Source: Halanaerobium congolense (lineage in GTDB: Bacteria > Bacillota > Halanaerobiia > Halanaerobiales > Halanaerobiaceae). From it: a stretch of DNA of 57,706 nucleotides. A model generated the notes under the pieces. The model was not told the DNA's origin and searched no databases. It was given only the letters and a program-made list of their open reading frames with translations. Of the stretch, positions 1 to 57,706 are shown piece by piece (position 1 is the stretch's first letter; each line of letters begins with the position of its first letter). A program made the translations under genes and the position numbers. The DNA is taken from NCBI RefSeq assembly GCF_004366375.1, contig NZ_SOEF01000020.1, forward strand, positions 1 to 57,706, written 5' to 3'.

Positions 1-354
1 AAATCTTTCACCCACCGGGTGAAAATAATATTTTGATAGAATGTTGCTATATTAGGACTGATAATTTATTTCGTGGTTGCTATGAATAATTCAGGTTTAG
101 TTCGTTTTGAAAGAGATTATAGGTATCAGGAACAGGAAAATATAATTTATTTTATAACTAGATTGATTGATCATTTTGAAGACAAGATTTTATCAGAAAA
201 TAAAATAGAATTATATCCTCTCTGTAAGGATGAGTTAGAAGAATATTTAACCGAGGCAGGATTTGAAATAAAAAATATCTATGGGAGCCCAAATGGAGAT
301 CAGTATAGAGAGTTAAAGTCAATTCCTTTAATTATGACCGCTGAAAAGAGATAA
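1..354 (+). pseudogene. SAM-dependent methyltransferase, C-terminal part, frameshifted and cut by window edge
   Basis: Reading from base 3 gives a protein-like stretch (IFHPPGENN..., RTDNLFRGCYE) that hits a TAA at 87-89. The frame beginning around base 88 then continues naturally as SGLVRFERDYRY and ends with YPLCKDELEEYLTEAGFEI followed by LIMTAEKR. The DELEEYLTEAGF segment with a final short strand is the usual end of class I methyltransferases. One extra base in the run at 87-90 would account for the shift. The fragment after the shift could start at the GTG at 73 or ATG at 82, but no ribosome binding site is seen there and it lacks the SAM-binding domain. The substrate is unknown. It could be a true pseudogene or a sequencing error. 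Confidence 0.6.
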
Positions 355-377
355 TATTCTTTATAAGGAGCAGATAA

Positions 378-929
378 ATGATAAATCATATACATATTCT
401 GGGGCCATCCGGTTCTGGTACTACAACAATTGCAGAGAAACTGAGTGAAAAACATAATTTTGCTCATTTTGATGCAGACAACTATTTTTGGAAATCAACT
501 AATCCACCTTATCAACATCTGCGTTCAATTGAAGAGCGTAGGCGTTTGCTTAAAGAAGACCTTAAAAATGAAACCCGCTGGATAATTAGCGGTTCTTTTT
601 GTGGGTGGGGGGATATTTTTATGGATGAGTTCGACCTGGTAATTTATCTCTGGACCCCGATTAATGTTAGGTTAAGAAGATTAAAAACTCGTGAACAGAA
701 GCGTTTTGGAAGTGCCGTACTTCCCGGAGGGAAAATGTTTGAGCGTCACCAGAAGTTTTTAGATTCAGCAGCCAGATATGATTATGATCAAACAGAATTT
801 AGAAATAAGAGAACTCATGAAGAGTGGATGCAGAAATTAGACTGTCCAATTTTAAAAATTGAAGGTGAACAAACTATAAAAGAAATTATATCAATAATAG
901 AAGAAAAAATTGATGAATTGGAGAATTAA
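378..929 (+). CDS. P-loop kinase/ATPase-like protein with atypical Walker A
   Basis: This 183-residue protein starts at an ATG preceded by AAGGAGCAG. Residues 9-17 read GPSGSGTTT, a P-loop in which the usual lysine is replaced by threonine. The segment HFDADNYFW (about residues 31-39) and an Arg-rich lid-like region (RLRRLKTREQKRFG, about 98-111) resemble small nucleoside or shikimate kinase folds. I recall a family of adenylate-kinase-like proteins with the same G-SGSGTTT loop, usually annotated only as AAA-family or ATP-binding proteins. The substrate is not known. It lies 23 bases after the broken methyltransferase and 33 bases before the dehydrogenase, so the three may be cotranscribed. 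Confidence 0.75.
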   Translation: MINHIHILGPSGSGTTTIAEKLSEKHNFAHFDADNYFWKSTNPPYQHLRSIEERRRLLKEDLKNETRWIISGSFCGWGDIFMDEFDLVIYLWTPINVRLRRLKTREQKRFGSAVLPGGKMFERHQKFLDSAARYDYDQTEFRNKRTHEEWMQKLDCPILKIEGEQTIKEIISIIEEKIDELEN

Positions 930-962
930 GAGATAGGCTGAAATAATAGGAGGCGAATTAAA

Positions 963-1922
963 TTGAACAAAATTTTAGTAATTAAAAATAAAATATTTGA
1001 TCTGCCAGCAGGAGCAGAAGAAAAAATAAATAAGTTGGATTCAGTATTTGAATTAAAGCTAATTGACTCCCAAAAAAATTATCTACCTTTATTAAAAGAG
1101 GCAGAAATAGTTTTTGGTTGGCCGAAAACAGATTTAGTTAAAAAAGCTGAAAAATTAAAATGGCTGCATCTCCCTAGCGCTGGCGTTGATCGATATGCTA
1201 ATAAAGATATTTACCAAAATCAGGATATTAAGCTGACAAATTCGAGTGGGGTCTACGGCAAACCAATAGCAGAACATGTATTTGCAATGATTATGGCTCA
1301 TAACCGTAATTTGATTGACTATGCTTATAATAAGAAAGAAAAAAAGTGGCAGCGCAAAAATGAAATCAAGGATTTTTTCAATTCAACGGTAGGAATTTTA
1401 GGGTTTGGAGATATTGGCAGCACAATTGCTAAAAGAGCAAAGGCCTGGGGAGCTGAAGTTTTGGCCTTAAAAAGAACAATGATCAAGCTTCCCGACTATG
1501 TTGATCAAATATACTTAAATCAAGATTTAGATAAGCTGCTTCGAAAATCTGATTATGTGATCTTAACTCTTCCTGGAACACCAGAAACGGAGGGGATAAT
1601 TGGTAGAAAAGAATTAAAAACCATGAAAAAATCAGCTTTTATAATTAACATTGGCCGAGGCTCACTAATTAATCAGAAGGATTTAATTGAAGCTTTAGAA
1701 GAAAATTGGATAGCTGGAGCAGGTCTTGATGTGACAGAGCCAGAACCACTACCAGAAGCCAGTAAACTTTGGGAAATGGATAATGTTATTTTGACACCAC
1801 ACACCTCTGGATTTTCACCAACAAATGATCAAAGACGTTTCGAAATTTTTAAAGATAATTTGAAGAGATATTTAAATAAGGAAAAACTATTAAATCAAGT
1901 TGATTTTGAATTAAAATACTGA
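963..1922 (+). CDS. D-2-hydroxyacid dehydrogenase (NAD-dependent)
   Basis: This 319-residue cytoplasmic oxidoreductase starts at TTG, seven bases after an AGGAGG. The Rossmann motif GFGDIG is at residues 147-152. The catalytic set of the D-isomer family is present: Arg232 in NIGRG, Glu259 in DVTEPEP and His280 in TPHTSG. Family members reduce 2-oxoacids or oxidise D-2-hydroxyacids with NAD(P)H. The divergent N-terminal third does not identify the substrate; glyoxylate/hydroxypyruvate, phosphoglycerate or a branched oxoacid are possible. A strong terminator follows, so it ends its transcription unit. Confidence 0.85.
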   Translation: MNKILVIKNKIFDLPAGAEEKINKLDSVFELKLIDSQKNYLPLLKEAEIVFGWPKTDLVKKAEKLKWLHLPSAGVDRYANKDIYQNQDIKLTNSSGVYGKPIAEHVFAMIMAHNRNLIDYAYNKKEKKWQRKNEIKDFFNSTVGILGFGDIGSTIAKRAKAWGAEVLALKRTMIKLPDYVDQIYLNQDLDKLLRKSDYVILTLPGTPETEGIIGRKELKTMKKSAFIINIGRGSLINQKDLIEALEENWIAGAGLDVTEPEPLPEASKLWEMDNVILTPHTSGFSPTNDQRRFEIFKDNLKRYLNKEKLLNQVDFELKY

Positions 1923-1930
1923 TTATTATT

Positions 1931-1957
1931 AGCTGCTCTTAATTGAGCAGCTTTTTT
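1931..1957 (+). terminator. Rho-independent terminator
   Basis: A perfect 8-bp stem (AGCTGCTC at 1931-1938 with GAGCAGCT at 1945-1952) has a 6-base loop and a following T run. It ends the dehydrogenase transcript. Confidence 0.85.
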
Positions 1958-2244
1958 ATTAGCTAGGAAATTATACCTGATGGTTTGTTGTGGATAATAT
2001 TTATAGTTTCATAATTTCCGCTATCAACAAAATTTAACCTTACTATATTACAGATTGTCCGAAGGACATTTTGTTCAAATTTATTTTGGCTTTTAGTTAA
2101 ATTTGCTTAGAAAAATAAAGGTTAATAATAATTGTTAGAGAAATATTTAAATATAAGAAAAGATATGGTTTTTAAAGAATCCAAACTATCTTAATCAGGC
2201 TTAATCAGGAATTAATTGAAACTAAGTAATAAAGGAGCAGTATA
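1958..2244 (+). other. AT-rich spacer upstream of fdhD
   Basis: No open frame of interest was found. The only structure is a 5-bp hairpin (TGTCC/GGACA, 2056-2068) with a 3-base loop. A poor promoter match (TTGCTT at 2103, 17 bases, TAATAA at 2126) could serve fdhD, but the AT richness makes it unreliable. Confidence 0.4.
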
Positions 2245-3030
2245 ATGAAAAAAGAAATTTTAATAACTGAAAAAATTAGAAAATTTAAAATAAACGAATT
2301 TATTGAAGCAGAAGATGTAGTTATTAATGAAAATCCTTTGACACTTTTTATCAATGGATATCAATTTTTAACTTTGATGATTTTAAAGGAAAATTTGGAA
2401 GAACTTATCACCGGTTTTCTTGCTAGTGAGGGACTTATAGAAAAAAGGCAGGATATCAAAAATATTATCTTCAAAAATAATAAAACAGTTGCTCTAATAG
2501 AAATAGAAGAAGACTTTCATCCCAATGATTATAAAAAAAGAACATTAACTTCTGGTTGTGGAGGAGGTAAAACCTTCATTAATCTTAAAGACAGTGCTGA
2601 GGCTCAGGAAATTAAAAGCAGCCAGCAATATCCGGCTGAGAAATTTACAGTCCTAATGCAAAAAATGCAGCAGAACACTAATTATTTTCAAAAAACTGGT
2701 GGTACACACACTGCTGCTCTAGCTAATGCTGAAAAAATTATTTATCAGCTTGAAGACATCGGACGTCATAATGCTCTGGATAAAATAATTGGCAGAGCTC
2801 TAATAGAAAACATTAATTTAAAAGATAAAATTATGCTCACCAGCGGCAGAATTTCTTCAGAAATGATTATCAAAGTACTAAAGCAGGGAATACCATTTTT
2901 AGTGTCAAGATCAGCACCAACAAATGCTGCAGTTAAAATTGCCAGAGATAGAAATATTACTTTAATTGGATTTTGTAGAGGTCAGCGCTTTAATATTTAC
3001 AGTGGTGAAGAACGAATAATGCTTGTTTAA
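2245..3030 (+). CDS. fdhD: Formate dehydrogenase accessory sulfurtransferase FdhD
   Basis: FdhD moves sulfur from a cysteine desulfurase to the molybdenum/tungsten bis-MGD cofactor of formate dehydrogenase. This 261-residue protein has the family landmarks in order: TSGCGGG with Cys105, GGTHTAAL, EDIGRHNALDKI (about residues 171-182), SGRISSEM and SRSAPTNAAV. Only one cysteine of the CxxC pair known from some homologues is present in the loop, which is common in Firmicutes. The start is an ATG after AAAGGAGCAG. No formate dehydrogenase is in the window. The sulfur donor could be the IscS at 23243-24391. It lies 69 bases before the methylmalonyl-CoA genes with no terminator between, so read-through into them is possible. 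Confidence 0.93.
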   Translation: MKKEILITEKIRKFKINEFIEAEDVVINENPLTLFINGYQFLTLMILKENLEELITGFLASEGLIEKRQDIKNIIFKNNKTVALIEIEEDFHPNDYKKRTLTSGCGGGKTFINLKDSAEAQEIKSSQQYPAEKFTVLMQKMQQNTNYFQKTGGTHTAALANAEKIIYQLEDIGRHNALDKIIGRALIENINLKDKIMLTSGRISSEMIIKVLKQGIPFLVSRSAPTNAAVKIARDRNITLIGFCRGQRFNIYSGEERIMLV

Positions 3031-3055
3031 AGTTCAATCAAATATTTAACCTCAA

Positions 3056-3081
3056 TTAAGAATTAGAATTAAGAATTAGAA
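3056..3081 (+). repeat. 13-bp perfect tandem duplication
   Basis: The unit TTAAGAATTAGAA occurs twice with no gap (3056-3068 and 3069-3081), in the spacer between fdhD and the mutase small subunit, just before its ribosome binding site. Confidence 0.85.
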
Positions 3082-3099
3082 GCTGAAAGGAGTTGGCTT

Positions 3100-3489
3100 A
3101 TGTCAGCAAAAAAGAGGGTTTTAATAGCTAAATTAGGGCTTGATGGACATGATAGAGGGGCAAAAATTGTAGCTCGAGCTTTAAAAGAAGCCGGAATGGA
3201 GGTTATATATACAGGTCTCCGCAACACAGCTGAAGAAGTTGTAAGGACTGCTGTGCAGGAAGATGTAGACTTAATTGGAGTTAGTATTTTATCAGGCGCG
3301 CACAAAACTCTTGTTAAAAAATTATTTGAGAATATGGAAGCTGAAAATAATAGAACTATCCCAGTTGTTGTTGGAGGAATTATTCCTAAAGACGATTACA
3401 ATTATTTAAAAAAATTGGGTGTTACTAAAATATTTGGCAGCGGTAGTTCAATTAAAGAAATACTGAATTATGTGGAAGAATTAAGGTGA
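3100..3489 (+). CDS. Methylmalonyl-CoA mutase, cobalamin-binding (small/C-terminal) subunit
   Basis: This 129-residue protein is a free-standing B12-binding domain. LGLDGHDRG at residues 12-20 contains the DxHxxG motif whose His17 is the expected lower axial ligand to cobalt. It is followed by SILSGAH (about residues 63-69) and VVVGGIIP (about 88-95), which line the cofactor tail in the family. It would pair with the catalytic subunit encoded at 11607-13307 to interconvert succinyl-CoA and methylmalonyl-CoA. Split mutases are known in archaea and some anaerobic bacteria. The gene is first in its transcription unit and is followed 41 bases later by the mutase chaperone gene. The start is an ATG after AAAGGAG. 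Confidence 0.93.
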   Translation: MSAKKRVLIAKLGLDGHDRGAKIVARALKEAGMEVIYTGLRNTAEEVVRTAVQEDVDLIGVSILSGAHKTLVKKLFENMEAENNRTIPVVVGGIIPKDDYNYLKKLGVTKIFGSGSSIKEILNYVEELR

Positions 3490-3530
3490 ATTATAGTAAT
3501 TAAGTTTAAAAGGTGAAAGGAGGAAAAGGA

Positions 3531-4559
3531 TTGTCCGAGCAAATAAATGAACTGTTTCAGCAGTCTCAAAATGAGTTTATTGCTGCAGTTAGGGATGGCA
3601 GAGAACAAGAAATAGCAAGATCTATTTCACTTCTAGAAGATAAGTCTCCGTTAAGCAGAGAAATCATGAAGCAGCTTTATCAAAATTTTAATAAACCATA
3701 TATCATTGGAATTACAGGTCCAGCGGGTTCTGGGAAAAGTTCTCTGCTCAATCTAATGCTTAAAGAGTGGTTAAAAGAACCAGAATTAAAAATTGCAGTA
3801 ATTGCAGTTGATCCTACAAGTCAGCGGAGTGGAGGAGCTTTTTTAGGTGACAGAATAAGAATGAAAGATATTAATAATGATCAGCGTATATTCATTCGAA
3901 GTATGGCCAGCCGCGGGAAGATGGGTGGAGTTAACTCTGCTGTTTATGACACTGCAGTAATTATGGCAGCTGCCGGTTATGAAATGATTGTCATTGAAAC
4001 AGTTGGAGTTGGGCAGACAGAAATTGATGTAGTTAGTTTGGCTGATACTACTTTAGTTGTTACTGTGCCTGAAGCCGGAGATGAAATTCAAATTTTTAAA
4101 TCAGAATTAATGGAAGTAGGAGATATTTTTATCTTAAATAAAGATGATCTGCCTCGGGCAGCTAAAATGGAGGTGCTGCTTAAATCAAATTTTTCTCTAA
4201 TTGAAACAGAAAAGTTAAATAGAAAAAATGAGTATGAATCGAAAGGCAGCTGGCAGAGTGTTTTATTAAAAACTTCTGTTCTGAATAATCATGGGATAAA
4301 AGATTTAGTTAAAGCTGTAGAAAATCATTATAATTATTTAAGAAATAATAATATTTTGGAGCAAAATAAAAAACTGCAGTTAAAAAAACATTTATTAAAT
4401 TTACTGCAGTCAGAAATTTTAGAAAAGATCATTTTGGAATTTGATCAGGAAGATAAATTAGATAAATATTTAAGAGATATTTTAAGTGGAGAAGCATCTC
4501 CATATCAGTTAATTGAAGAATTTATCGATAAGAATTTAACGATCCAAGTTGACTTGTAG
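3531..4559 (+). CDS. meaB: Methylmalonyl-CoA mutase-associated GTPase MeaB (ArgK family)
   Basis: MeaB is a G3E GTPase that gates cobalamin loading and protects methylmalonyl-CoA mutase. The frame is open from a GTG at 3513, but an AAAGGAGG lies inside that extension. The TTG at 3531 is therefore the likely start, giving 342 residues. The P-loop GPAGSGKS is at residues 63-70, followed by DPTSQRSGGAFLGDR, the base-switch region VIETVGVGQTEIDV and the NKDD guanine-specificity motif. It sits between the mutase small subunit and the epimerase, which supports the function. Length and motif order are normal for the family. Confidence 0.93.
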   Translation: MSEQINELFQQSQNEFIAAVRDGREQEIARSISLLEDKSPLSREIMKQLYQNFNKPYIIGITGPAGSGKSSLLNLMLKEWLKEPELKIAVIAVDPTSQRSGGAFLGDRIRMKDINNDQRIFIRSMASRGKMGGVNSAVYDTAVIMAAAGYEMIVIETVGVGQTEIDVVSLADTTLVVTVPEAGDEIQIFKSELMEVGDIFILNKDDLPRAAKMEVLLKSNFSLIETEKLNRKNEYESKGSWQSVLLKTSVLNNHGIKDLVKAVENHYNYLRNNNILEQNKKLQLKKHLLNLLQSEILEKIILEFDQEDKLDKYLRDILSGEASPYQLIEEFIDKNLTIQVDL

Positions 4560-4608
4560 TCAGTTTTTTGCTATCCTTAATTGTGTCGATTAAATAAAGG
4601 AGGTCAAT

Positions 4609-5028
4609 GTGAATCCCAAAAGAGTAGAACATATTGGTATTGCTGTACGGAACTTGGAAAAATCACTCAATTTTTATCAAAATGTTCTAGGTTTAGAATT
4701 TCTTAAACAAGAAATAGTTGAGTCTCAGGGAGTTAAAATTGCTTTTTTGAAAGTTGGAGAAAGTAAAATTGAGCTGCTTGAGCCGTTAAATGCAGATAGT
4801 ACTATTGCCAAATTTATTGAGAAGAATGGGGAAGGGATTCATCACTTTGCAGTTTTAGTCGACAGTATTGAGGATAAGGTTAGAGTAATGCAGGCTCAGG
4901 GAGCGAAAATGATTGGAGATAAGCCTTCAGAAGGAGCAGATGGAATGAAAATTATTTTTGTCCATCCTAAAACAACAAATGGAGTCTTATTAGAATTATG
5001 TGAACCACTTGCTAAGGAGGAAAAATAA
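4609..5028 (+). CDS. mce: Methylmalonyl-CoA epimerase
   Basis: This enzyme interconverts (R)- and (S)-methylmalonyl-CoA, linking the mutase to the decarboxylase. The 139-residue protein is a vicinal-oxygen-chelate (glyoxalase-like) fold. VEHIGIAVRNLEKSLNFYQ opens the first module with metal ligand His8. GIHHFAV at about residues 76-82 and LLELCEP near the end supply the second histidine and the glutamate (Glu129). The start is GTG at 4609 after AGGAGG; an ATG two bases earlier is out of frame and is followed at once by TGA. The stop shares one base with the start of the decarboxylase alpha gene (TAATG), so translation is probably coupled. Confidence 0.93.
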   Translation: MNPKRVEHIGIAVRNLEKSLNFYQNVLGLEFLKQEIVESQGVKIAFLKVGESKIELLEPLNADSTIAKFIEKNGEGIHHFAVLVDSIEDKVRVMQAQGAKMIGDKPSEGADGMKIIFVHPKTTNGVLLELCEPLAKEEK

Positions 5029-6578
5029 TGTCAGTAGAAGATAGGGAAAAGTCATTAGAAAATAAAAAGGAAAAGATTCGCCAGGGTGGCGGCCAGGCAA
5101 GAATTGAAAAACAGCATAAAAAAAATAAAAAAACTGCCAGAGAAAGAATTGAATATTTATTAGATGATGGTACTTTTAATGAATTGAATATGTTTGTAGA
5201 AAACCGCAGCACATCTTTAGGAATGGATGAAAAGGAAGTTCCAGGTGAAGGAGTTGTAGTTGGTTATGGTACAATAGAAGGTCGCCTGGTCTATGTTTAT
5301 GCTCAAGATTTTACAGTCATGGGCGGTTCAGTTGGTGAAGCACATGCCAATAAGATTTCTGAAGTAATGGATTTAGCAGTGAAAAATGGAGCTCCAATAA
5401 TCGGTCTTAATGACTCGGGTGGAGCCAGAATCAATGAGGGAATAGACTCACTAAATGGATATGGTGAAATTTTCTACCGCAATACAAAGGCATCAGGAGT
5501 AGTACCACAGATTACAGCAATCTTAGGTCCCTGTGCAGGTGGAGCAGTTTATTCTCCAGCAATTACAGATTTTATTTTTATGGTTGACCACACATCAAAG
5601 ATGTTTATCACCGGCCCGAGTGTAATTAAATCTGTTACGGGAGAAGAAGTTTCAGCTGAGGAATTGGGTGGGGCGATGACCCACAATCAGGTCAGCGGTG
5701 TTGCTCACTTTATGGAAGACAGTGAAGAGGCTGCTTTAGACAATATCAGAAGGCTACTTTCTTACATACCTGATAATTACAAAGAAGAGCCAGCAACGCT
5801 TGAGGTTCAGGATGATCCGGGCCGCAGCACTAAAGAGCTGAAAAAGATTGTTAAGGAAAATCCACAGAAAGCTTATGATGTTAGAGATGTAATAGATGTT
5901 CTGGCAGATAAAGACAGCTTTATGGAAGTTCAACCTTATTTTGCTCAGAATGCAGTAGTTGGCTTTGCCAGATTAAATGGACGCAGTGTTGGTATTGTTG
6001 CCAATCAGCCGCAGCATCTTGCAGGCTGTTTAAATATTGATGCTTCCACTAAGATTGCACGCTTTATCCGCTTTTTAGACAGCTTTAATATCCCGATTAT
6101 TTCCTTAGTTGATGTTCCAGGTTATATGCCGGGTACAGAACAGGAATATGGTGGAGTAATTCGTCATGGTGCTAAAGTATTATATGCTTACTCGGAAGCA
6201 ACTGTACCTAAAATTACTTTAATTATGCGTAAAGCTTATGGTGGAGCCTATATTGCAATGGGCAGCCGCTCAGTTAGAGCAGACCTTGTTTATGCTTGGC
6301 CGATAGCCGAAATTGCAGTTATGGGCCCAGAAGGTGCAGCCAATGTAATCTACCGTAAGGAGATTAAAGCAGCAGCTGATCCTGATCAGCTGCGTCAGGA
6401 AAAGATAGATGACTATAAGGATAATTTTGCCAATCCATATATAGCAGCTAAAAGAGGGATGGTCAATGATGTGATAAAAATGGATGAAACCAGAGCCAAA
6501 CTGATTAATGGCTTAGAGATGATGAGCAATAAGCGTCAGGATGGACAGGATAAAAAACACGGCAATATTCCTCTTTAA
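5028..6578 (+). CDS. mmdA: Methylmalonyl-CoA decarboxylase alpha subunit (carboxyltransferase)
   Basis: This 516-residue biotin-dependent carboxyltransferase is built from two crotonase-like halves. The first carries NDSGGARINEGIDSL (about residues 126-140) and CAGGAVYSPA. The second carries DVPGYMPGTEQE, RKAYGGAYIAMGSR and WPIAEIAVMGPEGA. Propionyl-CoA carboxylase beta subunits look alike, but the neighbouring gamma/delta, biotin carrier and beta membrane subunits, and the absence of a biotin carboxylase gene, point to the sodium-pumping decarboxylase. It would transfer the carboxyl group of (S)-methylmalonyl-CoA to biotin, giving propionyl-CoA. The start overlaps the epimerase stop by one base. 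Confidence 0.92.
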   Translation: MSVEDREKSLENKKEKIRQGGGQARIEKQHKKNKKTARERIEYLLDDGTFNELNMFVENRSTSLGMDEKEVPGEGVVVGYGTIEGRLVYVYAQDFTVMGGSVGEAHANKISEVMDLAVKNGAPIIGLNDSGGARINEGIDSLNGYGEIFYRNTKASGVVPQITAILGPCAGGAVYSPAITDFIFMVDHTSKMFITGPSVIKSVTGEEVSAEELGGAMTHNQVSGVAHFMEDSEEAALDNIRRLLSYIPDNYKEEPATLEVQDDPGRSTKELKKIVKENPQKAYDVRDVIDVLADKDSFMEVQPYFAQNAVVGFARLNGRSVGIVANQPQHLAGCLNIDASTKIARFIRFLDSFNIPIISLVDVPGYMPGTEQEYGGVIRHGAKVLYAYSEATVPKITLIMRKAYGGAYIAMGSRSVRADLVYAWPIAEIAVMGPEGAANVIYRKEIKAAADPDQLRQEKIDDYKDNFANPYIAAKRGMVNDVIKMDETRAKLINGLEMMSNKRQDGQDKKHGNIPL

Positions 6579-6680
6579 ATCTTTAAAACGAACTTTAATT
6601 TATATTGGAGATTTTAAGATTATCAAAAATTATATAATAAGATTGTTCAACTATAAAATTGTAATTAAGTAGGTGAAAGT

Positions 6681-7004
6681 ATGAATAATTATGTTCTTGG
6701 TCTGGAATTATTAATAATTGGAATGGGAACAGTTTTTCTTTCCCTTTATTTACTTTCAGTTTTCCTTCATTTTAGCGGAAAACTTTTTGGACCAGAGAGT
6801 AAAGATAAAAATAAAAGCAAAAAGAAAGCTGAAATACTAGAAGCTGCAGCAGAAAAAGAAATAAAAAAAACAGATGCGGTAGAGAAAGAAATTTCCCCTA
6901 AAAAAATAGCAGCAGTTACTGCAGCTATTTATGAGAGCTTAAATGACCAGAATAATTATCGGATAATCTCTATTCAAAAAAGTAATCAAAACTGGAAAAG
7001 ATAG
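6681..7004 (+). CDS. mmdD: Na+-pumping decarboxylase delta/gamma (OadG-like) small membrane subunit
   Basis: This 107-residue protein has one N-terminal membrane helix (VLGLELLIIGMGTVFLSLYL, residues 4-23), then a Lys/Glu-rich cytoplasmic linker and a short C-terminal segment with AAVTAAIYESL. That layout matches OadG/MmdD, which anchors the carboxyltransferase and biotin carrier to the membrane beta subunit. Sequence conservation in the family is low, so the call rests on the GMGTVF helix, size and position between the alpha and biotin carrier genes. The start is ATG 6681 after AGGTG. Confidence 0.85.
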   Translation: MNNYVLGLELLIIGMGTVFLSLYLLSVFLHFSGKLFGPESKDKNKSKKKAEILEAAAEKEIKKTDAVEKEISPKKIAAVTAAIYESLNDQNNYRIISIQKSNQNWKR

Positions 7005-7018
7005 GAGCTGAATATAGA

Positions 7019-7447
7019 ATGAAAAAATTTAGAGTTGAGGTAGATGGTGAAGAATTTATTGTAAATGTTGAGGAAATTGGAAGTGAAAGCAGCAGTCAAA
7101 CAGCTGCCAGCACAAGTAGTGGTAGTGCAGGCAGCAGAAGCTCTGCAGCTGCTCCAAAAGCAAAGTCGAAAAAAGCTGCTCCAAAACCTAAAAGTAATGC
7201 TCAAAAAGAAATATCAGCACCTGCTGATATTGGTGAAGGAGATATTGTAGCTCCAATGCCGGGCAGTATTTTAGAAATTAATGTTAAAAAAGGTGATAGT
7301 GTCAGCAAAGGTGATGTTCTAATAGTGTTAGAAGCAATGAAAATGGAAAATGAAATTACTGCAGCTCAGGCAGGAACTGTTAAAGATATCAAAGTAAGAG
7401 TCGGAGATAGTGTTGATGCAGAAGATATACTGCTGGTAATTGAGTAG
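7019..7447 (+). CDS. mmdC: Biotin carboxyl carrier subunit of methylmalonyl-CoA decarboxylase
   Basis: This 142-residue protein has a short N-terminal domain (KKFRVEVDGEEFIVNVEE), a flexible Ala/Ser/Lys/Pro-rich linker (about residues 25-70) and a C-terminal biotinyl domain. The biotinylated Lys108 is in EAMKMEN. It carries carboxyl groups from the alpha subunit to the membrane-embedded beta subunit. The linker length fits a swinging arm. It lies 14 bases after the OadG-like gene and 11 bases before the beta subunit gene. Biotin supply could come from the BioY transporter at 40406-40909. Confidence 0.93.
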   Translation: MKKFRVEVDGEEFIVNVEEIGSESSSQTAASTSSGSAGSRSSAAAPKAKSKKAAPKPKSNAQKEISAPADIGEGDIVAPMPGSILEINVKKGDSVSKGDVLIVLEAMKMENEITAAQAGTVKDIKVRVGDSVDAEDILLVIE

Positions 7448-7458
7448 GGGGTTAGATC

Positions 7459-8589
7459 ATGTTAGATAAGATTTTACTATTTGTCCAGTCAACAGGTTAT
7501 TTAAACCTGGGTTTAGGACAATTTATTATGATTATCATTGCCTCCATACTTTTATATCTGGCAGTAGTCAAAGAATATGAGCCTCTACTTTTGGTGCCAA
7601 TTAGTTTTGGAATGCTTTTAGTGAATTTACCCTTAGGTGGATTGATGGCAGCTGGAAAAGATGGACAGGTTGGAGGTTTATTATATTATCTATATCAAGG
7701 AGTTAAATTAGGAATTTATCCTCCCATTATTTTCATGGGAGTTGGAGCCTGGACTGATTTTGGCCCAATGATTGCTCAGCCCAAAACAGCTCTTTTAGGT
7801 GCAGCAGCACAGTTTGGTATTTTTGCTACAATTTTTGGAGCAATTGCTCTTGGGTTTTCCCCGGCAGAAGCAGGGGCCGTTGGAATCATTGGTGGAGCTG
7901 ATGGACCAACAGCTATTTTTGCTGCCAGCCAGCTGGCACCACATTTATTAGGTCCGATTGCAGTAGCAGCCTATTCTTATATGGCCTTAGTGCCGATTAT
8001 TCAGCCACCAATAATGAGGGCCTTAACAACAAAAGAAGAGCGCCAGGTAAAAATGGAGCAGTTAAGACAGGTAACAAAAAAGGAAAAGATAATTTTCCCA
8101 ATAGCTGTTACCTTACTTGGTGGTTTATTAGTACCTTCAGCTTTACCACTATTAGGAAGTCTGATGTTTGGAAATTTAATGCGGGAAGTAGGGGTAGTTG
8201 ATCGTTTACTTAGAACTACTCAGAATTCTTTAATGAACATAGTAACCCTCTTTTTAGGATTAACTGTTGGAGCTACAGCAAGTGCCGAAGCATTTTTGAA
8301 TGCACAAACTATCGGAATCCTGGTTTTAGGACTAATAGCCTTTAGTTTTGGTACAGCAGTTGGAGTATTGTTTGGTAAACTAATGTATAAGATGAGTGGA
8401 GGTAAGGTCAATCCGCTGATTGGAGCAGCTGGGGTTTCTGCAGTTCCAATGGCAGCCAGAGTTGTACAGAAAGTTGGTCAGGAAGAAAATCCTTCTAATC
8501 ATCTTTTAATGCATGCTATGGGACCAAACTTTGCTGGAGTAATTGGATCTGCAATTGCAGCCGGTACTTTACTATCAATTCTCGGCTAA
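7459..8589 (+). CDS. mmdB: Na+-translocating methylmalonyl-CoA decarboxylase beta subunit
   Basis: This 376-residue polytopic membrane protein belongs to the OadB/MmdB/GcdB family. It decarboxylates carboxybiotin and couples the reaction to Na+ export. The conserved signature [10 protein letters not shown] is at residues 145-154, with Asp148 the expected key acidic residue. A second conserved block, [18 protein letters not shown], is near residue 315. Many hydrophobic helices separate them. The length is normal. A palindrome overlaps the stop region (8584-8603) and a terminator follows, so this gene closes the first transcription unit of the propionyl-CoA cluster. Confidence 0.95.
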
Positions 8590-8638
8590 AATTAATTTTA
8601 GCCAAATGAATAAAAATTAAAAATAACGAATTAATACG

Positions 8639-8671
8639 ATTAAGCCAGCAGTAAAATGCCGGCTTAATTTT
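8639..8671 (+). terminator. Terminator between mmdB and the KOR operon
   Basis: ATTAAGCC..GCA (8639-8650) pairs with TGC..GGCTTAAT (8657-8668), with one A-C mismatch and a 6-base loop, and is followed by a short T run. It splits the ten-kilobase cluster into two transcripts. A further perfect 20-base palindrome (8584-8603) lies just upstream. Confidence 0.7.
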
Positions 8672-8867
8672 AAGGATAAATCATCAGAAAATTAAATAAA
8701 CTATTTTTAGAACTTTAACTGCCCATCAGCTAATGGTTTATATTTTATACAATTTTAAATAAGTTTTTAAATTAATTTAAGAAGAAGAGAGTAGAGAGCA
8801 GCCATTTTCATTTCTACCTGTAATTAGGCATCAAGATAATAAAAAACTAATTTTGAGGAGTGAAAAT

Positions 8868-9074
8868 ATGGCCAGAGGTGATAGGGTAAAGTTAGAAAAT
8901 GCTGACTGGTGTAAAAATTGTGGAATTTGTATTTCTGTCTGCCCGACCAATGTTTTGATTAAAGGCAGGGATAGAGTAAAAATTGATGACTTAGAGAAGT
9001 GTATTGGCTGTCAAAACTGTGAGTTAATTTGTCCTGACTTTGTACTGAAGGTGGTGACTCAAGATGAAAACTAA
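8868..9074 (+). CDS. korD: 2-oxoacid:ferredoxin oxidoreductase delta subunit (2x[4Fe-4S] ferredoxin)
   Basis: This 68-residue ferredoxin domain protein carries two cluster motifs, CKNCGICISVCP (about residues 14-25) and CIGCQNCELICP (about 46-57). The frame is open from 8853, but the GAGGAG at 8855-8860 makes the ATG at 8868 the natural start. As the delta subunit it passes electrons from the TPP site of KorB to free ferredoxin. It is the first gene of an operon D-A-B-C-mutase and overlaps korA by 11 bases. A weak promoter may exist in the 196 bases upstream. Confidence 0.92.
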   Translation: MARGDRVKLENADWCKNCGICISVCPTNVLIKGRDRVKIDDLEKCIGCQNCELICPDFVLKVVTQDEN

Positions 9075-10224
9075 AATATTTAAACCTAAAAAAAGTGCTG
9101 TACTTACCCAAGGAAATCAAGCTGTTGTGGAAGGAGCTCTGGCAGCAGGAGTTGAATTTTTTGCTGGTTATCCAATTACTCCTGCCTCTGAAATAGCAGA
9201 AGGATTTGCTAGAGAGCTTCCCCAAATTGGTGGGAAATTCTTGCAGATGGAAGATGAAATAGCTGGTATGGCAGCGGTAATTGGCGCTTCGTTGGCTGGC
9301 AAAAAGGCTATTACTGCTACCAGTGGACCTGGTTTTGCTTTAAAACAAGAAAACTTGGGTTTTGCAACGATGATTGAAGTGCCAGTAGTTGTGGTAAATG
9401 TGCAGCGGGTTGGACCCTCAACTGGACTGCCAACAGCTCCTTCTCAAGGTGATGTAATGCAGACTCGTTGGGGAAGAAATGGTGATCAAGAAATAATTGC
9501 ACTTGCTCCATCTTCGGTTGCAGAAAGTTATGAATTAACAATTAAAGCCGTAAATTTAAGTGAAAAATTTAGGCAGCCGGTAGTTTTGCTTTTGGATGAA
9601 GTAATTGGACATTTAAGAGAGAAAATTCATTTAAAAAGTAAAGAAGAAATTGAAATATATAATCGAAAAAAGCCCGAATCAAATCAAAATTCAGATCAAT
9701 TTTTACCCTATCAATTAACAGATGATTTAATACCTCCAATGGCTGATTATGGTAGTGGTTTCAAGTACCATACCAGTGGACTTTTTCATGATCAAAGTGG
9801 TTTTCCAGATGGTAAAAAAGAAACTGCTAAATTCATGCAGGACCGTTTGCATAATAAGCTCCATAATAATCTAGATCAAATAATTTTTTATGAAAAAAAT
9901 ATTAGAAGTGATGACAATGCCGCTGTTTTAAGTTATGGTTCAGCTGCCAGGGCTGCAATAAGTACGGTTAATACAGCCCGCAAAGATAATCTTAAAGCCG
10001 GTTGGTTTAAACTTCAGACTATCTGGCCCTTTGCAGAAGAAGCGGTTGCAGAGCTTGCAGCTCAGGTAGATACAATTATTGTTCCTGAGCTTAATCAGGG
10101 ACAGCTGATTAGAGAAGTTAAAAAAGCTGCTGCCGGCAGAGCTAAAGTTATTGGAATAAACTCTTATGCGGGAGATTTAATTAGACCTGAAGAAATTAGG
10201 GCACTGCTGGAGGAGGTATTATAA
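9064..10224 (+). CDS. korA: 2-oxoacid:ferredoxin oxidoreductase alpha subunit
   Basis: This 386-residue subunit holds the pyrimidine-binding and transketolase C-terminal-like domains. GYPITPASEIAE (residues 35-46) and ATSGPGFALKQENLGFA (about 84-100) are typical of KorA/VorB. It would oxidatively decarboxylate a 2-oxoacid with KorB, KorC and KorD, giving acyl-CoA, CO2 and reduced ferredoxin. From sequence alone 2-oxoglutarate, 2-oxoisovalerate and related substrates cannot be separated. The downstream mutase, which uses succinyl-CoA, favours 2-oxoglutarate. The start lies inside korD and the stop shares a base with the korB start. Confidence 0.92.
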   Translation: MKTKIFKPKKSAVLTQGNQAVVEGALAAGVEFFAGYPITPASEIAEGFARELPQIGGKFLQMEDEIAGMAAVIGASLAGKKAITATSGPGFALKQENLGFATMIEVPVVVVNVQRVGPSTGLPTAPSQGDVMQTRWGRNGDQEIIALAPSSVAESYELTIKAVNLSEKFRQPVVLLLDEVIGHLREKIHLKSKEEIEIYNRKKPESNQNSDQFLPYQLTDDLIPPMADYGSGFKYHTSGLFHDQSGFPDGKKETAKFMQDRLHNKLHNNLDQIIFYEKNIRSDDNAAVLSYGSAARAAISTVNTARKDNLKAGWFKLQTIWPFAEEAVAELAAQVDTIIVPELNQGQLIREVKKAAAGRAKVIGINSYAGDLIRPEEIRALLEEVL

Positions 10225-11048
10225 TGGATTTTGAAAAATATTTAAGAATCGATAAACTTCCCCATATCTGGTGTCCTGGTTGTGGTCATGGAACGATTTT
10301 AAACTCATTTATTAGAGCTTTTGCTGAAAGTGGTTTAGATCAGGATAAAACAGTTGTAATTTCAGGTATTGGCTGTTCAGGTAGGGCAACCGGGTATCTA
10401 AATTTTGATACACTGCACACGACACACGGTAGAGCAATTGCTTTTGCTGCAGGTGTAAAAATGGCAAATCCAGGATTAAATGTAGTTGTGATGACTGGAG
10501 ATGGAGATGGCTCAGCGATTGGGGGAAATCACCTGATTCATGCTGCCCGTCGAAACATTGATCTGACTGTAATTTTATTTAATAATCAAATCTATGGTAT
10601 GACAGGAGGACAGTTTTCTCCGATGACTCCTACCGGTGACCAAGCCACTACAGCCCCTTATGGTAATATAGATCAAAATTTTGATCTGGCAAAATTGGTA
10701 GAAGGAGCGGGAGGGGGGTTTATAGCGAGAGGAGCAACACATGATCCAAGACAGCTAAAAAAAATATATCTAGCTGCCTTAAAACACAAGGGGTTTTCTT
10801 TTGTAGAAAGCTTTTCTCAATGTCCAGTCAGCTATGGCCGCCAGAATAAGGCTGGTGATGCTGTAGAAATGCTTAAAAAACAGCAGGAAGATACAGTTAG
10901 CTTTAAAAAGTGGCAGGAACTTAGCTTTGAAGAAAAACAGGGGAAATATCCTCTTGGAATTTTAAAAGAAGTTGAAAATCCTGAAAGCGAATATACAGAG
11001 TCTTATCAAAAAATTATAAAGAAATTAAAAAAAGAGGAGGCTTTCTAA
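10224..11048 (+). CDS. korB: 2-oxoacid:ferredoxin oxidoreductase beta subunit (TPP-binding)
   Basis: This 274-residue subunit binds thiamine diphosphate through GDGDGSAIGGNH (residues 92-103) and NNQIYGMTGGQ (120-130). Cysteines in WCPGCGHG (residues 16-23) and GIGCSGR (Cys51) are the conserved cluster ligands of the family. It carries the catalytic decarboxylation site. It begins at the last base of the korA stop (TAATG) and ends in the same way on the korC start, so the three subunits are probably translated in register. The C-terminal tail is Lys/Glu rich. Confidence 0.94.
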   Translation: MDFEKYLRIDKLPHIWCPGCGHGTILNSFIRAFAESGLDQDKTVVISGIGCSGRATGYLNFDTLHTTHGRAIAFAAGVKMANPGLNVVVMTGDGDGSAIGGNHLIHAARRNIDLTVILFNNQIYGMTGGQFSPMTPTGDQATTAPYGNIDQNFDLAKLVEGAGGGFIARGATHDPRQLKKIYLAALKHKGFSFVESFSQCPVSYGRQNKAGDAVEMLKKQQEDTVSFKKWQELSFEEKQGKYPLGILKEVENPESEYTESYQKIIKKLKKEEAF

Positions 11049-11620
11049 TGAGCAGATATGAAATCAGATTAAGCGGCGCCGGTGGTCAGGGAATGATTTT
11101 AGCTGGAATAATTCTAGCAGAATCAGGTGTTATGGTTGATGATTTAAATGTAAGCCAGAGCCAATCCTATGGACCTGAATCACGTGGAGGTGCAAGCAGA
11201 GCTGAAGTTGTTTTTGATGAAGATCAGATTGATTTCCCTAAAGTTATAAAACCTGATCTTTTAGTTTGCTTAACTCAGGAAGCTTTTAATCAGTATGGAG
11301 AAGATTTAAAAAATTATGGTGTTATAATTGCTGACAGCAGAATTGATACAACAAAATTAAAAGATAAACTAAAAAATAATCTTTATCAGCTTAATATTTT
11401 AGATCTGGCAGCAAATAAAATTGGAAAAGAAATTTCAGCTAATATGGTTGTATTAGGAATAATTGCTAAAATAATTCAAAAAAAAATACCTGTAGAATTT
11501 ATCAAAAAAGCAATCATAGAGAAAGTTCCACCACAAACAGTTGATGATAATATGGAGGCCTTTGAACTTGGTTTTCAATTAAAACTAGATAAAAGGAGTT
11601 ATGCTTATGGGAGAATATAA
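11048..11620 (+). CDS. korC: 2-oxoacid:ferredoxin oxidoreductase gamma subunit
   Basis: This 190-residue protein opens with [16 protein letters not shown] (residues 5-20), the CoA-binding-domain signature of gamma subunits, followed by SYGPESRGG (about 40-48). It completes the four-subunit enzyme. The reading frame ends 14 bases after the preferred start of the mutase large subunit, so korC and the mutase overlap. This physical link is the main sequence-level argument that the oxidoreductase supplies the mutase substrate, succinyl-CoA. Confidence 0.93.
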
Positions 11621-13307
11621 AAATGATAAACAGAACCAGAATAAGTTATCTGACTTAAAAAAAGCAGAAAAAAATTGGAAAGAAAACAAATATCAAAAAA
11701 CTGTTGACCGTTTTGGTTTAAGAAAAGATAAATTTTCATTTGATTCAGATAAAGAAGTAAAAGCATTATATACTCCTTTAGATTTAAAAAATATTGATTA
11801 TCAAAAAGATATTTCATTTCCGGGTGAATTTCCTTATACTCGAGGAGTTTATCCAACAATGTATCGCTCTCGTCTTTGGACAATGAGGCAGTATTCGGGT
11901 TATGGAACAGCTGAAGAAACAAATCAGCGTTTTAAATATCTTTTAGATCAAGGACAAACAGGACTGAGCGTGGCTTTTGATCTCCCAACCCAAATTGCTT
12001 ATGATTCTGATCATCCTTTAGCTGAAGGAGAAGTCGGTAGAGTAGGGGTAGCGATTGATAGTGTTGAAGATATGAAGAGGTTATTTGCAGATATTCCTTT
12101 AGATAAGGTTAGCACCTCAATGACTATTAATTCCCCTGCTGCTGTTATTCTAGCGATGTATATTGTTACTGCAGAAGAACAGGGGGTTGATCCTAAAAAC
12201 CTTACTGGAACTATCCAAAATGATATTTTAAAAGAATATATAGCCAGAGGTACTTATGTTTATCCGCCAGAAGAGTCTTTAAGATTAATAACTGATATAT
12301 TCGAGTACTGTTCAGAAGAAATGCCTGCATTTAATACTATTAGTATTAGTGGTTATCATATACGAGAAGCAGGTGCTACAGCACTTCAAGAGCTTGCATT
12401 TACTATAGCAGATGCAGTAGAATATGTAAAAGCAGCTTTAAAAATTGGACTGGATATTGATGATTTTGCACCTAGGCTGTCTTTTTTCTTTGCTTCTCAA
12501 ATGAATATTATGGAAGAAGCAGCAAAATTCAGGGCTGCTCGAAAACTATGGGCTGAAATAATGGAAGAATATTTTGATGCTAAAAAAGAAAAATCTAAAC
12601 TTTTACGATTTCATACTCAAACTGCAGGTACAGCATTAACTGCTGAACAACCCTTAAATAACATAATTCGAGTTACAATTCAATCATTAGCAGCAGTTTT
12701 AGGAGGAACTCAGTCACTGCACACAAACTCTTATGATGAGGCCCTTTCCCTACCGTCTGAAGAAGCGGTTGAAATTGCTTTAAGAACTCAGCAGATAATT
12801 GCAGAAGAAAGTGGGATTGCTGATGTAATTGATCCTTTGGGAGGCTCCTATTATTTAGAAGAACTGACAGCTTCATTTGTAGAAAGTACTAAAGAGTATC
12901 TAGAAAAAATTGATAAACTTGGAGGTATGGTTGAAGCTATTAAAGTTGGATATGTGCAGAAAGAAATACAGGATAGTGCTTATCAGAAGCAAAAGGAAAT
13001 TGATGAAGATAAGAAGATAGTTGTTGGGATAAATAAATACAGGTGGGGTCATCATAACGAAGAGATGGACTTACTTAAAGTTGATCCAAATTTGGAAAAG
13101 GCACAGAAAAAAAAGCTTAAAAAGTTAAAAAAAGAAAGAGATCAGCTGCTTGTGGAAAAAAAATTGTTGAAGATCAAAAATGCAGCTAAAGATGGAAACA
13201 ATTTGATGCCTCCAATTATTGAAGCTGTAAGGGCAAAAGCAACCCTAAATGAAATTAGTGATCAGATGCGTGAAGTTTTTGGAGAATATCAGAATAGGAA
13301 TATTTAA
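11607..13307 (+). CDS. Methylmalonyl-CoA mutase, catalytic (large/N-terminal) subunit
   Basis: This 566-residue TIM-barrel subunit has no B12 domain and must pair with the product of 3100-3489. Landmarks are [17 protein letters not shown] (about residues 83-99), [21 protein letters not shown] (about 200-220), [11 protein letters not shown] and TAEQPLNN. The Tyr in YPTMY and Arg in ARGTY are those I associate with methylmalonyl-CoA rather than isobutyryl-CoA mutases. An ATG at 11601 is only two bases from the GGAG and the ATG at 11607 eight bases, so 11607 is preferred. The last 60 residues are Lys rich. It ends the operon at a strong terminator. Confidence 0.93.
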
Positions 13308-13319
13308 TTATTCTTAAGG

Positions 13320-13347
13320 ACCCTGCCATATTTGAGGCAGGGTTTTT
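13320..13347 (+). terminator. Rho-independent terminator after the mutase
   Basis: A perfect 8-bp GC-rich stem (ACCCTGCC at 13320-13327 with GGCAGGGT at 13336-13343) has an 8-base loop and a T run. Confidence 0.9.
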
Positions 13348-13442
13348 CGCTTTTATAAAGAATTATAGTTTTAAGAGCATTTTTTAAGAATCTTAAAGCT
13401 GTAAAATAAAATTAGATTTATTACTAATGGGGGGGGAATATT

Positions 13443-13754
13443 ATGTTTAAAGATGAAAGACTTAAACATTTAAAAGGAAGATTAAACAATTTAACTGAAG
13501 AAATAGTTTTAAAAATGTTGGATGATATGTTGAAGAGAGAAGAATTTAAAAATGTTTGTAAAGATGAAGATTGTTTGCTAGATATGGCGACATATGCTCT
13601 TAATCGTCTGCCTGCAAAATATGTAGCAACATCAAAAGGAAAAGTTTTTTCAAAAATAGAAGAACTCGAACAGCAGCATTTAGTTGATGTGCTTTCTGTA
13701 GTTACTAAATCAATTAAAATTGTATCTGAGAATGCTCATCCCAATAATCATTAA
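13443..13754 (+). CDS. ComFB-family protein
   Basis: This 103-residue soluble protein matches the late-competence ComFB family. An N-terminal helix pair (NLTEEIVLKMLDDMLK) is followed by a cysteine pair (Cys at about 38 and 43), DMATYALNRLPAKYVAT (about residues 46-62) and a final VLSVVTKSIKIVSENAHP. In the family the cysteines may bind metal, and some members bind cyclic di-nucleotides; this is recalled, not shown here. The function in this organism is unknown. The start is an ATG after an unusual run of eight G bases that would serve as ribosome binding site. Confidence 0.8.
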   Translation: MFKDERLKHLKGRLNNLTEEIVLKMLDDMLKREEFKNVCKDEDCLLDMATYALNRLPAKYVATSKGKVFSKIEELEQQHLVDVLSVVTKSIKIVSENAHPNNH

Positions 13755-13802
13755 ATTTTTGTATAATTTTATATTTATAAAATAATATTAGGGGAGATCC
13801 AT

Positions 13803-14876
13803 ATGTTAAATGAGTATTTTTTTAAAACAGGACATGCTGTAATTATAATACTAGTTATAATATTTCTTTTAGGTCAAATACCATATTTTACTGTACCTTT
13901 AACTTCAGTAATGAGTTTCATTTTGCTGCCTTTGTTATTTAGTTCTTTTTTTTATTATTTAATGAGGCCGCTTGTTAGATTTTTAAATAAATGGATAAAA
14001 AGTAAATCTTTATCAATAGTAATCTCATTAATTATTGTTCTTGCTATTTTAACTATTGTTTTTTATTTTGGAGGAAGCATTATTTATGAACAGGGTAAAG
14101 AAGTAAGTCAGAGCTTAAGTGGTAATTATAATTATATTTACAATTTTATTTTAACTATAATAGAACGTTTAAAAGAATATATAAATTTTGATAATGCTTT
14201 TTTAGAAGAATTAAATTTACGGGATAGAATATTTTCCTATGCTAATAACTTAGCTCAGAAAATTTCTTCCTATAATTATATGGGGATTTTTAGTTCAATC
14301 ACTAACTTTGGCCTGATAATTGTATTGATTCCTTTCATTGTCTTTTATTTGCTAAAAGATGATCAAAAAATATTTAATAATTTTATGAAAGTTGTTCCAG
14401 AATCTAAAAAAAGAAAGATAGAAAAATTGGCGGAAGAAGTTGATCATTTATTAGAAACTTTTATTAGTTCTCAGCTGGTTGTTGCTTTCTTTTTGGGTTT
14501 AGTAATGTTTATCGGATTTTTAATAATTGGTTTGCCAAATGCTGTGGCCTTAGCGGTAATTGCAATGATTACTTCTTTAATTCCGATTATTGGACCATTT
14601 TTTGGTAGTCTACCTGCGGTTTTTGTAGCTGTTACGAATAGTTGGTTTTTATTTTTAGGAGTTTTAGCAATTATTTTAATAGCACAGTATCTTGAAGGAA
14701 ATGTCATTAGGCCTCTGGTACAGGGGAGAAGACTGGAAATCCATCCAATAGTAGTATTATTTGTAGTATTATCTGGTGTCTATTTATTTGGTTTTATTGG
14801 GGCCTTAACAGCTGTTCCTTTATATGTGGTTTTAAGACTGCTCTTTCGAAAAAAGTATATTGAAAAAGAAATCTAA
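13803..14876 (+). CDS. AI-2E-family membrane transporter
   Basis: This 357-residue protein has about seven to eight membrane helices. The family pattern is clear: two N-terminal helix pairs, a long extracytoplasmic amphipathic region (about residues 95-160), then VPFIVFYLLKDDQ-like, PIIGPFFGSLPAVFVA and EGNVIRPLVQGRRLEIHPIVVLFVVLSGVYLFGFIGA motifs near the C-terminus. Members have been linked to AI-2 export and Na+/H+ exchange, so the substrate here is open. It lies 48 bases after the ComFB-like gene with its own GGGGAG site and ends at a terminator. Confidence 0.87.
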   Translation: MLNEYFFKTGHAVIIILVIIFLLGQIPYFTVPLTSVMSFILLPLLFSSFFYYLMRPLVRFLNKWIKSKSLSIVISLIIVLAILTIVFYFGGSIIYEQGKEVSQSLSGNYNYIYNFILTIIERLKEYINFDNAFLEELNLRDRIFSYANNLAQKISSYNYMGIFSSITNFGLIIVLIPFIVFYLLKDDQKIFNNFMKVVPESKKRKIEKLAEEVDHLLETFISSQLVVAFFLGLVMFIGFLIIGLPNAVALAVIAMITSLIPIIGPFFGSLPAVFVAVTNSWFLFLGVLAIILIAQYLEGNVIRPLVQGRRLEIHPIVVLFVVLSGVYLFGFIGALTAVPLYVVLRLLFRKKYIEKEI

Positions 14877-14917
14877 AATTAATCGTGATGATGCTTGAAT
14901 TTATGGAATTTTTTTCC

Positions 14918-14943
14918 TGATGACCAGTGTCATCACTTTTTTT
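14918..14943 (+). terminator. Rho-independent terminator
   Basis: TGATGAC (14918-14924) pairs with GTCATCA (14929-14935) across a 4-base loop, with T7 following. It separates the permease from the suf operon. Confidence 0.8.
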
Positions 14944-14973
14944 GTAAATTTAATTACTTTTTTAACAAAATCC

Positions 14974-15002
14974 TTGACTAAAGTTGAGTAATGTTGTAGG
15001 AT
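14974..15002 (+). promoter_or_regulatory. suf operon promoter with direct repeats
   Basis: TTGACT (14974-14979) and TAGGAT (14997-15002) are 17 bases apart, about 50 bases before sufC. The -35 box begins a pair of near-identical heptamers, TTGACTA and TTGAGTA, three bases apart, which may be part of an operator. The regulator is not identifiable from the sequence. Confidence 0.6.
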
Positions 15003-15055
15003 ATAAATAGCACAATGCTGAGCAGATTACTTTAATAAAGGAGATGACATAGATT

Positions 15056-15832
15056 ATGGATAAAAAACTGCTAAAAATATCTGATTTGAAATCTAAAGTT
15101 GAAGACCAAAACATTTTAAATGGAATTGATTTAGAGGTTAATAAAGGTGAAATACATGTAATTATGGGCCCTAATGGGGCTGGAAAATCAACTTTGGCAA
15201 ATGTTTTAATGGGTCATCCAGAACATGAAATTATAAATGGAGAAATTGAATTTGAAGGTGAAAAAATTAATGATCTAGCAGTAGATAAAAGAGCGAAAAA
15301 GGGTATTTTCTTATCATTTCAGTATCCTCAGGAAATCCCGGGAGTAACTGTAGAAAATTTCCTTCGCACAGCCAAAACTGCAGTAAGCGGTGAACAGCAG
15401 AGTATTTTTGATTTTAAATTTTTATTAGAAGAAAAGATGAACCTGCTTGATATTGACCTGTCTTATGCAGACCGTTATTTAAACAAAGGTTTTTCTGGTG
15501 GAGAGAAGAAGAAGAATGAAATTTTACAGATGGCAGTTCTGGAGCCAAAGTTGGCTATTTTAGATGAAACAGACTCTGGCCTTGATGTAGACGCTACCAA
15601 AACAGTTGCTGAAGGAATTAAGAAACTAGCTTCTGAAGATAATGCAATGATAATAATAACTCACCATAATCAAATTTTAGATTATATAAAACCGGATTAT
15701 GTTCATGTTTTAGTTGATGGAAAGATTGCTAAATCAGGGGATATGGAATTGGCTAGATTAATTGAAAAAGAAGGTTATTCAGAATATAAGGAAGAAATCT
15801 TAGATGAAAGTAATTCTAAAACTAATTGTTAG
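15056..15832 (+). CDS. sufC: Fe-S cluster assembly ATPase SufC
   Basis: This 258-residue ABC-type ATPase powers the SufBCD scaffold. Walker A is GPNGAGKST (about residues 39-47). The family-specific signature FSGGEKKKNEILQM (about 147-160) is followed by Walker B LAILDETDSGLDVD and the switch histidine in IIITHH. There are no membrane segments. It is the first gene of sufCBDSU, preceded by a good promoter and followed 20 bases later by sufB. The start is ATG 15056 after AAAGGAG. Confidence 0.97.
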   Translation: MDKKLLKISDLKSKVEDQNILNGIDLEVNKGEIHVIMGPNGAGKSTLANVLMGHPEHEIINGEIEFEGEKINDLAVDKRAKKGIFLSFQYPQEIPGVTVENFLRTAKTAVSGEQQSIFDFKFLLEEKMNLLDIDLSYADRYLNKGFSGGEKKKNEILQMAVLEPKLAILDETDSGLDVDATKTVAEGIKKLASEDNAMIIITHHNQILDYIKPDYVHVLVDGKIAKSGDMELARLIEKEGYSEYKEEILDESNSKTNC

Positions 15833-15852
15833 TTTATTAGGAGGTTTTTTAG

Positions 15853-17256
15853 ATGAACGAAAAGACAGAAGTCAAAGATATTGACCGCAGTCTTCATGAT
15901 AAAAAAAACGAATCAAAACACCGTTATCAATCAGCTAAGGGTTTAACTCCTGAGGTAATTAAGGAAATCTCACGAGAAAAAAAAGAGCCAAAATGGATGC
16001 TCGAATTTAGACTTAAGGCTTTAGAAATATATAAGAAAAAAGAAATTCCTACCTGGGGAGCGGATATTTCAGATTTAGATATGGAAAATATAATTACCTA
16101 TGTTCGACCTGATGCAGATCTTCAGAGTGATTGGGATCAGGTTCCGGATGAGATTAAAGATACATTTGATGCTTTGGGAATTCCAGAGGCAGAAAAAGAG
16201 TCTTTAGCCGGAGTCGGGGCTCAATATGATTCTGAGGTTGTATACCACAACTTAAAAGAAGAGATGGTTGAACAGGGTGTCATTTATATGGATATGGAAA
16301 ACGCTGTTAAAAAACATGAAGATTTAGTTAAGGACCACTTTATGAAATTAATCACACCAAACGATCATAAATTTTCAGCTCTGCATGGAGCTGTCTGGTC
16401 AGGTGGTTCATTTGTTTATGTTCCGGCTGGAGTAGATGTGGATATTCCTCTGCAGTCCTATTTCCGCCAGAATGCACCAGGATCTGGACAGTTTGAGCAT
16501 ACTCTTATAATTTTAGAAGAAGGAGCAAATGCTCACTTTATTGAAGGCTGCTCAGCCCCAAAATATTCTGTTAATAATCTTCATGCAGGTGCTGTAGAAT
16601 TATTTATAAATAAAGGTGCTAAATTAAGATACAGTACTATTGAGAATTGGTCGAGGAATATGTATAATCTAAATACAAAAAGGGCTTTAGTTGAAGAAGA
16701 TGGAGTAATTGAATGGGTTTCTGGATCATTTGGTTCTAAGGTTTCAATGCTTTATCCAATGAGTATTTTAAAAGGAGCAAGAGCAAGAGCTGAATTTACC
16801 GGAGTTACATTTGCTGCTGAAGGACAGTATTTAGATACTGGAGCTCAGGTTATACATGCGGCTCCTAACACAACTTCAACTGTTAATTCTCGCTCAATTG
16901 CTAAAGATGGGGGACATGCATACTATAGAGGTCTGCTTAAAGTAACTGAGAATGCTCATGGTGCTAAAGCATCAGTTGCCTGTGAGTCACTGATGCTGGA
17001 TAATGAATCTAAATCAGATACTTTACCGATTATGAAATTGCAGACTGATGATATTGATATTGGTCATGAAGCAAAAGTTGGTCGAATAAGTGAAGAAGCT
17101 ATCTTCTATCTGATGAGCAGAGGAATAAGTGAAGAAGAGGCAAAAGCAATGATTGTGCGTGGATTTGTGGAACCAATTGCTAGTGAACTGCCGTTAGAAT
17201 ATGCAGTTGAATTAAACAATCTAATTAACCTTGAACTTGAAGGAACTATAGGATAG
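15853..17256 (+). CDS. sufB: Fe-S cluster scaffold protein SufB
   Basis: This 467-residue scaffold protein assembles nascent [Fe-S] clusters with SufC and SufD. The beta-helix core has typical strings: SGGSFVYVPAGVDVDIPLQSYFR, IEGCSAPKYSVNNLHAG, and the C-terminal GRISEEAIFYLMSRGISEEEA followed by IVRGFVEPI. Cysteines in EGCSAP and VACESLML are conserved in the family. The length is normal. The next gene, sufD, starts 11 bases later. Confidence 0.97.
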   Translation: MNEKTEVKDIDRSLHDKKNESKHRYQSAKGLTPEVIKEISREKKEPKWMLEFRLKALEIYKKKEIPTWGADISDLDMENIITYVRPDADLQSDWDQVPDEIKDTFDALGIPEAEKESLAGVGAQYDSEVVYHNLKEEMVEQGVIYMDMENAVKKHEDLVKDHFMKLITPNDHKFSALHGAVWSGGSFVYVPAGVDVDIPLQSYFRQNAPGSGQFEHTLIILEEGANAHFIEGCSAPKYSVNNLHAGAVELFINKGAKLRYSTIENWSRNMYNLNTKRALVEEDGVIEWVSGSFGSKVSMLYPMSILKGARARAEFTGVTFAAEGQYLDTGAQVIHAAPNTTSTVNSRSIAKDGGHAYYRGLLKVTENAHGAKASVACESLMLDNESKSDTLPIMKLQTDDIDIGHEAKVGRISEEAIFYLMSRGISEEEAKAMIVRGFVEPIASELPLEYAVELNNLINLELEGTIG

Positions 17257-17267
17257 GTGATAATAAG

Positions 17268-18458
17268 ATGTATAATAAAAAATTAGTTGATAACTTAACC
17301 ACTGGTCAATCAAAACTACTCAGCAGTAAAAGAAGAGATAGTTTTAAAGTTTTTGAAAAATTGACTAAAAGTGATTTTAATAGAATAAATTTGTTTAACT
17401 ATCAATTTCCTGAATACAGCCCTTATAATAAAGAATATCTTAAAGAAAAAAAGTGGCAAAGTCAAATTGTGCTTAAAAAAATGACAGATAATCTAAATAA
17501 TGAAGAAGAAATTTTAAACTATTTAGAGGAATTTAAAGGTAAAAAAGTTAAAAAAGGTAATCAGGGTCTTGATGAGAAATATTTATCTATGGTTGATGCC
17601 TTTTATAATACAGGCTTATTTATTAAAGTTCCTAGAAATACAGAACTAAAATTACCTGTAGAAATATTTTATGAATTAGACAAAGAAAATCCTGTTTTAA
17701 TTGATAACAATTTAATTGTAGCTGAAGAAAACTCTAAATTAACTATTGTTATTGATTATCGAATGAAGGATCAGGAATTAGCTGCTTTCCATAATGGTTT
17801 AACTAGAGTAATTGTTAAAGAAAATGCTGTTTTAAATATTATAAAGGTTCAGCGTTTTAATGATCAAAGTGATAATTTTGACAGTAATATTTCTCTTGTG
17901 TCCAATCAGGGAGAACTAAATTGGATTCCAATTGAACTTGGAGCTAGAAATTCTGTTACAAATAATGAGAACACCTTAATTGATGATGGCAGTAGAGCCA
18001 GCATCAGTTCAGTATATTTTGCTGATGGAGATCGTAAACTGGATTTAGGATTTAAGATGAATCACCAGGGCCGCCACAGCAGCAGTGAGATTGAAAGTAG
18101 GGGTGTTTTAAAAGATAGGGCTCAGAAAGTATTCAGAGGAGATTTATATTTCCAAAAAGGTGCAGGTCAGGCCAAAGGCACTGAAAAAGAAGAAGTGTTA
18201 CTTTTGGATAAAACAGTTGATTCTGATTCTATTCCGGCTTTGTTTTCTGAAGAAGATAATGTTGAAGGTGAGCACGCGGTCAGTGCAGGTCAAATTGATG
18301 AACAGCGTCTCTTTTATTTGATGAGTAGAGGTATGAGTAAAGCAGAAGCAAAACAGTTAATGGTGGAGGCTGCTTTTAATCCTGTTTTTGATAAGATACC
18401 TCTTAATGACCTTAAAGGAAGTGTTATTAATGAAGTCAAAACAAGAATACGCAGTTAA
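17268..18458 (+). CDS. sufD: Fe-S cluster assembly protein SufD
   Basis: This 396-residue paralogue of SufB forms the SufBC2D complex. It has the shared core and the family C-terminus (EHAVSAGQIDEQRLFYLMSRGMSKAEAKQLMVEAAF), including the His that in SufD helps the cluster site (EHAVSAG). The N-terminal 100 residues are Lys rich and divergent. The 3' end overlaps the first 29 bases of sufS, which suggests coupled translation. Confidence 0.93.
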   Translation: MYNKKLVDNLTTGQSKLLSSKRRDSFKVFEKLTKSDFNRINLFNYQFPEYSPYNKEYLKEKKWQSQIVLKKMTDNLNNEEEILNYLEEFKGKKVKKGNQGLDEKYLSMVDAFYNTGLFIKVPRNTELKLPVEIFYELDKENPVLIDNNLIVAEENSKLTIVIDYRMKDQELAAFHNGLTRVIVKENAVLNIIKVQRFNDQSDNFDSNISLVSNQGELNWIPIELGARNSVTNNENTLIDDGSRASISSVYFADGDRKLDLGFKMNHQGRHSSSEIESRGVLKDRAQKVFRGDLYFQKGAGQAKGTEKEEVLLLDKTVDSDSIPALFSEEDNVEGEHAVSAGQIDEQRLFYLMSRGMSKAEAKQLMVEAAFNPVFDKIPLNDLKGSVINEVKTRIRS

Positions 18459-19704
18459 AGAAAATAGTTTAAGTGATAAATTTGCCCCAAAATATAAGGA
18501 TGATTTTCCTATCTTAAACCAGCAGATAAATGGTAAAGACTTAATTTATTTTGATAATGCTGCTACAACTCAAAAGCCGGAATCAGTTTTGGATGCAGTA
18601 GATAATTATAACCGGACAATTAATGCCAATCCTCACCGTGGCGCCCATACTTTAAGCATTCGTGCTACCGAAGCCTATGAAAATGCTAGAGAAAAAGTTA
18701 AAGATTTTATTAATGCAGAAAAATCAGAGGAAATTATTTTTACTAGAAATACAACTGAGTCTTTAAATTTATTAGCAAATAGTATGGAGGCATTGGTTGA
18801 AGAGGGAGATGAAATTTTAATTTCTGTTTTAGAACATCACAGTAATATTCTTCCTTGGCAGCAGCTGGCAGAGAGAAAAAATCTAAAACTAAAATATTTA
18901 TATCCTGACCAAAATTATAGAATTCAGCTGTCAGAACTTAGAGAAAAATTAAATGAAAAAACAAAAATTTTAAGTATTTCTCAGATGTCAAATGTGAGTG
19001 GGGTTATTAATCCTGTAAAAGAGATGATAGAATTAGCACACCAAAATGATGCCTTAGTTGTTGTGGATGGTGCTCAGGGTGCTCCTCACCTTAAAACCGA
19101 TGTTAGAGCTTTAGATGCTGATTTTTATGCTTTTTCAGGTCATAAGATGTTGGCACCAATGGGGATTGGAGTTCTCTATGGTAAAAAGGCTCTTTTAGAA
19201 GAATTACCTCCTTTTCTAAAAGGTGGAGGTATGATAGAATATGTAAAAGAACAGGATTCTACCTATGCACCACTTCCAGAAAAATTTGAAGCAGGAACGC
19301 CTAATGTTGAAGGAGCGGTCGGGCTTCAAGCGGCAATAGAATATTTAGAAGATATAGGACTTGATAAAATAAAAGAACACGAGCTTGAGCTAACTGAATA
19401 CGCTCTTGAGAAAATGGGGGAGCTTGATTATGTTGAAATAGCAGGTCCTACTGACTTAGAAGATCGTGGAGGAATTATTTCATTCAATTTAAGGGATATT
19501 CATTCTCATGACCTGGCTACCATAGTTGATAGTGAAGGAATTGCTATCCGTTCAGGTCATCACTGTGCTCAACCTTTAATGAAATTTTATCAGCTTAATT
19601 CTACAGGCCGTATCAGCTTTTATCTCTACAATACTAAAGCAGAAGTGGATAAATTCATAGAATCCCTGGATAAAGTAAGGGAGGTTTTTGGATATGGATC
19701 TTAA
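18430..19704 (+). CDS. sufS: Cysteine desulfurase SufS
   Basis: SufS takes sulfur from cysteine as an enzyme persulfide and hands it to SufU. The frame is open from 18388, inside sufD. The ATG at 18430, after AAAGGAAG, gives 424 residues and aligns with the usual N-terminus before YFDNAATTQKP. The PLP lysine is Lys239 in SGHKMLAP and the catalytic Cys379 is in RSGHHCAQP, typical of class II desulfurases. A second, class I desulfurase is encoded at 23243-24391. The start of sufU lies 11 bases inside this gene. Confidence 0.95.
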   Translation: MKSKQEYAVKENSLSDKFAPKYKDDFPILNQQINGKDLIYFDNAATTQKPESVLDAVDNYNRTINANPHRGAHTLSIRATEAYENAREKVKDFINAEKSEEIIFTRNTTESLNLLANSMEALVEEGDEILISVLEHHSNILPWQQLAERKNLKLKYLYPDQNYRIQLSELREKLNEKTKILSISQMSNVSGVINPVKEMIELAHQNDALVVVDGAQGAPHLKTDVRALDADFYAFSGHKMLAPMGIGVLYGKKALLEELPPFLKGGGMIEYVKEQDSTYAPLPEKFEAGTPNVEGAVGLQAAIEYLEDIGLDKIKEHELELTEYALEKMGELDYVEIAGPTDLEDRGGIISFNLRDIHSHDLATIVDSEGIAIRSGHHCAQPLMKFYQLNSTGRISFYLYNTKAEVDKFIESLDKVREVFGYGS

Positions 19705-20125
19705 TTCAGTCTATACAGAATTAATAATGGAGCATAATAAAAATAGCCGCAACAAACATTCTTTAGAAGGTGCAGATCTTAGTGAACATGGTCATAATCC
19801 AAGTTGTGGAGATGATATAACATTAGAATTGAAGTTTGATGAAGATATAATTAGTGATGCAGCTTTTACAGGTAGCGGCTGTGCAATATCTCAGGCTTCA
19901 ACTTCAATAATGATTGATTTAATTAAAGGTAAAAGTATTGAGGAAGCATTGGAACTTGTGGAGACTTTTATTGCTATGATCAAAAAAGATATAAAAGATC
20001 CTCAGGAGTTAAGGAAGCTTAAAGATGCTATGGCTTTAAAGAATATTTCAAACATGCCAGCTCGAGTTAAATGTGCGGTTTTATCCTGGTATACATTGAA
20101 AGAAGCTTTAAATGAAAGAAATTAA
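19694..20125 (+). CDS. sufU: Sulfur-transfer protein SufU
   Basis: SufU is a zinc protein that accepts sulfur from SufS in Gram-positive Suf systems. The 143-residue protein has the conserved NPSCGD, FTGSGCAISQAS and RVKCAVLSW motifs that supply the zinc and acceptor cysteines. A TTG at 19688 is also open, but the AAGGGAGG is nine bases before the ATG at 19694 and only three before the TTG. The gene overlaps the end of sufS and closes the operon at a strong terminator. Confidence 0.94.
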   Translation: MDLNSVYTELIMEHNKNSRNKHSLEGADLSEHGHNPSCGDDITLELKFDEDIISDAAFTGSGCAISQASTSIMIDLIKGKSIEEALELVETFIAMIKKDIKDPQELRKLKDAMALKNISNMPARVKCAVLSWYTLKEALNERN

Positions 20126-20142
20126 ATTTGAAAATTATTTTT

Positions 20143-20170
20143 AAAAACTTCACCATTTGGTGAAGTTTTT
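20143..20170 (+). terminator. suf operon terminator
   Basis: A perfect 12-bp stem (20143-20154 with 20159-20170) has a 4-base loop and ends in a T5 run that forms part of the stem. Confidence 0.9.
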
Positions 20171-20172
20171 AC

Positions 20173-20201
20173 TTTACATAAGAAATAATTACCTATATAA
20201 T
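20173..20201 (+). promoter_or_regulatory. Promoter of the drug/metabolite-type permease
   Basis: TTTACA (20173-20178) and TATAAT (20196-20201) have a 17-base spacer. It starts right after the suf terminator, and the palindrome at 20192-20230 covers the -10 box and the expected start point. Confidence 0.75.
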
Positions 20202-20230
20202 AATGATAATGAATATCATTATTATATAGG
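20192..20230. promoter_or_regulatory. Fur box (long palindrome)
   Basis: Two perfect 16-base arms (20192-20207 and 20215-20230) are separated by seven bases. The centre, TGATAATGAATATCA at 20204-20218, matches the 7-1-7 Fur consensus TGATAATNATTATCA with one mismatch, and fits it better than the PerR or Zur versions. No T tract follows, so it is not a terminator. Its overlap with a -10 box implies iron-dependent repression of the permease gene at 20307. Confidence 0.8.
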
Positions 20231-20306
20231 ATTAAATAGTTGTTTTTATTCTGGTAATTTTTGATAACTCTATAAGTTTATAATATCATAATAAGAGGTG
20301 AAAAAA

Positions 20307-21209
20307 ATGGAAAATAGGAAAAAAGGGATAACATATATACTTTTATCATCTTTATTTTTTGCTCTAATGGCAGCCACGGTTAAATATTTAGGTGATATGC
20401 CAACAACAGAAAAAATATTTTTTAGAAATCTGGTTGGGATTTTTGTAGCTTTTGGTCTTGTCAAAAAGAGTGGAAGCTCTTTGACTGGTAATAATAAGAA
20501 GCTTTTAATTTTAAGGAGTATTTTTGGTCTTTTAGGTATTGCAGCTTATTTTTATGCGCTGGCAAATATGAAGCTTTCAGATGCTGTAATTTTAAATAAA
20601 ATGTCTCCATTTTTTGTAGTTGTTTTTGCGGCTGTATTTTTAAATGAGAAGATTAATAAAAAGCAGATTACTGCTTTAATAACTGCTGTGATGGGTGCTG
20701 TTCTAGTAATTCGTCCCGGTTTTGATTCAAATTTAATTCCTTCTTTGATTGCTTTAATGTCAAGTGTTTTTGCAGGAATTGCCTATACTGTGGTTAGGCA
20801 GCTGCGTAAAACTGATTCAGCAGCTACAGTGGTATTTTATTTTAGTTTTTTTTCAACTTTGGCGATGATACCATTTATGGTTAGTGGTAGTTTTGTAATT
20901 CCAAGTCCTGTTCAGGCAGTTGCTTTACTTGCTTTAGGCTTATTTGCAGCAGCAGCCCAGCTTTTTATGACAAACGCTTATCGTCATGCAGAAGCTGGAG
21001 AGCTTTCAATATATACTTATGCTAATATTATTTTTTCTTCAATTTTTGGTCTGTTTTTATTTCAAGAAATTCCGGATCTTTTTTCAGTACTCGGTGGAAT
21101 TTTAATAATTTCAGCCGGCTATTTAAATTATCGAGCCAAAGAAAAAGAACAGGCAGAAAAAGCAGCAAATTTGAAATTAAAAAAAGAAAAAAATAAAAAC
21201 ATAATCTAA
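20307..21209 (+). CDS. EamA/DMT-family permease, probably Fur-regulated
   Basis: This 300-residue integral membrane protein has about ten helices, arranged as two EamA repeats of five (about residues 8-130 and 145-280). Family cues are FFRNLVG near the start, LANMKLSDAVILNKMSPFFVVVFAAVFLNEK at the end of repeat one and YRHAEAGELSIYTYANIIFSSIFGLFLFQE in repeat two. DMT permeases move diverse small metabolites, so the substrate is unknown. The Fur box over its promoter suggests a role in iron homeostasis, perhaps export of a chelator or metabolite. ATG 20307 is used because AGAGGTG lies eight bases before it; the frame is open from a GTG at 20298 inside that site. The C-terminal tail is Lys/Glu rich. 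Confidence 0.88.
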   Translation: MENRKKGITYILLSSLFFALMAATVKYLGDMPTTEKIFFRNLVGIFVAFGLVKKSGSSLTGNNKKLLILRSIFGLLGIAAYFYALANMKLSDAVILNKMSPFFVVVFAAVFLNEKINKKQITALITAVMGAVLVIRPGFDSNLIPSLIALMSSVFAGIAYTVVRQLRKTDSAATVVFYFSFFSTLAMIPFMVSGSFVIPSPVQAVALLALGLFAAAAQLFMTNAYRHAEAGELSIYTYANIIFSSIFGLFLFQEIPDLFSVLGGILIISAGYLNYRAKEKEQAEKAANLKLKKEKNKNII

Positions 21210-21229
21210 AAGAATCGTTTTGTTAAGAT

Positions 21230-21254
21230 AACCCTCAATTTAAGGCTGGGGGTT
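21230..21254 (+). terminator. Probable weak terminator
   Basis: AACCCTCA (21230-21237) pairs with TGGGGGTT (21247-21254) including one wobble. The downstream T content is poor. Confidence 0.4.
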
Positions 21255-21276
21255 GTTATAGTTATAGCTTTAAACA

Positions 21277-21305
21277 TTGCAGAATGCTTTCTAAAAAAAT
21301 ATAAT
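21277..21305 (+). promoter_or_regulatory. Promoter of kdsC-like gene
   Basis: TTGCAG (21277-21282), a 17-base spacer and TATAAT (21300-21305) lie 45 bases before the start codon. Confidence 0.6.
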
Positions 21306-21349
21306 TAAATTGGTCTGCAAATATTTTGCTTACAAATGGAGGGATAGGA

Positions 21350-21859
21350 GTGAAGAATATTAATACTATATTTTTAGATGTTGATGGAACTCTTACAGAT
21401 GGTAAAATTTATTTAGATAATGGTAAAAATGAATTTAAAGCATTTAATGTTAAAGATGGCTTAATGATAGTACAAATGATTAAAATGGGATATGATGTAA
21501 TTATTATGACCGGAAGAAACTCTGAAGTTGTGGCCCGTCGAGCGGCCGAGCTGGGGATAGAAGAATGTTATCAGGGAGTTAGGGATAAAAAAGCGGCTTT
21601 AGAAAAATTAATGAAAGAAAACGACTTTGGCTATGGGAATTTAGCCTATCTTGGTGATGATTTAAATGACTTATCAGTAATGAAAGAGGCTAGATTTGCA
21701 GGCTGTCCGGCAGATGCAGCTGCAGAGGTTAAAGAAGTTTCTGATCTAGTATCTGAATTTAAGGGTGGAGATGGGGCAGTCAGAGAGATCTTAAGCCATA
21801 TTCTCAAAGCTAAAGGAGAATATAATAAAGTAATAGAAAGTTTTTCAGAAAGCAGTTAA
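21350..21859 (+). CDS. KdsC-type HAD phosphatase
   Basis: This 169-residue HAD hydrolase starts at GTG 21350, six bases after GGAGGG; the frame is open upstream without a site. Motif I is LDVDGTLTDG with nucleophile Asp10 and Asp12. TGRNSEVVARRAAELGI is motif II, Lys in DKKAALEKL is motif III, and YLGDDLNDLSVM is motif IV. The C0-type cap-less form and TDGKIYLDNGKNEFKAFNVKDG segment match 3-deoxy-manno-octulosonate-8-phosphate phosphatase and its sialic/legionaminic relatives. In a diderm Firmicute it could serve Kdo for lipopolysaccharide. No kdsA, kdsB or kdsD is nearby, so the substrate is inferred. Confidence 0.85.
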   Translation: MKNINTIFLDVDGTLTDGKIYLDNGKNEFKAFNVKDGLMIVQMIKMGYDVIIMTGRNSEVVARRAAELGIEECYQGVRDKKAALEKLMKENDFGYGNLAYLGDDLNDLSVMKEARFAGCPADAAAEVKEVSDLVSEFKGGDGAVREILSHILKAKGEYNKVIESFSESS

Positions 21860-21865
21860 AAAGTA

Positions 21866-21893
21866 TTGACAATCAGTTAAGTGTAAGTATACA
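21866..21893 (+). promoter_or_regulatory. Orphan consensus promoter between convergent genes
   Basis: TTGACA (21866-21871), a 16-base spacer and TATACA (21888-21893) begin seven bases after the kdsC stop, pointing toward the 3' end of thiI. No coding frame follows, so it could drive a small or antisense RNA. Confidence 0.5.
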
Positions 21894-21930
21894 AAAAATT
21901 AAGTTGAGCAAAATAGGGACTCTGTCACCG

Positions 21931-21985
21931 GCGGTCAAAAAACTTGTTAAATAGGGATTAGTTGAAAAATATCGTTCTTGACCGC
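21931..21985. repeat. Inverted repeat between kdsC-like gene and thiI
   Basis: GCGGTCAA (21931-21938) is repeated in reverse as TTGACCGC (21978-21985), enclosing 39 bases. The spacer contains an AAATAGGGA motif that also occurs just upstream of the left arm. There is no clear T tract on either side, so it is not a classic terminator. Confidence 0.7.
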
Positions 21986-22007
21986 GAAAGAAATGTGGTT
22001 AACAGAC

Positions 22008-23228
22008 TTATTTTGCATCTTCGTTGATTGTAATAACTTCCATTTTTTCTACAGCTCGATTTATTAATTCTTCAATTTCTAAATCCTCTTCTCCATAGTG
22101 AATAGTATCAAGTTTGGGCTGAGTTGCAGGATTATCAGGCACAAAAATTGTACAGCAGTCTTCGTGAGGCCTGATTGAAATTTCATAAGTTCCGATTCTT
22201 TTGGCTGAAGCAATAATATCATTTTTATCCATGGTAATTAAGGGACGTAAAACCGGAAACTCTGCTACTTCATCAGATGAACGCAGACCTTCTAAAGTCT
22301 GGCTTGCTACCTGGCCCAGACTTTCTCCGGTCACTAAAGCTAACTCATTATTCAGCTCTGCCAGTCTGTTGGCAATCCTGATCATCATTCGCCTCATAAT
22401 AGTGACAGTATATCGACTGGGGCAGTTTTTTAATATTTCCTGTTGAACTTCTGTAAAGTAAGGAATATGAAGTTTAATTTCTCCTCCATAACGGCTTAAA
22501 ACCTTTGCTAGATCAATTACCTTTTCTTTGGCTCTTTCTGATGTATAGGGAGGAGAATCAAAGTAGACTGCACTTAAAGATAAACCTCTTTTTAAACCAA
22601 GCCAACCGGCAACAGGACTGTCAATCCCACCTGAGAGAAGAAGTAATGCTTTTCCGGATGATTTAACCGGTAATCCACCCGGGCCAGCTTCTCGCCTTAG
22701 AAAAAGATAAACCTTTCCCCGTCTAATTTCAACTTCGACCAGGTGCTCAGGCTGATGAACATCAACACTGAGTGAAACACTGTCACTTTCTATTTTTCTT
22801 AAAATTTCTGCTCCCAGCTCGCGATTGATTTCTGGACTTTCCATTGGGAAAGACTTATCTGCTCTGGTAGTTTTTACTTTGAAAGTAGTTGGATAATTCT
22901 TAACTTCAGCTTTAAAAAGCTCAACTACGCTGTCTTTCAATTTTTCAAAGTCCTGTTCATTAAATTTAGCTACTTTTTTTCCAATTCTAAATCTTTGAGC
23001 TGGACTTAATGATATAATTCCTGGAACATTGGCCAGCCTCCCAACAATTTTTTCGATTTTATCACTTTCAGCATAAAGAAAAATTCGACCATAGACCGTA
23101 CTGATTTCAAAATCTCCTAAATCGGCTGTTGCTCTTTTAATATTTGAGACCAGCTGTGAGATAAAATCATTGATATTATCTCCTTTTAGGCCAATTTCTC
23201 CGTAACGAATAATTATTAAATCATACAA
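22008..23228 (-). CDS. thiI: tRNA 4-thiouridine synthetase ThiI
   Basis: ThiI adenylates and thiolates U8 of tRNA and can provide sulfur for thiamine. The 406-residue protein has an N-terminal ferredoxin-like and THUMP region (about residues 1-165), then the PP-loop SGGIDSP at residues 199-205 and a C-terminal adenylation domain with TGESLGQVASQTLEG. There is no rhodanese extension, as in Bacillus. The start is TTG at 23228, seven bases after GAGGTG; an ATG four bases on is out of frame. It follows iscS by 14 bases, so the desulfurase is the probable sulfur donor. Confidence 0.96.
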   Translation of the reverse strand: MYDLIIIRYGEIGLKGDNINDFISQLVSNIKRATADLGDFEISTVYGRIFLYAESDKIEKIVGRLANVPGIISLSPAQRFRIGKKVAKFNEQDFEKLKDSVVELFKAEVKNYPTTFKVKTTRADKSFPMESPEINRELGAEILRKIESDSVSLSVDVHQPEHLVEVEIRRGKVYLFLRREAGPGGLPVKSSGKALLLLSGGIDSPVAGWLGLKRGLSLSAVYFDSPPYTSERAKEKVIDLAKVLSRYGGEIKLHIPYFTEVQQEILKNCPSRYTVTIMRRMMIRIANRLAELNNELALVTGESLGQVASQTLEGLRSSDEVAEFPVLRPLITMDKNDIIASAKRIGTYEISIRPHEDCCTIFVPDNPATQPKLDTIHYGEEDLEIEELINRAVEKMEVITINEDAK

Positions 23229-23242
23229 AATTTTTCACCTCA

Positions 23243-24391
23243 TTAAAAAAGTTTAAGAAAGTCAATCTGTTTTTTTAAAGTTTTTATAAAATAGTCTAGA
23301 TCAGAATCTGTAATATTTTTATTTAAACTTACCCTCAGGGCACTTTCACTTCTAGCCTGAGATAGACCACAGGCATTAATAATCCGACTGCCTTTTTTCT
23401 TAGATGAGCAGGCTGAACCGGTTGAAATATAAATACCCTGTCTTTCTAATGCATGCAGCATAGTTTCTCCTTTAATACCAGGTATTGAAAAGTTAATAAT
23501 ATGGGGAGCTCCAGCAGTAGGCGAGTTGATTACTACCTCTTCAATTTGCTGTAAAGATTCCAGTAAATATTCTTTTTGCTGAGCTAAATATCTATCAGCT
23601 GTAATTTCTTTTGAAAAACGAGTTAGTTTTTTAACAGCTTCTCCTAAACCAGCAATTCCAGGAACGTTTTCTGTGCCTGAACGCAATTTGCTTTCCTGAC
23701 CACCGCCATAAATTAGTGGTTTTAAGTTTGTCCCCTCTTTAACATAGAGAGCGCCAATACCTTTTGGACCATGGATTTTGTGGCCGCTGATTGAATAAAG
23801 ATCTACCGGCCACTGGCTCAAATTACTATAAATCTTTCCAAAAGCCTGAACACCATCAACATGAAAAAAAATAAGGGGATTTATACTTTCAATCAGTTCA
23901 GCAATTTCTTTGATTGGCTGGATAGTTCCCAACTCATTATTAACCTGCATAATACTGACCAAAAGTGTTTTATCAGTAATTAATGATCTTAAGTGGTCAA
24001 GGTCAACATGTCCACCATGATCAACATTAACTGTATCTATCTGCCAGCCTTCAGTTGCGAGAACATTAAAAAGTTCAGCTACAGAAGAATGTTCGATAGG
24101 AGAGGTGATTAAATGTTTACCTCTATTTTTATAAGAATTAGTAATTCCTCTGATGGCAAGATTATTGCTCTCAGTACCACCTGAAGTAAAGATGATTTCT
24201 TTAGTTTTGACACCCAAATAATCAGTTATTATTTTTCTGCTGTTATTTAAAATTTTCTCTGATTTTAAACCAAAGCGGTGTAGTGAAGATGGGTTAGCAT
24301 AAGTATTTTCTAAAGCATCAACAACAGCTGCAGTTACTTCTGGCAGAGCCTTAGTAGTTGCAGCATTATCTAAATATATTTCTCTTTCCAT
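23243..24391 (-). CDS. iscS: Cysteine desulfurase (IscS/NifS class I) dedicated to ThiI
   Basis: This 382-residue PLP enzyme generates a persulfide from cysteine. The family start YLDNAATTKALPEV is followed by SGHKIHGPKG with PLP Lys205 and STGSACSSKKKGS with catalytic Cys328, typical of class I enzymes with a long mobile loop. The frame extends upstream to 24484, but AGGAGTG lies just before the ATG at 24391. Pairing with thiI resembles the nifZ-thiI pair of Bacillus. It may also feed FdhD. Confidence 0.93.
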   Translation of the reverse strand: MEREIYLDNAATTKALPEVTAAVVDALENTYANPSSLHRFGLKSEKILNNSRKIITDYLGVKTKEIIFTSGGTESNNLAIRGITNSYKNRGKHLITSPIEHSSVAELFNVLATEGWQIDTVNVDHGGHVDLDHLRSLITDKTLLVSIMQVNNELGTIQPIKEIAELIESINPLIFFHVDGVQAFGKIYSNLSQWPVDLYSISGHKIHGPKGIGALYVKEGTNLKPLIYGGGQESKLRSGTENVPGIAGLGEAVKKLTRFSKEITADRYLAQQKEYLLESLQQIEEVVINSPTAGAPHIINFSIPGIKGETMLHALERQGIYISTGSACSSKKKGSRIINACGLSQARSESALRVSLNKNITDSDLDYFIKTLKKQIDFLKLF

Positions 24392-24424
24392 TAATTTCAC
24401 TCCTATTTTAAAACACTGACTTTT

Positions 24425-24430
24425 ATTATA
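24425..24430 (-). promoter_or_regulatory. -10 element of the iscS-thiI operon
   Basis: On the minus strand TGGTATAAT gives a TATAAT with an upstream TG one base away (extended -10), about 34 bases before the iscS start. No convincing -35 box was found. Confidence 0.5.
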
Positions 24431-24560
24431 CCACCAAAGGGTAGAGAAATAAACAGTTAAAGCCGAGAAATTAGCTAAAAACAATTTAATTAGCTTTTAT
24501 ACCTCTTGATAAGTAAATTAAGTTTTTTCTGATATTATTTTATTTTTTAAGTTCTAGTGA

Positions 24561-24566
24561 TATAAT
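24561..24566 (+). promoter_or_regulatory. -10 element of the tatD gene
   Basis: TGATATAAT gives TATAAT at 24561-24566 with an extended -10 TG. It lies about 60 bases before the tatD start and is divergent from the iscS promoter. Confidence 0.5.
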
Positions 24567-24629
24567 AAAGATGATTAATTATAACTTAGAATATAACTAA
24601 AACTTAAAAATTAACTAGGAGGAAAAAAC

Positions 24630-25397
24630 TTGCGTTTAATAGATACCCATGCTCATCTTGATTTTGATGACTATAATCAGGATCGAGAAGAAGTTTTTAA
24701 TAGAGCAAGGAAAATTGGAGTAGATAAAATAGTTAATATTGGTGCAGATTTAGAAGGAAGCAGGAGGGCAGTGAAACTGGCCGAGAAATATGGTGATGTT
24801 TATGCCTCAGTCGGGATTCATCCTCATGAAGCAGATACAGTCAATGAAAAGAGTCTAGCTGAACTCAAAATTTTAGCTTCTTCTCCAAAAGTCAAAGCAA
24901 TTGGGGAGTGTGGATTAGATTTTTATTATGATAATTCTCCGCGGAAAATTCAAAAAGAAGCTTTTAAAAAACAGCTTAATCTAGCTTTAGAACTAAAGCT
25001 GCCAGTAGTAATTCATTCACGTGAGGCAGCAGCAGAGACTTTAGAAATTTTAGATCAGACGGCTGACTTTGCTCAGAATCTAATTTTTCACTGTTATGCT
25101 TATGGCCTGGAGGAAATTGAAGAAATAATAAAAAGAGATTATTATGTAGCTTTTGGTGGTTTAATAACTTTTAATAGTGCTCAGCCGATCAGAGATGCTT
25201 TGAAAAAAATGCCGCTGAATAGAATTTTGCTGGAGACTGATGCTCCTTACTTAACCCCGGCACCTCATAGGGGAAAAAGAAATGAACCTGCATATTTAGA
25301 GCATATTGTCAACAAAGCTGCAGAGATTAAGCAGATTAGTGCTGAAAAAATGGGAGAAATAACAACTGAAAATGCTGAACGAATTTATAATTTTTAA
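24630..25397 (+). CDS. tatD: TatD-family metal-dependent DNase
   Basis: This 255-residue TIM-barrel hydrolase has the metal motif DTHAHLD (His7 and His9), GECGLDFYYDNSPRKIQ (about residues 92-108), PVVIHSREA, a later FHCYAYG and the final LLETDAPYLTPAPHRGKRNEP. These are full TatD/YabD signatures. Homologues act as 3'-5' exonucleases on DNA and may serve in repair. The start is TTG, seven bases after AGGAGG. It stands near ksgA, as yabD does in Bacillus, with the oxidoreductase gene inserted between; the rnmV gene of the Bacillus order is absent. Confidence 0.94.
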   Translation: MRLIDTHAHLDFDDYNQDREEVFNRARKIGVDKIVNIGADLEGSRRAVKLAEKYGDVYASVGIHPHEADTVNEKSLAELKILASSPKVKAIGECGLDFYYDNSPRKIQKEAFKKQLNLALELKLPVVIHSREAAAETLEILDQTADFAQNLIFHCYAYGLEEIEEIIKRDYYVAFGGLITFNSAQPIRDALKKMPLNRILLETDAPYLTPAPHRGKRNEPAYLEHIVNKAAEIKQISAEKMGEITTENAERIYNF

Positions 25398-25444
25398 TTT
25401 GATTTAGAATGAATTCTAAAAAGTTAATTTGGGAGGAATTTAAA

Positions 25445-26341
25445 ATGAAAATTGGGATTATTGGACTGGGAGATATAGCTCAAAAAGCATATCTGCCTTT
25501 AATTACTCAGATGGAAAAAGTTGAACCATATTTTTGTACTAGAACAGAAAGTACTCTTAAACAGCTTGGCAAAAAATATAGAGTCAGTAAATTGTATAGT
25601 TCAGTAGATGATTTGTTAAAAGAGGATTTAGATGCAGCATTTGTCCACACAGCAACTCAGGCTCATTATGAAATAGCAAAAAAACTACTACAGGAAAAAA
25701 TTTCTACTTTTGTAGATAAACCTATGACCTATCATTTAGAGCAAACTGAAGAACTTATTAAACTTGCTGAAAAAAATGGAGTAATTCTAATGACAGGTTT
25801 TAATAGGCGCTATGTACCAACTTATCGTTCGCTTGTAGAAATTGAAGCTCCCAAAACAATAATAATGGAAAAAAATCGCACCTATCAACCGGGTGAAGTA
25901 CGAAAATTTATTATGGATGATTTTATTCATGTAATTGATACAATATCTTATTTGCTTGGGGAAGTAGATTTAGATAATATTAATGTTGATAAAATAATGA
26001 GAGATGATAAACTGATCCAGTCTATTTTGACTTTAAAAAATAAAGAAAATACTGCTGTTGGAATTATGAACCGTGATAATGCAATTACAGAAGAAACAGT
26101 TGAGGTAATGGGTTTTAAGCAAAAAAAGAGAATTAAAAATATAACTCAGATTATTGATTATTCTGATGGAGGGCAAAAACTTTCGCAGACTGCAGGCTGG
26201 AATAAAATGGGTTATGATCGTGGCTTTGTAGATATGATTAACGAATTTTTAAAGCGAGTAAAGGTGTGTGAAAATAACAAGAAAGAAGTGGCAGCTGACC
26301 TTTTAACCCATCGGTTAGCAGAAAAAGTTATTAATCTATAA
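25445..26341 (+). CDS. Gfo/Idh/MocA-family oxidoreductase
   Basis: This 298-residue NAD(P)-dependent dehydrogenase has the Rossmann motif GIIGLGDIAQKAYLP at residues 4-18. VDKPMTYHLEQTEELI (about 93-108) contains the conserved EKP-like lysine in the form DKP. The C-terminal beta-sheet domain contains FIMDDFIHVIDTISYLLGE. The frame is open from 25409, but GGGAGG points to the ATG at 25445. Family members act on sugars, inositols or bile pigments; the substrate cannot be told here. It separates tatD from ksgA, which are nearer in Bacillus. Confidence 0.87.
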   Translation: MKIGIIGLGDIAQKAYLPLITQMEKVEPYFCTRTESTLKQLGKKYRVSKLYSSVDDLLKEDLDAAFVHTATQAHYEIAKKLLQEKISTFVDKPMTYHLEQTEELIKLAEKNGVILMTGFNRRYVPTYRSLVEIEAPKTIIMEKNRTYQPGEVRKFIMDDFIHVIDTISYLLGEVDLDNINVDKIMRDDKLIQSILTLKNKENTAVGIMNRDNAITEETVEVMGFKQKKRIKNITQIIDYSDGGQKLSQTAGWNKMGYDRGFVDMINEFLKRVKVCENNKKEVAADLLTHRLAEKVINL

Positions 26342-26414
26342 TTTTTGCCTGGATTGAAGTAGTATAATAAAATTATAACAAATATATAATTAATTGAGGA
26401 TGATTGAAATTAAT

Positions 26415-27302
26415 ATGGAAAATAAAATTGCAACACCTTCGGCAACAAAAAAGATTCTTAGAGAACATAATTTAAGTTTAAAAAAAAGTTTAGGGCAAAA
26501 TTTTCTGGTTGATTCAAATATTATTGATATTATTACATCTGCCTCAGCTATAGATGGTGATGAATTTATTATCGAAATTGGGCCTGGTATTGGTTCTTTA
26601 ACTCAGGCAGTTTTAGAAAAACTAACTAGCGGTAAATTATTAGCAGTTGAAAAAGATGCTGCCATGGTTGAAGTATTAAAAGATATTTTTGCTGAGGAGA
26701 AAAAGTTAACTCTGCTTAATCAGGATGCACTAAAGATTAACTGGAAAGAAATAGCAGCTGAATATAATTCAGAAAATAGAAAAATAAAGCTGATTGCTAA
26801 CCTTCCTTATTATGTGACCACTCCAATTATTATGGGAGTTTTAGAAAGTGAAATCGAACTGGAACAGCTGGTTTTTATGGTACAGAAAGAAGTAGGAGAA
26901 AGAATCTGTGCTGGTCCAGAAACTAAAAAATTTGGTTCTCTAAGTGTGGCAGTCCAATATCATATGCAGCCTGAAATTGTGCATCAGGTCCCTTCATCTG
27001 TTTTTATTCCCCAGCCTGATGTTGACTCAGTTATTGTCAGCTTATCACCTTATGCGGAAAATATTTATCAGGAAGAGATAGTAAATAAAGAGTTTTTTTT
27101 TCAAATTGTTAAATCAATATTTCAGCAGCGACGAAAAACTCTGCGCAACAGCCTTAGTAAATCTGCTGTTATAAATCTTGACCGTGATCTTGTAACTAAA
27201 GCTTTAGAAGATGAAGGTATCGGGCTCAAAAAGAGAGGGGAGAAGCTCTCGATTTTTGAGATGATTTCTATCAGCAATAGAATTTATAAAATGACAAAGT
27301 AA
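26415..27302 (+). CDS. ksgA: 16S rRNA dimethyladenosine transferase KsgA (RsmA)
   Basis: KsgA dimethylates two adjacent adenines near the 3' end of 16S rRNA. From the ATG at 26415 the protein has 295 residues. LKKSLGQNFLVD is at residues 22-33, the SAM motif EIGPGIGSLT at 54-63 and the catalytic NLPYYVTTP at 129-137. FQQRRKTLRNSL lies near the C-terminus. The in-frame ATG at 26400 abuts the GAGGA and TTG at 26394 precedes it. ATG 26415 fits family N-termini but has a long 14-base spacing, so the start is not certain. Confidence 0.94.
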   Translation: MENKIATPSATKKILREHNLSLKKSLGQNFLVDSNIIDIITSASAIDGDEFIIEIGPGIGSLTQAVLEKLTSGKLLAVEKDAAMVEVLKDIFAEEKKLTLLNQDALKINWKEIAAEYNSENRKIKLIANLPYYVTTPIIMGVLESEIELEQLVFMVQKEVGERICAGPETKKFGSLSVAVQYHMQPEIVHQVPSSVFIPQPDVDSVIVSLSPYAENIYQEEIVNKEFFFQIVKSIFQQRRKTLRNSLSKSAVINLDRDLVTKALEDEGIGLKKRGEKLSIFEMISISNRIYKMTK

Positions 27303-27353
27303 TTCATTAAAAATCAAGAAAATTTTTGGGAGGAGGAGAGAGATTGGTTAAAG

Positions 27354-27518
27354 TTGAAATATGTGCTGGAAGCTGCATATAGATCAAGTATTTTTAAAGA
27401 AAGAGCCATTGTTGCTGCCCGAGTTCGAATGGGCTTGGGAATGAATTATGAAACAAATCAGGAACATAAACTTCTTTCAGAAGGAATTAGAAATTTTCTT
27501 AAGAATGATAATCAGTAA
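27354..27518 (+). CDS. Possible small protein, unrecognised
   Basis: A 54-codon frame begins at TTG 27354 and reads LKYVLEAAYRSSIFKERA and onwards with a mixed, protein-like composition (ERAIVAARVRMGLGMN in the middle, KLLSEGIRNFLKNDNQ at the end). It is in the same frame as ksgA and has no ATG before residue 26. The strong GGAGGAGG upstream is better spaced (6-8 bases) for a TTG at 27344 in another frame, which stops after 12 codons. So this may be a real small gene with odd spacing, a remnant, or chance. I do not recognise a family. Confidence 0.35.
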   Translation: MKYVLEAAYRSSIFKERAIVAARVRMGLGMNYETNQEHKLLSEGIRNFLKNDNQ

Positions 27519-27630
27519 CTATCTGCTGGATCCTCCAGTTATAAAAGCAGATGGGCTGGCAGAATGTAAAAAAACAGCTAAAGTTTATTAGTTAGAGCAG
27601 GTTAGAAATTATAATTTTAGATTAAGCTCT

Positions 27631-27659
27631 TTGCTAAATTAAGAATCTTATGATATACT
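27631..27659 (+). promoter_or_regulatory. veg promoter
   Basis: TTGCTA (27631-27636), a 17-base spacer and TATACT (27654-27659), with TG one base before the -10 box, lie 36 bases before the veg start. Confidence 0.75.
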
Positions 27660-27694
27660 AAATCTGAATTATTTTGAAAATGAGGTGATTCTTA

Positions 27695-27952
27695 ATGGAA
27701 GAAAATGTTCTAGATAAAATAAAAAAAGAAGTAAAATCTTATGTTGGGCATCGAGTTAGTGTTAAAGCAAATCGAGGTAGAAGGAAAGCAGTAGAAAAAG
27801 AAGGTGTTTTAGAAAAAACTCATGAAAATGTTTTTGTAGTGAGAATAAATGATCACAACCAAATCAGACGTTTATCTTATACTTATTCAGATCTTCTGAC
27901 AGATAATGTAATAATTAAATCTAAAGACGATGAGGTTAAGATTGGATTTTGA
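27695..27952 (+). CDS. veg: Veg family protein
   Basis: This 85-residue small protein matches Veg throughout: LDKIKKEVKSYVGHRVSVKANRGRRK, then EGVLEKTHENVFVV and RLSYTYSDLLTDNV. In Bacillus subtilis veg is strongly expressed and is reported to stimulate biofilm formation; the biochemical role is unclear. The Arg/Lys-rich N-terminal half could bind nucleic acid, which is inference. Position after ksgA is conserved. It is flanked by its own promoter and terminator. Confidence 0.93.
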   Translation: MEENVLDKIKKEVKSYVGHRVSVKANRGRRKAVEKEGVLEKTHENVFVVRINDHNQIRRLSYTYSDLLTDNVIIKSKDDEVKIGF

Positions 27953-27980
27953 TTTAAAATAGAGTAGATGAATTTAATAT

Positions 27981-28005
27981 GCAGCCTGATTTGGCTGCTT
28001 TTTTT
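27981..28005 (+). terminator. veg terminator
   Basis: GCAGCC (27981-27986) pairs with GGCTGC (27993-27998) across a 6-base loop, with T7 following. Confidence 0.9.
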
Positions 28006-28086
28006 CTGTTATTATTTAATTCAATTATTCTATAATTTAGTAAGACAATAATAATATAATCTGAAATTTTGAAAGGAGAGATAGGT

Positions 28087-29787
28087 TTGGGATTTGATAT
28101 GGCTATAGGATTACTGGGTGGTTTAGGACTCTTTATTTATGGAATGAAACAGATGAGTGAGGGTCTACAAAAAACAGCTGGTAAAAGACTACGTCATTTT
28201 TTAGCAGCCATGACTTCAAAGCCTATAATGGGAGTTGGTGTAGGGGCTTTAGTTACTTCAATTATTCAAAGTAGTAGTGCTACTACAGTAATGGTTGTTG
28301 GTTTTGTTAATGCTGGTTTAATGACTTTATTTCAGTCAATTGGAGTAATTATGGGTGCCAACATTGGTACTACAGTAACTGCTCAGTTAATTGCTTTTAA
28401 ATTAGGTGATTACGCCTTCCATGCTATTGCAATAGGTGCTTTTACATATTTATTTTCTAAAAGCAAAAAGTTTCAGTATATTGGCCAAATTTTACTTGGC
28501 TTTGGACTACTATTTTTAGGTTTGGAAACGATGGGAGATACTATGGCCCCTCTAGAGAATTCCCCAGTTTTTATTGATTGGATGGAAAACTTTTCGAAAT
28601 ATCCAATTCTAGGTATCTTAACTGGTATTATTGTCACAGTTGCAATTCAAAGTAGTTCAGCTTCATTTGGTATTTTGTTAGGTTTAGTTACAGCAGGAGT
28701 AATTCATTATGAAGCTGCAATTCCAATTCTTTTAGGTAGTAACATTGGTACAACTGTGACTGCAATTTTATCAGCAATCGGAGCTAGTTTGACTGCTAAA
28801 AGAGCAGCAGCAGCGCATTTTTTGTTTAATGTTTTAGGGGCAGCAATAATGATTGCTTTTCTTTATATTATTCCTAATTTTGGGGGGTTGTTAGAAAACC
28901 TGCTTAGAGATATTAGTGGTCTTTTTGGTCAGATGAACCCTTCTGAAGAAAGGCTTCTTGCTAATACTCATACCTTCTTTAATGTAATAAATACTTTAGT
29001 TTGGCTTCCATTTACAGGTTTTATGGTCTATTTAGTTAAGAAAATAATTCCAGGGGAAGATTTGACTTTAACTAGAGGAACTACCTTTATTGATGATAGA
29101 ATGCTGAGCACTCCTTATGTGGCTATTGATCAGGTTAAAAAAGAAATTGTGTATATGCACGGCATAGCATCTGATATGGTTTGTGATTCTGTTAAAGGTT
29201 TTCTAGATAGTGACGGAGATGTCATCAAAAAGATTAAAAGACATGAGGATATAGTAAACGAAGTTGAAGAAGAATTATTGTATTTTATTCAAAAAATTCC
29301 TCAGGCTCAGTTAAATGATATTGATATTAGAACTCTGGATAAATATTTTGCTGTAGTTGATGATATTGAAAGTATTGCTGATGATGCAAATGACATTACT
29401 GATTTTATTGAAGAGCGTTTAGATAATAGGTTAGAGTTTTCTAAAGATGCTCAGGATACAATTGAAGAGGTTTATGAGATCATTTGTGATGTATTAGATA
29501 AATCAGTTGAATTAATTGAAACTCACGATTTAGAAATTGCAGCTGAGATTCTAGAGGTTGAAGAGAGATTAGATGAAATGCAGATCCAATTTAGAAATGA
29601 AAATATCAGTAGAATAAAAAGAGCAGATAAAAAGGCTTGTGATCCTAATTCGGGAATTTTATTATTAGAAATATTGGATAGCATGGAACATATTAGTGAT
29701 CAGATGGCTGATATCGCTCATAGTATTATTGAAATATATGAAGAAAGAGAACTAAAAAGTTATGAAGATGATGTAAAAGTAGTATAA
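28087..29787 (+). CDS. Na+/phosphate cotransporter family protein (NptA/YjbB type)
   Basis: From the TTG at 28087, eight bases after AAGGAG, this is a 566-residue protein. Two inverted-repeat modules each contain the family motif: SIIQSSSATTVMVVGF with GANIGTTVTA (first), and AIQSSSASFGILLG with GSNIGTTVTA (second). About eight to nine membrane helices occupy residues 1-325. The C-terminal 220 residues are PhoU-like helices, acidic and charged. It probably moves phosphate coupled to Na+. It lies directly upstream of phoB-phoR with a terminator between, which fits a phosphate role. Confidence 0.92.
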   Translation: MGFDMAIGLLGGLGLFIYGMKQMSEGLQKTAGKRLRHFLAAMTSKPIMGVGVGALVTSIIQSSSATTVMVVGFVNAGLMTLFQSIGVIMGANIGTTVTAQLIAFKLGDYAFHAIAIGAFTYLFSKSKKFQYIGQILLGFGLLFLGLETMGDTMAPLENSPVFIDWMENFSKYPILGILTGIIVTVAIQSSSASFGILLGLVTAGVIHYEAAIPILLGSNIGTTVTAILSAIGASLTAKRAAAAHFLFNVLGAAIMIAFLYIIPNFGGLLENLLRDISGLFGQMNPSEERLLANTHTFFNVINTLVWLPFTGFMVYLVKKIIPGEDLTLTRGTTFIDDRMLSTPYVAIDQVKKEIVYMHGIASDMVCDSVKGFLDSDGDVIKKIKRHEDIVNEVEEELLYFIQKIPQAQLNDIDIRTLDKYFAVVDDIESIADDANDITDFIEERLDNRLEFSKDAQDTIEEVYEIICDVLDKSVELIETHDLEIAAEILEVEERLDEMQIQFRNENISRIKRADKKACDPNSGILLLEILDSMEHISDQMADIAHSIIEIYEERELKSYEDDVKVV

Positions 29788-29826
29788 ATTTACAAAGATT
29801 TAACATTTAAATAGACTTATTTGATT

Positions 29827-29856
29827 AGAGCCTCCTTTTTATGAGAGGCTCTTTTT
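29827..29856 (+). terminator. Terminator after the Na/Pi gene
   Basis: AGAGCCTC (29827-29834) pairs with GAGGCTCT (29845-29852) across a 10-base loop, with a T5 run following. Confidence 0.88.
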
Positions 29857-29858
29857 GC

Positions 29859-29864
29859 TATAAT
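29859..29864 (+). promoter_or_regulatory. -10 element of phoB
   Basis: TGCTATAAT gives an extended -10 TATAAT about 50 bases before phoB. The -35 region would fall in the terminator hairpin, and no good hexamer is present. Confidence 0.4.
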
Positions 29865-29914
29865 GGAGATAGTGACTTAACTAAATTAACCACAACAATC
29901 CAGGAGGATTTATA

Positions 29915-30604
29915 ATGGATAAAATTCTTGTAGTTGAAGATGAAAAAAATATTAGGGAATTAATTAAATTTAATGTTGAAAATGCAGGATATGAAGTTGA
30001 AACTGCAGCAGATGGTAAAGAGGCGATGGCAAAACTTTCTGAAGAAATTGATCTGGTAGTTTTAGATTTAATGTTACCTGAAATTGATGGAATGGAAGTC
30101 TGCAGGAGAATGAGAAGTAGTGAAGAATTGCGCCAGATCCCAATAATAATGCTGACTGCCAAAGGAGAAGAAGTTGAAAGAATTCTTGGTCTGGAGATGG
30201 GGGCAGATGATTATATGACAAAACCGTTCAGCCCGCGAGAACTAGTAGCGCGAATTAAGGCTATTTTCAGAAGAATTAAAGAATATAGAGTAGATGACGA
30301 AAAGATTAAAGATGAGATAATTGAAGTCGATAAAATTAAAATTGATATTTCAAGACATGAGGTTATTTATGAAGGCCAAAAAATAATTTTAACTCCGAAA
30401 GAATTTGAACTGCTTAGATATTTAATTATTAATCAGGGGAGAGTGTTAAGTCGCGATTTGCTTTTAGAAAAAATATGGGGCTATGAATATGCTGGAGATA
30501 CCAGGACAGTAGATGTTCACATTAGAAGAATTAGGAAAAAATTAAATTCTGATTATATTGCTACTGTTAGAGGGGTGGGATATAAATTTGTTAAAATGGA
30601 ATAA
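29915..30604 (+). CDS. phoB: Phosphate-type response regulator (PhoB/PhoP, OmpR family)
   Basis: This 229-residue regulator has a receiver domain (residues 1-115) with phospho-acceptor Asp51 in VVLDLMLPE, the acidic pair EDE at residues 8-10 and Lys in MTKPFSPREL. The C-terminal winged helix (about 135-227) contains LTPKEFELLRYL and DTRTVDVHIRRIRKKL. The histidine kinase gene follows with overlap, and the pst operon is 4.3 kb downstream behind PhoP-like boxes, so phosphate control is likely though not proven by sequence. Confidence 0.9.
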   Translation: MDKILVVEDEKNIRELIKFNVENAGYEVETAADGKEAMAKLSEEIDLVVLDLMLPEIDGMEVCRRMRSSEELRQIPIIMLTAKGEEVERILGLEMGADDYMTKPFSPRELVARIKAIFRRIKEYRVDDEKIKDEIIEVDKIKIDISRHEVIYEGQKIILTPKEFELLRYLIINQGRVLSRDLLLEKIWGYEYAGDTRTVDVHIRRIRKKLNSDYIATVRGVGYKFVKME

Positions 30605-32375
30605 GATTGGAATTAAAAATCGCTTAAGTGTTATCTTTATTGTTATTCAACTTTTAATAATTGGTCTAAGTTTTTATTATTTTAGTATTAATCATAGAGA
30701 ATTTTATTTAGAACAGGAAAAAATTAGTTTAGAACATTACTCTCAGCTAATGTTAAATAATATAGAAGAAAGTGAAATAAAAAATTTTAGCCCAAATTTA
30801 GAAGAAAAAGCAGCTGATTGGTCAGATGATTCCGAAACTAGAATTACTATTATTGCTGCAGATGGACGAGTACTGGCAGATTCACATTATGAAATATCTG
30901 AAATGGATAATCACCGTAATCGGCCTGAGGTTGTTCAGGCTGTTAGGAGTAATGATTTTGGTAATGAAATCCGTTATAGTGAAACAATTGGCGAAAAAAT
31001 GCTCTATTATGCAGTTCCAATTAATTCTGATGGAGAAATAATTGGCATTTTAAGAACTGCTCGCCCACTTTCATTTATTAGAGGTGTATTAGTTGAGGAT
31101 ATTAAAAGTTATTTATTCTTTTTTGTGATTCTTGCATTTATAACAATTATTTTGGGGTGGCGGTTAACTTATAGTATTGTAAAACCACTGGAAACAGTAA
31201 CAGAAACTGCAGAAAAAATTTCTGAAGGTGATTTAACACAACGGATACCAGTTAGAAAATATAACAGTGAGATTGAAAAATTGGCACGGATGTTTAATTA
31301 TATGGCTGATGAGCTTGAAGATAAGGTTACTGAAATATCACAGGAAAAAAACAGAATAGAAGCAATATTAGAAAGTATGGTAGATGGTGTGATTGCTGTT
31401 GATAAAGATGGTGAAATAACCTTAATTAATCCCGCTGCCAGTAGGATCTTTAATATCGAAGCTGAAAAAATTGAAGGTAAAGACTTACTCACCACACTTT
31501 TTAGTCATAGAATAGAGATGTATTTACAAAGAGCTTTTGATACAAAAAAAAGTATTAAGCGGGAAATCAAATATAAAAATCCTGAACAAAAAATTATCCA
31601 AGCTACATTTATCCCTTTGTTAGATGAAGAAGATAAAATAACTGGAGGAGTAATTGTACTTACAGATATAACTGAATTAAGAAAATTAGAAACAGTTCGT
31701 AATGATTTTGTTGCAAATGTATCTCATGAGTTGAGAACTCCTTTAACATCAATTGTAGGATATTTAGATACACTTTTAGAAAGTGATGTTGAAGATCCAG
31801 AAATAAGAAATAAATTCTTGAAAATTATTAAAGAAGAAGCTGATAGACTTTCAATTTTAATTAAAGATTTGTTAAATTTATCAGAAATAGAATCCCACAC
31901 ATTTGATTTGAAACCAGGCAGCTTTAAAAATGTATTAAATAAAGTTATAAAGTTAATGGAAAAAAATGCTGAAAAAAAAGAAATTGAACTTCAATTTGAA
32001 ATAGCAGATGATTTATCTCCTGTTTATATGGTGCGAGAGCAGATCAAGCAGGTATTAATAAATTTATTTGACAATGCTATTAAATATACTCCTAGAGCAG
32101 GCAAAATAAAGATTACAGTAAGGCAAGTAGATGATAAAGTTTATTTTTCTATTAAAGATAATGGTATGGGAATACCACAGGCTGATCAGGAAAGAATATT
32201 TGAAAGGTTTTATCGAGTTGACAAAGCCCGCAGCCGAGCTTTTGGCGGAACAGGAATTGGACTTTCTATTGTGCGAAATATTATAAAACAGCATGGCAGT
32301 GAAATTCAGGTTAAAAGTAGAGAAGGAGAAGGTAGTGAATTTTATTTTTATTTAAATACCGTTGAATCTCAATAA
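30588..32375 (+). CDS. phoR: Sensor histidine kinase (PhoR type)
   Basis: The frame is open from 30558. The TTG at 30588, eight bases after AGGGGTGGG, gives 596 residues and a 17-base overlap with phoB. Two membrane helices (about residues 11-33 and 165-185) enclose an extracytoplasmic sensor domain. HAMP follows (about 190-240), then a PAS domain (about 255-360), HisKA with His380 in VANVSHELRTPL, and an HATPase with NLFDNAIKYT, DNGMGIP and GGTGIGLSIV. This is the complete PhoR layout. It ends its unit at a terminator. Confidence 0.9.
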   Translation: MLKWNKIGIKNRLSVIFIVIQLLIIGLSFYYFSINHREFYLEQEKISLEHYSQLMLNNIEESEIKNFSPNLEEKAADWSDDSETRITIIAADGRVLADSHYEISEMDNHRNRPEVVQAVRSNDFGNEIRYSETIGEKMLYYAVPINSDGEIIGILRTARPLSFIRGVLVEDIKSYLFFFVILAFITIILGWRLTYSIVKPLETVTETAEKISEGDLTQRIPVRKYNSEIEKLARMFNYMADELEDKVTEISQEKNRIEAILESMVDGVIAVDKDGEITLINPAASRIFNIEAEKIEGKDLLTTLFSHRIEMYLQRAFDTKKSIKREIKYKNPEQKIIQATFIPLLDEEDKITGGVIVLTDITELRKLETVRNDFVANVSHELRTPLTSIVGYLDTLLESDVEDPEIRNKFLKIIKEEADRLSILIKDLLNLSEIESHTFDLKPGSFKNVLNKVIKLMEKNAEKKEIELQFEIADDLSPVYMVREQIKQVLINLFDNAIKYTPRAGKIKITVRQVDDKVYFSIKDNGMGIPQADQERIFERFYRVDKARSRAFGGTGIGLSIVRNIIKQHGSEIQVKSREGEGSEFYFYLNTVESQ

Positions 32376-32406
32376 TTAACAGCTAAAAAACAAAACATCT
32401 CATTTA

Positions 32407-32441
32407 TATCTACTTATATTAATGTGAGTAGATATTTTTTT
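32407..32441 (+). terminator. phoBR terminator
   Basis: TATCTACT (32407-32414) pairs with AGTAGATA (32427-32434) across a 12-base loop and is followed by a run of T. Confidence 0.8.
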
Positions 32442-32527
32442 CTTTAAAATAAATTATTTTAAAAATAAAAATTAACTTGTGTTCGTCATTAAAGATTAAA
32501 ATAACTGATAAAAATTAAAATTAAAAT

Positions 32528-32556
32528 TTGACACGAGAAAAATATTACTATATAAT
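32528..32556 (+). promoter_or_regulatory. Consensus promoter of the arsR operon with operator-like palindrome
   Basis: TTGACA (32528-32533), a 17-base spacer and TATAAT (32551-32556) are a perfect consensus. The start-site region carries TTAATATTAA (32565-32574), a palindrome well placed for ArsR autorepression. Confidence 0.85.
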
Positions 32557-32595
32557 CACATTAGTTAATATTAATATGAATCAAAGGAAGTGCTT

Positions 32596-32961
32596 ATGAA
32601 AAAATTACTTAACTTTTTAAAATGTATAGCTGATGAGAATCGTTTAAAAATCTTAAAATTGTTATTAGATAGTCAGTTTTGTGTGTGTCAGCTGCAGGAA
32701 TTATTAGATAAATCTCAATCTAGTGTATCCCAACACTTAAGTTATTTTAAAGAATTGAATCTCTTAAATGAAGATAAAAGTGGAAAATTGATTTATTACT
32801 CTATCGATAGAAGTGTATATGATAGTTTTTTAGCGAACTTAATATCTTTAAAAGCTAGTTCATTATCTGAATTAGAATTAGAGGATCTCGAAAATAAAAT
32901 AAATAATTTAGATACTGCAGCGGAAATTAGAACTGAAAATAAAGAGAGGGGATGTTGCTAA
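32596..32961 (+). CDS. ArsR-family metalloregulator
   Basis: This 121-residue winged-helix repressor starts at ATG 32596 after AAAGGAAG. Residues 28-33 read FCVCQL, the form of the CVC motif that binds As(III)/Sb(III) in classic ArsR. The recognition helix is QSSVSQHLSYFKEL (about 42-55). The tail ends in a Cys pair, as in some sensors with a second site. Its stop overlaps the permease start by one base, so the two are probably one operon. Arsenic sensing is inferred from the motif. Confidence 0.9.
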   Translation: MKKLLNFLKCIADENRLKILKLLLDSQFCVCQLQELLDKSQSSVSQHLSYFKELNLLNEDKSGKLIYYSIDRSVYDSFLANLISLKASSLSELELEDLENKINNLDTAAEIRTENKERGCC

Positions 32962-33917
32962 TGTTTGCAAAATTTGCTGATTTAGTAGCATATAATTTAT
33001 TTGGGCTGGAAGCAGAGACAAGACTTGGAGAATCAGTTCACTTTTTCTTCTATGATACAACAAAGATTATTTTTTTATTATCTATAATGATCTTTTTTAT
33101 TTCAATTATCAGAAGTTATTTTCCACCAGAAAAAACAAAAAAATTATTAAGTAATTATCGAAAAATAACTGGACATATAATGGCCTCACTGCTTGGGGTT
33201 GTGACACCATTTTGTTCTTGTTCTTCTGTACCGATTTTTATTGGTTTTGTAGAATCAGGTATTCCATTGGGAATTACATTTTCATTTTTAATTACTTCAC
33301 CAATTGTAAATGAGGTAGCGCTTGTGATGCTTTATACAATTTTTGGCTGGCAAATTGGAACACTCTATCTTGTCAGCGGAATTTTAGTTGGGATAATAGG
33401 TGGACTTGTAATTGAAGCTTTAGGAATGGAAAAACATGTAGAAGAATATGTTTATCAGATCAGCTCTGAAGAAAGTGAAATTGAAGAACTTGAATGGAGT
33501 GACAGAATTAATTTTGCTAAAGGAGAAGTAAAAGAAATTGTGAGCCGAGTCTGGAAATATGTTATAATTGGGATTGGAATTGGAGCTGCAATTCATGGTT
33601 ATGCACCTGCAGAATTATTAGCAGAATATGCTGGACCAAATAACCCGCTCTCTGTTATCGCCGCTGTAATTGTAGGAATACCACTTTATGCTAATGCTGT
33701 TGGAACAATTCCAATTGTAGAAGCCTTGATGGGTAAGGGAGTTGCTCTGGGAACTGCTTTAAGTTTTATGATGGCAACTACAGCTTTATCTTTACCAGCA
33801 TTGATTATCTTACGTAAAGTTATAAAACCAAAATTAATTACTGTTTTTGTAACTGTTGTTGGAATTTCAATAATTGGTGTTGGCTATATGTTTAACTTTA
33901 TTATGAGTTTGGTTTAA
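32961..33917 (+). CDS. Permease of the DUF318/ArsP (SO_0444) family
   Basis: This 318-residue membrane protein has about eight helices in two halves separated by an acidic cytoplasmic loop (about residues 155-185). GVVTPFCSCSSVPIFIGFVESGIPLG (Cys85 and Cys87) is the family hallmark, with GIPLYANAVGTIPIVEALMGKGVALG as its counterpart in the second half. Related ArsP proteins export methylated or aromatic trivalent arsenicals; other members are only known as permeases. Linkage to an ArsR with a CVC site and to a thioredoxin-like protein supports an arsenical or thiophilic substrate. ATG 32961 is chosen over the in-frame TTG at 32955 because of the GAGGGGA spacing. Confidence 0.88.
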   Translation: MFAKFADLVAYNLFGLEAETRLGESVHFFFYDTTKIIFLLSIMIFFISIIRSYFPPEKTKKLLSNYRKITGHIMASLLGVVTPFCSCSSVPIFIGFVESGIPLGITFSFLITSPIVNEVALVMLYTIFGWQIGTLYLVSGILVGIIGGLVIEALGMEKHVEEYVYQISSEESEIEELEWSDRINFAKGEVKEIVSRVWKYVIIGIGIGAAIHGYAPAELLAEYAGPNNPLSVIAAVIVGIPLYANAVGTIPIVEALMGKGVALGTALSFMMATTALSLPALIILRKVIKPKLITVFVTVVGISIIGVGYMFNFIMSLV

Positions 33918-34001
33918 AATATATTAATATCAGATACAAAAAAGATATTATATATGATAGAGAACAATTAAATTAAAAATTAAAATTTGAGGAGTGTTAT
34001 T

Positions 34002-34232
34002 ATGGAAATTACTATTTATGGACCAGGATGCAAAAATTGTGTTAGTTTAGCTGATAATGCTAAAAAAGCTTTGGCAGAAACAGGTGTTGATGCGGAAATA
34101 GTTAAAGTCGAAGACATGAAAGAAATTGCAATTGCAGGTATAATGAGTACACCTGCAATTGCAATTGATGGAGAGATTAAGATTAAAGGTAGGGTAGCTA
34201 CTGTAGATGAAATAAAAAAATTGATTTCTTAG
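34002..34232 (+). CDS. Small thioredoxin-like redox-active disulfide protein
   Basis: This 76-residue protein has the CxxC motif GPGCKNC (Cys10 and Cys13) after the first beta strand and the cis-Pro region STPAIAIDG (about residues 48-56). It fits the small archaeal/bacterial thioredoxin family typified by redox-active disulfide protein 2. The ATG at 34002 follows GAGGAGTG; the open frame from 33987 is not supported. It lies 84 bases after the permease and probably belongs to the same operon. Homologues often accompany DUF318 permeases, perhaps to deliver or reduce a thiol-bound substrate. Confidence 0.88.
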   Translation: MEITIYGPGCKNCVSLADNAKKALAETGVDAEIVKVEDMKEIAIAGIMSTPAIAIDGEIKIKGRVATVDEIKKLIS

Positions 34233-34348
34233 TATAAGTTATTATAGAATATATTTTAAAAATTATTTAGTGTACCTAATCATGATTATAATCTACAAAA
34301 ATGAAAACTTTTAAGATAAAGTCGCATGATCAAATGGAGGTTTTATTA

Positions 34349-34693
34349 ATGTCGAAAGTAATAAGAAAAGCGGAAAAACTGGCTGATGCAATTTTAGAAT
34401 CAGAAGAATATGAAGGAATGGCAAAAGCCGAAAAAGTAATGGATTCAGATAAAAGAGCTGCAGAATTAGTTGAAAAAGTTGAGGCTTTACAAAAGAAAAT
34501 TGATCAGAATAAACAAGATGAGAAATTTAAAAAAGAAATGTCATCTCTGCAGAAAACAATGTGGGAAAACGAGAAAATAAAATCATTTATGCAGAAACAG
34601 CAGTCTTTCAGCAAATTAATGTCAAAGGTTAATAAAAAAATTAGCCAGGCAATTAATCCCCAAGACTCCCATCATGATCACGAACACAAATAA
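34349..34693 (+). CDS. YlbF/YmcA-family protein
   Basis: This 114-residue all-helical protein reads KVIRKAEKLADAILESEEYEGMAKAEKVMDSD at the start, then a coiled-coil-like Lys/Glu/Gln region (about residues 40-80), and QKQQSFSKLMSKVNKKISQAI near the end, followed by a His/Asp-rich tail. This matches the YlbF/YmcA (DUF964) family. In Bacillus these proteins help RNase Y processing and affect competence and biofilm. A GGAGG precedes the ATG at 34349. Its place before the pst operon has no obvious meaning. Confidence 0.8.
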   Translation: MSKVIRKAEKLADAILESEEYEGMAKAEKVMDSDKRAAELVEKVEALQKKIDQNKQDEKFKKEMSSLQKTMWENEKIKSFMQKQQSFSKLMSKVNKKISQAINPQDSHHDHEHK

Positions 34694-34765
34694 GGAATTG
34701 TTTATAATTAAATTAAATGAATGCTGATGCTAATATTAAATTAAAACAAAATACTAATGCAAATT

Positions 34766-34791
34766 AAACCGCTCTTTTGGGGCGGTTTTTT
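34766..34791 (+). terminator. Terminator before the pst operon
   Basis: AAACCGCTC (34766-34774) pairs with GGGCGGTTT (34780-34788) with one wobble, and T residues follow. Confidence 0.85.
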
Positions 34792-34796
34792 CTTTG

Positions 34797-34850
34797 TTTA
34801 CATTTTGTTAACATAAGTGACATACTGCTGTAACATTCACCTGTTATTAT
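34797..34850 (+). promoter_or_regulatory. PhoP-type box array and pstS promoter
   Basis: TTTACA (34797), TTAACA (34808), a degenerate GACATA (34819) and GTAACA (34830) sit at an exact 11-base period, the arrangement of Bacillus PhoP boxes (TT-A-CA with 5-base gaps). A TATTAT at 34845-34850 could be the -10 box, with the boxes replacing a -35 element. The pstS start is 66 bases further on. Confidence 0.7.
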
Positions 34851-34915
34851 TTAATCAGAGTCAAGTTAAAGAAAAATTAAAGAAAAAATAAAAATTCCTT
34901 AAGGGGGAAAAATTA

Positions 34916-35821
34916 ATGAGAAAAGTTACAACACTATTTTTTGTTTTTGCACTTTTAGTTATGGCAGTATTTCCTGCAGGTGCAGCTGCACAGGAGCTGA
35001 AAGGAACAATTAAAATTGACGGTTCCAGTACGGTTTACCCCATAACTCAGGCAATGGCAGAAGAATTTTCATACGAATATCCTCGGGTAAGAGTTACTGT
35101 TGGTGTTTCTGGTACAGGTGGAGGTTTTGCCAAGTTTAATGTTGGTGAAACAGATTTAAGTGATGCATCTCGTGAAATCAAAAAATCTGAAGCAGAAATA
35201 GCAGCTGAAAATGGAATTGAATTTACTAAATTTATTGTTGGTTATGATGGAATTACAGTTGCAGTTAATCCGGAAAATAACTGGGCAAATGACATGACTG
35301 TTGAAGAATTAAAGATGGTCTGGGAACCAAATTCCAGTGTTGAAACTTGGAGTGATATCAGAGATGAGTGGCCAGATGAAGAAATAGACCTTTATGGTCC
35401 TGGTGCAGACTCAGGTACCTTTGATTACTTTACTGAAGTAATTAATGGTAAAAGTGGAGCAAGTCGTTCAGATTTCACAGCCAGTGAAGATGACAATGTA
35501 TTAGTTAGAGGTATTTCTGGCAACAAATATGCACTTGGATATTTTGGTTATGCCTACTATGAAGAAAATAGTGATTCTCTGAAAGCTGTTGCAGTAAATG
35601 GAGTTCTCCCAAATCGAGAAACTATTGCATCAAATAAATATACACCACTTGCCAGGCCATTATTTGTGTACGCTAAAAATTCAGCTGTTCAGCGTCCAGA
35701 AGTAGAGGCTTTCTTAAAGTTCTATTTTGAGAATGCTCCTGAAATCGTTCCTCAGACTGGATATGCACCACTTCCATCTTATGAGGAAGCATTAGCTAAG
35801 GTTGAAAAATTAGCAAAGTAA
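34916..35821 (+). CDS. pstS: Phosphate ABC transporter substrate-binding protein PstS
   Basis: This 301-residue protein starts with a signal peptide (RK, then a hydrophobic run, and cleavage likely after GAAA at about residue 25). There is no lipobox cysteine. The mature protein begins with GTIKIDGSSTVYPITQAMAEEF. GTGGGFAKFNVGETDLSDASREIKKSE and GADSGTFDYFTEVING contain the phosphate-binding loops. It would capture phosphate outside the cytoplasmic membrane and pass it to PstCA. A soluble, non-lipidated form suits a periplasm. A hairpin terminator follows before pstC, likely allowing excess PstS. Confidence 0.95.
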   Translation: MRKVTTLFFVFALLVMAVFPAGAAAQELKGTIKIDGSSTVYPITQAMAEEFSYEYPRVRVTVGVSGTGGGFAKFNVGETDLSDASREIKKSEAEIAAENGIEFTKFIVGYDGITVAVNPENNWANDMTVEELKMVWEPNSSVETWSDIRDEWPDEEIDLYGPGADSGTFDYFTEVINGKSGASRSDFTASEDDNVLVRGISGNKYALGYFGYAYYEENSDSLKAVAVNGVLPNRETIASNKYTPLARPLFVYAKNSAVQRPEVEAFLKFYFENAPEIVPQTGYAPLPSYEEALAKVEKLAK

Positions 35822-35853
35822 AAAATTAATATAATTAAATATAGATTGCTGAC

Positions 35854-35879
35854 AAAAGGGGCTATAAATGCCCCTTTTT
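35854..35879 (+). terminator. Intra-operon terminator/attenuator after pstS
   Basis: AAAAGGGGC (35854-35862) pairs with GCCCCTTTT (35870-35878) across a 7-base loop and ends in T. It lies between pstS and pstC, so it probably lowers expression of the membrane components relative to PstS. Confidence 0.8.
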
Positions 35880-35923
35880 ATGCAGTTTAAACTTTCATAA
35901 ATTTATAGAAAGGTGGTTTTTAA

Positions 35924-36883
35924 ATGTCAGATTTGAAAAACAAAAATAAAAAAAGTTGGACATCTTTGTTTTTTGATCCTAAAATACGCTACATGAATTC
36001 TAAAAATAATAAAAATGGACTGGTTAATTATATTTTAATTTTAACCACACTGGTATCTTTAATTACAACTATCGGTATTATAGTAATTTTACTGACTGAT
36101 TCTTTTCACTTTTTTAAAGAGATACAGATTTTTGATTTTTTAACAGGAACTAACTGGAATCCCTTAATTGAACCCAACAAATCCTATGGAGTGCTGCCGC
36201 TGGTTGCAGGTACAATGATGATTACTGTAGGTTCTGCTGTAATCGCTATTCCAGTTGGTCTTGGTAGTGCAATTTATTTAACTGAATATTCCTCTAGCAG
36301 ATTTAGTAAAATTATCAAGCCAATAATGGAGATTTTAGCAGGTGTTCCGACAGTTGTTTATGGATACTTTGCTTTAACTTTTATTACCCCAAATATTTTA
36401 AAACCGATTTTCCCAAATATACAAACTTTTAATGCTTTAAGTGCTAGTATAGCAGTAGGTATTATGATACTGCCAATGGTAATTTCTTTAAGTGAAGATG
36501 CTTTAAATGCTGTGCCAGAAAGCATCAGACAAGGTGCTTATGCTATGGGTTCAACCCGTTTTGAGGTGGCATCCAGAGTAATGGTTCCTTCAGCTTTATC
36601 TGGAATAATCTCATCTTTTATTCTGGCTATTTCAAGAGCCATTGGTGAGACAATGATTGTAGCTATAGCAGCCGGTATGAGGCCGCAGCTTACCTCAAGC
36701 TTTTTAAAACCAATCCAGACCATGACCGGATTTATTGTCCAGATTAGTATGGGAGATACCCCGGTTGGATCTTTATCATATTACACAATCTTTGCAGTTG
36801 GATTATTACTATTTTTAATGACCCTAAGCTTGAATATAATAAGTCATCTAATTTTAAAGAAATATAGGGAGGTATATCAATAA
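35924..36883 (+). CDS. pstC: Phosphate ABC transporter permease PstC
   Basis: This 319-residue permease has an N-terminal cytoplasmic extension of about 25 residues and six membrane helices. FDFLTGTNWNP, SAVIAIPVGLGSAIYLTEYSS and the EAA-type loop SIRQGAYAMGSTRFEVASRVMVPSALSGI followed by RAIGETMIVAIAAGMRP are typical PstC strings. It forms the channel with PstA. The stop shares one base with the pstA start. Confidence 0.95.
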   Translation: MSDLKNKNKKSWTSLFFDPKIRYMNSKNNKNGLVNYILILTTLVSLITTIGIIVILLTDSFHFFKEIQIFDFLTGTNWNPLIEPNKSYGVLPLVAGTMMITVGSAVIAIPVGLGSAIYLTEYSSSRFSKIIKPIMEILAGVPTVVYGYFALTFITPNILKPIFPNIQTFNALSASIAVGIMILPMVISLSEDALNAVPESIRQGAYAMGSTRFEVASRVMVPSALSGIISSFILAISRAIGETMIVAIAAGMRPQLTSSFLKPIQTMTGFIVQISMGDTPVGSLSYYTIFAVGLLLFLMTLSLNIISHLILKKYREVYQ

Positions 36884-37734
36884 TGATTAGTCTTAAGAAA
36901 AAAAGAATGCTGACTGATAAGATCTTTAAAGTTATATTCTTAATCTTTATTTCTTTGGGTCTGGTTGTTCTGGCTGCATTAATTTACGACATTGTTTCTA
37001 AAGGTATAATCATGCTGGACTGGGAATTTTTTACCCGTTTTGATTCTCGCTTTCCTGCCAAAGCAGGAATTAAGGCCGGCTTATTCGGAACTATTTATGT
37101 AATAGGTTTAATGATCCCGATTACATTTTTTGTAGGAACTGCAACAGCAATTTATTTAGAAGAATATGCCCCTAAAAATAAGTTGACAGATTTAATTAAG
37201 TTAAATATAGCTAATCTGGCTGGAATTCCTTCGATCATTTATGGAATGCTGGGACTTGGAGTTTTTGTGAGATACTTAAATATGGGTAGAAGTGTGTTAG
37301 CTGGAGCTTTAACTTTGAGTTTGTTGGTGCTGCCAGTAGTGATTGTATCTGCTCAGGAAGCCCTAAGAAGTGTACCTAATTCACTGCGTAATGCTTCTTA
37401 TGCCCTGGGAGCAAATCACTGGCATACAGTTTATAAAGTAGTATTACCTTCAGCGCTACCGTCAATTTTGACCGGTTTTATTCTGGCTATCTCGAGAGCA
37501 ATTGGTGAAACTGCACCTTTAATTATGATGGGGGCCTTAACCTTTGTAATGTTTACTCCCCAGGGAATTATGGACAGTTTTACAGTGATTCCAATTCAGA
37601 TATTCAACTGGACTTCATTACCGAAAGCTGAATTTGAACTGGTAGCTGCCAGTGGTAGTTTGCTTTTACTAATTTTATTATTTATTTTAAACGGACTGGC
37701 AACTTTTATTCGTTATAGATATAGCCGGAAATAG
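36883..37734 (+). CDS. pstA: Phosphate ABC transporter permease PstA
   Basis: This 283-residue permease has six helices. GLFGTIYVIGLMIPITFFVGTATAIYLEEYAP, SVPNSLRNASYALGANHWHTVYKVVLPSALP (EAA loop, about residues 164-194) and AIGETAPLIMMGA mark PstA. It partners PstC and contacts PstB through the EAA loop. It starts on the last base of the pstC stop and is followed 13 bases later by pstB. Confidence 0.95.
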   Translation: MISLKKKRMLTDKIFKVIFLIFISLGLVVLAALIYDIVSKGIIMLDWEFFTRFDSRFPAKAGIKAGLFGTIYVIGLMIPITFFVGTATAIYLEEYAPKNKLTDLIKLNIANLAGIPSIIYGMLGLGVFVRYLNMGRSVLAGALTLSLLVLPVVIVSAQEALRSVPNSLRNASYALGANHWHTVYKVVLPSALPSILTGFILAISRAIGETAPLIMMGALTFVMFTPQGIMDSFTVIPIQIFNWTSLPKAEFELVAASGSLLLLILLFILNGLATFIRYRYSRK

Positions 37735-37747
37735 AGGAGGATAATTA

Positions 37748-38509
37748 ATGTCAAATCAAAATGTGTTAGAAGTTAAAAATGTAGATTTTTTCTATGATGA
37801 TTTTCAGGCTTTAGAAAATATTAGTATGAATATAGAAAAAAATAAGGTTACTGCCCTAATCGGACCATCCGGTTGTGGTAAGTCAACTTTTTTAAGGACT
37901 ATCAATAGAATGAATGATTTAATTGAGGGGACAAGACTTGAAGGGAATATCTTATTTGATGGAGAAAGTATCTATCAGGAAAATATAGATGTTGTAAATT
38001 TACGAAAAAGAATCGGAATGGTTTTTCAGCAGCCTAATCCTTTTCCAAAATCAATATTTGAAAATGTGGCCTATGGCCCTAAAATCCATGGAATAACAGA
38101 TAAGATAAAATTGGAGGAAATTGTAATTGAAAGTTTAAAGAAAGCAGCATTATTTGATGAAGTAAAGAATCGACTTGATTCATCTGCTCTCAGTTTATCT
38201 GGGGGGCAGCAGCAGCGTTTGTGTATTGCTCGTGCTTTAGCTGTTAAACCAGAAGTCCTTTTAATGGATGAGCCAGCTTCGGCCTTGGATCCTGTTGCTA
38301 CAGCAAAGATTGAAGATTTAATAGGAGAATTAAAAAATGAATATAGTATAGTTATTGTAACTCACAGTATGCAGCAGGCTGCTCGTGTTTCTGATATGAC
38401 TGGATTTTTCTTGATGGGTGAGCTGGTAGAGTATGATAAAACAGATAAAATATTTGAAAACCCATCTGATCAGAGAACTGAAGATTATATAACAGGACGT
38501 TTTGGTTAA
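37748..38509 (+). CDS. pstB: Phosphate ABC transporter ATPase PstB
   Basis: This 253-residue ATPase has Walker [10 protein letters not shown] (about residues 38-46), Q-loop [13 protein letters not shown], signature [15 protein letters not shown], Walker [14 protein letters not shown] and the switch His in [14 protein letters not shown]. These are full PstB motifs, including the family-specific NPFP after the Q-loop. It drives phosphate import through PstCA. A hairpin (arms 38539-38545 and 38561-38567) lies between it and phoU. Confidence 0.96.
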
Positions 38510-38583
38510 AATTAACTAAAAAATATTATGATGATAACAGCTGTCTATAAAATTAAGATTGACAGCTTTGAGGAGGAATAAAA

Positions 38584-39243
38584 ATGAATGATTCTCGTAA
38601 GAGTTTTCATACTGAATTAAAGAGTTTGGAAAAAGAAATGTTGAAAATGGGTAGTTTTGTTGGAGAAAGCATTAGTCAAAGTATAGAGGCACTGATTAAT
38701 AAAGATCTTAAACTAGCAGATGAAGTTATAAAAAATGATGATATCATAGATAACTATGAACTTAATATAGAAGAAAAATGCACTCGTTTAATTGCCCTTC
38801 AGCAGCCGGTAGCAATTGATTTAAGAAAAATTATTGTTATTTCTAAATTGGTAACGGATTTAGAAAGAATTGGTGATAATGCTTCCAATATTGCCTATAA
38901 GGTAAAAGAAATTGGTGCTCAACCATTAATTAAAGAAATGCAGGATCTACCAAAGATGAGAGATATAGTCGTAAAAATGTTAAGAGATAGTTTAGAGGCT
39001 TTTGTCAATATGGATATTGTTAAAGCAAAAGAAATAGCAGCTCGAGATGAAGAAATTGATAATTTAGATGAACAAATTAACTTTGAACTTTTAGAAGTTA
39101 TGAAAAAAAATAGGGAAACAATTAAACAGGGGACCTCCTTGCTTTTTATCAGCCGCTTTTTAGAAAGAATAGGAGATCACTCAACCAATATCTGTGAACG
39201 TACAGTTTATATGAAAACAGGGAAATGGACTGAATTAGAATAA
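38584..39243 (+). CDS. phoU: Phosphate signalling protein PhoU
   Basis: This 219-residue all-helical protein has the two three-helix PhoU repeats, each with the metal-binding string: VTDLERIGDNASNIAYK (about residues 95-111) and SRFLERIGDHSTNICERTVYM (about 192-212). It links PstSCAB activity to PhoR and limits phosphate uptake. It is the last gene of the pst unit, 74 bases after pstB, with its own GAGGAGG site. Confidence 0.95.
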   Translation: MNDSRKSFHTELKSLEKEMLKMGSFVGESISQSIEALINKDLKLADEVIKNDDIIDNYELNIEEKCTRLIALQQPVAIDLRKIIVISKLVTDLERIGDNASNIAYKVKEIGAQPLIKEMQDLPKMRDIVVKMLRDSLEAFVNMDIVKAKEIAARDEEIDNLDEQINFELLEVMKKNRETIKQGTSLLFISRFLERIGDHSTNICERTVYMKTGKWTELE

Positions 39244-39290
39244 TACATTTAGTGTAGAAAAATTCTATCAAGAATACCCAAAAGATGTAT

Positions 39291-39316
39291 CCCATTGAAA
39301 TGGGTGTGTTTTTTTA
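39291..39316 (+). terminator. Terminator after phoU
   Basis: CCCAT (39291-39295) pairs with ATGGG (39300-39304) across a 4-base loop, and a run of T follows four bases later. The stem is short. Confidence 0.55.
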
Positions 39317-39333
39317 TGTGAAATTCATTTTAA

Positions 39334-39362
39334 TTGAATTAGATCTGAGCCTGTGATAAAAT
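39334..39362 (+). promoter_or_regulatory. Orphan promoter downstream of phoU
   Basis: TTGAAT (39334-39339), a 17-base spacer and TAAAAT (39357-39362), with an extended -10 TG, lie between two terminators. A transcript starting near 39369 would end at the hairpin at 39395-39419, about 50 bases on, with no reading frame. Confidence 0.4.
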
Positions 39363-39394
39363 TTCCAGTTAATAAATATAATAAAGACTGCTAG

Positions 39395-39419
39395 AAGTCG
39401 GGACCTGCCCGACTTTTTT
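39395..39419 (+). terminator. Strong terminator 150 bases after phoU
   Basis: AAGTCGGG (39395-39402) pairs perfectly with CCCGACTT (39408-39415) across a 5-base loop, with T residues following. It is the second terminator after phoU and better than the first. Confidence 0.88.
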
Positions 39420-39421
39420 CT

Positions 39422-39450
39422 TTGACATCAGACTTTAAATCTGCGATACT
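39422..39450 (+). promoter_or_regulatory. Promoter of the pspC-like gene
   Basis: TTGACA (39422-39427), a 17-base spacer and GATACT (39445-39450) begin directly after the terminator and about 85 bases before the gene. Confidence 0.65.
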
Positions 39451-39535
39451 ATAAACAGTGATAAATAAATTTAAAAATCAATAATTCTAAAATAAAGGTT
39501 TAAAGATATGAAGCAATTAGAAAGGATGACTGCTT

Positions 39536-40018
39536 ATGAGTAAAAAATTATATCGCTCAAGAAATGATAGGATGATAGCGGGTGTTTGTGGAGGCTTAGC
39601 TGATTATTTTGGTGTCGATTCTTCACTTATTAGACTAGCAGTTTTATTTATATTTTTATTTCAGGGAGTGGGTTTAATTGCATATATTATTGCCTGGCTT
39701 ATTATGTCTGAAGAACCTATTAAAAATGAATATAAAATGCCTGATGATTATTATATAGAAAATACCAGGGAAGAAAAACAGGAGAATTTCACTTCAACTT
39801 CTGAAAAGAAAAGTGAAGAGGAATACTATCAAAAATATCAAAAAAATAATAAGTCAGATAGCAACAGACGTAAATTATTTGCTTTCATAATGATTATAGT
39901 TGGCTCAATTTTTCTTATAGATATTTGGATTCCAGAATTATACTGGGAAAAATATTGGCCGTTAATTTTAATTGCTGCAGGTCTTTTATTGCTCAAGGGT
40001 GATAATGATGACAGATAA
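39536..40018 (+). CDS. PspC-domain membrane protein
   Basis: This 160-residue protein begins with a complete PspC domain: LYRSRNDRMIAGVCGGLADYFGVDSSLIRLAVLF, then a membrane helix (about residues 33-57). A charged linker (about 60-115) is followed by two C-terminal helices (FAFIMIIVGSIFLIDIW and WPLILIAAGLLLLKG), a LiaF/DUF5668-like unit. Such proteins take part in envelope stress responses. It overlaps the next membrane protein gene by 14 bases. Confidence 0.87.
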   Translation: MSKKLYRSRNDRMIAGVCGGLADYFGVDSSLIRLAVLFIFLFQGVGLIAYIIAWLIMSEEPIKNEYKMPDDYYIENTREEKQENFTSTSEKKSEEEYYQKYQKNNKSDSNRRKLFAFIMIIVGSIFLIDIWIPELYWEKYWPLILIAAGLLLLKGDNDDR

Positions 40019-40319
40019 TAGAGATCGTAGTTTGATTGCTTTAATTTTAATTTTTGCTGGGATAATTTTCTTAGGAGACAGTTTAGGTAAATATAATTTC
40101 AATATTTTTTTCTTTTTACGCAGCTACTGGCCGGTATTATTAATTATTTTTGGTTTTCATATTTTACTGCAGAAAACTAAATTCTGGTTTATTGTACCCA
40201 CAATAATTATTTTAGCAGCTGGATATTTGATTTATCTATTGCTTAATCACCAGTCATTTTATTTTATGCCGCAGATAAGAATGAGGATTTTTAATTTTAA
40301 AAATTTGCCTTTTAGATGA
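40005..40319 (+). CDS. Small membrane protein, LiaF/DUF5668-like
   Basis: This 104-residue protein has about four short hydrophobic helices (ALILIFAGIIFLGDSL, SYWPVLLIIFGFHIL, FIVPTIIILAAGYLIYLL). The pattern repeats the C-terminal unit of the preceding PspC protein (WP-L-I-G-LL), so the pair may have arisen by duplication. ATGs at 40005 and 40008 both follow AAGGG; 40005 is given. A role in envelope stress is inferred only from the neighbour. Confidence 0.7.
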   Translation: MMTDNRDRSLIALILIFAGIIFLGDSLGKYNFNIFFFLRSYWPVLLIIFGFHILLQKTKFWFIVPTIIILAAGYLIYLLLNHQSFYFMPQIRMRIFNFKNLPFR

Positions 40320-40371
40320 TATTATTAAAAGAATAAAATCTTTTTTGGTTATCTGTAAGAGATTAAAAATC

Positions 40372-40394
40372 CACCTTGATTATCAAGGTGGAAA
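40372..40394 (-). terminator. bioY terminator (possibly bidirectional)
   Basis: A perfect 10-bp stem (40372-40381 with 40385-40394) has a 3-base loop. On the minus strand a T run follows directly, so it ends bioY. It could also stop the convergent plus-strand transcript. Confidence 0.8.
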
Positions 40395-40405
40395 TTCTTT
40401 TGTTT

Positions 40406-40909
40406 CTAATTAATTCTTTTTTTGATTACAGGAGCTAAAATTAAGACAACAATTATTTTGAATAAGTCTCCTGGAATAAAGGGGAGTACAGTCATAGTAA
40501 AGGCGGCTATCAGGGGTGTTGAAGTTATGAAAGAAAAATAGAAAGAACCAATAATGTAATTACTTAGAACAGCAGCTATTAAAATCAAAAAATTTTTTTT
40601 CTTATCAGCAAAAGAATGAGCAGCTATCCAAGCTGCGGGTATGAAACTAATTAAAAATCCACCAGTTGGACCAAGTAAAACTCCAAGTCCACCTCGACCT
40701 CCAGAAAATATTGGTAATCCAAAAGCACCCAATAATAGATATGTAATTTGAGCAAGAACACCATATTTTTTACCCAGCAGCTTACCGGAAAGTAAAACAA
40801 AAAGAGTTTGTAAAGTTATAGGAACCGGGCCTATTGGAATTATCAGATAGGCAGAAATCGCTGTTAGAGCAGCAAATAAAGCTGATTTGATCATTTGATT
40901 AATTTTCAA
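40406..40909 (-). CDS. bioY: Biotin transporter BioY (ECF S component)
   Basis: This 167-residue membrane protein has about six helices. IIPIGPVPITLQTLFVLLSGKLLGKKYGVLAQITYLLLGAFGLPIFSGGRGGLGVLLGPTGGFL is the continuous BioY signature (quoted by motif: PVPITLQT, GLPIFSGG and GPTGGFL). It captures biotin and needs an ECF energising module or works alone. Biotin is required by the MmdC carrier in this window. The gene is divergent from ispE. The start is ATG at 40909; an upstream palindrome may be its operator. Confidence 0.93.
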   Translation of the reverse strand: MKINQMIKSALFAALTAISAYLIIPIGPVPITLQTLFVLLSGKLLGKKYGVLAQITYLLLGAFGLPIFSGGRGGLGVLLGPTGGFLISFIPAAWIAAHSFADKKKNFLILIAAVLSNYIIGSFYFSFITSTPLIAAFTMTVLPFIPGDLFKIIVVLILAPVIKKRIN

Positions 40910-40950
40910 TTTTTTAAACTCCTTTCAAAATATAATCAATAAAAATAAAC

Positions 40951-40965
40951 TTGACTTAGAGTCAA
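40951..40965. promoter_or_regulatory. Palindrome TTGACT-N3-AGTCAA upstream of bioY
   Basis: A perfect 6-3-6 inverted repeat lies 42 bases before the bioY start, immediately downstream of a minus-strand TATAAT (40966-40971). Its place over the expected start point suggests an operator. It does not match the BirA or BioR consensus I know. Confidence 0.5.
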
Positions 40966-40971
40966 ATTATA
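40966..40971 (-). promoter_or_regulatory. -10 element of bioY
   Basis: The minus strand reads TATAAT here, preceded by TG four bases upstream. No good -35 hexamer is found at 16-18 bases. Confidence 0.4.
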
Positions 40972-40976
40972 TCAAA

Positions 40977-41034
40977 TAATGTTATCATAATCTTGAAGCT
41001 ATTTATAATGTTATCATAATCTTGAAGCTATTTA
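40977..41034 (+). repeat. Perfect 29-bp tandem duplication between bioY and ispE
   Basis: Bases 40977-41005 are repeated exactly at 41006-41034 (the unit begins TAATGTTATC and ends AGCTATTTA). Each copy contains TTGAAG. The second copy's TTGAAG is the -35 box of the ispE promoter. Confidence 0.95.
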
Positions 41035-41050
41035 AATAGTATTCTATAAA
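41022..41050 (+). promoter_or_regulatory. ispE promoter
   Basis: TTGAAG (41022-41027), a 17-base spacer and TATAAA (41045-41050) lie 34 bases before the start codon. The -35 box is in the second copy of the tandem repeat. Confidence 0.6.
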
Positions 41051-41083
41051 TTTATCTAATAAAATAAAATTTGGGGGATTAGA

Positions 41084-41947
41084 ATGAGAGAAATTTATTT
41101 AAAAGCACCTGCAAAAATAAATCTTGCTTTATATATTAAAGGATTAAGAGAGGATGGATATCATGAACTGCAGATGATAATGCAGAGTATAAGTCTTGCA
41201 GATAGAATAAAATTAAAGAAAAAAAGTGGTGGTATTGTTGTAAAAACATCACATGTAGATCTACCAACTGATGAAGAAAATCTTGCTTATCAGGCAGCTG
41301 AAATATTTTTTGAAGATCATCCAGAAATTAGTGAGGGAGTAGAAATTTATATAGAAAAAAATATACCGATAGCAGCTGGACTGGCTGGTGGCAGCACAGA
41401 TGCTGCTGCAGTTTTAAAGGGGTTACATCAGCTTTTTAAAAAAAGGATGAATTATGAAAGTATGAGAAAAAGGTTAGAAATAATAGGGTCTGACGCACCT
41501 TACTGTCTTGAAGGCGGTACAGTTTATGCTTCTGGTAAAGGCGAAATTATAGAAGAACTACCCTTTATTGGAGAAAAATATTTGGTTGTTGTAACACCCT
41601 CATTTAAAATTTCTACACCAAAGGTATATAAGCTTTATGATCAATTAGAGAAAAGATATGACTCAGACTTTGAAGCAATTTTAGATAATCTTAAAAATGA
41701 TAATAAAATAAATTGGAATTTAGATTTTAAAAATGATTTAAAAGCAGCTGCTGAAAAAATTTGTCCTGAAATTATTGAGATAAAAGATATTTTCAAAAAT
41801 ACAAAGGCAAAATTTACTATGCTTTCCGGTAGTGGACCAACGATTTTTTCAATTTATAGTACCCGTAAAGAGGCAGAAAAAGTTGCTGCAAAATGGCCGC
41901 GGAAGAATGATTTTGTAACAGTTGTAAAAACAATTGATAAATATTAA
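41084..41947 (+). CDS. ispE: 4-diphosphocytidyl-2-C-methyl-D-erythritol kinase IspE
   Basis: IspE phosphorylates CDP-methylerythritol in the non-mevalonate isoprenoid pathway. This 287-residue GHMP kinase has APAKINLALYIKGLREDGYHELQM at residues 5-28, the ATP loop PIAAGLAGGSTDAAAVLKG (about 92-110) and SGSGPTIFSIY near the C-terminus. Homologues lie after veg in Bacillus; here about 13 kb separate them. Confidence 0.96.
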   Translation: MREIYLKAPAKINLALYIKGLREDGYHELQMIMQSISLADRIKLKKKSGGIVVKTSHVDLPTDEENLAYQAAEIFFEDHPEISEGVEIYIEKNIPIAAGLAGGSTDAAAVLKGLHQLFKKRMNYESMRKRLEIIGSDAPYCLEGGTVYASGKGEIIEELPFIGEKYLVVVTPSFKISTPKVYKLYDQLEKRYDSDFEAILDNLKNDNKINWNLDFKNDLKAAAEKICPEIIEIKDIFKNTKAKFTMLSGSGPTIFSIYSTRKEAEKVAAKWPRKNDFVTVVKTIDKY

Positions 41948-41980
41948 ATAAAATATCACACAATAAAAGCTAACATGAGA

Positions 41981-42009
41981 TTGACATGAGATATTTTTCG
42001 TGTTATACT
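41981..42009 (+). promoter_or_regulatory. glnR-glnA promoter
   Basis: TTGACA (41981-41986), a 17-base spacer and TATACT (42004-42009). ACATGAGA occurs twice, 11 bases apart (41973 and 41984), overlapping the -35 box, which may matter for regulation. Confidence 0.75.
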
Positions 42010-42048
42010 TTTGCCAATAATTATTAGACTTTGGGAGCAGTGATTAGG

Positions 42049-42432
42049 ATGAAAGCGAAAAAAAATATTACCATGAAAGAAGCAAAAGAAAAAACAGGAT
42101 TGAGTTCACGACAGATTCGTTATTATGATCAGCAGGATTTGGTTTTTCCCGGACGCAGCAGGGGTAATCAGCGTCTTTTCTCTGAAAATGATATAGAAAG
42201 ATTGTTAAAAATCAAAGACCTTATTACTGCAGGAAATAGTATTGAAACAGTTAGATCAAAATTAAGGGCTCCTGAAACTCAAACCAATGGGCAGTATGAA
42301 TTTGATTATGAAAATGAATTTGATTATTCAGATGTGAAGTTAGATTCTCTTTTTCCTGTTTCAAACCGTTCTGAACTAATTAAAAGGCTTTCCCGAAGTA
42401 ACAGTAAAGGATTTAAAGAGGAGGAAGAATAA
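42049..42432 (+). CDS. glnR: GlnR-type MerR-family regulator
   Basis: This 127-residue protein has an N-terminal winged HTH of the MerR family: [51 protein letters not shown]. The remaining tail is acidic and has KLDSLFPVSNRSELIKRL, similar to the GlnR/TnrA C-terminal segment that contacts glutamine synthetase. It lies directly before glnA, as in Bacillus, and would repress the operon when nitrogen is plentiful. ATG 42049 is preferred to GTG 42040, which is only two bases from GGGAG. Confidence 0.85.
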   Translation: MKAKKNITMKEAKEKTGLSSRQIRYYDQQDLVFPGRSRGNQRLFSENDIERLLKIKDLITAGNSIETVRSKLRAPETQTNGQYEFDYENEFDYSDVKLDSLFPVSNRSELIKRLSRSNSKGFKEEEE

Positions 42433-43764
42433 GTGGAAAAGTATAGTAGAGAGAAGATTTTGCAGTTAGCTGATGAAAAAAATGTTGAGTTTATTAGGCT
42501 GCAGTTTGTGGATATTTTAGGTATTATAAAGAATGTTGCAATTACAATTGAACAGCTCCCGGAAGCACTTGATGGTAAGATTATGTTTGATGGTTCTTCT
42601 ATTGAAGGGTATACACGTATTCATGAATCTGATATGTACCTTAAACCAGATTATGATACATTTGCAATTTTTCCCTGGGAAACTAGTGGGGGCTGTACTG
42701 CAAGAATGATGTGTGATATTTATTTACCGAATGGTGAACCTTTTGTTGGTTGTCCTAGAGGTACTTTGAAAAGAGCAATAGCAGAAGCTAAAGAAATCGG
42801 TTATGATATGTTTGCTGGCCCTGAGCCAGAATTTTTCTTATTTGAAAAAGATAAAGATGGTGATCCTACGACTAATACCCATGATAAAGGAGGATATTTT
42901 GATCTTTCTCCAGTTGATTTAGGTGGTGAAGCACGTCGTGATACAGTTTTAGCTCTCAAAAAAATGGGCTTTGAAGTAGAGGCTGCTCATCATGAAGTTG
43001 CACCCGGGCAGCATGAAATTGATTTTAAATATACTCCTGCCTTAAGAACAGCTGATAATATAGCAACTTTTAAATTTGTAACTAAAATTATAGCATTACA
43101 GCATAATTTACATGCTACTTTTATGCCAAAGCCAATATATGGTGAAAGTGGTTCTGGAATGCATGTTCATCAATCATTATATAAAGATGGGAAAAATGCT
43201 TTTTATGATCCAAATGATGAATTTGGTTTAAGTGAAATTGCATATTATTACATAGGTGGATTATTAAAACATGCTAAAGAAACTACAGCAATTTTAAATC
43301 CTACTATTAATTCATATAAGAGGTTAGTTCCTGGTTATGAGGCTCCTGTTTATATTTCATGGTCGACTCAAAACCGCAGTGCTTTAGTTAGAGTGCCATC
43401 TGCTAGAGGTAATGGAACTCGTCTAGAACTTAGAAATCCTGATCCTGCAGCAAATCCGTATTTGGCAACTGCAGTAATGCTTAGAGCTGGTTTAGATGGA
43501 ATTAAAAACAAAATAGACCCAGGCGAGCAGACAACTGATAATATTTATGAAATGAGTTATAAAGAAAGAAAAGCAAGAGGAATTAATAGCCTTCCAGCTT
43601 CTATGGAAGAGGCTCTTAAATATTTCCAGGAAAGTAAATTTATGAGGGAATCTCTTGGGAAGCACATCTTTAATCATCTTGTTAAAGCAAAGCGAATTGA
43701 GTGGTCAATTTATAAAAAACAGGTTCACAACTGGGAAATTGATCAGTATTTAAGTACATATTAA
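42433..43764 (+). CDS. glnA: Glutamine synthetase type I
   Basis: This 443-residue enzyme makes glutamine from glutamate, ammonia and ATP. Signatures are FDGSSIEGYTRIHESDMYLKPD (about residues 53-74), the catalytic GPEPEFFLF, HHEVAPGQHEID, SGSGMHVHQSL and NPTINSYKRLVPGYEAPVYISW. There is no adenylylation tyrosine motif of the beta subtype, so it is probably GSI-alpha controlled by feedback and GlnR. GTG 42433 follows GAGGAGGAAG and directly abuts the glnR stop. Confidence 0.96.
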   Translation: MEKYSREKILQLADEKNVEFIRLQFVDILGIIKNVAITIEQLPEALDGKIMFDGSSIEGYTRIHESDMYLKPDYDTFAIFPWETSGGCTARMMCDIYLPNGEPFVGCPRGTLKRAIAEAKEIGYDMFAGPEPEFFLFEKDKDGDPTTNTHDKGGYFDLSPVDLGGEARRDTVLALKKMGFEVEAAHHEVAPGQHEIDFKYTPALRTADNIATFKFVTKIIALQHNLHATFMPKPIYGESGSGMHVHQSLYKDGKNAFYDPNDEFGLSEIAYYYIGGLLKHAKETTAILNPTINSYKRLVPGYEAPVYISWSTQNRSALVRVPSARGNGTRLELRNPDPAANPYLATAVMLRAGLDGIKNKIDPGEQTTDNIYEMSYKERKARGINSLPASMEEALKYFQESKFMRESLGKHIFNHLVKAKRIEWSIYKKQVHNWEIDQYLSTY

Positions 43765-43788
43765 AGTTTAACCGGAGGGATAAATACC

Positions 43789-44325
43789 ATGGAAGGTAGA
43801 GAAAATATACAAGAGCATTTAAAAAAAATTAAATTACGAAGTTTAGATACCAGATCATTATCGTTTTTAGCTCTGTTTATTGCTTTTACTGCTGTAGCAA
43901 CATATCTACATATTCCTAGCCCCAGCAGTTCGTATTTTAACCTGGGTGAGGTGGCAATTTATACAATCGCCTTAACTTTTGGAGCTAAGGCTGGCGGGAT
44001 TGCTGGTGGATTTGGTTCTGCATTAATGGATATAATTTTAGGTTATTCAATCTGGGCTCCTTTCACTTTTGTAATCAAGGGCTTAGAGGGTTTACTGGTT
44101 GGTAAAATTGCAAGCCAAGATAAAGAACAAAAAATTGATAGAAAGATTTTTGCAATAATTGTTGGTGGGAATGTGATGATTATTGGTTATGCTCTGGCAA
44201 AAGCGTTTTTGTTGAGTTGGGCAGTTGTGCTGCCTGAAATTGGAATAGATTTTGCTCAAATGCTGATCGGTGGAGTTCTAGCGATTCCGCTATCTCACCA
44301 CCTTGATAATTATTTTAGGAAGTGA
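43789..44325 (+). CDS. ECF transporter S component (substrate unknown)
   Basis: This 178-residue membrane protein has about five to six helices. FNLGEVAIYTIALTFGAKAGGIAGGFGSALMDIILGYSIWAPFTFVIKGLEGLLVGK (recognised by FNLGE, GGIAGGFGSALMD and KGLEGLLVG) is typical of S components of the DUF1393/ECF-ribofla group. The substrate is a vitamin-like molecule that cannot be told by sequence. It lies 24 bases after glnA and five bases before an AIR-synthase-like gene. No EcfA/EcfT genes are in the window. Confidence 0.87.
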   Translation: MEGRENIQEHLKKIKLRSLDTRSLSFLALFIAFTAVATYLHIPSPSSSYFNLGEVAIYTIALTFGAKAGGIAGGFGSALMDIILGYSIWAPFTFVIKGLEGLLVGKIASQDKEQKIDRKIFAIIVGGNVMIIGYALAKAFLLSWAVVLPEIGIDFAQMLIGGVLAIPLSHHLDNYFRK

Positions 44326-44329
44326 TATT

Positions 44330-45331
44330 TTGGAAATTGGTAAATTAGCAGGAAATAATTTAAAAAAAGTAATATTAAATAAAATTGATCATTTTAGGTC
44401 AGATGTTTTAATACCTGCAGGTGAAGGAGAAGACAGTGCCGTAGTTGATTTAGGGGATTCATTGTTAGTTGTATCATCTGATCCAATAACAGGTGCAGAA
44501 AAAAATGCTGGTTTTATTGCAGTTAATGTATCTTGTAATGATATAGCAGCAGCTGGAGCTGAGCCTTTTGGTATTCAGGTGGTTTTTTTATTACCTCCTA
44601 GTTTAGGTGAAGACAAAGCAGAAAAGCTAATGCAGGAAATTGTTGAAACTGCTAAAGCAATGGACATTGAAGTTTTAGGCGGCCATACTGAAATTACTGA
44701 CCTTGTTCAAAAACCAATAATTACAGTGACGGCCTTAGGGAAAGCAGTCAAAGAGGAATTAACTTCTAGTGCATCTGCTGAAGTTGGTGATCGTCTATAT
44801 ATTACAAAAGGAATGGGGATCGAAGGCTGTTATATTTTAGCTAATGATTATGAAGATTATTTGCTTGACCATGGTGTGAGTAAAGATTCTATAGGTAAAG
44901 CATCTAACTATTTAAATCTTTTAAGTGTTATTCCCGAAAGCAGGATAGCTAGAAAAAATGGAGTTAAAGCTATGCATGATGTGACTGAAGGTGGAGTATA
45001 TGGTGCTGTTGCTGAAATGGCATCAGCTTCTGGACTTGGGTATGTAATTGAAGCAGATAAATTTCAGGTGAAAGATGAAATAGCTGATATCTGTAAAAAT
45101 TTAAATATTGATCCAGCTGGTTTAATTTCTTCAGGTGCAATGTTAATTGCAGCTGCTTCAGACAATGATTTAGAATCAATATTTGCTGAAAAAGGAATTC
45201 AATTAATCGAAGTTGGCAGAATTATTGAAAAAGGGAGTTATATCGAGAAAAATAGAGCAATGGAAGAATTTTCTTTACCAGCCGAGGATGAGCTTTGGAA
45301 ATTTATTAAAAAAATCACAAATAACTCTTGA
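44330..45331 (+). CDS. AIR synthase-related (PurM/HypE/ThiL-like) protein
   Basis: This 333-residue cytosolic protein has the PurM-superfamily layout: an N-terminal domain with AGEGEDSAVVDLGDSLLVVSSDPITGAE, VNVSCNDIAAAGAEPFGIQVVFLLP and EVLGGHTEITD, then a C-terminal domain with MHDVTEGGVYGAVAEMA. Such enzymes use ATP to activate an amide or make an acyl phosphate. It is not PurM, HypE or ThiL in close detail. Pairing with an ECF S component suggests the imported compound is its substrate or cofactor precursor. TTG 44330 follows AGGAAG; the 3' end contains the spoVG -35 box. Confidence 0.85.
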   Translation: MEIGKLAGNNLKKVILNKIDHFRSDVLIPAGEGEDSAVVDLGDSLLVVSSDPITGAEKNAGFIAVNVSCNDIAAAGAEPFGIQVVFLLPPSLGEDKAEKLMQEIVETAKAMDIEVLGGHTEITDLVQKPIITVTALGKAVKEELTSSASAEVGDRLYITKGMGIEGCYILANDYEDYLLDHGVSKDSIGKASNYLNLLSVIPESRIARKNGVKAMHDVTEGGVYGAVAEMASASGLGYVIEADKFQVKDEIADICKNLNIDPAGLISSGAMLIAAASDNDLESIFAEKGIQLIEVGRIIEKGSYIEKNRAMEEFSLPAEDELWKFIKKITNNS

Positions 45332-45356
45332 CAATTACAAAATTTGGAATTATACT
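45328..45356 (+). promoter_or_regulatory. spoVG promoter
   Basis: TTGACA (45328-45333) overlaps the stop of the preceding gene. A 17-base spacer and TATACT (45351-45356) follow, 35 bases before spoVG. Confidence 0.8.
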
Positions 45357-45390
45357 GGTATTAACAAAAAATTCCAAAGGCGGTGTATTT

Positions 45391-45654
45391 ATGGAAATTA
45401 CAGATGTTAGAGTTTTCCCAGTCAATATTAATGGAAGTTTGGTCAAGGCTTATGCTACGGTGACTTTTGATGATGCTTTTGTGATTCGTGAAATGCGGGT
45501 GGTTGAAGGAAAAAACGGAACTTTCCTGTCTATGCCTGCACGAAGAAAAAGGAATGGAAACTATCAAGATATCTGTTTCCCAATTTCCACTAAGTTAAGA
45601 GATCTAATAGAAAACGAGGTTTTAGAAAAGTTTAATGAGTTATTAGAAACTGCT
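45391..45654 (+). CDS. spoVG: SpoVG RNA-binding regulator
   Basis: From the ATG at 45391, after AAAGGCGGTG, this is an 88-residue protein; the stop codon is at 45655-45657. MEITDVRVFPVN, KAYATVTFDDAFVIREMRVVEG and LSMPARRKRNGNYQDICFPIS cover the SpoVG family almost end to end. SpoVG binds RNA and DNA and tunes many genes in bacteria, including non-sporulating ones. It precedes glmU exactly as in Bacillus. It has its own promoter and terminator. Confidence 0.95.
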
Positions 45655-45684
45655 TAATTATAAAATATATCAAATACTTTATAA

Positions 45685-45726
45685 AAATAACACTACTTTA
45701 GATTTGCTGTAGTGTTATTTTTATTT
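45685..45726 (+). terminator. spoVG terminator
   Basis: A perfect 12-bp stem (45685-45696 with 45709-45720) has a 12-base loop and a T-rich tail. Confidence 0.85.
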
Positions 45727-45759
45727 AATTTGCTTCATCTTTTTTAAAAATTTGATATC

Positions 45760-45788
45760 TTGACAAAAGTTATTTTCTCTGTTATACT
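45760..45788 (+). promoter_or_regulatory. glmU promoter
   Basis: TTGACA (45760-45765), a 17-base spacer and TATACT (45783-45788) leave a leader of about 100 bases before glmU. Confidence 0.8.
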
Positions 45789-45893
45789 TCAAGCGATTAA
45801 AGAGGCAAAATGGTTTTTTTATGTCTTTTTATGAGTTGATTTGTGATTGAATAAAGTTAAAGATTGATTGCTATTATGAGGAGGATATTATAG

Positions 45894-47264
45894 ATGTCAG
45901 ATCTTTTAAGCATTATTCTAGCAGCCGGTGAAGGCACTAGAATGAAGTCAGATAAAATTAAAATTTTGCATCCAGTTGCTGGTAAAGCAATAATTAAACA
46001 CGTACTTAACACTTTAGATGGTTTAAATAGTAAAATTGTTAATGTTATTGGATACCAAAAAAATGAGGTTCAGGCTGAATTAGAAGATTTAGACAAATGG
46101 GATTTGAATTATGTAATTCAATCTGAACAGTTAGGTACCGGTCATGCTGTACTTCAGGCAGAAAAATATATTGAAAAACATGAAGGTCCGGTTTTAATTC
46201 TTTATGGGGATACTCCGCTTTTAAAAAAAGAAAGTATTGCTGAATTTGTAAAAGAACACGAAGAAAGCAGATCTGATTTAACAGTGATGACTGCTGTTTT
46301 TGATAATCCTGAAGGTTATGGTAGGATTGTAAAGGATAAAGATGGAAACTTATCAGCAATTGTAGAAGAAAAAGATGCTGACTTTGAAACTAAAAAAATT
46401 AAAGAAATTAATAGTGGTGTTAACTGTATTGACAGCAAACTCTTAAAAGAGTTTTTAAGTAATATGGATAATGACAATGCTCAAGGAGAATATTATCTAA
46501 CAGATATTATAGAATATGCAGTCAAAAAAAATAAAAAAATCAATACATATGTTGTAGAAAATTCAAATGAAATAATAGGTATTAATACAAGGAAACAGCA
46601 GGCTGAAGCAGAAAAAATATTAAGAAGTAGAATTATTGATCAGCATTTAACTAATGGAGTAACTATTATTGATCCTGATACAACTTTTATAGATTCTGAG
46701 GTTGAAATTGCTCAGGATGTTACTATTTATCCTTTTAATTATTTAGAGGGAAGAACTAAGATTGGAGCAAATACGGTAATTAATCAAAATTGCAAATTGA
46801 AAGATGCAGTTATTGCAGATAATGTTAATATACGATCAAATACTGTAATTAAGGACAGTAAAGTTGGATCAAATACAAATGTTGGTCCTTTTGCTTATTT
46901 GCGTCCGGGATCTGCAGTAGAAGATAATTGTAAAATTGGTGATTTTGTAGAACTTAAAAAGACAACTGTCAAAAGTGGAGCAAAAGTACCACATCTTTGT
47001 TATGCAGGTGATGCTGAAATAGGAGAGGGTACTAATATTGGTGCTGGGACAATTTTTGCTAACTATGATGGTCAAAAAAAATCTAGAACTATTATTGGAA
47101 AAGATGCTTTTATTGGTAGTGATTCAATTTTGATTGCTCCTTTAACTATTGGAGATGGAGCTAAAACAGCAGCTGGTTCAGTCGTAACTAAAAATATAAA
47201 TCCAGGAGATACCGTAATGGGAGTTCCAGCTCGTATCTATAAATCAAAGAACAAGGAAACTTAA
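45894..47264 (+). CDS. glmU: Bifunctional GlcNAc-1-P uridyltransferase / GlcN-1-P acetyltransferase GlmU
   Basis: GlmU makes UDP-GlcNAc for peptidoglycan and, where present, lipid A. The 456-residue protein has the N-terminal pyrophosphorylase domain with LAAGEGTRMKSDKIKILHPVAGK (residues 8-30) and YGDTPLL. The C-terminal left-handed beta helix has hexapeptide repeats, KKTTVKSGAKVPHLCYAGDAEIG with the acetyltransferase His, and NIGAGTIFANYDG. Its stop lies 33 bases before prs. Confidence 0.97.
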   Translation: MSDLLSIILAAGEGTRMKSDKIKILHPVAGKAIIKHVLNTLDGLNSKIVNVIGYQKNEVQAELEDLDKWDLNYVIQSEQLGTGHAVLQAEKYIEKHEGPVLILYGDTPLLKKESIAEFVKEHEESRSDLTVMTAVFDNPEGYGRIVKDKDGNLSAIVEEKDADFETKKIKEINSGVNCIDSKLLKEFLSNMDNDNAQGEYYLTDIIEYAVKKNKKINTYVVENSNEIIGINTRKQQAEAEKILRSRIIDQHLTNGVTIIDPDTTFIDSEVEIAQDVTIYPFNYLEGRTKIGANTVINQNCKLKDAVIADNVNIRSNTVIKDSKVGSNTNVGPFAYLRPGSAVEDNCKIGDFVELKKTTVKSGAKVPHLCYAGDAEIGEGTNIGAGTIFANYDGQKKSRTIIGKDAFIGSDSILIAPLTIGDGAKTAAGSVVTKNINPGDTVMGVPARIYKSKNKET

Positions 47265-47297
47265 ATTATGAGAATAAATAAGCCGGGGGGGCAAAAA

Positions 47298-48239
47298 ATG
47301 TCCAGTTATAGTGAACAATTAAAAATATTTGCTGGTAATTCACATCCGCAATTAGCTCAAGATTTATGTGATTATCTAGGTACAGAGCTAGTTAATGCTG
47401 ATGTGACAAGGTTTAAAGATGGAGAAATTGCGGTTAGAACTCATGAAACTGTTAGAGGGGCAGATGTTTTTGTGATTCAACCGACTTCACCTCCTGTTAA
47501 TGAAAATTTAATGGAGCTGTTGATAATTATAGATGCCCTGAGGCGAGCTTCTGCTAGAAGAATTACAGCGGTTATACCATATTATGGTTATGCTCGTCAG
47601 GATAGAAAGGCCAGTCCCCGTGACCCAATTACATCAAAACTAGTTGCAAATTTGCTGACAGAAGCAGGTGCTCGCAGAGTTTTATCCATTGATTTTCATG
47701 CACCTCAGATACAGGGGTTTTTTGATATTCCTGTTGATCATTTATATGCTTCTCCAATAATGGTTGATTATTTTAAGAATATGGACCAATCTAATTTAAT
47801 TGCTGTGGCCCCAGACGTTGGATCAGTTAAAAGAGTTCGTTCTTTTGCTGAAACCCTTGATATTCCAATGGCAATTATAGATAAGAGACGGCCTAAACCT
47901 AATGTAGCAGAGGTAATGAATGTTATTGGTGAGGTAGAGGGAAAAAATGTAATCTTACTTGATGATATAGTTGATACTGCTGGTACTATTACAGCAGCAG
48001 CCAAAGTTTTGAAAGAAAAAGGGGCAAAAGATGTATATGCTTGTGGAACTCATGCTCTATTTTCAGGTCCGGCTGTTGAAAGATTAAAAAATGCACCAAT
48101 TAGTAAAATTATTGTGACTAATACCATAGCTCAAAAAGAACACGACCTTGATAACCTTGAAGTACTTTCTGTTGCTCCTTTAGTTGGAGAAGCGATTGAT
48201 AGAATTTTCAAAGATTTATCTGTTAGCGTATTATTTTAA
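47298..48239 (+). CDS. prs: Ribose-phosphate pyrophosphokinase Prs
   Basis: Prs makes PRPP from ribose-5-phosphate and ATP for nucleotide, His and Trp synthesis. From the ATG at 47298, eight bases after a G7 run, it has 313 residues; the open frame from 47268 lacks a site. Signatures are PPVNENLMELLIIIDALRRASA, YYGYARQDRKASPRDPITSK (about residues 94-113) and the PRPP loop VILLDDIVDTAGTI (about 216-229). Confidence 0.97.
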   Translation: MSSYSEQLKIFAGNSHPQLAQDLCDYLGTELVNADVTRFKDGEIAVRTHETVRGADVFVIQPTSPPVNENLMELLIIIDALRRASARRITAVIPYYGYARQDRKASPRDPITSKLVANLLTEAGARRVLSIDFHAPQIQGFFDIPVDHLYASPIMVDYFKNMDQSNLIAVAPDVGSVKRVRSFAETLDIPMAIIDKRRPKPNVAEVMNVIGEVEGKNVILLDDIVDTAGTITAAAKVLKEKGAKDVYACGTHALFSGPAVERLKNAPISKIIVTNTIAQKEHDLDNLEVLSVAPLVGEAIDRIFKDLSVSVLF

Positions 48240-48257
48240 ATAAATTTTCTAAAACAC

Positions 48258-48286
48258 TTGCTCAAAATGGGCTTTGATGTTATAAT
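48258..48286 (+). promoter_or_regulatory. rplY promoter
   Basis: TTGCTC (48258-48263), a 17-base spacer and TATAAT (48281-48286). The leader of about 80 bases has a small GCCAG/CTGGC hairpin. Confidence 0.7.
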
Positions 48287-48375
48287 AAAATTTGTTATGT
48301 CTTATTTAAAGCAGACCTGCCAGTATTATGAATAAATCTGGCTTAAAATTTAATTTATGCAAGGAGAGGATAGTC

Positions 48376-49068
48376 ATGGAGAGACATTCTATTGAAGCTG
48401 AACTAAGAACTGAAACTGGAAAGGGAGCAGCCCGTAAAATAAGAAGAAACGGACTTATTCCTGGTGTTGTTTATGGAAGAGGAAATGATCCAAGATCTAT
48501 TAAGTTGGATCCACAAAATATTGAAAAGCTTCTCCAGTCTAATGCTATCTTTGATCTGACTTTTGTCGGAGAAGATGGAGAAGGAGAAGATGATGAAGCA
48601 GTTGTAATTATTAAAGATTATCAGAAAGATGTAATTAAGCAGAATCTACTGCATGTAGATTTTCAGTTTATTTCTATGGACGAAAAAATTACTGTTTCTG
48701 TGCCAATGCACTTAGAAGGAGATGCTGTTGGTGTTAGAGATGGTGGAGTGTTACAGCAGTTATTACGTGAAATTGAAATTGATGCACTACCTGCTGAAAT
48801 TCCAGAAGAAATCACAATTGATATTTCTGAACTTGAAGTTGGACAATCTTTATCTGTAGTTGATCTTGATCTTCCCGAAGGAATTGATCTGGTAACTGAC
48901 AGTGATGAAGTTATTGTAACTGTTGTTACACCTACTGAACTTATTGAAGAAGAGGTAGAAGAAGAGGAAGATGAATTCTTAGAGCCAGAAGTAATTGGCG
49001 AAGAAGAAGAAGGCGAAGAAGGAACAGAAGGAAAAGAAGAAGAGGAAGAACCAAAGGATTGGGAATAA
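48376..49068 (+). CDS. rplY: 50S ribosomal protein L25 (Ctc/TL5 type)
   Basis: This 230-residue long-form L25 starts at ATG 48376 after AAGGAGAGG. The N-terminal domain (about residues 1-95) has ELRTETGKGAARKIRRNGLIPGVVYGRG and binds 5S rRNA. The C-terminal TL5 domain (about 96-190) has LLHVDFQFISMDEKITVSVP and LPAEIPEEITIDISELEVGQSL. The last 40 residues are almost all Glu/Gly/Asp and probably disordered. It resembles Bacillus Ctc, a general stress protein, and sits in the same gene order (prs-ctc-pth). Confidence 0.95.
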   Translation: MERHSIEAELRTETGKGAARKIRRNGLIPGVVYGRGNDPRSIKLDPQNIEKLLQSNAIFDLTFVGEDGEGEDDEAVVIIKDYQKDVIKQNLLHVDFQFISMDEKITVSVPMHLEGDAVGVRDGGVLQQLLREIEIDALPAEIPEEITIDISELEVGQSLSVVDLDLPEGIDLVTDSDEVIVTVVTPTELIEEEVEEEEDEFLEPEVIGEEEEGEEGTEGKEEEEEPKDWE

Positions 49069-49134
49069 ATAAAGAAAAGATGTTGAGCGCGGTCGGCTAG
49101 GCTGCGCTTCAATTCATTAATGGAGGTTTGAAGC

Positions 49135-49692
49135 TTGAAAGTAATTGCTGGTCTTGGTAATCCAGGTGAGAAATATGCTTATACCAGACATAATATAGGA
49201 TTTATGGTTATTTCGGAATTGGCAGACAGATTTAAAATTAACAGCAGTTATAAGTTTGACGGCTTAATTGGAGATTTTTTCTTTGGTGGAGAAAAGATAA
49301 TAATATTTCAGCCGATGAAATATATGAACAAAAGTGGTCAACCTATTTATAAAGTTCTTGATTATTTTGGGATAGAACCTGAAGATCTGCTGATTATTCA
49401 TGATGATTTGGATCTTGAATTAGGAAGCATGAGATTCAAACAAAGTGGAGGCAGTGGTGGTCATAATGGAATTAAGTCCATTATTAACAATTTAGGTACT
49501 GATAATTTTAAGAGATTAAAAATTGGAATTGGAAGACCGCCAAAGAATATACCAGTTCCTGATTTTGTTTTAACAACTTTTAAAGGAGAAGAAAAAGATG
49601 TTTCAGAAAAAGTTGTTAAAGATGCCGCTTCAGCGGTTGAGTTAATGCTAAAAGAAAACATTTCAAAAGCAATGAACAAATATAATGGATAA
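49135..49692 (+). CDS. pth: Peptidyl-tRNA hydrolase Pth
   Basis: Pth cleaves peptidyl-tRNA released during translation. This 185-residue protein has GLGNPGEKYAYTRHNIGF (residues 6-23) with catalytic His19, QPMKYMNKSGQP and HDDLDLELGSMRFKQSGGSGGHNGIKSI. The start is TTG 49135 after GGAGG. Between rplY and it lies a hairpin with GCGC arms (about 49086-49108) without a T run. Confidence 0.96.
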   Translation: MKVIAGLGNPGEKYAYTRHNIGFMVISELADRFKINSSYKFDGLIGDFFFGGEKIIIFQPMKYMNKSGQPIYKVLDYFGIEPEDLLIIHDDLDLELGSMRFKQSGGSGGHNGIKSIINNLGTDNFKRLKIGIGRPPKNIPVPDFVLTTFKGEEKDVSEKVVKDAASAVELMLKENISKAMNKYNG

Positions 49693-49696
49693 ACAG

Positions 49697-49726
49697 GCCC
49701 GTACATCTTATGTAGGGGCTATTTTG
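49697..49726 (+). terminator. Probable pth terminator
   Basis: GCCCGTACAT (49697-49706) pairs with ATGTAGGGGC (49710-49719) with one G-G mismatch, followed by a T-rich tail. Confidence 0.65.
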
Positions 49727-49823
49727 CCATTTTTAATAGTTTAAATAATTGTGTATAGGTATAGTAGTCATTTGAATTTATTATGAGTGTATTTAGAGCT
49801 CAGCTTTAAGGAGCAATATCAAG

Positions 49824-52800
49824 ATGAATTTTAAAGATTTATTATTAGAAAACCAAAAATTTAAAAAAATTGCGAAAAATATAAATGCTTCGGCACAATC
49901 AATTAGTGGTTTAAGCGGCAGCAGGATTTCTTATTTTGCTGTTAATTTTTTAAAGAAAACGGAAAAAGATATAATTTTCTTTTTGCCAGATAATTATTAT
50001 CTGCAGCAGATGCAGGAAGATTTAATTCGATTAATTGGTAAAGACAATTTTTTAGTTTTTCCGGAAGAAGAAATACTTCCTCATGAACAGCTGATGCCCG
50101 ATTTAACAACTATGAGTGAAAGAACTAAGGTTTTAACTGAACTTGTTTTTTCTCTCAATCAAAAAAAGAAAATTATCTTGACTACTCCAGCAGCAGTCTT
50201 TAAAAAACTTCCACCTAAAGATATTTATAAAAATAGCAGCATAAATATTAAAACAGGAACAGAACTTGCAATTCCAGAATTGAGGCAGAAACTTTTTTCT
50301 CTTGGTTACAAACGGGAAGAAATGGTAGAAGCTCCAGGTCAGTACAGCATTAGAGGTGGAATTATTGATATTTTTACACTGCTTGATGAACAACCATTTA
50401 GAATTGAGCTTTTTGGAGATGAAATAGATTCAATTCGAAAAATTGATTTAACTGCTCAAAGATCTAAAATGCGGGTGAATCAGATCACAGTTCCTCCTTT
50501 TGCAAATATTGTTATTGACCAAGATGTTGTTGCAAGGGCTTATCCCAGCTTAGAAAATACTTATTCAAAAGCAATTTCAGAACTTGTAGAAAATAATCAG
50601 CAAGAAGAAGCTGCTTACTTAAAAGAAAAAGCTAAAAAAATGTTGGAAAATTTGAAAGAAAAACATCGCTTTCCAGGCTTTGAACAATTTTTACCTTTTT
50701 ACTATGAAAAGACTGCTAATTTCTTTGATTATTTAGAAGAGAGTATAATTTTTGCTGTACGACCTCAAAAAATGAAGCAGTTAACTCATGCGCATTATCA
50801 AGAAATTGTTGAGACACATACCAGACTTTTAGAGCAGGGAATGGTTTTTCCAGAATATCTTGATAATTTTATTACTGAATCAGAGTTCAAAAGAGAAATC
50901 ACTAAAAACAGGGTAGTAGATATTAATTCTGAATTTGAACACAATAAAGTTATTGAGAATGATATTCATTTTAATACCTCTCCTCTAGAACCTTTTCACG
51001 GGCAGTTAGAACTGTTTAGTGAAAAATTAGTGGAATTATTAAAGAAAAAATATCAAATTGCTATCACCTTAAATTCGGCCAGTAAAAAAAGAAGATTAAA
51101 AATGTTTTTAGAAGAAAAAAATCTGGTTGTTGGTGAAAATTTTAAAGAAAGTAGAATTGTTATTTTTTCTGATAGTTTAGCTGAGGGCTTTATTTTTGAT
51201 GACATAAAGCTTGCTGTTTTTAGTGACAAAGAAGTTTTTGGTAATGAACAGAAAAGAAAAAGAAAAATTGGAGATTTTGAAGATGGAGTGGAAATTTATA
51301 GTGTTGAGGATTTAAAAGCCGGAGACTTTGTTGTTCATGAAAATCACGGTATAGGAAAGTATCTTGGAGTTAAAACCTTAGAAATTCAGGGCCAGCATAA
51401 AGACTACCTTGTTTTAAAATATGCTGGAGAAGATAAACTTTATGTTCCAACTGAAAAAATAGATTTGGTCCAAAAATATATAGGTTCAGATGCTGGATCA
51501 CCCAAATTATATAAATTAGGCAGTAGCGACTGGAAGAAAGTAAAAGAAAAAGTCCAGAAATCAGTTGAAGAAATGGCTGTTGGTTTATTAGAACTATATG
51601 CTAGAAGAGAAACTTTAAAAGGCTACCAGTTTTCAGAAGATGATGTCTGGCAGCAGGAGTTTGAAGATGCTTTTCCATTTGAAGAAACACCTGATCAGAA
51701 AAAAGCTATTGAAGCAGTGAAATCTGATATGGAATCCCAAGAACCTATGGACCGTTTATTATGTGGAGATGTAGGATATGGTAAAACTGAAGTAGCAATT
51801 AGAGCAGCTTTCAAAGCAGCATTAGATAGTAAACAGACTGCTGTTTTAGTGCCAACAACAATCTTAGCCCAACAACATTTCAATACTTTTTCTGAAAGAA
51901 TTGAAGAATTTCCAGTTAGAATTGGAATGTTGAGTAGATTTAATACAGCAGCTGAACAGAGGGAAACTTTAAAAAAATTAATTAAAGGTGAAATAGATAT
52001 TTTGATTGGAACTCATCGCATATTATCAAAAGATGTTATTTTTGATGATTTAGGTTTATTAATAATTGATGAAGAGCAAAGATTTGGAGTTACCCACAAA
52101 GAAAAATTAAAAAATTTAAAAAAGAATGTAGATGTTTTAACTTTAACGGCGACACCTATTCCGCGAACTCTTCATATGGCTTTAGTTGGAGTAAGGGATA
52201 TGAGCTTAATCGAAACACCGCCTGAAAATAGATATCCAATCAGAACTTTTATCAAGGAATATAATAAAGAGTTGATCTCTAGTGCTATTAGAAGAGAGTT
52301 GGCTAGGAGAGGGCAGATCTATTTTGTTCATAATCGGGTTAAAGATATAGAAAAAACGGCTGGTAAGCTTCAAAAATTGATGCCTGAAGCAAAAATAGCT
52401 GTTGCTCATGGGCAGATGAATGAAAATCGTTTAGAAAAAGTTATGTATGCTTTTTATCATCATGAATTTGATATTTTAGTTTGTACAACGATAATTGAAA
52501 CAGGTCTTGATATTCCAAATGTTAATACCATTATTATTAACCATGCTGATAAAATGGGGCTATCACAATTATATCAATTACGTGGTCGTGTTGGTCGAAC
52601 AAATAGGATTGCTTATGCCTATCTGCTTTATGAAAGAGATAGAGTTTTACCAGAAGTCGCAGAAAAGAGATTGGAAGCAATTAAGGAGTTTTCTACTCTT
52701 GGTTCAGGTTTTAAAATTGCCATGCGAGATTTAGAAATTAGAGGGGCCGGAAATTTATTAGGCCCCGAACAGAGTGGGCATATTGCAGCAGTTGGATTTT

Positions 52801-53306
52801 CCCTGTATACTAAATTATTAGAAGGCACAATTGAAGAGTTAAAAGGTAAATCTGATCAAAAAGAATTTGAAGTTGAAATTAATCTTAATTTAGATGCTTA
52901 TATACCTGATGATTATATTAAATATGAAGCTAGAAAAATTGAGATATACAAAAAGATAAAATCAATAGAAAATGAAGCTGATGCAGTAGATACAGTAGAT
53001 GAATTGATAGATAGATTTGGGGAGCCACCAATTGAAATTATGCGTTTAATAAATGCTGCAAGACTTAAGTTTTTGGCTTTTGAACTAAACATTGATCTAA
53101 TAAAAGAAAAAGATGCTAAAATTATTTGTCAGTTTATCAATGCTGAAGTAGTAGATGGCAGCAAGCTTTTAGAATTCAGTCAAAAATATAAAAGGAAAAT
53201 TAAAATTAAATCTGCCAAGAAACCACAAATTATAATTAAAATTGATGACCCAGAAAATATTGATAAACAACTATTAAAAATGCTAAAATATTTAAAGAGT
53301 CTATAA
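49824..53306 (+). CDS. mfd: Transcription-repair coupling factor Mfd
   Basis: Mfd removes RNA polymerase stalled at lesions and recruits UvrA. The 1160-residue protein has the UvrB-like N-terminal module (about residues 1-350) with FPEEEILPHEQLMPD and GGIIDIFTLLDEQPFRIELFGDEIDSIR. The RNA-polymerase-interaction domain (about 495-565) reads FVVHENHGIGKYLG. The translocase has Walker A GDVGYGKTE (about 646), DEEQRFGV (about 748) and TATPIPRTLHMAL. The C-terminal TRCF domain ends it. The length is normal. It is preceded by AAGGAG. Confidence 0.97.
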   Translation: MNFKDLLLENQKFKKIAKNINASAQSISGLSGSRISYFAVNFLKKTEKDIIFFLPDNYYLQQMQEDLIRLIGKDNFLVFPEEEILPHEQLMPDLTTMSERTKVLTELVFSLNQKKKIILTTPAAVFKKLPPKDIYKNSSINIKTGTELAIPELRQKLFSLGYKREEMVEAPGQYSIRGGIIDIFTLLDEQPFRIELFGDEIDSIRKIDLTAQRSKMRVNQITVPPFANIVIDQDVVARAYPSLENTYSKAISELVENNQQEEAAYLKEKAKKMLENLKEKHRFPGFEQFLPFYYEKTANFFDYLEESIIFAVRPQKMKQLTHAHYQEIVETHTRLLEQGMVFPEYLDNFITESEFKREITKNRVVDINSEFEHNKVIENDIHFNTSPLEPFHGQLELFSEKLVELLKKKYQIAITLNSASKKRRLKMFLEEKNLVVGENFKESRIVIFSDSLAEGFIFDDIKLAVFSDKEVFGNEQKRKRKIGDFEDGVEIYSVEDLKAGDFVVHENHGIGKYLGVKTLEIQGQHKDYLVLKYAGEDKLYVPTEKIDLVQKYIGSDAGSPKLYKLGSSDWKKVKEKVQKSVEEMAVGLLELYARRETLKGYQFSEDDVWQQEFEDAFPFEETPDQKKAIEAVKSDMESQEPMDRLLCGDVGYGKTEVAIRAAFKAALDSKQTAVLVPTTILAQQHFNTFSERIEEFPVRIGMLSRFNTAAEQRETLKKLIKGEIDILIGTHRILSKDVIFDDLGLLIIDEEQRFGVTHKEKLKNLKKNVDVLTLTATPIPRTLHMALVGVRDMSLIETPPENRYPIRTFIKEYNKELISSAIRRELARRGQIYFVHNRVKDIEKTAGKLQKLMPEAKIAVAHGQMNENRLEKVMYAFYHHEFDILVCTTIIETGLDIPNVNTIIINHADKMGLSQLYQLRGRVGRTNRIAYAYLLYERDRVLPEVAEKRLEAIKEFSTLGSGFKIAMRDLEIRGAGNLLGPEQSGHIAAVGFSLYTKLLEGTIEELKGKSDQKEFEVEINLNLDAYIPDDYIKYEARKIEIYKKIKSIENEADAVDTVDELIDRFGEPPIEIMRLINAARLKFLAFELNIDLIKEKDAKIICQFINAEVVDGSKLLEFSQKYKRKIKIKSAKKPQIIIKIDDPENIDKQLLKMLKYLKSL

Positions 53307-53375
53307 ATCAATTATATAAATCAGCAATATTAAACTTAGCCATTATTTAAACTTAAGAACTAAAGGGTGGAAAAA

Positions 53376-55013
53376 ATGTCGGAAAACACAAAAAAAGGCA
53401 GTTTTATTAAAGGAGCAGCCATTCTAACAGCTGCAGGATTGGCAGCTAGAGTAATGGGCTTTGGTTATCGAGTTATTTTAACCAGAATTATTGGGGCTGA
53501 AGGGATGGGCCTTTATCAAATGGCCTATCCAATTTATACTGTTTTATTAGTTGTTTCTAGATCGGGTATACCTGTGGCTCTGGCAAAGTTAATTGCAGAT
53601 AAAATTGCAGCTGGCAAAAAAAAAGAGGCATATAAAATCTTTAAAGTAGCGAGAAAGATGAGTTTTGTTATTGGACTTTTGATCTCGATTGTCATGGCCT
53701 TATCAGCAAAACCATTAATCTCACTACTTTCTCTTGATCCGAGATCATATTATGCAGTTTTAGCAATTTCTCCTGCGATTTTTGTAGTTTCAATTATGGC
53801 TTCATATCGTGGCTTTTTTCAAGGACTGCAGGATATGGTTCCAACTGCAAAATCTCAGATTTTTGAGCAATTTATTCGGATGTTTACTATGATTGGATTA
53901 GTTATATTATTAGTACCCTATGGTTTAGACTTTGCAGCTGCTGGAGCCAGTTTTGGAGCTGTGAGTGGAGGCATTGGTGGATTAATAATTTTATTAATTA
54001 TTTATTCAAAGAGAAAAGAAAAAATATTTACTTTTTTAGAGACTGGGGATGATTCTGTAGAACTCAGTTCAAAAAGTGTTGTTCAAAAAATAGTTTCATT
54101 AGGGGTCCCAATCACACTTGGAGCATTAGTAATGCCTTTAATGAGTCTTGTTGATTTAGTTTTTGTTCCTAATCGTCTGCAGGATGCAGGTTTCATGATC
54201 AGAGAAGCGACTGAGTTATACGGCATGTTTTCTGCTGTAGCAATGCCGCTTGTAAACTTTCCAACTATTATTACAGTCTCTTTATCAGCGAGTCTTGTTC
54301 CGGCAATTGCAGAAGCTTATACTCTGGGTAGGGAAAAACTGATCCAGTATCGCACTCAAACAGCTTTGAGACTTACAGTTTTAATTTCTTTACCAGCTGC
54401 AGCAGGCTTGTTTTTGCTGGCTGAGCCTCTGACAGAAATAATTTTTGCTGAACCTGGAGCTGCAGTACCACTGCGTTTTGTTTCCTGGGGGGTTTTTTTC
54501 ATTGCTTTACAGCAAACAAGTACTGGTATTTTAAATGGAATTGGAAAGACTTCTATTCCAGCTAAAAACTTGATGGTCGGAGCAGTCTTTAATGCAGTTA
54601 TTAACTACACACTTACAGCCATACCATCTTTTGGAATTAGAGGTGCTGCTTTAGGAACAAGTACTGGTTTTGCAATTGCAGCTTTTTTAAACTTATATTA
54701 TGTAAGAAAAGAAAGTGGATTTAGAATCGATGCTAAAGCAATGATTATAAAACCATTTACTTCGGTTTTTTTAATGGGGGTTTTTGTTAAAATATTTTAC
54801 AATTATCTATTTGTCTTTTTAGAAAAAAATAGTGTCGATTTTGCTTATTCAATTACAACTTTTGTAACTGTAGCTGCTGCAGCTTTGTTTTATTTTGTAA
54901 TATTACTTTTATTTAAAGAAATAAAATATAATGACTTAGCAATGCTGCCGATGTTTGGGAAAAAGTTAGCTGACAGTTTAGTGAAAATTGGTGTTTTAAA
55001 AAAGGATAATTAA
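53376..55013 (+). CDS. SpoVB/MurJ-like polysaccharide flippase (MOP superfamily)
   Basis: This 545-residue membrane protein has about 14 helices. KGAAILTAAGLAARVMGFGYRVILTRIIGAEGMGLYQMAYPIY (recognised by AARVMGFGYR and GAEGMGLYQ), SGIPVALAKLIADKIA and SYRGFFQGLQDMVPTA are typical of the SpoVB/YabM group. It may flip lipid-linked sugars across the membrane. Bacillus has yabM between mfd/spoVT and mazG; here spoVT is absent. ATG 53376 follows AAAGGGTGG. Confidence 0.9.
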   Translation: MSENTKKGSFIKGAAILTAAGLAARVMGFGYRVILTRIIGAEGMGLYQMAYPIYTVLLVVSRSGIPVALAKLIADKIAAGKKKEAYKIFKVARKMSFVIGLLISIVMALSAKPLISLLSLDPRSYYAVLAISPAIFVVSIMASYRGFFQGLQDMVPTAKSQIFEQFIRMFTMIGLVILLVPYGLDFAAAGASFGAVSGGIGGLIILLIIYSKRKEKIFTFLETGDDSVELSSKSVVQKIVSLGVPITLGALVMPLMSLVDLVFVPNRLQDAGFMIREATELYGMFSAVAMPLVNFPTIITVSLSASLVPAIAEAYTLGREKLIQYRTQTALRLTVLISLPAAAGLFLLAEPLTEIIFAEPGAAVPLRFVSWGVFFIALQQTSTGILNGIGKTSIPAKNLMVGAVFNAVINYTLTAIPSFGIRGAALGTSTGFAIAAFLNLYYVRKESGFRIDAKAMIIKPFTSVFLMGVFVKIFYNYLFVFLEKNSVDFAYSITTFVTVAAAALFYFVILLLFKEIKYNDLAMLPMFGKKLADSLVKIGVLKKDN

Positions 55014-55046
55014 TAGATTGTTTAAAGAAAAGCAGGAGGTATAGCT

Positions 55047-55892
55047 TTGGAAAAAGATATTAGAAATGAAATTTTAGAAGAACTGGATCAATTAATAAAA
55101 GTTATGGCGGTACTTAGAGGGCCTGGTGGATGTCCCTGGGATAAAAAACAGGATTACTATTCAATTAAGGAAAATATAATTGAAGAGGCTTATGAAGTAG
55201 TAGAGGCATTAGAAAAAAATGATATACCTGCATTTAAAGAAGAATTAGGAGATCTTTTATTACAGGTTGTTTTTGAATCTCAAATAGCTTATGAAAAAAA
55301 TGACTTTAATTTAGGTGATGTCGCAAAAGTCCTGCGGGAGAAATTAATTAGAAGACATCCTCATGTTTTTGCAGAACTAGATGTTAGTGGGTCTGATGAA
55401 GTATTAAAAAATTGGGAAAAAATCAAGCAAAAAGAAAAAGGTAAAAAAAATCAACTCAATTCTTTACTTGATAAATTTAATCAGGGACAAAGTGCTTTGA
55501 ATCAGGCTTATGATATTCAAAAAATTGCGGCTGAAGTTGGTTTTGATTGGAATGATTTAAGACCAGTTATAGACAAGATTGAAGAAGAGTTGTCGGAATG
55601 TAAAGAAATCATTGCTGTAAATCCAGATAACACTACGCTTAGTCAGTCAAATTTAGATAAAAAAGATAAGGATAAGTTGGAATCTGAAATTGGAGACCTG
55701 CTTTTTGCTGTTGTTAATTTTGCCCGGTTTAATGACATAAATCCAGAAATAGCTTTGTTGAAGACAATACTTAAATTCAAAAATAGATTTGCTTTTATTG
55801 AAAACAGAGTGAAAAAAAATAATAATGACTTTGAAGATTATAACTTAGAACAATTAGACGAATTTTGGAATCAAGCTAAAAAAGAAGAATAA
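55047..55892 (+). CDS. mazG: Nucleoside triphosphate pyrophosphohydrolase MazG
   Basis: This 281-residue enzyme hydrolyses NTPs to NMP and pyrophosphate, cleaning altered nucleotides or tuning (p)ppGpp. The first domain has GGCPWDKKQDYYSIKENIIEEAYEVVEALE (about residues 28-57; EExxE metal site) and ELGDLLLQVVF. The second domain has KIEEELSECKEI and ESEIGDLLFAVVNFAR (about 212-227). The N-terminal YabN methylase domain of Bacillus is absent. TTG 55047 follows AGGAGG. Confidence 0.93.
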   Translation: MEKDIRNEILEELDQLIKVMAVLRGPGGCPWDKKQDYYSIKENIIEEAYEVVEALEKNDIPAFKEELGDLLLQVVFESQIAYEKNDFNLGDVAKVLREKLIRRHPHVFAELDVSGSDEVLKNWEKIKQKEKGKKNQLNSLLDKFNQGQSALNQAYDIQKIAAEVGFDWNDLRPVIDKIEEELSECKEIIAVNPDNTTLSQSNLDKKDKDKLESEIGDLLFAVVNFARFNDINPEIALLKTILKFKNRFAFIENRVKKNNNDFEDYNLEQLDEFWNQAKKEE

Positions 55893-55918
55893 TTATATTA
55901 TACGAGGAGGATCATCAA

Positions 55919-57046
55919 ATGAAAAAAAGTATTATTGCTATTTCAATAATTAGTATTTTATTTAGCCTAGTATTTGTCACTCCTGTCTTAGCTTTTGATG
56001 TTGCAACTGATTCAGCCATATTATTAGAAGTTGAAACTGGACAGGTTTTATTTGAAAAAAATGCTGACCGCAAATTACCACCGGCCAGTATTACTAAAAT
56101 AATGTCTCTTTTGATCACTATGGAAAAATTAGAAGAAGGAAGTATTTCTTTAGATGATAAGGTAACTATTAGTCGATATGCTCAGTCAATGGGTGGTTCA
56201 CAAATTTATTTAAAGGCTAACACTCAGGTTGAGTTAGAAAAATTGCTTAAAGCAGTAACAATTGCCTCTGGCAATGATGCAAGTGTAGCGATTGCAGAAT
56301 ATATTGCTGGTACATATAGTAATTTTATTGCTATGATGAATGATAAAGCTCAAGAGTTAGGAATGAATTCTACTAATTTCGTCAATTCAACAGGGCTGCC
56401 GGATCCTAACCATTATTCAACAGCACGTGATATATCTATTATGGCAAAAGAATTATCTAAGTATCCTCAAGTTCTCGAATGGGCCTCTATATGGACTGAA
56501 ACTATCCAACTTCCAAATCGAAAAGCAATGTTAGTAAATACAAATAGTTTGATTAATAAATATCCCAGTATGGATGGTTTAAAAACTGGTCATACACAAG
56601 AAGCTGGTTTCTGTCTTGCTTCTACCGCTAAAAAAGGAGATACACGTTTAATTTCAGTTGTTTTACAGGGAGAAACTCTTACAGAAAGAGAAGAATCAAC
56701 TACAAGACTTCTAGATTATGGTTTTAATGCGTTTTCTAAAAGAAAAATAGCAGCTGCAGGTGATCAGATTCAAAATATACCTATTGCTGAATCAGCAAAT
56801 AAAGTTGCTGTGGGTGAAGTAGCATCAGATTTATATGTTATGGTGCAGAAAGGACAAGAAAAAGACATTTCTCAAGAAGTTAAAGTTAAGGATTCTCTTA
56901 CAGCTCCAATTGAAAAAGGAGGAGTTCTTGGGGAACTAACTGTATATAATGGAGAAAAAATAATTTCTACTGTAGATGTAGTTGCAGCAGCGGAAATAGA
57001 ACGTGCTAACATAATAACTAGAATGTGGAGAAAGATTTTTAACTAA
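55919..57046 (+). CDS. D-alanyl-D-alanine carboxypeptidase (DacF/PBP5 type)
   Basis: This 375-residue serine peptidase trims peptidoglycan stem peptides. A signal peptide spans about residues 1-25 (cleavage near VLA-FD). Active-site motifs are Ser57-x-x-Lys60 in ASITK, Ser117-Gly-Asn119 and Lys222-Thr-Gly in DGLKTGHT. A C-terminal PBP5-type beta domain (about 275-360) precedes an amphipathic end, ANIITRMWRKIFN, which probably anchors it to the membrane. It starts 26 bases after mazG, so it may be cotranscribed. Confidence 0.93.
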   Translation: MKKSIIAISIISILFSLVFVTPVLAFDVATDSAILLEVETGQVLFEKNADRKLPPASITKIMSLLITMEKLEEGSISLDDKVTISRYAQSMGGSQIYLKANTQVELEKLLKAVTIASGNDASVAIAEYIAGTYSNFIAMMNDKAQELGMNSTNFVNSTGLPDPNHYSTARDISIMAKELSKYPQVLEWASIWTETIQLPNRKAMLVNTNSLINKYPSMDGLKTGHTQEAGFCLASTAKKGDTRLISVVLQGETLTEREESTTRLLDYGFNAFSKRKIAAAGDQIQNIPIAESANKVAVGEVASDLYVMVQKGQEKDISQEVKVKDSLTAPIEKGGVLGELTVYNGEKIISTVDVVAAAEIERANIITRMWRKIFN

Positions 57047-57147
57047 GAGCAGGATATATAATTCAAATAACTATACAAGAATAACTATATATAAGATAGA
57101 AATCTAGTAAATTATGACTAAAATAATATAATATTAGTAGAAAATTT

Positions 57148-57189
57148 AACACTCCCTTGAATTTAAATTAATCAATGGAGTGTTTTTTT
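57148..57189 (+). terminator. Terminator after the carboxypeptidase gene
   Basis: AACACTCC (57148-57155) pairs with GGAGTGTT (57177-57184), with a partly self-complementary loop and a run of T. Confidence 0.8.
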
Positions 57190-57208
57190 ATTTTTTTGTT
57201 TTAAATTC

Positions 57209-57237
57209 TTGACAACATTTAAATTTAATGTTACTAT
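57209..57237 (+). promoter_or_regulatory. rRNA-type tandem promoter P1
   Basis: TTGACA (57209-57214), a 17-base spacer and TACTAT (57232-57237). Confidence 0.75.
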
Positions 57238-57298
57238 ATTAAACGTTGCAGCGAAATTAATTTCGTTTGTGATTCCTCTAAAAAAATCTTGTTTACTC

Positions 57299-57327
57299 TT
57301 GACAAATACAAGAATTGATGCTATGAT
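57299..57327 (+). promoter_or_regulatory. rRNA-type tandem promoter P2
   Basis: TTGACA (57299-57304), a 17-base spacer and TATGAT (57322-57327), then TGTCGCTG near the expected start. Confidence 0.8.
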
Positions 57328-57392
57328 AATGTATGTCGCTGAAAAGTTATAGATACTAATTTTTTGGTCGATAAAATTATTTTAAAAAGTTC

Positions 57393-57421
57393 TTGACAAA
57401 GCAAAAAGAGCTTGATAAGAT
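57393..57421 (+). promoter_or_regulatory. rRNA-type tandem promoter P3
   Basis: TTGACA (57393-57398), a 17-base spacer and TAAGAT (57416-57421), then GCGTCGCA near the expected start. It shares AGTTCTTGACAAAG with P4. Confidence 0.8.
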
Positions 57422-57595
57422 AATAAGCGTCGCACAAATAATCTCCGTTAAAATTTAAGCTTTTAATTGATCTTAAATTGGAGGTTGAAAAGAACTAAAA
57501 TTTTAAAATTTAAATATTTATCTTCTTTATATATAAGAGAAAATATGAGGTTTTAAAATACAGAAAATCTTTTTAAAATATTTTCTAAAAAGTTC

Positions 57596-57624
57596 TTGAC
57601 AAAGTGAGGCACGGTTGATAAGAT
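57596..57624 (+). promoter_or_regulatory. rRNA-type tandem promoter P4
   Basis: TTGACA (57596-57601), a 17-base spacer and TAAGAT (57619-57624), then TGTCGCTG near the expected start. Confidence 0.8.
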
Positions 57625-57676
57625 ATTAAATGTCGCTGATAAAAAAACGCGGCAAAAACAAAAGAAGAAGATTTTG

Positions 57677-57706
57677 TGAACCTTGAAAATTAAACAGCAA
57701 GCCAAC
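57677..57706 (+). promoter_or_regulatory. boxA-like rRNA leader at window edge
   Basis: TGAACCTTGAAAATTAAACA resembles the boxA/pre-16S leader found just before 16S rRNA genes in Firmicutes. With the four promoters it indicates an rRNA operon beginning beyond base 57706. No rRNA sequence itself is in the window. Confidence 0.65.

What the first reader, a model, noticed from the sequence alone, without database searches (positions are those of the whole stretch)
43789..45331. ECF S component paired with an AIR-synthase-like enzyme
The two genes are five bases apart and follow glnA. The enzyme belongs to the PurM/HypE/ThiL superfamily but to none of these closely, and the S component has no assigned ligand. 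Together they look like uptake plus ATP-dependent activation of an unknown cofactor precursor.
Basis: inference. Interest (0 to 1): 0.55.

Follow-up and report, generated by a model that had tools for sequence, protein, structure and literature searches.

The report
Vitamin-B6 importer plus orphan ATP enzyme
Two neighbouring genes in a salt-loving fermenting bacterium look like the binding part of a vitamin-B6 importer and an uncharacterised ATP-using enzyme that probably acts on what it brings in; the importer part is fairly well supported, the enzyme's job is still a guess.

Summary
The two genes are real, intact and 4 nt apart, behind glnA. S (43789-44325) is an ECF S component; E (44330-45331) is a complete PurM-superfamily protein that falls below every curated HypE, SelD, ThiL, PurL or sll0787 cut-off. 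Both occur in 45 of 61 related genomes and are adjacent in 40 of those 45, in several different surroundings.

The obvious known match, CblT/CblS (alpha-ribazole uptake plus AIRS-type kinase), is excluded: a CblTS pair coexists with S-E in one relative, the profiles do not match, and the window's genome lacks CobS and CobT. E is not a substitute for ThiL or HypE.

S belongs to the PdxU2/HmpT vitamin-B6 group: its nearest solved structure (4hzu_S) was reported to bind pyridoxamine. Close S relatives stand beside PdxR regulators, one beside a pyridoxamine kinase. One S-E operon carries an FMN-riboswitch-like leader of an altered type that elsewhere precedes pdxST, not riboflavin genes. A pocket signature in S predicts pairing with E.

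Best reading: B6-vitamer uptake plus ATP-dependent handling by a new, non-orthologous B6 enzyme (possibly a kinase). E's role is inferred; E is commoner than S, and some S genes have no E. Side result: a candidate B6-linked riboswitch class.

The parts
42031..42432 (+). MerR-type regulator (GlnR-like); upstream neighbour, probably the same operon
   Evidence: PF13411 62 bits; also upstream of glnA in several relatives
42433..43764 (+). glnA, glutamine synthetase; ends 24 nt before S
   Evidence: ORF; glnA-S-E order in Halanaerobiales relatives; gap. Named from the sequence; glnA itself was not run against a family library
43789..44325 (+). S: ECF transporter S component of the PdxU2/HmpT (PF07155) group, predicted vitamin-B6 vitamer binder; pocket E54 W89 K97 E100 Y134 E150 D154 Q157
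44330..45331 (+). E: PurM-superfamily (AIRS + AIRS_C) ATP-using enzyme of a clostridial family without a name, TTG start; candidate B6-vitamer kinase
45391..45657 (+). spoVG, downstream neighbour
   Evidence: PF04026 102 bits; glnA-S-E-spoVG order in relatives

Best explanation
S is the substrate-binding part of a group II ECF importer for a vitamin-B6 vitamer (pyridoxamine, pyridoxal or pyridoxine), working with a shared EcfA/A'/T module elsewhere in the genome (module not looked for here). E is an ATP-dependent PurM-superfamily enzyme probably translated from the same message; it most likely phosphorylates or otherwise activates the imported vitamer, as PdxK does beside PdxU in other Firmicutes and as CblS does beside CblT. 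Shown by computation: the pair, its conservation, S's kinship with HmpT/PdxU2, the B6-type regulation of S relatives, and the PurM-type fold of E. Inferred: the exact vitamer, and everything about E's reaction.
For: S: the only sequence match in the PDB is 4hzu_S (2.7e-18; 7.9e-32 with the S profile) and the best fold match is the same chain (E 1.2e-7, TM 0.82; FolT and RibU about 1e-3). That protein (HmpT/PdxU2) was reported to carry pyridoxamine by mass spectrometry (PMC4860826, passages). Of its eight named pocket residues S keeps E41, W76, Y120 and Q143. S orthologues of the window type that left the E locus in two relatives (L039, L059; 55-56% identical) are divergent from a MocR-type gene; L039's is PdxR over cut-off (363 against 320). 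In 80 S proteins from the phylum, 10 have this regulator divergent; of these L301 and L294 were tested and are PdxR over cut-off, and in L335 S lies right behind a pyridoxamine kinase over cut-off (316 against 231). The S-E operon of G033 is led by an FMN-riboswitch-like element (106 bits) of an altered type; of 73 FMN-type matches read, 3 of 3 altered ones precede pdxS (2) or S-E (1), and 68 of 70 ordinary ones precede riboflavin genes, 2 unassigned. Pairing follows the S pocket: 12 of 13 S with Glu54+Glu150 have E downstream, 0 of 67 others do; on the S tree pairing needs 6 changes against 29.3 for shuffled labels, 0 of 500 as low. Every PdxS-lacking genome of at least 90% completeness has S (15 of 15).
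Against: Nothing ties E directly to B6 except sharing an operon with S; only 1 S-E locus has the B6-type leader and none has PdxR. E is much commoner than S in Clostridia; three genomes of at least 95% completeness have E and PdxS but no S (G016, G046, G055). One genus (G018, G021, G024, G027) lacks both PdxS and E but keeps S, so E is not needed for salvage there. E presence does not track PdxS (Fisher p = 1.0), and S against PdxS is not significant either (p = 0.16). The pocket differs from HmpT at H84>K, Q87>E, S136>E and N140>D, so the vitamer may differ. Eight E-paired S do not carry the Glu54+Glu150 signature. One S relative is followed by CobT (L303). Whether E-bearing genomes also have an ordinary pyridoxal kinase was not tested.
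Confidence: 0.45

Rival explanations
1. S is a B6-vitamer importer, but E does an unrelated job that many Clostridia need; the two were brought together by chance or for co-regulation and stayed.
For: E is widespread without S; S occurs without E in one genus and E without S in G016, G046, G055; E shows no link to PdxS.
Against: S-E adjacency recurs in quite different surroundings (glnA/spoVG; rsmA/veg; beside serS; others), with gaps of -38 to 126 nt in 42 of the 44 same-strand pairs listed (that list includes a few duplicate loci), and pairing follows S's pocket residues.
Confidence: 0.3
2. E-type S binds a related but different, more basic molecule, and E acts on that one. The pocket of E-paired S is more acidic than HmpT's (Glu100, Glu150, Asp154).
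For: Pocket signature of E-paired S.
Against: A MocR/PdxR-type regulator stands beside two E-type S (L039, L059) and the pdxST-type leader before a third (L072).
Confidence: 0.13
3. S is a riboflavin or flavin importer and E a flavin enzyme.
For: Pfam's name for PF07155; FMN-type leader in G033.
Against: The leader is of an altered type that precedes pdxST, not riboflavin genes. The window's genome has a separate S component behind an ordinary FMN riboswitch (C1:61903-62403), and G033 has its own RibU-like gene behind an ordinary one (L199).
Confidence: 0.06
4. The pair is CblT-CblS, alpha-ribazole importer and kinase.
For: Same architecture: ECF S gene next to an AIRS-type gene.
Against: The window's genome (99.9% complete) has no CobS and no CobT match. 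G058 has both a CblTS-like pair beside CobS (L174) and a separate S-E pair (L231). CblT scores 8-13 bits on the S profile and CblS from -0.5 to 18 on the E profile; the CblS homologue of G058 has the AIRS N domain only.
Confidence: 0.02
5. E replaces ThiL, HypE or SelD.
For: Nearest folds are HypE, SelD and ThiL; the window's genome has no ThiL match over cut-off, and its four AIRS_C genes read as PurM, PurL, SelD and E.
Against: 8 of the 11 genomes with ThiL over cut-off also have E, and E genomes without ThiL have TPK with few exceptions such as G015. The conserved C-terminal Cys of HypE (recalled) is absent in 27 of 29 E, and no Cys lies in the first 25 residues of any of 29, as SelD catalysis would need (recalled). 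SelD is present separately (L222).
Confidence: 0.04

Closest known systems
HmpT/PdxU2 of Levilactobacillus brevis (4hzu_S), pyridoxamine S component
   Same: Family, fold (TM 0.82), and four of eight named pocket residues
   Different: Four pocket residues changed (H>K, Q>E, S>E, N>D); paired with E
CblT-CblS, alpha-ribazole importer and kinase (Listeria, Lactobacillaceae)
   Same: ECF S component next to an AIR-synthase-type enzyme: the same working plan
   Different: Neither protein belongs to the same family; CblS lacks the AIRS_C domain and lies beside cob genes
PdxR-PdxK-PdxU of streptococci (PMC11619246, seen only in a search listing)
   Same: B6 S component coupled to an ATP-dependent enzyme
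   Different: PdxK is of the ribokinase/ThiD fold (recalled); E is of the PurM fold
HypE / SelD / ThiL
   Same: PurM fold; nearest solved structures of E (TM about 0.6-0.8)
   Different: About 16-25% identity; below all curated cut-offs; no HypE C-terminal Cys or SelD N-terminal Cys in the family as a rule

Membership tests
PF07155 / PdxU2-HmpT vitamin-B6 S components | PF07155 profile over its gathering score | tested here: met
   134.3 against 26.7 bits
PF07155 / PdxU2-HmpT vitamin-B6 S components | Closest to HmpT among solved S components, by sequence and fold | tested here: met
PF07155 / PdxU2-HmpT vitamin-B6 S components | Ligand-contact residues of HmpT conserved | tested here: inconclusive
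   4 of 8 kept (E41, W76, Y120, Q143), 4 changed
PF07155 / PdxU2-HmpT vitamin-B6 S components | Binds a B6 vitamer | not testable with these tools
   -
group II ECF transporter | Shared EcfA/A'/T module in the genome | not tested
CblT-CblS | Sequence family of CblT and of CblS | tested here: not met
CblT-CblS | Genome can use alpha-ribazole phosphate (CobS present) | tested here: not met
   G000 has no CobS match
PurM (AIRS) superfamily | AIRS and AIRS_C domains over cut-off, PurM-type fold | tested here: met
HypE | NCBIfam hypE cut-off; C-terminal Cys (recalled) | tested here: not met
   94.5 against 251.6 bits; Cys near the C-terminus in 2 of 29
ThiL | NCBIfam thiL cut-off | tested here: not met
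   81.8 against 184 bits
SelD | NCBIfam selD cut-off; N-terminal Cys/Sec (recalled) | tested here: not met
   86.2 against 125 bits; no Cys in the first 25 residues of 29
pyridoxal/pyridoxamine kinase | ATP-dependent phosphorylation of a B6 vitamer | not testable with these tools
   No known kinase family other than PurM-fold ones matches E; function by position only

The most novel reading that the evidence does not exclude
E is a new structural class of vitamin-B6 kinase (PurM fold instead of ribokinase fold), and the FMN-riboswitch-like leaders before S, S-E and pdxST form a riboswitch class that senses a B6 compound, perhaps PLP, for which two reviews of 2022 state that no riboswitch is known.
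Probability: 0.18. Interest if true: 0.88.

Novelty: new variant of a known kind. Interest (0 to 1): 0.58.

Why it matters
If right, a whole enzyme family of Clostridia and Halanaerobiia that databases can only call 'AIR synthase-like' gets a testable pathway, vitamin B6, and a second example, independent of CblT-CblS, of an ECF S component served by a PurM-fold enzyme. The altered FMN-type leaders give a direct handle on the open question whether any riboswitch senses vitamin B6.

Tried and rejected
Alpha-ribazole (CblTS): rejected by profile, by coexistence in G058 and by the lack of CobS/CobT in the window's genome. ThiL replacement: ThiL, ThiE and TPK profiles give no gap that E would fill. 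HypE/SelD: below cut-off, residues absent. Riboflavin: the altered leader and separate RibU-like genes speak against it. Gene neighbours of E in the 80 best named loci (Pfam of 20 neighbour clusters) gave backbone genes only (VanW, Lrp, aminotransferase, SpoU, accAD/pfk/pyk, rdgB and others); one recurrent neighbour, an F420-ligase-like gene in 6 loci, was not followed. Profile test of S or E against PdxS: not significant. nhmmer hits for FMN-like leaders were checked against Rfam: L257, L260 and L265 lie just under the gathering score (64.0-65.8 against 66.2). Searches for prior reports of the pair or of a B6 riboswitch; none of the listings describes the S-E pair. Atilho 2019 and Weinberg 2017 on FMN-riboswitch variants are not held, so I cannot exclude that the altered leaders are among theirs.

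Dropped rows: and the tree identical sequences were kept once; the tree also left out nine loci that repeat or nearly repeat genomes already in it, and S proteins under 150 or over 260 aa. My ORF caller found no S in a few of the 80 phylum loci (for example L263, L291, L307, L331) and several in L286 and L326; the count is 80 S proteins. L264/L126, L277/L097 and L281/L124 look like the same loci reached twice. Of 91 FMN matches, 73 were read (18 not fetched). Of 140 genomes with S, 80 regions from 78 genomes were fetched. In one search one of the E loci (L092, a duplicate of L072) was left out.

Full report
OBSERVATION. S is 43789-44325 and E, from a TTG at 44330, ends at 45331; the gap is 4 nt and glnA ends 24 nt upstream. 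S has PF07155 over cut-off, E has AIRS and AIRS_C over cut-off; E is below the cut-off of every one of the 19 NCBIfam models it touches. The window is a 57.7-kb contig of a 2.83-Mb draft genome, 99.9% complete; a closely similar gene order belongs to Halanaerobium saccharolyticum (L089).

CONSERVATION. In the window's genome and 60 relatives, S occurs in 50 and E in 50 (true E orthologues, at least 246 bits; weaker matches are taken as other members of the superfamily), both in 45, and in 40 of the 45 they are adjacent on one strand (counted in 136). The surroundings differ: glnA-S-E-spoVG in Halanaerobiales, rsmA-x-S-E-veg and others elsewhere. In named genomes E is a common clostridial gene, mostly without S: 12 of 80 loci have S next to E. 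In 398 genomes of the phylum, 140 have an S-like gene; of 80 S proteins read, 12 have E downstream on the same strand (one of them with a gene between) and one has E converging.

WHAT E IS NOT. The known arrangement of an ECF S gene with an AIRS-type gene is CblT-CblS (Gray and Escalante-Semerena 2010, not held; cited in PMC5064896, PMC6167548, PMC6461909 and PMC6722938, of which passages were read). I recovered examples: plasmid pMF1298-5, whose paper names its CblT-CblS-CobS-CobC operon, and homologues in a Listeria and a Cytobacillus record. The CblS homologue of G058 has only the AIRS N domain; four CblS score -0.5 to 18 bits on the E profile and three CblT score 8-13 bits on the S profile. 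G058 carries such a pair beside CobS (L174) and, elsewhere, S-E (L231). The window's genome has neither CobS nor CobT. So the window pair is not CblTS, though it may work on the same plan. ThiL over cut-off is in 11 of 61 genomes, 8 of which also have E; TPK is over cut-off in 60 of 61 (in a few only as a partial match), ThiE in 40 of 61. The four AIRS_C genes of the window's genome read as PurM, PurL, SelD and E (PurM and PurL by length and score, SelD by reading the sequence). E's model (pLDDT 91.6) is nearest HypE, then SelD and ThiL, at roughly 16-25% identity.

S AND VITAMIN B6. The only PDB sequence match of S alone is 4hzu_S, HmpT/PdxU2 of L. brevis; fold search agrees (model pLDDT 90.6; E 1.2e-7, TM 0.82, next FolT and RibU near 1e-3). 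HmpT was reported to hold pyridoxamine by mass spectrometry, with contacts E41, W76, H84, Q87, Y120, S136, N140, Q143 (PMC4860826, passages); PMC9997740 (passages) lists PdxU and PdxU2/HmpT, PF07155, as B6 transporters. The window's S has E54, W89, K97, E100, Y134, E150, D154, Q157 at these places. Ten of the 80 phylum S proteins are divergent from a MocR-type regulator; two of these ten were scanned and are PdxR over cut-off (L301, L294), as is the regulator beside S in L039, where a window-type S has left E behind (glnA-E-spoVG remains in L040). In L335 S lies right behind a pyridoxamine kinase over cut-off; in L286 and L050 S lies beside an aminotransferase whose best NCBIfam model is pyridoxamine-pyruvate transaminase, but below its cut-off (288.6 and 263.7 against 600). 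One S is followed by CobT (L303), which does not fit the B6 reading.

A LEADER RNA. Rfam finds an FMN-type element directly before S-E in G033 (106 bits) and before S without E in L256, L258, L273, L286 and L334, with weaker ones in L257, L260, L265 and by nhmmer in L276, L312, L322. In L286 the aminotransferase lies between leader and S. These elements share an altered core: nCA in place of nCGA, a fixed CAGCCYCA stretch, and changes at some of the places that (recalled numbering of the F. nucleatum aptamer, G47, A85, G98, A99) contact or frame the flavin; all 14 listed carry the nCA change (L286, L265 and L260 read from the alignment). The same altered element lies before pdxS in G022, which has neither S nor E, and in G059. 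As a check not chosen by gene, 73 of the 91 FMN matches were read: 3 altered ones precede pdxS, pdxS and S-E; of 70 ordinary ones 68 precede ribD, ribU or ribBA and 2 were not assigned (Fisher p = 1.6e-4 with the two counted against). A covariance model from 12 altered elements finds 11 in the 80 phylum S loci, ten of them its own members and one new (L276), and none in the 20 relatives' loci given with them; one in L072, a member, and none in the window or in any other S-E or E locus given; and 2 of 30 pdxS loci, where L339 was not in the model. The two held-out elements score 120.7 and 121.6 bits, the eight ordinary FMN elements 49-86. PMC4418817 (passages) had noted an FMN riboswitch before the PLP synthase operon of Thermaerobacter. 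Two reviews of 2022 (PMC10043782, PMC9971707, passages) state that no pyridoxal-phosphate riboswitch is known. FMN variants with other ligands are known (Atilho 2019, not held; described in PMC11477304, passages: subtype 2 binds lumichrome and lumiflavin and controls an efflux gene). Whether the present elements belong to a described subtype I could not check. Their ligand is unknown.

PAIRING FOLLOWS THE POCKET. In the phylum set 12 of 13 S with Glu54 and Glu150 are paired with E and 0 of 67 others are (Fisher 2e-13, ignoring kinship). In all loci together 29 of 37 such S are paired and 8 of 81 others (near-relatives included); on the tree seven of these eight that were kept form a second clade. 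On the S tree pairing needs 6 changes against 29.3 for shuffled labels. The eight unpaired S with the signature are four of one genus and one further genome that lack E, the two PdxR-linked S, and L325.

AGAINST. E is commoner than S; S without E exists in genomes that also lack PdxS (G018, G021, G024, G027); E with PdxS but no S exists (G016, G046, G055); profiles of E and PdxS are independent (p = 1.0) and that of S and PdxS is only suggestive (15 of 15 PdxS-lacking genomes of at least 90% completeness have S, p = 0.16). The window's genome has PdxS with a MocR-like gene divergent from it (L350), so S-E is not its only B6 source. No E gene was seen next to PdxR.

VERDICT. S as a B6-vitamer S component: about 0.75. 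E acting on what S brings in: about 0.55. E as a B6 kinase of a new fold class: about 0.35. Together the best explanation stands at 0.45.

Noticed in passing
L341:1027-1164 (+), L339:2438-2645 (-), L072:1797-1929 (+), and 11 S loci: FMN-riboswitch-like leaders with an altered core before pdxST and B6-type ECF S genes; candidate B6-linked riboswitch class, ligand unknown.
   Followed up: partly
window 3100-3489, 3513-4559, 11601-13307: Genes that read as a B12-dependent methylmalonyl-CoA mutase and its chaperone in a genome with no CobS and no CobT match, so the cobamide must come from outside.
   Followed up: no
window 40406-40909 (-): BioY, a second ECF S component, 3 kb upstream of S.
   Followed up: no
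L222:5348-6334 (-): SelD-like gene next to a TusA/YedF-like gene in the window's genome, which has no HypE-type or ThiL-type gene over cut-off.
   Followed up: no
L174:2255-3457 (+): A CblT-CblS-like pair beside CobS in a relative without a CobT match, separate from its S-E pair.
   Followed up: yes
L326 (G422:C20:600-18200): Four S-type genes alternating with three class V aminotransferase genes in one cluster, followed by ABC ATPase genes.
   Followed up: no
L098, L104, L105, L118, L131, L159: An F420-0:gamma-glutamyl-ligase-like gene directly downstream of E in six loci.
   Followed up: no
L303:4019-5670 (+): An S-type gene followed by CobT, which suggests that not every member of this S family serves B6.
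   Followed up: no
L268, L270, L283, L298: S between a class II aldolase and an isocitrate/isopropylmalate-dehydrogenase-like gene; unknown pathway.
   Followed up: no
L126:8475-9071 (-): OLE RNA (405 bits) beside an S-x-E locus.
   Followed up: no
L241 (Haloferax plasmid): An E relative (32% identity) beside cobyrinic acid a,c-diamide synthase and a cobalamin adenosyltransferase gene.
   Followed up: no
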